From a virus: a stretch of 21,021 nt of DNA. Below the pieces are notes generated by a model that did no database searches, was not told the DNA's origin, and saw nothing but the letters and a program-made list of their open reading frames with translations. Below, in pieces: positions 1 to 21,021 of this stretch (positions are counted from its first letter, which is position 1; each line of letters begins with the position of its first letter). A program made the position numbers and the translations under genes. The DNA is taken from positions 1 through 21,021 of the IMG/VR virus record IMGVR_UViG_3300010885_042912. The stretch is one strand, 5' to 3'.

Positions 1-1533
1 CGCCAGCCCGCCACCGAGATTGGTTTCGCTCATCGGCGCGGCGGCGTACGCTTTGCGCGCGTCCCACAGATCGGGGTACTGCTGCAGTTCGTGGTCCGGT
101 ATTTGGCCGAGAGCTGTGGTCCCGGGCCCAGTCTCAATCGTCACGTGCGGCATGCCCTTGGCGTCGCGCAGCGAGTAGATGTTGCTGCGACCCGACATCA
201 CGTCGTCGCAGTATCCGCCGACGCAGTGGCCCATTGTGTCGCCCTCGTTGCGGAGGGCTTCAGATAGTGTGGTTTTCGCGTGAACCGCAGCGGGGTCCAA
301 CTGGCCGCTATACCCGAGGGCCTCGTTGGCATACACCGGCCGCCCGTTTACGTGCTCGGTTACGGACCAGCCGTGGTCCTCGGGGACAAAGCTCCCCGGG
401 GCCTTCAACTGCACCCAGCGCATGCCGTTCGGATCGTCAGGATAGTCCTTGAACGGGTGGATCGCCGGGTTGTTCAGCCGCGCCGCTTGCTCGGCTTCCA
501 TCTGCTTGACACGGTACTGGTTGATCTTGCCGACGTGCTCCACGGCCTGCGGGAAGCTCATGCGCTGCAGGCTCTCGGGCCGCACCGCAAGCTCCGGCGG
601 CAACTGGCCCGACATAGCGTTCTTCATCTCGTCGCCGAAGTGGCTGAGATCGAAATTAGGCCTGACACCGTACAGCGGCTCCGTCGCCGGTTGCTTGCGC
701 AACCACGGAGCGGCCTGCATCAGCGCGCCCTGCGCGACGGGATCGTTCGCCCCATAGTAGCTCAAGCCCGGCTGCAGGTGGTGCGCGGTGTCAGCGGCGT
801 CGCCCGCGAAGTCGTTCGTGAACGGCGGCGGGTTGTGCTCGGTGCGGATTTCGCCTTCGTGGCGCGGCACCGTGTAGTAACCGATGGGGTCCGCTTTCAG
901 ACTGTCGTTGACGGTCTGGTGCCACCGCTCCGGGGTCATCTCCGGGTCGTAGTGCATCCCGCGCGCGGCGAGATCGCGCAGCGGGTCGGTCGGCGAACCG
1001 AAGTCCGTCTTGAGGTACTTCGCGAGCGACTTTTCGAGCCAGTTGCCGAGCGGCGTGGCGTTGTCGCTCAGGTCAGGCGTGCGGTCGATGATGCCCGCGT
1101 CGAGCCGCGCCGTGCGCGCGGCGGCTTCAGGGGAGAGGTTGATGCTGCGGTATCGGTGCTCCGCAGCCGCCTTGGCCATTGCATTTTCCACGGAATACGA
1201 AAGCCCCCCCGGAGAAGTGTCCCCACCCGGGCCGATAAGCTGGTATCTTTGGCTGGGTGCTGCGTGCTCCCCCCGGTCGCGCACCTTGTACCCAGCCGCT
1301 TGCGCATCGCGCGCAGCGAGCGGCGCGTCCGGAAAGAACTGGCCCCCACGCGGCTTGGCCGCCAGCGGAGGCAGCTCAACAGGGCGGGGCGGCGGCAGCG
1401 CGAGGACGCGCGGCGGCGCGGGCAAGGCCCGGCGCGGCACGGCCAAAGGCACGGCGCGGCGTTCCGCAGCCTGCGGGGCGCGGCGCTCGGCCGCGCCGAC
1501 CAACATCTCGAGGAGGTGGCTGGCGGCGCTCAT
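1..1533 (-). CDS. Large phage protein with PcfJ-type HCVG motif (partial, 3' end off the window)
   Basis: I translated the minus strand from the ATG at 1533 and found no stop through base 1, so 511 residues are visible and the C-terminus is missing. Residues 1-75 are rich in Ala, Arg and Pro. Residues 432-445 read DTMGHCVGGYCDDV and are followed by SGRSNIYSLRDAKG and PHVTIET. This pattern matches the core of PcfJ-like proteins (first described on an enterococcal conjugative plasmid). The same core occurs, as I recall, inside very large phage virion or internal proteins. Biochemical function is unknown. The start codon overlaps the adaptor stop (ATGA), so it is coupled to a virion gene, and its place after the adaptor and fibres fits an internal, ejected or tail-associated protein. 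That role is inferred. The motif is convincing, but the full length cannot be judged. Confidence 0.8.
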   Translation of the reverse strand, partial: MSAASHLLEMLVGAAERRAPQAAERRAVPLAVPRRALPAPPRVLALPPPRPVELPPLAAKPRGGQFFPDAPLAARDAQAAGYKVRDRGEHAAPSQRYQLIGPGGDTSPGGLSYSVENAMAKAAAEHRYRSINLSPEAAARTARLDAGIIDRTPDLSDNATPLGNWLEKSLAKYLKTDFGSPTDPLRDLAARGMHYDPEMTPERWHQTVNDSLKADPIGYYTVPRHEGEIRTEHNPPPFTNDFAGDAADTAHHLQPGLSYYGANDPVAQGALMQAAPWLRKQPATEPLYGVRPNFDLSHFGDEMKNAMSGQLPPELAVRPESLQRMSFPQAVEHVGKINQYRVKQMEAEQAARLNNPAIHPFKDYPDDPNGMRWVQLKAPGSFVPEDHGWSVTEHVNGRPVYANEALGYSGQLDPAAVHAKTTLSEALRNEGDTMGHCVGGYCDDVMSGRSNIYSLRDAKGMPHVTIETGPGTTALGQIPDHELQQYPDLWDARKAYAAAPMSETNLGGGLA

Positions 1534-2516
1534 TTAGTATAGGGGCTGATATTGGGCGCGATCATTATCGGCGAGTTGTCACGCTCCTCCGACTGCGCCG
1601 AGGCCAACGCTTGCGCGGCCTTGGCGTCGAGCATCGGCCCCCGGCTGGGGTCGACCTCGGCCAGCTCGTACACCAGCTTGGCGGCCAGACCAGCCACAAG
1701 GGCCTCGTACCAGCGCTGCGGTACTTCGATCTCCTGTGTGAGGGTTCCGACATCCATGATGTGCCGCGTGCGCCACAAAACGATCTGCTGCGCCGAGGCC
1801 GTGCTGTCCGGCACCGGCCAAAGGTGCATCACCGGTTGTCGAACCTGACGGTCGAACCAATACTGCAGCGGGCGGTTGCTCTGAAACGTCTTGTTCGGCA
1901 GGCTCGTGTAGTCGTCCCGGTTCATCCGGTAGAGCGGTATTTCCGTCGGGGTGTTGCCAAAATACACCGATGCCAACGAAAGCGTACCCGTCGTGGCGCG
2001 GATGCGGTAATAGGCCGACGCGGCGACCGTGTCGAGATCGAACCACGACCACTCACCCGCGACCGCTGCCGGGGCCTCGGTCTGGATCGTCGTCCACGTG
2101 CTGCCGTCCGGCGAGCGCTCCAGCGCGAGTGGCACCGAGGCCGCCGCCCACTGCGCGCCGATGGTGCTGACGAAGGTGGCCGCGCTAAACGCGGTGGTGT
2201 ATGTCGTCGATGCGGCAGTGTTCGTGCCCGTAACGGGCTGCAGCCAGCGCAAGTTGCTGTTCAGCACATCGATGGTGCCGAGATCGAGCGTCAGCGCGGA
2301 CACGCCTGCGTAGAGCGGGTAAATTTGCTTCTCGATGGTCCAGAGCTGCGGACCGTTGTTGCCCCAGTCGGCGAGCAGCAGGAACAGCTGGTCCTTCGCG
2401 ATGTCGACCGTCTCGGATGTGATCTTCTCCGCAGGCAGCAAACAACGGCGGCATGCGTTCTCGATGACGCGCCGCGTGGTGAAGGTCGTCTGGGAAACCG
2501 TACCGGAAAAGGCCAT
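1530..2516 (-). CDS. Head-to-tail adaptor-like protein with an inserted beta domain
   Basis: 328 aa. Residues 1-80 look like the helical start of P22 gp4/T7 gp11-type adaptors: a helix around VIENACRRCLLPAEKITSE, then LFLLLADWGNNGPQLWTIEK and a 'YPLYAGVSALTLD' strand. The C-terminal half has the family-like run 'IPLYRMNRDDYTSLPNKTF', 'PVMHLWPVPDS' and 'PQRWYEALVAGLAAKLVYE'. Between them, at about residues 90-195, lies a Thr/Ser/Ala-rich beta segment (SPDGSTWTTIQTE ... WFDLDTVAASAYYRIRAT) that resembles a discoidin/F5-8C-like or Ig-like domain. Typical adaptors are about 160-200 aa, so the insert explains the extra length. It should sit under the portal and seal the head. The start at 2516 has only a weak ribosome site, but a promoter lies about 60 nt upstream. 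No database search was possible. Confidence 0.65.
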   Translation of the reverse strand: MAFSGTVSQTTFTTRRVIENACRRCLLPAEKITSETVDIAKDQLFLLLADWGNNGPQLWTIEKQIYPLYAGVSALTLDLGTIDVLNSNLRWLQPVTGTNTAASTTYTTAFSAATFVSTIGAQWAAASVPLALERSPDGSTWTTIQTEAPAAVAGEWSWFDLDTVAASAYYRIRATTGTLSLASVYFGNTPTEIPLYRMNRDDYTSLPNKTFQSNRPLQYWFDRQVRQPVMHLWPVPDSTASAQQIVLWRTRHIMDVGTLTQEIEVPQRWYEALVAGLAAKLVYELAEVDPSRGPMLDAKAAQALASAQSEERDNSPIMIAPNISPYTK

Positions 2517-2573
2517 GAGATGGTGCTCGTTTAGGGCGGCAGCAAGCCATCAAGGGCAAGCATCTCCGCCGTT

Positions 2574-2602
2574 ACTATACCGCAATCGCGCGCGGCTCGC
2601 AA
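2574..2602 (-). promoter_or_regulatory. Internal leftward sigma70-type promoter before the adaptor gene
   Basis: Read on the minus strand, -35 TTGCGA (2602-2597) and -10 TATAGT (2579-2574) are separated by exactly 17 nt. The -10 matches five of six consensus bases and the -35 matches four. The predicted transcript would start near 2567, about 50 nt before the adaptor ATG. It sits in one of the few non-coding gaps of the leftward block (2517-2711). The rest of that gap shows no convincing terminator. Confidence 0.55.
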
Positions 2603-2711
2603 GCTACTCGGCTTTGGCAGCGCCCACCGCAATCAGGGCTTCCGCATCGGCGTGCATTTGGGCTGCGGGGCTCACGGCGCAAGCATAGAGCAACCACACG
2701 CTCTTAGCAAG

Positions 2712-4256
2712 TTACATCAAAAAGAAGTTGCCAGTATTTGGCGCGGTGAACGTGATCCCGGTATTGTTCCCGCCGTCCACGTTGCCATCGCTCGTGTAGG
2801 CAAGGAAAGTTGCGCCGCCCGTAAAATTCATGTCCTTGATCGTCATCCCGGTGAAGGTGACGGTGCCGGAAGCCTTGCTAAGCGTGGCAGCGCTGCCTGC
2901 GGTGTCTGATCGCAGCGAGCAGTTGGATAGAGTAACGTTGGTGACGACTGTCGTCTTGGTTGCTTCAAGCTGGATTTCGCCGGTCGAAGACTGAATTGTG
3001 CCGATGGTGGCGCAGTTGGAAAGCCTTGTCGTGCCCGCAGTGTTTAGGACGGTGACATTGCTGCTGTTGATGCCCTGAAGTACGTGGGTGACGTTGTTGA
3101 TGCACTCGATGACGAACCCGGCTGGGAACGTGGTCAGGCCGAAACTGCCCCCACCGCCGCTTACCTTGAACCTGCCGCCGCTGCTGGTAATAGTGGTTGT
3201 GGGCGAGCCAGATGTAGACGTGTTCCAATTGTCAGCGGTCAGATTATAGGCACCGAGCGCGACAGTTTGCGCGTCGGCCCAGAAGGTATTCGCAGCCACA
3301 TCACTGCCAAGCGTCAGTGATGCGCCAACGATCAGCGTGTTGCTGATCGTGCGCCCATTGGTAACCAGCGTGCCGGATACGGTGAGGCTGCCGCTTGCGT
3401 TGTTCCACCCGCCTGAGCCGCCGCCCAGTCCGGTCGGGATTATCAAGTTGCTGACCGCGAGACCCGCCGCGCCGATTGAGACCGATGAGGTGTAGCCGGA
3501 GAAGCTGAGCGAAGCGAGAGAGCCCGTCAACGTCGTCACTTGCGCGCCGCTACCACCAGCGAGCGTCAAACCAATGCCCGATGCACCGGCCGACACAGTC
3601 GTTGAAAAGGTCCCGACGTTGACCGTGACCGATCCGGGGTTGGTCGTTGTGCCCGCAAGGTTTAGTGCCGTGCCGCCCGCCGAAGCGACGTTGATAACGA
3701 CAGTGCCGCCCGTGCCGAAATTGAGCGTGCCCGTACCCGCCGAAGTGCTGAGGTTTCCTGCAGTGAGAAGCTTGCCGTTCATGGCAAGCGTGCCGATGCT
3801 CACTGAAACAGCGCCCGTCGTGCTGAACGCACTACCCATAGTGACGGTGATGCCCGAGCCGCTGATCGTCAGCGGCGCTCCCAGCGCGGCACCATTGGCA
3901 TCAAGCGCGCAGCTTGTGGAACAGGTAACGGTGCCCGTCCATCCAGAGGCGGACACGCCCGAAGCAGCAATGGTGAGCCCGCCCGCGCCGAGCGTCATGG
4001 AACGCGTATTGGCGAATGCCAGAGTACCCGATGATGGCGCTTTCAGGGTCAGGCTGCGAAGCGCTGTCGTGACCGAGCGGGTGGCCGTGTAGGATGCCGA
4101 TGCGGTATTGTTATCGAACGTCACATCGTCCGAGGAACCGGGAACGGCCTGCCCGCCAATGCCGCCCGACGTAAGCGCCCACTTGACGCCAGCGGTTGCG
4201 TCCCACGTGAATGCCGCCGTTACAACGCCTGTCGAGGCTGCAAACCTTGCGGCCAT
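2712..4256 (-). CDS. Tail spike/fibre-like beta-rich protein
   Basis: 514 aa, very rich in Gly, Thr, Ser, Ala and Val, and almost free of charged runs. The N-terminus has 'WDATAGVKWALTSGG' followed by 'VPGSSDDVTFDN', an opening seen in repetitive beta-solenoid surface proteins. Short strand-turn repeats then fill the whole chain, such as 'SLTLKAPSSGTLAF', 'LTIAASGVSASGWTG' and 'VSIGTLAMNGKLL'. The C-terminus ends with 'DGNVDGGNNTGITFTAP'. This suggests a beta-helix spike or fibre that contacts the host surface. I see no enzymatic motif. The gene starts 3 nt after the stop of the preceding fibre gene, so the two are probably co-transcribed and may form one adsorption apparatus. Function is inferred from composition and position. 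Confidence 0.6.
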   Translation of the reverse strand: MAARFAASTGVVTAAFTWDATAGVKWALTSGGIGGQAVPGSSDDVTFDNNTASASYTATRSVTTALRSLTLKAPSSGTLAFANTRSMTLGAGGLTIAASGVSASGWTGTVTCSTSCALDANGAALGAPLTISGSGITVTMGSAFSTTGAVSVSIGTLAMNGKLLTAGNLSTSAGTGTLNFGTGGTVVINVASAGGTALNLAGTTTNPGSVTVNVGTFSTTVSAGASGIGLTLAGGSGAQVTTLTGSLASLSFSGYTSSVSIGAAGLAVSNLIIPTGLGGGSGGWNNASGSLTVSGTLVTNGRTISNTLIVGASLTLGSDVAANTFWADAQTVALGAYNLTADNWNTSTSGSPTTTITSSGGRFKVSGGGGSFGLTTFPAGFVIECINNVTHVLQGINSSNVTVLNTAGTTRLSNCATIGTIQSSTGEIQLEATKTTVVTNVTLSNCSLRSDTAGSAATLSKASGTVTFTGMTIKDMNFTGGATFLAYTSDGNVDGGNNTGITFTAPNTGNFFLM

Positions 4257-4259
4257 AGG

Positions 4260-5465
4260 CTAAGCCTCCTGCGCCACGGCGATGACATCCCACTTGGTAT
4301 CTGCCGCGTTGTAGATCGCGCCAACATAGACTGTCTTGCTGATGACTGTTGTCGTGGGGATCGTCACGCCGATTGCCCGAAAAACCCCGTTCCATGTCAG
4401 CGCTCGTGCGGTCCCGTTGTCCTTAAAGCGGAACGTCAGTTTATCGCCATCCAGCGGAGTTCCTATGGGGGCGTTGACTGTCAGCGCCGCCGCCTGTGCC
4501 GTGCGCGCGTGCATGTCATAACTGCCGAGATCGGGCGAGATCGTGGCTGTGCTGGCCTGACTGTCCACGCGCGGGTCAATGCGCTTGCTTGAAAGCGTCT
4601 GCGCATCGGTCGTGCCGACAATTGGGCCGCTCGGCAGCGTTGGCTTGCCGGAAAGGTCGCTGTAGGCCCCGGTTGCGGCCACCGTCGCAAGGCCAAGGTT
4701 CGTGCGCGCTGTTGGCACGTTTAACAGGTCGCTTAAGTTGTTCCCAGCGAGCAGCGCACCGACCAGATTGTGTTCAAGGATCGTCCAGCTTGCGCCCACC
4801 GCCGCCTGCGTACCGCCTGCGTTGGTGGTGTTGCAGACGATCATGTCGCCTGCATCAACCGAAACGCCGCTCGCGCCGCCGATCTTGCCAGCTACCGAGA
4901 TCACATAGGCATCGCCCACCGCTGCCGCTGGATAGTTTGGATTGGTCGAAGCGTCGATTGATCCCTTGTATTTTAGCGCCGATGTGACCGACTGGTCAAC
5001 ATAGGTCTTGGTCGCCTTTTGGCTCGGGACGCGGGTGTCGCTGTTGGCCGTGAACGTGCCGTCAGTGTCCACATTGAGCGCGGATGAGGTGCCAAGCGAA
5101 GGCCCGCCTGTAAGATCGCTGTAGGCCCCCGTAGCAGCCACTGTAGCAAGGCCGAGGTTCGTACGCGCGGCCGACGCCGTAGATGCCCCAGTGCCCCCAT
5201 AGGCGAGCGCCAACGTACCGCCTAGTGTGATCGTCCCGCTTGTCGTGATCGGCGTACCCGAAAACCCGAGCCCGGTTGAGCCGCCGGACAGCGCAACGCT
5301 TGTGACCGTGCCCGATCCACCGGGGGCCCAGCCAGCTGCGGTCAGCACATACGCTTCTTGCCCCGCCAGCGGTGCTGGAGCCTCTCCTTGAATGCCGTCC
5401 AAGCCGCCAGCAGGCGGCGTGAACGTACCAAAATCAACGATCCCCGCGTGGGGCGCTACGGACAC
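4260..5465 (-). CDS. Tail fibre protein with repeated ARTNLGLATVAATGAYSDL modules
   Basis: 401 aa with a GTG start that overlaps the preceding stop (TAGTG). Features in order: a short N-terminal segment (residues 1-50) that may anchor to the tail; 'GTVTSVALSGGSTGLGFSG'; 'LALAYGGTGASTASAARTNL'; a first ARTNLGLATVAATGAYSDL copy; the widespread fibre segment 'DGTFTANSDTRVPSQKATKT'; a globular-looking stretch with 'YKGSIDASTNPNYPAAAVGD' and 'DAGDMIVCNTTNAGGTQ'; a second ARTNLGLATVAATGAYSDL copy; and a C-terminal beta domain. These modules are typical of phage side-tail fibres in many Proteobacteria, although the receptor-binding tip cannot be assigned. It sits directly upstream of a second beta-rich spike-like gene. 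Confidence 0.8.
   Translation of the reverse strand: MSVAPHAGIVDFGTFTPPAGGLDGIQGEAPAPLAGQEAYVLTAAGWAPGGSGTVTSVALSGGSTGLGFSGTPITTSGTITLGGTLALAYGGTGASTASAARTNLGLATVAATGAYSDLTGGPSLGTSSALNVDTDGTFTANSDTRVPSQKATKTYVDQSVTSALKYKGSIDASTNPNYPAAAVGDAYVISVAGKIGGASGVSVDAGDMIVCNTTNAGGTQAAVGASWTILEHNLVGALLAGNNLSDLLNVPTARTNLGLATVAATGAYSDLSGKPTLPSGPIVGTTDAQTLSSKRIDPRVDSQASTATISPDLGSYDMHARTAQAAALTVNAPIGTPLDGDKLTFRFKDNGTARALTWNGVFRAIGVTIPTTTVISKTVYVGAIYNAADTKWDVIAVAQEA
4656..4710 (-). repeat. Fibre module repeat, copy B
   Basis: DNA for the second ARTNLGLATVAATGAYSDL copy in the tail fibre gene. It resembles 5115-5169 closely, with scattered, mostly synonymous third-base differences. The protein sequence is therefore conserved more than the DNA. 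Confidence 0.7.
5115..5169 (-). repeat. Fibre module repeat, copy A
   Basis: First ARTNLGLATVAATGAYSDL copy in the tail fibre gene, partner of 4656-4710. Such near-identical segments can recombine and shuffle fibre modules between phages. That general role is established, but nothing here shows a recombination event. Confidence 0.7.
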
Positions 5466-6025
5466 TACGCGAGGCTTTCGATGAACGCCTTGTGCTTGGC
5501 GATGAGGTCGGCTTCGAGAGCCTTGGCCTCGGCTTGTGCGGCGATTGCGTCGTCTTTCGCCGCATCTGCTGCGGCGATTGCGGCGTTCAGTTCGTCAACA
5601 CGTGCATCGAGCCCGGCCTGCGTGGCGGCCGCAGCCGCCACCGCGTCCTGCGCGGCGGTGAACTTGGCGGTGGCCGCCCGGCTGGCGGCGCTGGTCTGCT
5701 TGCGCAGATCGGCGGCTTCGGCCCGCGCGTCGGCGATGATCTGCCCGGCGTCGGCGTTGGCCTTATCCAGCAGCGCCTGCGCGTCTGCAGCAGCTTTCGC
5801 CAGCGCGGCCTCGGCCTCGGCCTTCTCGGCGGAAAGCCCCTCGCGCAGGGCGACGATTTCGCTGGCCTTGCCCGCGAGAGCGATGGCCTCGTTGTTCTGG
5901 TCGATGCTGCTCTGCAGCTCTTTGAGCTTGGCGGCGTACACTTCGGGGTTGGCCACGACCGCGAGAAGGTCGAACAGCGCCCCGGACCCGCTGGCGCTGC
6001 TGCCGTCGATGTTGGTCGCGATCAT
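5465..6025 (-). CDS. Ala-rich coiled-coil protein upstream of the tail fibres
   Basis: 186 aa. From about residue 30 to the end the sequence is Ala/Glu/Lys/Asp-rich with heptad-like spacing (for example KLKELQSSIDQNNEAIALAG and EKAEAEAALAKAAADAQALL). It should therefore form a long coiled coil. No signal peptide, membrane segment or enzymatic motif is seen. It overlaps the upstream gene by 4 nt (ATGA) and the downstream fibre gene by 1 nt. This placement suggests a structural rod, fibre-attachment or assembly factor. I do not recognise a named family, and low-complexity coiled coils give misleading similarity, so the call stays descriptive. Confidence 0.7.
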   Translation of the reverse strand: MIATNIDGSSASGSGALFDLLAVVANPEVYAAKLKELQSSIDQNNEAIALAGKASEIVALREGLSAEKAEAEAALAKAAADAQALLDKANADAGQIIADARAEAADLRKQTSAASRAATAKFTAAQDAVAAAAATQAGLDARVDELNAAIAAADAAKDDAIAAQAEAKALEADLIAKHKAFIESLA

Positions 6026-6354
6026 GCGCCGAGGCCTCCGTTACCCGCTTGGATGACAGTGAACCGAGCGTTGCCCGTGCCGCTGTTGCTCTTGATACGG
6101 ACGGCACGCGCCGGGTAGGCGAGATTGCTGTCGGTCGTGGCGGTCTTGGCCGTGAGCGACGGGTGGTCGGTCCAGTTGCCGGTGCTCGGGTCGTACGCGT
6201 CCGCGAAAACATCGTCGAAAGTGTACTGCACCGTGACGTTTTCGGTCCCGGTGATCAGCACGCTCAGCGCGACGGCGGTCGGATTGGCGTAGAGATCGAT
6301 GGGGATCGGCACGGATACGCCGGTCCCCGTAACGTTGACAACAATGGGGCGCAT
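6022..6354 (-). CDS. Small beta-rich virion-type protein, unknown
   Basis: 110 aa. The sequence is dominated by short beta-type segments: RPIVVNVTGTGVSVPIPIDL, VALSVLITGTENVTVQYTFD, and a C-terminal 'ARFTVIQAGNGGLGA'. One aromatic, acidic loop follows (DDVFADAYDPSTGNWTDHPS). Such proteins often lie between capsid and tail genes in phages of this type and are annotated as hypothetical structural proteins. No catalytic motif is visible. Its stop overlaps the start of the coiled-coil gene (ATGA), and it follows the previous gene after about 10 nt, so it belongs to the same transcript. Confidence 0.75.
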   Translation of the reverse strand: MRPIVVNVTGTGVSVPIPIDLYANPTAVALSVLITGTENVTVQYTFDDVFADAYDPSTGNWTDHPSLTAKTATTDSNLAYPARAVRIKSNSGTGNARFTVIQAGNGGLGA

Positions 6355-6364
6355 GCGCGGTTCC

Positions 6365-6811
6365 TTAGTCGGTGCTGCTCGACTTCTGGACGTAGTTGAT
6401 CGTCACCCCGACCGAGCCAGCGGTCGGCTGGCCGACCGAAGTCACGGTGACCACGACCTGTCCGTTCGTGCCGATGCTTGACATGGCGAGCAGTTGCGCA
6501 CCGGTGTAGCTCGGGGTCGCGCGGCCTGCGGTCTTGGCGTTGACGCCGCTGGCGTAGGTGGTGTCGCCGGTGGAGATACCTGCCGACAGCGTCGCCGAGG
6601 TGGCGCTGTTGTACGCAGTCGTGACATCGGGGACGATGCTGGTGATCTGCGAGTTGTACGGCAGGTTGAAGGTGAGGTTCTGCACCAGCGTCGCGTCGAA
6701 CGCAACGGTCTGGAACTGCGAAAGGTGGGCGAACCCAAGGTTCGAGCCGCCGCTGTAACCAGCGGGCCGGTCGCCCGAAATCAGCGGGCCTGAAAAGGTA
6801 GTCTGGGACAC
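6365..6811 (-). CDS. Virion-type protein after the major capsid gene, unknown
   Basis: 148 aa from a GTG at 6811. I prefer this start over an upstream in-frame ATG at 6856 for two reasons. The GTG has a ribosome site (GGGAG, 8 nt away), and the longer version would begin inside a terminator hairpin. The protein begins MSQTTFSGPLISGDRPAGYS, then has 'FQTVAFDATLVQNLTFNLPY', 'LSAGISTGDTTYASGVNAKT' and a C-terminal beta run (GQVVVTVTSVGQPTAGSVGV). It is Gly/Thr/Ser-rich and mostly beta-strand, without charged patches. It could be a head decoration, fibre-base or neck protein. Position just behind the capsid gene is the main clue. No named family is recognised. Confidence 0.7.
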   Translation of the reverse strand: MSQTTFSGPLISGDRPAGYSGGSNLGFAHLSQFQTVAFDATLVQNLTFNLPYNSQITSIVPDVTTAYNSATSATLSAGISTGDTTYASGVNAKTAGRATPSYTGAQLLAMSSIGTNGQVVVTVTSVGQPTAGSVGVTINYVQKSSSTD

Positions 6812-6825
6812 GTGTTTTCTCCCGT

Positions 6826-6865
6826 GAGAACCGAAGGAGGTGCCTCGGAAATCCAAGGCACCTCC
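6826..6865 (-). terminator. Rho-independent terminator or attenuator behind the major capsid gene
   Basis: The minus-strand RNA can form a 13-bp stem (GGAGGTGCCTTGG / CCGAGGCACCTCC, one G-U pair) with a 4-nt loop, followed by the moderately U-rich TTCGGTTCTC. Read on the plus strand, the wobble becomes a C-A mismatch. That supports action on leftward transcripts. It starts 8 nt after the capsid stop codon. The tail is not a pure U run, so partial read-through is plausible, giving more capsid than downstream message. Confidence 0.7.
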
Positions 6866-6873
6866 CAGTCGGC

Positions 6874-7788
6874 TCAGATGCCCGGCGTGCCGAACAGGCC
6901 GCGCGGGTCGGTGAAGCCGAACGCATAGCGCTCGGTGGCCTTGTAGCGCATGCTGTCGGTTTCGAAGTCACCCTCCATCGACTTCTCAAGACCGCGACGC
7001 ATCGCGAGCTTGAGACCCTCGGGGGCGTCCGTCTGGACGAACCACGCGGTGGTCGAGGTGATGCGCGACAGGTTGGCCTGACCGTCCGGCAGCAACGCCA
7101 TCGACTTGACGGGGTTGATGTCGTTGTTGGCCGTACCGGCCCGCAGCGCGGACTTCAGCAGCACTTCCGCCTGAAACACGTTCGAAGGACCAGTGACGAT
7201 CTTCTTCGGCGTGAGCCGGATGCGCTTGCCGTTGTTGTCCACCGCGTTGCGGATTTGGATCAGCAGCTGCTCGAGCGACGTCTGCGAAAGGCTCGCAGCC
7301 GTGGCCAGCTTGTTGCTGAACGTACCGGTAGCAGTCGGGTGCGCAGTCGAGCAAAGCTCCACGCCGTCACCACCCAGATACGAGCTGTTGAAGGCCCGGT
7401 TGATGATGTTGGCCCCAAGGGTTTCCTTGGTCTCGATCAGCGACTGCGCAAGGTGCTTCGCATAGGTCTGGCCGATGCGAATGTGGTCGCCGTCTTCGAC
7501 GAGGACCTTGGTCAGCGCGAACGCGAGACCGTACACCTTGTAGACGTAGCGCTGGATGAACAGCACGCCGCCCGACTGGTAGGTGACCGGCATGCCGTCC
7601 GGGAGTTCCGGCGCGGCACCGAAGCCGAACAGCACAGGCTCTTCGTGGTAGTTCCGGGGGATGCCCTTGAACTCCTTGAAGACCTGCGCGTACTCGTCGG
7701 CGCGCTGGTCGTAAACACCGTTGAACTCTTCGTTGAGGATCGGTTCGACGATGGAGCGGAAGTCAGTTGACCTCATCGGGGTAGCCAT
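6874..7788 (-). CDS. Major capsid protein (HK97-fold type)
   Basis: 304 aa. Assigned from overall pattern and position: an N-terminal arm (MRSTDFRSIVEPILNEEFNG), 'GVLFIQRYVYKVYGLAFALT', a long helix around IRIGQTYAKHLAQSLIETKE, 'LLIQIRNAVDNNGKRIRLTP' followed by KKIVTGPSNVFQAEVLL, and a C-terminal 'RYKATERYAFGFTDPRGLFG'. Phage HK97-fold capsid proteins of about 300 aa share this order. It has the best ribosome site in the block (AAGGAGGG, 8 nt before the ATG, starting in the previous stop codon), as expected for the most abundant virion protein. A hairpin terminator follows directly. It lies downstream of scaffold-like and decoration-like genes. No protease domain is fused to it. Confidence 0.85.
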   Translation of the reverse strand: MATPMRSTDFRSIVEPILNEEFNGVYDQRADEYAQVFKEFKGIPRNYHEEPVLFGFGAAPELPDGMPVTYQSGGVLFIQRYVYKVYGLAFALTKVLVEDGDHIRIGQTYAKHLAQSLIETKETLGANIINRAFNSSYLGGDGVELCSTAHPTATGTFSNKLATAASLSQTSLEQLLIQIRNAVDNNGKRIRLTPKKIVTGPSNVFQAEVLLKSALRAGTANNDINPVKSMALLPDGQANLSRITSTTAWFVQTDAPEGLKLAMRRGLEKSMEGDFETDSMRYKATERYAFGFTDPRGLFGTPGI

Positions 7789-7801
7789 GGCTCAGCCCTC
7801 C

Positions 7802-8371
7802 TTAGTAAGCGGCCACGTCAGCAGTATTCTGATGCTGACTGATTTGGACCTGAGCGATGACATAGGTATCGCCGAAGGCGTTATCAGCGCCGGGGGTGAT
7901 ACCAATGAGGCGGAACGATGCATTCGTCGTCGCCGAAGAGACGTCGAGCATCTGGGTCGAAATGCCGACCACGGCGTTACCGGAGGCAGCGGTGAAGTTG
8001 TACTGCTTGCCGATGTCGATCTGGTTCAGCGCGGCGTTGCTCTGAATTTCGTAGATGATATTCTGGTCGCGGGTGTGGTAGGCCACGATGTCGGTGCCCG
8101 CCGTCGAGGCGGTCCACTTGTTCGACACGCGCCGACGGCCGTCGGTGTCCGTCCATTCAACGCCTTGGAAGGTACCGATGAAGCGGTCGCTGACGGCAGC
8201 CGCCGCGATGGTGCCTTCGCCGGTGGACGAGGGCACGATCTTGACGGGCTGGTTGGCATAGATGGTCGTGGCGTAACCCGTGAGGATGGTGCTCGCGACA
8301 GTGCGAACAACACCGCTCGGGTGGTTCACGGGCCGGAGCCCGAAAGGCTGGGAAGTGGCAGACATGGCCAT
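7802..8371 (-). CDS. Head decoration/minor capsid-like protein
   Basis: 189 aa from ATG 8371. A second ATG at 8365 gives a better ribosome-site distance (GAGG, 9 nt) and may be the true start (MSATSQPFGLRPVNHPSG). The sequence has 'TTIYANQPVKIVPSSTGEGT', 'IAAAAVSDRFIGTFQGVEWT', a basic loop 'DTDGRRRVSNKW', and a C-terminal 'NAFGDTYVIAQVQISQHQNT'. The 'SxxFGLRPV' opening and the compact beta content are common in phage proteins encoded just before the capsid gene, usually annotated as decoration or structural proteins. Its stop lies 13 nt before the capsid start and provides part of the capsid ribosome site, which supports paired expression. Role inferred from context. Confidence 0.7.
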   Translation of the reverse strand: MAMSATSQPFGLRPVNHPSGVVRTVASTILTGYATTIYANQPVKIVPSSTGEGTIAAAAVSDRFIGTFQGVEWTDTDGRRRVSNKWTASTAGTDIVAYHTRDQNIIYEIQSNAALNQIDIGKQYNFTAASGNAVVGISTQMLDVSSATTNASFRLIGITPGADNAFGDTYVIAQVQISQHQNTADVAAY

Positions 8372-8398
8372 TTACCTCAAGATTGGGTTGCGGGCCGC

Positions 8399-8980
8399 CT
8401 AAGTGAACTCACGTCGGCGGGGCTTGTATTCGCGCATCTCCGTCATCCCATCACCCTCCAAGAGGGTCGCGCCGTGCTGTTCTGCCTGCTCGCGAAGCAT
8501 GTTCGCGACGTCGGCCAACTTGTCTTCCTCGCGCATCGGAGCGTCGTGGTGGGCTTCCTGCATGAACTTCTGATAGAGGCTCATGGGCAGCTTGAACGCG
8601 AGCATCTCGTTGACGCCGATCATCCCGGCGTATTCACCGGTTTTGACTGAGGCGTACTCCATCCCCGGGACCTCGTCCGGCCGCAGCGGCTCGTAGCCAA
8701 GCTGCATGCGGCGGTGGATGGGGTCACGCGAGTTTGTCGTCGTGAGCCAGCACATATGGTAGCCGGGGCTATCCGGCAGATTGGGAAGTGCGTCGTTGAA
8801 GAGTTGCTGACGGAACATCTCCAGTCGATCATCCTCCGACACTTCGCGGCTCTCGGTTACCGCCCGGTCCTCAGTGCGTCGCTCGTCGCTTCGCACTTCA
8901 TCCCGGCGTACCCCAAGGCGGCGGCTGTCGCGTTGACCAACAACGTCGTCCGCAGTGCTATCAGTTTTCTGTGTCGTCAT
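8399..8980 (-). CDS. Conserved phage protein of the morphogenesis block, unknown function
   Basis: 193 aa with a good ribosome site (AAGGAG, 8 nt before the ATG). Residues 1-45 are highly charged (RRDEVRSDERRTEDRAVTES) and probably disordered. The conserved-looking core starts at 'MFRQQLFNDALPNLPDSPGY' and continues with HMCWLTTTNSRDPIHRRMQL and GYEPLRPDEVPGMEYASVKT. It ends with an acidic helix and a basic tail (YKPRRREFT). I recognise the core pattern from podovirus-type structural operons, where it has no assigned role. The charged N-terminus and its position between scaffold-like and decoration-like genes suggest a head-assembly or internal scaffold-associated function, but this is inference. 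Confidence 0.7.
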   Translation of the reverse strand: MTTQKTDSTADDVVGQRDSRRLGVRRDEVRSDERRTEDRAVTESREVSEDDRLEMFRQQLFNDALPNLPDSPGYHMCWLTTTNSRDPIHRRMQLGYEPLRPDEVPGMEYASVKTGEYAGMIGVNEMLAFKLPMSLYQKFMQEAHHDAPMREEDKLADVANMLREQAEQHGATLLEGDGMTEMREYKPRRREFT

Positions 8981-8995
8981 GGTCTCACTCCTTGT

Positions 8996-9937
8996 TCAGC
9001 GAACCGACTGACGATCATAGTCCTGATAGGACTTGAGTAGGCGCTGGCGACGAACTGGGTCGTCCCATACACCGGCCTCGATCATAGCCTGCTTTCGCTC
9101 TGGTGTCACGTATATTTCTTTGCGGGTCGACGCCGGAGCGTGTTCTCGCGTATTTCCGGTTGGCGGCCCCTTGCGTTTGCCGCTGTCTTTGGCCGCAGCC
9201 GGGCCGTCTGCGCCCTCGCCGAACGCCTCGGACACACGCGCCGTCAGTTCCTCCCAATAGACGCGGGTGGCCGGGTTGTAGCCCTCCTTGACCAGCGCGG
9301 CGTCGATGGACTTGGTCAGCGCGCTGTCGCGGTCAGTGCCTGCCGGGTTGTACCACGGATTGGCGTCGATCCACTCCTTCGCGTGCGTCGCGACGCGCGG
9401 GTCGACCTGCGGCTGCTGGCGGGCTTGCTGCACCTGCTGGAAGCTGCCGAAGAGCTGTTGCACCTTCACCTGCGCCGTGTCGCGCAGACGCATCGCTGCC
9501 ACGACGTCGTCGCCGTTACCGGCTTCGGTCGCTCGGGCGATGATGTTCTCCGCCATCCGCACCTCGTTGGCAGCGGCTTCGAGCTGAGCCTGCAGGCTCT
9601 GTTCGCTGGTGCCGACCGCGTGGCTCTCGACGGCGGTCAGCCTGCGGAGAAGCTCCGCGTTCTGCTCGCGCACCATGGCCAGTTCGCGCTCAGTGCGTTC
9701 GCGGGCCCGCTTGCGGCCGTCACGGCGCTGCGCGCGGCGGCGGCGATGGGCTGAGGTGACCTCGTCGTCGCTGTCGTCTTCGGACGCGGCAAGACGAGCG
9801 TCATCGCCGCTGTCGTCATCGTCATCGTCATCATCGTCTTCGCCTCCAGCGCCTGCTTCGACCTTCGGCTCTTCGATGGGGGTCTCGACGGGGATCAGTT
9901 CGCCCTCTTCAGGGTCTTTCTCGGTAAGCGCGGTCAT
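8996..9937 (-). CDS. Scaffold-like protein with acidic Asp tract and coiled coil
   Basis: 313 aa from ATG 9937, whose first bases overlap the previous stop (ATGA). A longer in-frame version to 10006 would overlap that gene and adds only a basic leader, so I reject it. Residues about 1-50 are very acidic and include nine Asp in a row. A basic stretch (HRRRRAQRRDGRKRARERTE) leads into a predicted coiled coil (LAMVREQNAELLRRLTAVES). Then comes a helical Gln-rich region (QLFGSFQQVQQARQQPQVDP), a conserved-looking 'AKEWIDANPWYNPAGTDRDS' and 'REIYVTPERKQAM'-like C-terminus. Acidic, helical, dimerising proteins before the capsid gene are typical of scaffolds. The Asp tract is encoded by a short TCATCG-type repeat (about 9801-9837). 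Confidence 0.75.
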   Translation of the reverse strand: MTALTEKDPEEGELIPVETPIEEPKVEAGAGGEDDDDDDDDDSGDDARLAASEDDSDDEVTSAHRRRRAQRRDGRKRARERTERELAMVREQNAELLRRLTAVESHAVGTSEQSLQAQLEAAANEVRMAENIIARATEAGNGDDVVAAMRLRDTAQVKVQQLFGSFQQVQQARQQPQVDPRVATHAKEWIDANPWYNPAGTDRDSALTKSIDAALVKEGYNPATRVYWEELTARVSEAFGEGADGPAAAKDSGKRKGPPTGNTREHAPASTRKEIYVTPERKQAMIEAGVWDDPVRRQRLLKSYQDYDRQSVR

Positions 9938-10218
9938 GCTTCGAACTCCTCGTTGGTGACGACGCGCCAATCTTCGGCGAGCACGTCTGTCTGGCTTGCG
10001 AGCCACGGGACGACTGTGTCCTGCGCGGTTTTCATGTCGATGTGGGCGTGGTAATCGATCACCGTACCTTCGGGGTAGATGCCGAGCAGCGGCGGGCGGT
10101 TGACGACGAACTGCGAGCCGGGGACGAGAAAGAGGAACATCCCCTTGCCGTTCCAGCCTTCGCGGGCGACGCGTTTGCCAAGCTTGAGCATGGCGAGTGC
10201 GGTTCCAAAGTCCATCAT
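9934..10218 (-). CDS. tad2: DUF2829/Tad2-like anti-Thoeris protein
   Basis: 94 aa. Key features: 'FGTALAMLKLGKRVAREGWN' (4-23), GKGMFLFLVPGS (24-35), 'YHAHIDMKT' (56-64) and PWLASQTDVLAEDW (71-84). This order (RxGWNGKGMFLxLVPGS ... MKT ... PWxxSQxDxLAEDW) is the DUF2829 signature as I know it. DUF2829 proteins include Tad2, which sequesters the cyclic ADP-ribose isomer made by the TIR protein of Thoeris defence and so blocks NADase activation. Length fits a single-domain Tad2. It is embedded between the co-chaperonin and scaffold genes with ATGA overlaps at both ends, so it would be made with the late morphogenesis genes. The start at 10218 has AAGG 7 nt upstream. Family call is strong; anti-Thoeris activity is inferred. 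Confidence 0.85.
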   Translation of the reverse strand: MMDFGTALAMLKLGKRVAREGWNGKGMFLFLVPGSQFVVNRPPLLGIYPEGTVIDYHAHIDMKTAQDTVVPWLASQTDVLAEDWRVVTNEEFEA

Positions 10219-10622
10219 ACGAACGCCTTCATGGTTGTGGGATCGCCGGTGACAGCACCGATGATGTCGAGGTCGTTGAAAATGACGAAGAAGCAGTCCT
10301 GCTCGCCGTCAAGGCTGCGCACCTGCCAGCGGTCGCCGCCATACTTCGGCACGCGCACGAAGTCGCCCGGCTCGCACCAGTTGCCCTCGGGCCACGCATC
10401 GGCCGTCGTCCGGTTGCGGAACGCCAGCACGCCGGTCGAAATGACCTTGGCCACCTGCGTGTTCCATGCATCGGTCTCGCGGGTCTCGTCGGTGAGGATG
10501 ATGCCCCCCGCCGTCTTCCTCTTGGGCGTGCGGATTTGCACCAGCACGCGGCTGCCGAAGGGTTTCACTCCCGGGTCACAAGGCGGAAATGCCTCGCTCA
10601 ACCCGCTAAACTCGGTCGTCAT
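10215..10622 (-). CDS. GroES-like co-chaperonin
   Basis: 135 aa from ATG 10622 (AAGGA, 7 nt upstream), preferred over an in-frame TTG at 10637. 'GVKPFGSRVLVQIRTPKRKT' (18-37) leads into AGGIILTDE (38-46), which copies the GroES strand followed by the mobile loop; in GroES, GGIVL contacts GroEL. Later come 'WCEPGDFVRVPKYGGDRWQV' (82-101), the second GroES signature, and 'FFVIFNDLDIIGAVTG' (111-126), matching the C-terminal 'ILREsDILAvv'. It is longer than GroES (about 97 aa) because of an N-terminal tail and an insert around residues 60-80. It probably caps host GroEL to fold capsid proteins, in the manner of T4 gp31. Its stop overlaps the Tad2-like start. Fold call is strong; partner use is inferred. 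Confidence 0.85.
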   Translation of the reverse strand: MTTEFSGLSEAFPPCDPGVKPFGSRVLVQIRTPKRKTAGGIILTDETRETDAWNTQVAKVISTGVLAFRNRTTADAWPEGNWCEPGDFVRVPKYGGDRWQVRSLDGEQDCFFVIFNDLDIIGAVTGDPTTMKAFV

Positions 10623-10633
10623 TCTCTGTCCTT

Positions 10634-10828
10634 TCAAAGTCTTGCGCCGTGTCGTTCCTCGTCAAGGAGCATCTGTTCGATGATTTCCGCCGCGCGGACC
10701 AGACCGGTGTACACTCCGACGACGCGCCCATGCGCGAACACGTCGCCGTTGGAAGGCTGCTCCATCGCTTCTTGCGCCACGCGTGTGCGCTCCGCTTCAA
10801 GCCGTTGGAGCAGCCTTGCCGTGTTCAC
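10634..10828 (-). CDS. Small helical protein, unknown
   Basis: 64 aa with a GTG start overlapping the preceding stop (GTGA). The sequence is almost entirely helical and charged (LLQRLEAERTRVAQEAMEQP ... IIEQMLLDEERHGARL). One short Gly/Val-rich turn lies in the middle (GDVFAHGRVVGVYTG). No metal site or membrane segment is seen. The gene lies between a 48-aa gene and the co-chaperonin, so it belongs to the head-assembly transcript. Similar short helical genes are common in phages, usually annotated as hypothetical. Function unknown. Confidence 0.65.
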   Translation of the reverse strand: MNTARLLQRLEAERTRVAQEAMEQPSNGDVFAHGRVVGVYTGLVRAAEIIEQMLLDEERHGARL

Positions 10829-10971
10829 TTGTTGACTTTCTTTCCGCCGCTCTTGTCGGCGATGGGCTTCTTGTCGATGCCCGCCGCCATGAGGTGGTGG
10901 CTCGGGGCATTGCCCGCATTCAGGACGGGCTTGCCGCCCGGCGATGCGCTCGTCGCGTTGTTCTCAGCCAT
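10825..10971 (-). CDS. Very small protein directly after the portal, unknown
   Basis: 48 aa, translated by hand from ATG 10971. It begins MAENNATSASPGGKPVLNAG and ends with a basic 'DKKPIADKSGGKKVNK' tail. The ATG lies 3 nt after the portal stop. A GGAG that overlaps the last portal codons sits 8 nt upstream. Its stop overlaps the next start (GTGA), so both borders are the tight junctions seen across this operon. The sequence is Gly/Ser/Asn/Lys-rich and probably disordered, and no family is recognised. The overlaps are the main reason to believe that it is translated. Confidence 0.6.
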   Translation of the reverse strand: MAENNATSASPGGKPVLNAGNAPSHHLMAAGIDKKPIADKSGGKKVNK

Positions 10972-10974
10972 GGG

Positions 10975-13638
10975 TCATTCTCCGGGGTTGATGCCGGTCC
11001 CAGTGCTCAGGGCTGAGCGCTGTCCGGCGTCGATCTCCGCAGCCGAAATGGCGGCGGCAGTCTGGTTGTCCTCTTCGTTCATCTGCAGCTTGGCCGAACG
11101 GTCGGCCTCGCGGCCTTGGACCTCGGCGGCCAGCTTCTGCTGGTTGAAAACTGCGAGTTGCTGGTCGAACGCGGCCTTCTGCTCGGCCTGTTGCTGGTCG
11201 AACGCAGCCTGCTGCTGCTCGCGCTGGGCTTCGAGGGCCTGCTTCTGCTGGTCGCTGGCCGCCTGTTGCTGATCGCGCTGGGCCTCGATCTGCAACTCCT
11301 GCTGCGCGAGCGCAGCTTTTTGCTGGTCGCTGGCCGCCTGCTGTTGCAGCTTCTGCTGGTCCATCTGGGCTTGCATCTGAGCCTGCTGCTGCGTGGCCTG
11401 CAGCTTCTGCCCCTCGAGCGCCAGACGCGGGTCCTGCTGCGCCGGGTTCGGCGCAAACTGCTGGAGCATCTGCTGCGCCTGCTGGATGATCGGCGGCATC
11501 TTGGCGAACCGCACGTCGCCCTCCTGCAGGATGATCGGCGCGGCCGCCGACAGCAGCTTTTCGAGGGCCTTCTTCTCCTCGGTGTGGTCGACGTCTTCCT
11601 CTTCGGCCATCTCCTTGAGCATGTCGCTCACGTCGCGGCCAACGGCTTCGCTCACCTTTTCGAGGATGGCCGTCGCATACCAGAGCACCATGTGCTCCTT
11701 GAGGTGCGCGAGCATCGGCCCGGTGAACGTCTGCGCGATGATCGGCAGCTGGCCGAACATGGGGTTGGTCATAAATGACAGGTGCGTGTTGAGATGCGCG
11801 AGGTGATCTTGCTCGGGGAACGCGATGATCGGCTGCCCGAGGGTAACTGACACGTTCTCGGCGACCGCGTTCTGCTCCTTCGGTGTCTGCTCGGGCATGA
11901 GCAGGCCCTCGCTGTCCGGCACCTTGAGCACCTGCAGAATGCGCTCTTCGATCTTGCGCTGGTTGTACAGCTGCGGGTACATCTGCGCGCGCTGCGAGAT
12001 GGCCTGCACCTGCCCGAAGCGCTGCGCTTCGCTGAAAATGTTCGGATCGCTGACCGGGATGACGTCGAGCGGGCCTTGGAAGTCCTCGCGCGTCGCCAGC
12101 TCCTCGCCCGCCTCGCGCACCAACGCCTCGTTGTCGAGATACCGGCCGTTGAGCCGGTCGAGGATGCGAATGAGCCGCGTCATGCTGTCGCACAGACGGC
12201 CGTGGATCGCGCTGAACACGACCATGCCCTGCTCGATCTTGGCGAGCGTGGTGCCTACCGGGGCGTTCTGGTTGCTCTCGGCGATGTCCTCCATCGACGT
12301 GCGGACGACGCCCTTGCCCGCCTCGACCACGAAGCCGAGCAGCTCGTACAGCACGCCGGACGGCGGGTTGAACGGCATGGGCATGGCCAGCTTGCGGATG
12401 TCGTCGACGCCGATGCCGCCCTCGATCTCCACCACCTGCGTCGGCTGGACCTCGATGTTCTGGCCGCCGACCTGCCCGCCCTTGAGCTTCAGCATCGTCG
12501 CCGAGTTGCTGATGTGCGCGCTGTCGAGCAGCGCGCGCAGCGACCCGGTGGCGGCCGCGCTCAGCCCGCCGATCATGTGCGGCAGGCCGATGGGGTATGC
12601 GCCGCGCCACGGGATGAACGGGAACTCGACGAACGACTGCATCTCGGTTTGGGCCTCGTCATCCTCGGCCCAATTGCGATAGAGCGCGAGCACTTGCCCG
12701 CTCGTCTTGTCGATGGTCAGGATGTAGGGCGCGGAGCCATCGGCGCTGTCGTCCCCCTCGATCTCCAGCTCGGCATAGATTTCGAACACGGTGCGCAGAC
12801 CGTCCTCGTTGTAGCTGGACGCCTCGCGCCCCTCGATGCGGTCGTTGGCTTGGCCGGATTTGCTCTGCTCGGGCTCCATGCTCGCGGGCGTCAGATCGAC
12901 GTCGCGGTACATGCCGCTCTTGACCCGCTTCTGGTAGTCCAGCTGCGTCAGGTATTGCACGTGCGTGCGGCGCTGCGCGGTGTAGAAGTTGGTCGCTGCA
13001 TAGGGCAGGAGCATGTCGTCGATGGCAACGAACAGGAAGCTGGGCCGGTTGCGCTTTTCCTCCCACGTGACCTTGAGATACTGCGCGCCGCCGAGCGGCA
13101 GCTGGGTCATCATCTGCTCGAGTTCGGCGCGGACCTCCTCGCACTGGACGGTCATCTGCCAGTTGAGCAGCGCGGTCTTGCGCTTGGCGCGTTTGATCTT
13201 CTTGTCCGTCACGCGGCCGGGGACGTAGTCCTTGACCGGGCCGCCGTTGGGGAAAACCTCCTTCATGGCGCGCGCGGCAAAGTCCACGCAGGCCTCGGTC
13301 AGCATCGGGTGCACCACCTTGGTCGCGCCTTGGAAGCTGGCACCGCCGGGTGCGTCCTCGCCGAGGCCGGTGCGCCGCAGTCCCTCTTCGTACTGCTCGT
13401 CGCGCCGCTTGCGGCTTTCCTTGTCGCGGTCGAGCAGATCGAGCATGGTCGAGGCCAGCCGCGTCAGGTCCGTGCTCGGCAGCGTCTCGGCGAGGTTCGC
13501 GTAGAACTCGGTCTCTTCCGCTTCCTCGGCGTCATCGAGCGTGACGATAGCGCCGCCGTCCTCGGTGTCGCGCACGGTGCTGTCTTCGTGACCGTCGAGA
13601 GGGACCATCTCGCCCAGTTCTTCGTCGTCATTGGCCAT
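10975..13638 (-). CDS. Portal protein (large, P22-type) with Gln-rich C-terminal tail
   Basis: 887 aa. The first 60 residues are acidic. Portal-like features follow: LLDRDKESRKRRDEQYEEGL, 'GATKVVHPMLTEACVDFAAR', FPNGGPVKDYVPG, 'LPLGGAQYLKVTWEEKRNRP', a central 'LRALLDSAHISNSATMLKLK' and 'VVRTSMEDIAESNQNAPVGT', then a long helical crown. From about residue 719 to 835 the chain is a Gln/Ala coiled coil with repeated 'AASDQQKxAL' and 'AAFDQQ' units. The dodecameric portal is the DNA entry and exit channel and docks the terminase motor. It overlaps the large terminase gene by 11 nt. P22 gp1 (725 aa) also has an extended barrel, so length fits a short-tailed phage. The ribosome site is weak; coupling to the terminase gene is likely. 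Confidence 0.9.
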   Translation of the reverse strand: MANDDEELGEMVPLDGHEDSTVRDTEDGGAIVTLDDAEEAEETEFYANLAETLPSTDLTRLASTMLDLLDRDKESRKRRDEQYEEGLRRTGLGEDAPGGASFQGATKVVHPMLTEACVDFAARAMKEVFPNGGPVKDYVPGRVTDKKIKRAKRKTALLNWQMTVQCEEVRAELEQMMTQLPLGGAQYLKVTWEEKRNRPSFLFVAIDDMLLPYAATNFYTAQRRTHVQYLTQLDYQKRVKSGMYRDVDLTPASMEPEQSKSGQANDRIEGREASSYNEDGLRTVFEIYAELEIEGDDSADGSAPYILTIDKTSGQVLALYRNWAEDDEAQTEMQSFVEFPFIPWRGAYPIGLPHMIGGLSAAATGSLRALLDSAHISNSATMLKLKGGQVGGQNIEVQPTQVVEIEGGIGVDDIRKLAMPMPFNPPSGVLYELLGFVVEAGKGVVRTSMEDIAESNQNAPVGTTLAKIEQGMVVFSAIHGRLCDSMTRLIRILDRLNGRYLDNEALVREAGEELATREDFQGPLDVIPVSDPNIFSEAQRFGQVQAISQRAQMYPQLYNQRKIEERILQVLKVPDSEGLLMPEQTPKEQNAVAENVSVTLGQPIIAFPEQDHLAHLNTHLSFMTNPMFGQLPIIAQTFTGPMLAHLKEHMVLWYATAILEKVSEAVGRDVSDMLKEMAEEEDVDHTEEKKALEKLLSAAAPIILQEGDVRFAKMPPIIQQAQQMLQQFAPNPAQQDPRLALEGQKLQATQQQAQMQAQMDQQKLQQQAASDQQKAALAQQELQIEAQRDQQQAASDQQKQALEAQREQQQAAFDQQQAEQKAAFDQQLAVFNQQKLAAEVQGREADRSAKLQMNEEDNQTAAAISAAEIDAGQRSALSTGTGINPGE

Positions 13639-15082
13639 AGGGGTTCACTCTCTCGCGCGGCGGTGATTGGATCAAGGTCTTCGGGTCCGCCTTTACCAGC
13701 TTGACCAGCCCCTTGTCGATGCATAGCCGCAGCGCCTGCGTGCAGGCGTCCACAAAATCATCGTGCTTGGTGCTGCCCTCGCCGGTGAACGAGCACAGCT
13801 GACTGACCATAGGCTCGGCCCACGTGCGGAACTTGCCCGGTGTCCGGTCGCTCTCGGGCAGCCAGAAGCGGCGCTGGGCGAAGACCGGCGAGACGATGTG
13901 CAGGCGGCTGACCTTGTCGGCCCGGCCGGGGTTGTAGGCGTAGGCCTCGATGCCGCTCTCGGCGAGCGACTGGCGCAGGCTGATGCCGCTGCCCTTGTCC
14001 TCGATCAGCAGCACGTCGGCCTTGCGGCCCGAGGTCAGCGGCTTCGCGCTGCCGTACATGGGCTTGATCAGCGCGTTGTCTTCGTCGTCGCCGTACGCGG
14101 TGTTCAGCTCGCGCTTCGTCTTGCGGATCAGCTCGGGCATGCCGAGGTGCTCGTCCCAGCAATCGAGCAGGATGACGTGCGCCACGCGCTTGATGTGGAA
14201 CACGCCGAGCACGACGCACGCGGTCGGGTCCGGGTCGCCCTTCTTGTTGATGCTCGCCTCGGTGAACGCGGTGTCGAGCGACATCACGATGAAGTCGAGC
14301 TTGGGCAGCGGCTTGCTCGCGGGCCAGAGGTTGAACCACGAGCGCCGGACGATGCCCGCCTCTTCAGGATCGAGCAGCTCGCCGTCGAGTTCCTGCCTGC
14401 CGATCTTGGTGCCCTCGTAGGCCTTCAGGTTGCGGAAGAACGTCTTCGGCAGGTTGGCCTTGTTGTCATAGGTCGAGCCGGTGATGATCACGCGGCCCTC
14501 CTGCGGCGTGGTGAGCCTGCGCACCAGCGGGGTCGGCTTCGGTGTCGTGGTCCACACCACCTGCGGGTGCGGCCCAAGGCGAAGGCCGAACGCCATCATG
14601 TCCCACACGGTCTCACCATCGGTCCACGCGGCCAGCTCGTCGCCCCAGCATCGGCAGGCCTGCGGACCGCGCAGTCGATCCGGCTTCTCCGCGCTGAACC
14701 CTCGGATCGTCGCGCCGTTGGTGAGCGTCAGGATCAGGTCACTGCGGTTGTAATCTTTTACCAGTTCGTTGGGCAAGATGGACATCAGCCCGCTCTCACC
14801 CTCGAAGCACGTGAAGCGGACGTCGGCCTGTGTGGGGGCGATGACGTAGCTCGGCAGGGCGAGCGGGTCCTCATACGCCTCGCGCGCCAGCCACTCAGCC
14901 CCGACGCGCGTCTTGCCGAACCCGCGCCCGGCCATGAACCCGCACTCGGTCCAGTCGCCCTCGGGCGGTATCTGGTTGGGCCGCGCGGTCTGCGTCCAGC
15001 GCATCTGCCAGTCGACATAGGCCAGCTGCTCGGGGGATAGCCGAGGCAGCAGGTCGTCGATCTGGGCGAGCGCGGAGGTCAC
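13628..15082 (-). CDS. terL: Large terminase subunit (packaging ATPase/nuclease)
   Basis: 484 aa with a GTG start overlapping the previous stop (GTGA). ATPase domain: Walker A AGRGFGKT at 51-58; Walker B with catalytic acid in CRCWGDEL at 143-150 (Glu149); coupling motif WTTTPKP at 177-183. Nuclease domain: SLDTAFTE with Asp270, LLIEDKGSG with Glu361 and Asp362, and KHDDFVDA with Asp441 and Asp442, the three acidic sites of the RNase H-like fold. All key residues are present. The length is typical. It pumps DNA through the portal and cuts concatemers at the end of packaging. The portal start lies inside its last codons. Confidence 0.95.
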   Translation of the reverse strand: MTSALAQIDDLLPRLSPEQLAYVDWQMRWTQTARPNQIPPEGDWTECGFMAGRGFGKTRVGAEWLAREAYEDPLALPSYVIAPTQADVRFTCFEGESGLMSILPNELVKDYNRSDLILTLTNGATIRGFSAEKPDRLRGPQACRCWGDELAAWTDGETVWDMMAFGLRLGPHPQVVWTTTPKPTPLVRRLTTPQEGRVIITGSTYDNKANLPKTFFRNLKAYEGTKIGRQELDGELLDPEEAGIVRRSWFNLWPASKPLPKLDFIVMSLDTAFTEASINKKGDPDPTACVVLGVFHIKRVAHVILLDCWDEHLGMPELIRKTKRELNTAYGDDEDNALIKPMYGSAKPLTSGRKADVLLIEDKGSGISLRQSLAESGIEAYAYNPGRADKVSRLHIVSPVFAQRRFWLPESDRTPGKFRTWAEPMVSQLCSFTGEGSTKHDDFVDACTQALRLCIDKGLVKLVKADPKTLIQSPPRERVNPYGQ

Positions 15083-15291
15083 TGAGTGATGCCAGCCTCA
15101 ATGGTCAGCTCGCGCCGGTCCATGCTGTTGTGAACCCACTGCGCCGTGGCGCGTTCGTCCCGCAGCGGCGAGCACCAGCACGCACCGGCGAAGTCGTGGT
15201 CGCGCAGATCGTTCATCGGGACGACGTGCGTCTCGACGCCAGTGCGCGTCGGTCTGACCGCGAGGGCCCACGTGGCGTGGAGAGCGCTCAC
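15079..15291 (-). CDS. Conserved small phage protein between the terminase subunits
   Basis: 70 aa, translated from a GTG at 15291 that overlaps the stop before it (GTGA). Its own stop overlaps the next start, GTG 15082. A longer open frame continues upstream to 15477 but covers the preceding gene, so I take the coupled GTG. Core pattern: 'THVVPMNDLRDHDFAGACWC' then 'ATAQWVHNSMDRRELT'. I recognise this 'HVVPxxDLRxHD...CWC...WVHxSxDxRE' pattern from many phage packaging regions, without a known function. The Cys-Trp-Cys pair could bind metal. Its position between the two terminase genes suggests a packaging role, which is inference. Confidence 0.7.
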   Translation of the reverse strand: MSALHATWALAVRPTRTGVETHVVPMNDLRDHDFAGACWCSPLRDERATAQWVHNSMDRRELTIEAGITQ

Positions 15292-15770
15292 TTCGCCTCT
15301 CCCTCGATGATCTTGGCTTCGCGGCGCAGCAGCCGAAGCTCCTTGCCGATCCTTGCAACTTGATCGTTTGTTGCGATGTTGACGGTGACGTTGGTGTCGG
15401 CCGCCTTGGAGCCGAAGCGCGCGGGGTCCCAGAGCGCGAGCAACTTGAGCCGTGTCTCGACACGGTTCTTGGCCCAAGCCACGTAGCCCTGATCAATGCG
15501 CTTGCTGGTGACGTTGCCCTCTTCGTCCATGTTGACGATGTTGTCGGGGCGGCGGTCGGCAATGGCCAGACACTCTTCGAGCATGGCGTCGCAACCGGCT
15601 TGGATGGCCTGATCGTGCGCGATCCTGACAGCGTCGTCCCGCTTGCGGAGCTGTGTCCACGCACTCACGTGGAAGTCCATGTCCTTCGCGATGCTCGTCA
15701 TCGTATCGCCCCGGCTCAGCCTTTCGAGCACCTGCTCGATCACAATGGGGGTCAACTTGGCAGGTGTCAT
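15288..15770 (-). CDS. terS: Small terminase subunit (candidate)
   Basis: 160 aa from ATG 15770 (GGAG, 7 nt upstream). Residues 7-40 form a helix-turn-helix-like segment (VLERLSRGDTMTSIAKDMDF) as used by small terminases to bind the packaging site. The middle is helical and acidic. 'VAWAKNRVETRLKLLALWDP' (97-116) leads into 'ARFGSKAADT', which resembles the 'RKWLASKLxPKKYGDK' stretch of many TerS proteins. A basic helix closes the chain (LRLLRREAKIIEG). The open frame extends upstream to 15923 in normal codon usage, so an earlier start is not fully excluded. It lies one small gene away from the large terminase. It would recognise phage DNA and regulate the motor. Confidence 0.75.
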   Translation of the reverse strand: MTPAKLTPIVIEQVLERLSRGDTMTSIAKDMDFHVSAWTQLRKRDDAVRIAHDQAIQAGCDAMLEECLAIADRRPDNIVNMDEEGNVTSKRIDQGYVAWAKNRVETRLKLLALWDPARFGSKAADTNVTVNIATNDQVARIGKELRLLRREAKIIEGEAK

Positions 15771-15843
15771 CGTGCGCTCCGCATGGGTCTCAGGCGTCTT
15801 CTGCCAGCACAGATAGCACCGGCCCGTGCGGAGCGCAAGAGGC

Positions 15844-16488
15844 TCACAGCAACGCCTCTCTGACCTCTTTCCGCCAAAGCACATACGCCGTGTACGCCTC
15901 TCGATCACCCGCCCACACACCACGATGCTGCTTGCGCAGGAACTCCAGCAGATCGGTGATCTCGGAGAACTTACCCTCCGGCAGATCGCCGTGCAGCATC
16001 TCGTACGCTGCCAGCGTTGGCTGCAGGTCGATCACCTTGGGCTCCCTGACGGCCTTCTTGCCTCCGAAAGCCTTGCGGTGGGCTAAGCACCGCCGAGTGA
16101 TGCTACGCGCGCCGCCTGCCGACGCCAGAGTGTCGTACTCCACGCCGCACTCGCAGCAGTGCGAGCGCCACTCGAAGAACGGCAGCGCTCTCCCGTTGGG
16201 CCTGCGGAACTGCACGCTAACGAACTCGAACACCTGCCCACGGAACTCGACCTCGTCGCCGACCTTCAGCGGTTCGAGGGGCTTGACCACCTCGCTGAAG
16301 GTCGGCGCTTTGGCGACAGGCGGCCGGGCACGATCCGCCGCCCGATACGCGTCCCCCGCATCGCCTGCGTCAGCGAACGACCCGAGGTACTGCTTGCGCC
16401 CCTCGACATAAATCTCAGCGATGAACTTGTCGATGCGAGCGTCATACCAAACCCCGCGATGAAGCTTCGCCAGTTCTCGTTTGTCCAT
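15844..16488 (-). CDS. AP2-like DNA-binding/zinc-finger protein, first gene of the leftward operon
   Basis: 214 aa from ATG 16488 (AGGAG, 7 nt upstream); a longer in-frame start at 16545 has no ribosome site. Residues 9-52 (LHRGVWYDARIDKFIAEIYV ... YLGSFADAGDAGDAYRAA) match the AP2/ERF-like fold found in phage homing-endonuclease and integrase-type DNA-binding modules. Residues 110-137 hold C111-x2-C114 and C134-x2-H137 in the pattern 'FEWRSHCCECG ... TRRCLAHR', a zinc finger common in phage proteins. No HNH or GIY-YIG nuclease motif is seen. The C-terminal part is helical. As the first gene after the divergent control region, it may act as a regulator or recognise packaging DNA. Function is inferred. 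Confidence 0.7.
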   Translation of the reverse strand: MDKRELAKLHRGVWYDARIDKFIAEIYVEGRKQYLGSFADAGDAGDAYRAADRARPPVAKAPTFSEVVKPLEPLKVGDEVEFRGQVFEFVSVQFRRPNGRALPFFEWRSHCCECGVEYDTLASAGGARSITRRCLAHRKAFGGKKAVREPKVIDLQPTLAAYEMLHGDLPEGKFSEITDLLEFLRKQHRGVWAGDREAYTAYVLWRKEVREALL

Positions 16489-16510
16489 ATCTGGTCTCCT
16501 CTCCCCCGAG

Positions 16511-16628
16511 TGTACAGGGGTTCCGTGTACAAAGCAACACACCAAACAGGGGATGGATGTACCATCCTAATAGGGTACATACATCCCCCTGTGTTGTGCT
16601 GCTTATATGGGTTACAACACCCTGTACA
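16511..16628. promoter_or_regulatory. Cluster of GTAC-centred sites (possible operators)
   Basis: TGTACA occurs at 16511-16516, 16526-16531 and 16623-16628, and related TGTACC/GGTACA occur at 16558-16563 and 16574-16579. Two pairs are 15-16 bp apart centre to centre, between one and two helical turns. The last site overlaps the leftward -35. Five GTAC in about 120 bp is far above chance. Binding protein unknown; the adjacent AP2-like protein is one candidate. Confidence 0.5.
16549..16588. repeat. Imperfect inverted repeat in the divergent control region
   Basis: Left arm GGGGATGGATGTACC (16549-16563) and right arm GGTACATACATCCCC (16574-16588) are complementary at 14 of 15 positions, with a 10-nt spacer. 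It lies in the untranslated leader of the leftward operon. It could be an operator for a dimeric repressor, a leader hairpin, or both. Confidence 0.75.
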
Positions 16629-16629
16629 A
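16602..16629 (-). promoter_or_regulatory. Leftward promoter for the packaging/structural operon
   Basis: On the minus strand, -35 TTGTAC (16629-16624) and -10 TATAAG (16607-16602) are 16 nt apart. Transcription would start near 16595 and leave a leader of about 107 nt before the ATG at 16488. That leader contains the long inverted repeat and four GTAC sites. The -35 itself overlaps a TGTACA. Confidence 0.45.
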
Positions 16630-16674
16630 CTTTAGCAACACGTTGCAAAACGATCCCCTGAGTGAAATCAGCTC

Positions 16675-16726
16675 TTGCATCCCCGCGTTGCATGCGCCAT
16701 ACCCTGTCTCAGCGGCACGGTGCCGC
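16675..16726 (+). promoter_or_regulatory. Early promoter/palindrome module 1
   Basis: TTGCAT (16675-16680), 17 nt, weak -10 CATACC (16698-16703), then GCGGCAC-G-GTGCCGC (16712-16726) at the expected transcript start. An AGGA ribosome site follows before the ATG at 16743. The same arrangement occurs at 17382 and 18245. Confidence 0.65.
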
Positions 16727-16742
16727 GCAGGAAACCTGACCA

Positions 16743-16940
16743 ATGACCACCCGCCCCGCCTTCCTCCAGCAGCGCCACGAAAACGGCGAGACCATCAAGA
16801 CCGCCTTCGGCTCGCTGCCCTTCGAACAGCAGCGCGACGTCGACCAGTGGCTGCTCAAAGCCAGCGTTTATGGCTCGCTGACGTGGCAAGAACAGCTTCT
16901 GTTCGCCGCCATCGAAGACGGCTTGTTCCTCGACTACTAA
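16743..16940 (+). CDS. Small early protein, unknown (first rightward gene)
   Basis: 65 aa. Helical and Gln-rich: 'PAFLQQRHENGETIKTAFGS' followed by 'LPFEQQRDVDQWLLKASVYG' and 'LTWQEQLLFAAIEDGLFLDY'. No Cys pairs, membrane segment or catalytic motif. An AGGA lies 10 nt upstream, directly after the palindrome of module 1. As the first gene of the rightward block it is likely expressed soon after infection, the usual place for host-takeover proteins. I do not recognise the family. Confidence 0.65.
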   Translation: MTTRPAFLQQRHENGETIKTAFGSLPFEQQRDVDQWLLKASVYGSLTWQEQLLFAAIEDGLFLDY

Positions 16941-16950
16941 AGGAAACACC

Positions 16951-17166
16951 ATGAACTTCTTCCCCACCCTCAACGACGCCCTCGAGGCGGAGGGCCTCAC
17001 CGCCCTCTGGCCGCTGGGTGTCAACGTCGGATACGGCGAGACCCGTGCCTTCTCGGCTGGCGGCCGCTGGATCGTGGTCTACCGCGACGAGCAGGGCCGC
17101 TACGAGCGCCCCGTCCACTACGCCACCTTGGTCCCCGAGACCTATCCGAAGGAGTACACGCTGTGA
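16951..17166 (+). CDS. Small early protein, unknown
   Basis: 71 aa with a ribosome site (AAGGA) 6 nt upstream. The sequence contains 'TLNDALEAEGLTALWPLGVN', 'VGYGETRAFSAGGRWIVVYR' and 'DEQGRYERPVHYATLVPET'. It is mixed alpha/beta with several aromatic residues, and the middle looks like a beta hairpin. Its last bases overlap the next start (GTGA). No known domain is recognised. Confidence 0.65.
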   Translation: MNFFPTLNDALEAEGLTALWPLGVNVGYGETRAFSAGGRWIVVYRDEQGRYERPVHYATLVPETYPKEYTL

Positions 17167-17378
17167 CCACCGAAGAGCGCCGCTGCGCCACTACAGGCAT
17201 GCGCAAGTGCGAGTGCGGCAACGTGGCGCGCGCTGGCGAGACCCAGTGCGGCCGCTGCGCCCGCACGGCGAGGGCTGAGCAGGACCTGCTCGGTCTCATC
17301 GACGATCTGAACCCGCACAGCCACGACTTCGGCGACGATCTGCGCACTATCCTCCGCCAACTTGCCGAACGCAATTAG
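17163..17378 (+). CDS. Small zinc-ribbon-like early protein
   Basis: 71 aa with a GTG start overlapping the preceding stop (GTGA). Cysteines at 8, 16, 18, 29 and 32 (RKCECGNVARAGETQCGRCA) make a C-x-C ... C-x2-C arrangement suited to one zinc ion. The second half is an acidic helix (EQDLLGLIDDLNPHSHDFGD). Small zinc ribbons often mediate protein or nucleic-acid contacts, but no partner can be named. Its TAG stop lies inside GCAATTAG, directly before the -35 of module 2, and module 3 has the same upstream sequence. Confidence 0.6.
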   Translation: MTTEERRCATTGMRKCECGNVARAGETQCGRCARTARAEQDLLGLIDDLNPHSHDFGDDLRTILRQLAERN

Positions 17379-17381
17379 TGC

Positions 17382-17435
17382 TTGCACCCTGCAACGGGAC
17401 GTGCAATACCCTGTTTCAGCGGCACGGTGCCGCTG
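17382..17435 (+). promoter_or_regulatory. Early promoter/palindrome module 2
   Basis: TTGCAC (17382-17387), 17 nt, weak -10 AATACC (17405-17410), then the palindrome GCGGCAC-G-GTGCCGC, here extended to 9-bp arms (CAGCGGCAC/GTGCCGCTG, 17417-17435). A strong AGGAG follows before the ATG at 17449. Confidence 0.65.
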
Positions 17436-17448
17436 TAGGAGATTAGCC

Positions 17449-17697
17449 ATGAGCTACCTCGAAGCAACCAAGACCGCCCCGGCTGATGCCGATTTCGTCG
17501 CCTACCGCAATCTCGGCCTCGGCTGGAGCATCGCGCAGCGTTTGCCTGACGGCGCGTTCGACACCGCTGCCGCGCTGACGCCCCCCGCACTCTCGATCTT
17601 CATCAGCGGCGTCAGCGCTCGCCGCCGGTCGCTCTGGAACTACGAGACCAAGCAGTTCGAGTGCGGCGACCTCAGTCAGCTCACGCGGGAGGCCTGA
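17449..17697 (+). CDS. Small early protein, unknown
   Basis: 82 aa from ATG 17449 (AGGAG, 7 nt upstream). A longer in-frame start at 17362 would cross module 2, so I reject it. Sequence features: 'ADADFVAYRNLGLGWSIAQR', a proline-containing middle and 'SGVSARRRSLWNYETKQFEC'. No known motif. It is the first gene of the second rightward module and ends 3 nt before the next start. Confidence 0.65.
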   Translation: MSYLEATKTAPADADFVAYRNLGLGWSIAQRLPDGAFDTAAALTPPALSIFISGVSARRRSLWNYETKQFECGDLSQLTREA

Positions 17698-17700
17698 GCC

Positions 17701-17901
17701 ATGAACCGCAAGATCGACCTCTACCGCGTCTACCGCAACGAGCGGGGCCGGATCGCACGCACCGAGTACGTCTGCTCGACGTGCTGGGCGAAGACCTGCA
17801 AGGCCGCAGTCGCCAAGTTCCACGAGATCAACGGCACCGACTATATCTCGGGCAAGAACCTCGTCCCCCTCAACGTCGAGATCAAGGGGCAGTTCGCGTG
17901 A
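17701..17901 (+). CDS. Small Cys-containing early protein, unknown
   Basis: 66 aa; a GGGAGG lies 8 nt before the ATG, inside the preceding gene's last codons. 'LYRVYRNERGRIARTEYVCS' leads into C-x2-C-x4-C (CSTCWAKTC), then 'AAVAKFHEINGTDYISGKNL' and 'VPLNVEIKGQFA'. The layout (beta hairpin, Cys cluster, helix, strand) suggests a small metal-stabilised fold. Its stop overlaps the next start (GTGA). Function unknown. Confidence 0.65.
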   Translation: MNRKIDLYRVYRNERGRIARTEYVCSTCWAKTCKAAVAKFHEINGTDYISGKNLVPLNVEIKGQFA

Positions 17902-18071
17902 CCCTCACCGTCGCCATCCGCAACAACTACGGCCAGCGCGCCGTGTACCCCGCCTGCGAGACGAGCCGCAAGCTCGCCGCGCTGGTGGGGGCCAAGACCT
18001 TCACCGACCGCGTGATCGACCAGCTCAAGGGCCTCGGCTACGTGTTCACCGTCAAGCAGGAGACAATCTGA
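17898..18071 (+). CDS. Small conserved phage protein, unknown
   Basis: 57 aa, translated from a GTG at 17898 overlapping the previous stop. A longer open frame to 17661 only covers the neighbouring gene. Sequence: 'TLTVAIRNNYGQRAVYPACE', TSRKLAALVGAKTFTDRVID and QLKGLGYVFTVKQETI. I recognise this 'IRNNYGxRAxYPACExSRKLAALVGxKTFT' pattern from small early genes of many phages and prophages; no function is known to me. It is followed by the 'LQGWFGRT' gene with a 1-nt overlap (TGATG). Confidence 0.7.
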   Translation: MTLTVAIRNNYGQRAVYPACETSRKLAALVGAKTFTDRVIDQLKGLGYVFTVKQETI

Positions 18072-18241
18072 TGGACACCTTCACCGCAACCATGATCGCC
18101 GAGGGCGTCGAGGAAGCCGACCACGACCAGATGGTCGAGGCATGGCAGACCCTGCACGACACCGGCGTCGCATACCAGCTGCAGGGCTGGTTCGGCCGCA
18201 CTGCGCAGGACCTGATCGCGCAGGGCTTTATTTGCAATTAG
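18071..18241 (+). CDS. 'LQGWFGRT' small phage protein family (DUF7417-like)
   Basis: 56 aa, translated by hand from ATG 18071. 'AEGVEEADHDQMVEAWQTLH' is followed by DTGVAYQLQGWFGRTAQDLI and a short C-terminus. This WQxLxDTGxAxQLQGWFGRT core is one of the most widespread small-protein patterns in phages; I believe it corresponds to DUF7417, but could not check. The role is unknown. Its TAG sits in GCAATTAG, which begins module 3. Presence next to the gene at 17898 repeats a pairing that I associate with other phages. Confidence 0.75.
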   Translation: MDTFTATMIAEGVEEADHDQMVEAWQTLHDTGVAYQLQGWFGRTAQDLIAQGFICN

Positions 18242-18244
18242 CAC

Positions 18245-18295
18245 TTGCACGTGCCGCTGAGGTGTGCTCTATGGTCCTCAGCGGCACGGTGCCGC
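18245..18295 (+). promoter_or_regulatory. Early promoter/palindrome module 3 with an additional 12-bp inverted repeat
   Basis: TTGCAC (18245-18250), 17 nt, weak -10 TCTATG (18268-18273), then GCGGCAC-G-GTGCCGC (18281-18295). Unlike the other two, it also has GTGCCGCTGAGG (18251-18262) perfectly complementary to CCTCAGCGGCAC (18276-18287), bracketing the -10. AAGGAG follows, 8 nt before the ATG at 18311. Confidence 0.65.
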
Positions 18296-18310
18296 GAAGG
18301 AGATACTGAG

Positions 18311-18532
18311 ATGGCAACGTACCACGTAGTTTGCAATCGCGTCGAGGGCTCGCTCTGCCAAACCGATGACATCGTGCATGCTGGCCGCGTCGTCGACGCC
18401 CTCATGCGCACCCGTGACGACCCGAAGTGGTGCGATTACTGGGTGGTCGATGATCACGGCAACGAGTTTTATCACGACGCCGGTTTCGCCACCGTGTTCA
18501 GCGCGGCCTGCTTTGTGGAGAAGGCAGCATGA
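18311..18532 (+). CDS. Small early protein, unknown
   Basis: 73 aa from ATG 18311; an upstream in-frame start at 18245 would cross the palindrome and is rejected. Sequence: 'MATYHVVCNRVEGSLCQTDD', 'IVHAGRVVDALMRTRDDPKW', 'CDYWVVDDHGNEFYHDAGFA' and a C-terminal helix. It looks like a compact alpha/beta protein with a conserved-looking aromatic 'YWVVDDHGNEFY' hairpin. It overlaps the next gene by 4 nt (ATGA). No family recognised. Confidence 0.65.
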   Translation: MATYHVVCNRVEGSLCQTDDIVHAGRVVDALMRTRDDPKWCDYWVVDDHGNEFYHDAGFATVFSAACFVEKAA

Positions 18533-18747
18533 CCCTCCCCGACACAGCCAAGGCTCTCAGCAACACCGGCCCCGATTTCGCAGCCTTTCTGAACCGCAGC
18601 AAGGACTACGCGGTGATCTACATATTCCCGCGCGCGGCAAACTACAGCATCGATTTCGACAGCTGCGCCGCCTGCTACGAGACCCGTTCCAAAGGCGCGA
18701 GCGAGAGCGCGCGCCGTGAAATCCGCAAACTGGAGATAGCCAAGTGA
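18529..18747 (+). CDS. Small early protein, unknown
   Basis: 72 aa; start overlaps the previous stop (ATGA). 'LSNTGPDFAAFLNRSKDYAV' is followed by 'IYIFPRAANYSIDFDSCAAC' and a basic helix (RSKGASESARREIRKLEIAK). The short C-x2-C is alone and may not bind metal. Its stop overlaps the GTG of the GNAT-like gene (GTGA). Function unknown. Confidence 0.6.
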   Translation: MTLPDTAKALSNTGPDFAAFLNRSKDYAVIYIFPRAANYSIDFDSCAACYETRSKGASESARREIRKLEIAK

Positions 18748-19121
18748 TCCGCACGACCCCCGCTGTATTCCGCGAAGCGCAGGACGCCGTCATGGCCGAC
18801 CGCCCCGAGCAGCTCCGTCTCAACCTCGCCGCCACGCTGCCCGCAGGCTCGCGCTGCTTCGTCGGCGTCCACGGCGGCTTCGCCATCACCCCGGACGCTG
18901 AGCTGGTCAACCTGTTCGCCGAGCGCGGCCACGGCGACGAGCTGGTGGCCGCTGCGGTCGAGCTGGGTGCCAAGCACCTCAACTGCTTCGACGGCTACCT
19001 GCCGGTGCTCTACGCCCGCCACGGCTTCGTGGCAAAAGTCCGGGTCCCGTTCGACGACCGCTATGCCCCGGCGGGCTGGACCTACGGCCGCCCGGGCGTG
19101 CTGTACATGGAGCGCGTGTGA
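18744..19121 (+). CDS. GNAT-like N-acetyltransferase of phage type
   Basis: 125 aa with a GTG start coupled to the previous stop; an ATG at 18792 is the alternative. The central part reads AELVNLFAERGHGDELVAAA, then VELGAKHLNCFDGYLPVLYA and RHGFVAKVRVPFDDRYAPAG. In GNAT enzymes a 'RGxGxxL' loop after the beta-4 strand holds acetyl-CoA, and 'LY.k.GF' marks the last strands. Both are present here as ERGHGDEL and LYARHGF. The N-terminal part of a full GNAT fold (about 150 aa) is short. Phage relatives with 'LDCFDGYLPxLYxxHGF' are usually called putative acetyltransferases, with unknown substrates. It may modify a host protein early in infection, which is speculative. Confidence 0.6.
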   Translation: MIRTTPAVFREAQDAVMADRPEQLRLNLAATLPAGSRCFVGVHGGFAITPDAELVNLFAERGHGDELVAAAVELGAKHLNCFDGYLPVLYARHGFVAKVRVPFDDRYAPAGWTYGRPGVLYMERV

Positions 19122-19315
19122 TGGGCTCCCTCGTCAGAGCTCGAGCCCGCCTGCTGGAAGCCGCTGAGCGCGATCTCCACACCTCCGCCACCCTGTCTCA
19201 GGCGCTCGCCGCGTGGGACACCGAGGAGGCTGCGCGTAGCGCGGCACTGCTCGCCAGCATCCGGGAAGACCGGGAAGACCGGGAAGCATTCAACAAAGCC
19301 ATGGAGGCACTATGA
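19121..19315 (+). CDS. Small helical early protein with a tandem Arg-Glu-Asp repeat
   Basis: 64 aa from ATG 19121 (TGATG with the previous stop); a GTG at 19118 is possible. Wholly helical and charged: 'LVRARARLLEAAERDLHTSA', 'LAAWDTEEAARSAALLASIR', then EDREDREAFNKAMEAL. The Arg-Glu-Asp run is encoded by the 9-nt unit CCGGGAAGA in nearly three copies (19261-19286). Likely a coiled coil or helical hairpin. Function unknown. Confidence 0.6.
   Translation: MGSLVRARARLLEAAERDLHTSATLSQALAAWDTEEAARSAALLASIREDREDREAFNKAMEAL
19261..19286 (+). repeat. Short tandem repeat CCGGGAAGA (2.9 copies)
   Basis: In-frame 9-nt tandem repeat inside a small helical gene; it encodes Arg-Glu-Asp units. Slippage would add or remove three residues without changing the frame. 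Confidence 0.85.
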
Positions 19316-19752
19316 GCGTCCGCTACTTCAACGTCGACCGCACCCACGAGTTCTTCGCGCCCGACCTCGAAGAGGTGCTCAACCTGCTCGCCGAACGCGC
19401 ACCCGGCGTCGAGATCGTCGCAGAGCGTATCGCCAAGGGCGAACTGACCCACCGCATCCGGTTCGACGGCGCGGTCGAGGGTTGGGTCGAGGTGAAGCCA
19501 TGGGCAGGCCCCGCAGAGATCGCGCGGATAGCGGCGGGTATGACGGCGGCGCAGCGCAAGTGGCTGCCATGGTTCAAGCCCGAGCCATTTGGCGGCTATC
19601 CGATTGGCATGAGTAAGCGAACGCTGGACCAGCTTATTGAGCGCGGCCTGATAGACAAGCACCGGCCTGCATACTTCGGTGCTGTCAAATGGTCCCTGTC
19701 CGCGACCGGCCAATACGTCGCCGCATATTTGAAGGAGCAGGAACGTGGGTGA
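19312..19752 (+). CDS. Early protein with winged-helix-like C-terminal half
   Basis: 146 aa; start overlaps the previous stop (ATGA). Residues 1-70 are alpha/beta: 'VRYFNVDRTHEFFAPDLEEV' and 'LTHRIRFDGAVEGWVEVKPW'. From about residue 75 the pattern changes to a winged-helix-like layout: TAAQRKWLPWFKPEPF, then 'SKRTLDQLIERGLIDKHRPA' as the recognition region and 'WSLSATGQYVAAYLKEQE' as the wing and last helix. Similar 'TxxxLxxRGLI ... TxxGxxVA' endings occur in many small phage DNA-binding proteins. It could control the early modules, but its target is unknown. The next gene starts inside its last 8 nt. Confidence 0.55.
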   Translation: MSVRYFNVDRTHEFFAPDLEEVLNLLAERAPGVEIVAERIAKGELTHRIRFDGAVEGWVEVKPWAGPAEIARIAAGMTAAQRKWLPWFKPEPFGGYPIGMSKRTLDQLIERGLIDKHRPAYFGAVKWSLSATGQYVAAYLKEQERG

Positions 19753-19939
19753 TGCGGACCTATTGCGCACGCTATCTCGTTTGGAGGATCGTGCTGCTAC
19801 CATTCTAGCCGAGCGTGGTCTTGCCTGCGCAGACGAAGCTGACAAGCGAATCCTCCGCAGCAACTACATGCTCGCTCGCAACCGGGCTGATGTGTTCATG
19901 CAAATGGCAATGGAGGCTGAAAATGTCGGCAGCAATTGA
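19745..19939 (+). CDS. Small helical early protein, unknown
   Basis: 64 aa with a GTG start 8 nt inside the previous gene; a GGAG lies about 7 nt upstream. Helical throughout: 'ADLLRTLSRLEDRAATILAE', 'RGLACADEADKRILRSNYML' and 'ARNRADVFMQMAMEAENV'. No metal or membrane motif. It overlaps the winged-helix-like gene that starts at 19923. It could be a small dimerising partner, but nothing shows this. Confidence 0.55.
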   Translation: MGDADLLRTLSRLEDRAATILAERGLACADEADKRILRSNYMLARNRADVFMQMAMEAENVGSN

Positions 19940-20186
19940 AGCTCTTGTTCTTCGCAAACTGGCGAATGGCCCTGCCTATGCGCGGTCATTCCACACATGC
20001 AAGCCGGTTGTGGATAGGCTGGTGAGACAGGGGCGGATTCGGCGCGTAGCCCCACATGGAAGCCGAATGAAGAACATGATCGAACTTGCCCCAATTCCTC
20101 GCGCGGTAATTGGCCGGAATAATCCCACCGGACAGGTTGCGCGCGAGGAAACCACCAAAGCAAAGGCCCCACACCATGACCGCTAA
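19923..20186 (+). CDS. Small winged-helix-like protein
   Basis: 87 aa from ATG 19923 (GGAGG upstream). A longer frame to 19815 overlaps the preceding gene and is rejected. 'MSAAIEALVLRKLANGPAYA' is followed by 'RSFHTCKPVVDRLVRQGRIR' and RVAPHGSRMKNMIELAP. The helix-turn-helix-wing order, with basic residues in the second helix, suggests DNA binding. The remaining 30 residues are basic and probably disordered. It is a candidate regulator of the early modules, without direct support. It overlaps the Lar-like gene by 11 nt. Confidence 0.6.
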   Translation: MSAAIEALVLRKLANGPAYARSFHTCKPVVDRLVRQGRIRRVAPHGSRMKNMIELAPIPRAVIGRNNPTGQVAREETTKAKAPHHDR

Positions 20187-20571
20187 CCTAACCGAACAAC
20201 TCGCCGCGCTGAGTGAGGCGGAACTTCTGCCGTGCCCGTTTTGTGGCAGTCGCAATTTGCATGTGCACGACAGCGTTTCGTCTTACGTCGAATGCAATGA
20301 TTGCCATGCAGAAGGCCCGTGGAACGATGGTAGTTTGGTTGAAGCCCTCGCCGCATGGAACACCCGCGCCAACCAGATCGCAGTGACCGGGCCGGATGCT
20401 GTGGAGCGGGTGGCGCGGGCACTTTGTGAGCAAGCCATCCTTTCGCAGTATCAGATTGGGGCTGATCCAGTTGACCTAGCCCCATTTCGCGCCGTGGAAG
20501 TGGGTCATATGTGGCCTGACTGGACGGATGCCGCCACCGCCGCCCTCGCCGCGTTTACGGGGAGGGTGTGA
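20176..20571 (+). CDS. Lar-like restriction-alleviation protein with a C-terminal extension
   Basis: 131 aa from ATG 20176. The N-terminal half has ELLPCPFCGSRNLHVHDSVS and 'YVECNDCHAEGPWND', with C20/C23 and C40/C43 as a zinc ribbon, then the typical 'SLVEALAAWNTR' (53-64). This is the Lar pattern; E. coli Rac prophage Lar lowers type I restriction by promoting modification. Most such proteins are about 60-70 aa. Here an extra 65 residues follow (AVERVARALCEQAILSQYQI ... MWPDWTDAATAALAAF), a helical pattern also found at the end of other small phage proteins. It could protect incoming DNA, but Lar-like zinc ribbons are widespread and anti-restriction activity is inferred. Confidence 0.75.
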   Translation: MTANLTEQLAALSEAELLPCPFCGSRNLHVHDSVSSYVECNDCHAEGPWNDGSLVEALAAWNTRANQIAVTGPDAVERVARALCEQAILSQYQIGADPVDLAPFRAVEVGHMWPDWTDAATAALAAFTGRV

Positions 20572-20783
20572 TGGCATCTTGCCGCGACTGCAAGCTGTAT
20601 GACCTCGACGCGGTAAAAGATCGCGCCGGTCGTGTGCGCCGTGACCGCGCTGCGCAATGCCTATGGCGACCGGAAAGCATCGTACTGCCGGATAGCGTAA
20701 AGTTGTTGGCCCCGGTGATAACCAAGATGCAGCCGGATGACGGCCAGCGGTGCAAGCGTTTTATCAAGAAGGCTATCCCATGA
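20571..20783 (+). CDS. Small Cys-rich phage protein, unknown
   Basis: 70 aa from ATG 20571 (TGATG with the previous stop); an in-frame GTG at 20568 would add one residue. 'MASCRDCKLYDLDAVKDRAG' gives C-x2-C near the start; later 'RVRRDRAAQCLWRPES' and 'GQRCKRFIKKAIP' add two more Cys. Four spaced Cys in a C-x2-C ... C ... C order suggest a zinc site. The 'CRxCxxxD.... DKxGRxRxxRAAxCLW' layout is one I associate with phage and prophage genes of unknown function. Its stop overlaps the next start (ATGA). Confidence 0.65.
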   Translation: MASCRDCKLYDLDAVKDRAGRVRRDRAAQCLWRPESIVLPDSVKLLAPVITKMQPDDGQRCKRFIKKAIP

Positions 20784-21021
20784 CCGAAGAACGCGACATC
20801 AGACAGGCTTGCGAGGAAGCGGGGGTGCGGTACGATAAGGGCTGGCTCTTCAACAGTGACAACTCCGGTGCGTTCCTCCTCGCCCTCGCCCGCAGGATCA
20901 AGGCCGAACGGGAGGCGGTGCCGCAGGATCACTGGACAACCGTTGGCGCGATTAAGGCTGCGCGGTCACTTATCAAGTCCGCAGATGACTTGTCCTACGC
21001 TGCCCAGCTTACAGGCGGGAC
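20780..21021 (+). CDS. Early phage protein, unknown (partial, 3' end off the window)
   Basis: 80 codons are visible from ATG 20780, which overlaps the preceding stop (ATGA), with no stop before the window ends. Sequence parts: 'TEERDIRQACEEAGVRYDKG', 'WLFNSDNSGAFLLALARRIK' and 'TTVGAIKAARSLIKSADDLS'. It is helical and mixed-charge, without cysteine pairs. It cannot be assigned from this part. It continues the coupled run of small early genes. Confidence 0.65.
   Translation, partial: MTEERDIRQACEEAGVRYDKGWLFNSDNSGAFLLALARRIKAEREAVPQDHWTTVGAIKAARSLIKSADDLSYAAQLTGG

Follow-up and report, generated by a model that had tools for sequence, protein, structure and literature searches.

Promoter and hairpin cassettes repeated at three early gene modules of a phage contig

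The PeSLs of T4-like phages, which Comeau et al. are said to have described in 2014, are reportedly composite promoter-plus-stem-loop boxes tied to modular gene shuffling, and are also said to have been presented as promoter-terminator motifs. The SAS/ESAS sequences of Cluster K mycobacteriophages recur between genes of the non-structural genome half; they combine SigA-like -35 and -10 hexamers at 17-18 bp with an inverted repeat of 15-17 bp, followed by a sequence that is conserved at start codons, and their function is unproven (PMC3203893, PMC11373665). RppH and RNase E require single-stranded 5′ ends, which is why a hairpin at this end protects a message, and a 5′ hairpin added to bla mRNA stabilises it (PMC3997798). 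The T4 gene 32 mRNA is likewise stabilised by a 5′ hairpin leader (PMC8948821).

The element described here is a phage leader of a type already known in kind, the nearest being ESAS/SAS, PeSLs and CUUCGG hairpins. A preliminary description of this DNA had known of no described element with this sequence. That holds for the literature searched and for Rfam, in which, at gathering and relaxed thresholds, the element of the window and the hairpins of 12 other loci had no match, but the same 15-mer lies beside an annotated ribosome site of phage phiAsp2, and the kind of element is a known one.

Layout of the three-copy cassette

The window, that is the whole stretch of DNA under analysis, is the phage contig IMGVR_UViG_3300010885_042912 of 21,021 bases. 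Its leftward genes include those for portal, terminase large and small subunits and head proteins, and its rightward small genes begin at 16.7 kb. The features of the three modules are as follows.

16675-16703, + strand: module 1 promoter, TTGCAT (16675-16680), N17, CATACC (16698-16703), from the sequence and the promoter family in relatives
16711-16726, + strand: module 1 predicted +1 (A16711) and hairpin GCGGCA-CGG-UGCCGC, from the exact repeat, the fold and same-place hairpins in other phages
16729-16745, + strand: module 1 AGGA and ATG (16743) of the first gene, 16743-16940
16743-16940, 16951-17166 and 17163-17378, + strand: module 1 genes for 65, 71 and 71 aa, without match in a Pfam search
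17371-17378, + strand: GCAATTAG before copy 2, left arm of a GCAA-N7-TTGC dyad and stop of the preceding gene; the dyad is also found in relatives and in KcrB
17382-17410, + strand: module 2 promoter, TTGCAC (17382-17387), N17, AATACC (17405-17410)
17417-17435, + strand: module 2 palindrome of 19 bp, CAGCGGCACGGTGCCGCTG, with a hairpin from the predicted +1 (A17418)
17437-17451, + strand: AGGAG and ATG (17449) of the first gene of module 2
17449-17697, 17701-17901, 17898-18071 and 18071-18241, + strand: module 2 genes, the last being DUF7417
18234-18241, + strand: GCAATTAG before copy 3, left dyad arm and stop of the preceding gene
18245-18273, + strand: module 3 promoter, TTGCAC (18245-18250), N17, TCTATG (18268-18273)
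18280-18295, + strand: module 3 predicted +1 (A18280) and hairpin GCGGCA-CGG-UGCCGC, an exact repeat, with an alternative fold involving the AUG region
18298-18313, + strand: AGGAG and ATG (18311) of the first gene of module 3

The 15-bp palindrome GCGGCACGGTGCCGC is present in three exact copies (16712-16726, 17419-17433 and 18281-18295), and a search of the 21-kb record, as earlier proposed, found it in these three cassettes and nowhere else. The distance from TTGCA to the palindrome is 37, 37 and 36 nt in copies 1, 2 and 3, and the composite TTGCAY-N28-34-CAGCGGCACGGTGCCGC gave three matches in the window against none in 100 shuffles, in full support of the order promoter, palindrome, ribosome site and ATG first noticed at 16675, 17382 and 18245. 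CA precedes the palindrome on its 5′ side in all three copies, AGGA(G) starts 2-3 nt on its 3′ side and is followed by the ATG, and in copy 2 the symmetry extends to 19 bp. By eye, the 17-nt spacers are identical at just 6-7 of 17 positions; the cassette is therefore not one recently copied block, and the palindrome and its distance are indeed better conserved than the spacer, as had been claimed. The same description gave the spacer as exactly 17 nt and the -10 as weak: all three hexamers at N17 (CATACC, AATACC and TCTATG) are weak, as are the promoters against the E. coli consensus, but the value of 17 partly reflects the choice of hexamer. The sequence before the -35 of copies 2 and 3 was also correctly said to supply the preceding stop, since GCAATTAG includes the TAG of the upstream gene (ending at 17378 and 18241).

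Several other features of this region were recorded. The 56-aa product of the last module 2 gene (18071-18241, + strand) matches Pfam DUF7417, and another early gene (20110-20571, + strand) encodes a Lar-like restriction alleviation protein (PHROG 599). An ORF on the opposite strand (15844-16488), which separates the gene for the small terminase subunit from the early region, matches HNH-endonuclease families (PHROG 953 and 99) in its first 50 residues, and the intergenic stretch 16520-16660 contains inverted words, such as GCAACACGTTGC and ATGTACC/GGTACAT, that are possibly regulator sites.

As RNA, the palindrome is predicted to form a 6-bp stem with a CGG loop, or a 5-bp stem with an ACGGU loop, starting 8-9 nt past the -10 hexamer. 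An A sits 7-8 nt past the -10 and immediately 5′ of the palindrome, and we infer from this position that it is the natural +1, which would place the stem 1 nt behind the start of the message. The z-scores of the folds are weak (-0.3 to -1.7), and the three stems are identical, so that the window's own copies offer no covariation. When coding sequence is included, copy 3 and the unrelated contig L004 have a slightly better fold, in which the 5′ arm pairs near the AUG. A U-tract was found 3′ of none of the window copies, for which reason an RNA hairpin fits better than an intrinsic terminator, a candidate that was rejected; nor was any rightward terminator-like site found between the window modules. 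An N4-type virion-polymerase hairpin promoter, considered for its 3-nt loop, was rejected as well, because -35/-10-like elements precede every copy, because the promoter occurs in relatives that lack the hairpin, and because RNA polymerase is, as far as the table of PMC11053796 is legible, not ticked there for the related Riverwalk phages.

Promoters and leader hairpins in other phages

A promoter family of the form (GCAA-N7/8-)TTGCA-N17-(-10)-N~6-TCAGC is widespread in phages, and its members precede early genes of the terminase relatives of the window (61-66% identical) and of the cultured Caulobacter phage KcrB. The palindrome GCGGCACGGTGCCGC is absent from the terminase relatives tested, which the preliminary description would have counted against a functional site; the promoter and the leader position are nevertheless kept. 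These relatives carry repeated TTGCA-N17-(-10)-N~6-TCAGCAAC-GGAG-ATG boxes on the same genome side as the window, and in KcrB (terminase 61% identical) the family promoters stand ahead of the early genes, just right of the terminal repeat. Scanning for the promoter-box pattern gave at least 120 stretches, many contigs having multiple copies, with a peak of spacing at 35-36 nt (59 of 95 among the matches listed) that separates true family members from chance matches. GCAA often lies 7-8 nt upstream of TTGCA, making a GCAA/TTGC dyad of which GCAATTAG is the left arm. The window shares TCAGC at the start, yet a hairpin stands where most relatives, with their unstructured TCAGCAAC-GGAG, have AAC and the ribosome site.

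Dozens of phage contigs (L096, L131, L144, L173 and others; in L131 at 6586, 7676 and 10468) contain boxes of the type TTGCA-N17-(-10)-TCAGCAAC-GGAG, as many as four in a single fetched locus, with TCAGCAAC strictly conserved around +1.

Perfect hairpins among the terminase relatives were found only at the first early gene of KcrB (ACCGGCG-gcgag-CGCCGGU, offset 35) and in L235 (GGGGCG-CGC-CGCCCC, offset 39), a number not above chance by itself. In the Actinoplanes phage phiAsp2, an identical GCGGCACGGTGCCGC lies directly before the annotated pas69 ribosome site and after TAGACA-N17-TAAGGT; a second module of this phage (gene at L602:18892) has a different hairpin, GGCGCG-AGGGA-CGCGCC, and contig L423 has nearly the same leader as pas69. 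The exact 15-mer of the window also occurs in L004, with a different spacer and a divergent helix-turn-helix-like regulator gene alongside. A search of viral contigs for the 17-mer CAGCGGCACGGTGCCGC gave 43 matches, nearly all coding as judged by eye, with the full layout only in L004, and a pattern search of bacterial genomes gave 16 matches, none of which by eye had the promoter-hairpin-start layout save a doubtful case in a Prevotella MAG. The pattern AGCGGCAC-NNN-GCCGC before a Shine-Dalgarno site and ATG was found in 76 contigs, and an arms-swapped pattern, intended as negative control, in 106, with promoter-coupled copies equal to or more than those of the original; since the control is as frequent or more, the exact stem sequence is not special. 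Many copies in both sets had a good promoter just upstream, and several lay beside operator-like repeats as in temperate phages.

Hairpins in general are enriched at this place, in tests that pool many phages unrelated to the window and keep a residual bias, many loci having been fetched by hairpin patterns even though the matched sites were excluded. Of 125 promoter/leader sites counted without the pattern-selected hairpins, 22 had a leader stem of 5 bp or longer, whereas shuffled leaders gave 5.3, and no more than 11 in any of 50 shuffles. For promoters scoring at least 12 in the fetched contigs, 31 hairpin starts fell 8-13 nt past the -10 and 2-7 in each of the later bins. A strand test, in which RNA pairing would tolerate G-U more than A-C, gave 3 G-T vs 6 A-C, too few cases to decide. 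G014, L289, L497, KcrB and L235 have different stems at this position, and what is kept is the structure, not the sequence.

The 95-kb phage G014 (IMGVR_UViG_3300032235_000911) has many promoter-hairpin modules, nearly every one with a different stem. It was chosen for showing such hairpins, so that its counts illustrate rather than estimate: a hairpin accompanies 9 of 42 starts at the early end (1.0 shuffled, maximum 3) and 6 of 52 elsewhere (0.7 shuffled). In six of its hairpins plus that of the window, all five stem pairs vary and the loop stays A-Y-G-R-A/U; pairing was demanded by the search, and hence the evidence lies not in stem pairing itself but in enrichment, position and loop.

Additional observations concern leaders and repeats in the same collection. 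The early region of G014 (L597, 3963-11733) has about ten hairpin-Shine-Dalgarno starts, mostly with promoter-like sites and mostly with different stems, and several G014 loops read AYGGA, resembling the CsrA/Rsm target. In L441, a longer leader (CCTGG..CCAGG stem, AGCGGCACCAAGCCGC and a Shine-Dalgarno site) occurs three times, at 507, 1018 and 5908, before three genes. A 12-nt periodic repeat is shared by L004 (2870-3080) and L012 (1141-1380), phages that look otherwise unrelated, and codes in L004 for a stretch rich in Ala, Trp and Asp (WDAARVAAG).

Candidate functions of the hairpin

The three-copy cassette is a real repeated element with a likely function in RNA; it probably marks the message, a repressor switch common to the modules being the less favoured role. 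We lean, with somewhat better than even confidence, towards a cassette whose 5′-terminal hairpin shields the message from 5′-end-dependent decay and leaves its ribosome site accessible. Host RNA polymerase would read a promoter of host type (TTGCAY, 17 nt and a weak -10), and the RNA would start on AGCGGCACGGUGCCGC or no more than 1-2 nt away from it. The message would thus carry a 5′-terminal hairpin, with a 6-bp stem and a CGG loop, followed by the Shine-Dalgarno site and start codon. Presumed to fold on leaving the polymerase, the hairpin could sequester the 5′ end and slow decay of the RppH/RNase E type (or RNase J type). It lies 1-3 nt upstream of the ribosome site and may also keep that site open, the leader being packed away so that the Shine-Dalgarno sequence would be free whichever gene follows. 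Given such protection and an open Shine-Dalgarno site, the message of each module would be robust and independent of its neighbours.

Between an operator and a 5′ hairpin, the two readings offered at first, the hairpin is favoured by its predicted +1 position, by stems that change within one genome, by hairpins that occupy this position in other phages and by the known precedents. An operator, in which a phage repressor would bind the 15-bp palindrome at +1 as DNA and shut off the three early transcripts jointly, is unlikely in our estimate. The dyad is perfect, odd-centred and at a classic +1 operator position, it is identical at three promoters despite their diverged spacers and recurs beside the regulator gene of L004, and the C-G pair adjoining its centre is symmetric, though a 3-nt RNA loop has no need of it. 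Yet terminase relatives lack the palindrome, hairpins of other sequence occupy its place in KcrB, L235 and phiAsp2, and the stems of G014 differ at most modules; the loops of several hairpins are asymmetric, three contigs (L335, L367 and L317) have lost the inner symmetry but not the outer arms, and no repressor gene was recognised among the subset of window genes searched.

Proteins of the CsrA/Rsm type read A-N-GGA in hairpin loops, and a docking site for such a host protein, or for one made by the phage, could place the early modules under joint translational control. This we consider slightly less probable again: G014 and the window have the A-Y-G-R-A/U loop in common on varying stems, ACGG loops sit on different stems in L289 and L567, and the hairpin abuts the Shine-Dalgarno site, but the window loop is ACGGU instead of ANGGA, A-N-GGA occurs only in several G014 hairpins, and other loops are found in KcrB, L235 and many temperate phages. 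It is improbable that the boxes serve mainly as homology for PeSL-like shuffling of early modules, with no role in RNA. The copies do separate modules and provide the preceding gene's stop, and early genes turn over fast (a search with 14 rightward window genes gave a match in the fetched phage loci for only one), but the identity spans only about 15-25 nt, which is short for homology, and differing hairpins at the same spot within one genome would recombine poorly. Chance or drift in a GC-rich leader with coincidental palindromes is already very unlikely as the origin of the window's repeats, since the threefold exact repetition at a constant position and the enrichment of hairpins in independent phages outweigh the abundance of short hairpins in GC-rich genomes and their lack of enrichment in the close family of the window.

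A broader proposal, to which we give little credence at present, is a wide undescribed class of early-message 5′ hairpins in phages of Alphaproteobacteria and Actinobacteria, situated between +1 and the Shine-Dalgarno site, with a free stem and an A-Y-G-G-A/U loop that a host or phage RNA-binding factor would read, switching or protecting all early modules together.

If the protective 5′-terminal hairpin is correct, the early messages of phages would often be capped by a hairpin formed from their first nucleotides, a simple modular device by which any gene dropped behind the promoter would still be translated and long-lived. It would provide a searchable early-promoter signature for unannotated phage contigs, a repertoire of natural promoter-leader parts and a concrete test of phage escape from 5′-end-dependent RNA decay.

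Comparison with described boxes and leaders

Like SAS/ESAS, the window has repeated intergenic boxes with a SigA-like promoter, although weak against the E. coli consensus, and an inverted repeat. In SAS/ESAS the inverted repeat lies within the 46-47 bp motif of the promoter, with arms 4-14 bp apart, whereas the palindrome of the window follows the -10 and has a 1-nt centre. SAS/ESAS carry the 13-bp box GGGATAGGAGCCC at the start, in contrast to the ordinary Shine-Dalgarno site here; GGGATAGGAGCCC is absent near all three window start codons, which have GCAGGAAACCTGACCA, TGTAGGAGATTAGCC and GAAGGAGATACTGAG in its stead. The stem-loop of the cassette differs from that of PeSLs in lacking a U-tract and in standing after the promoter, inside the new transcript. 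The CUUCGG hairpins of T4 and its gene 32 leader (cited in PMC8948821) are likewise recurrent intergenic hairpins of a phage, one of which stabilises a message from its 5′ leader; they have a UUCG loop, and here the loops are ACGGU/AYGGA and the hairpins start at the predicted +1. The window hairpins have no C(UUCG)G loop, theirs being CGG or ACGGU. The 5′-terminal stabilising stem-loops of ompA and papA and the bla hairpin (PMC3997798) also stand at or near the 5′ end of the message and protect by hiding it, as is predicted for the window. They belong to host leaders of single genes with a proven effect, whereas the hairpins of the window, with a putative effect, occur one per module in a much shorter leader.
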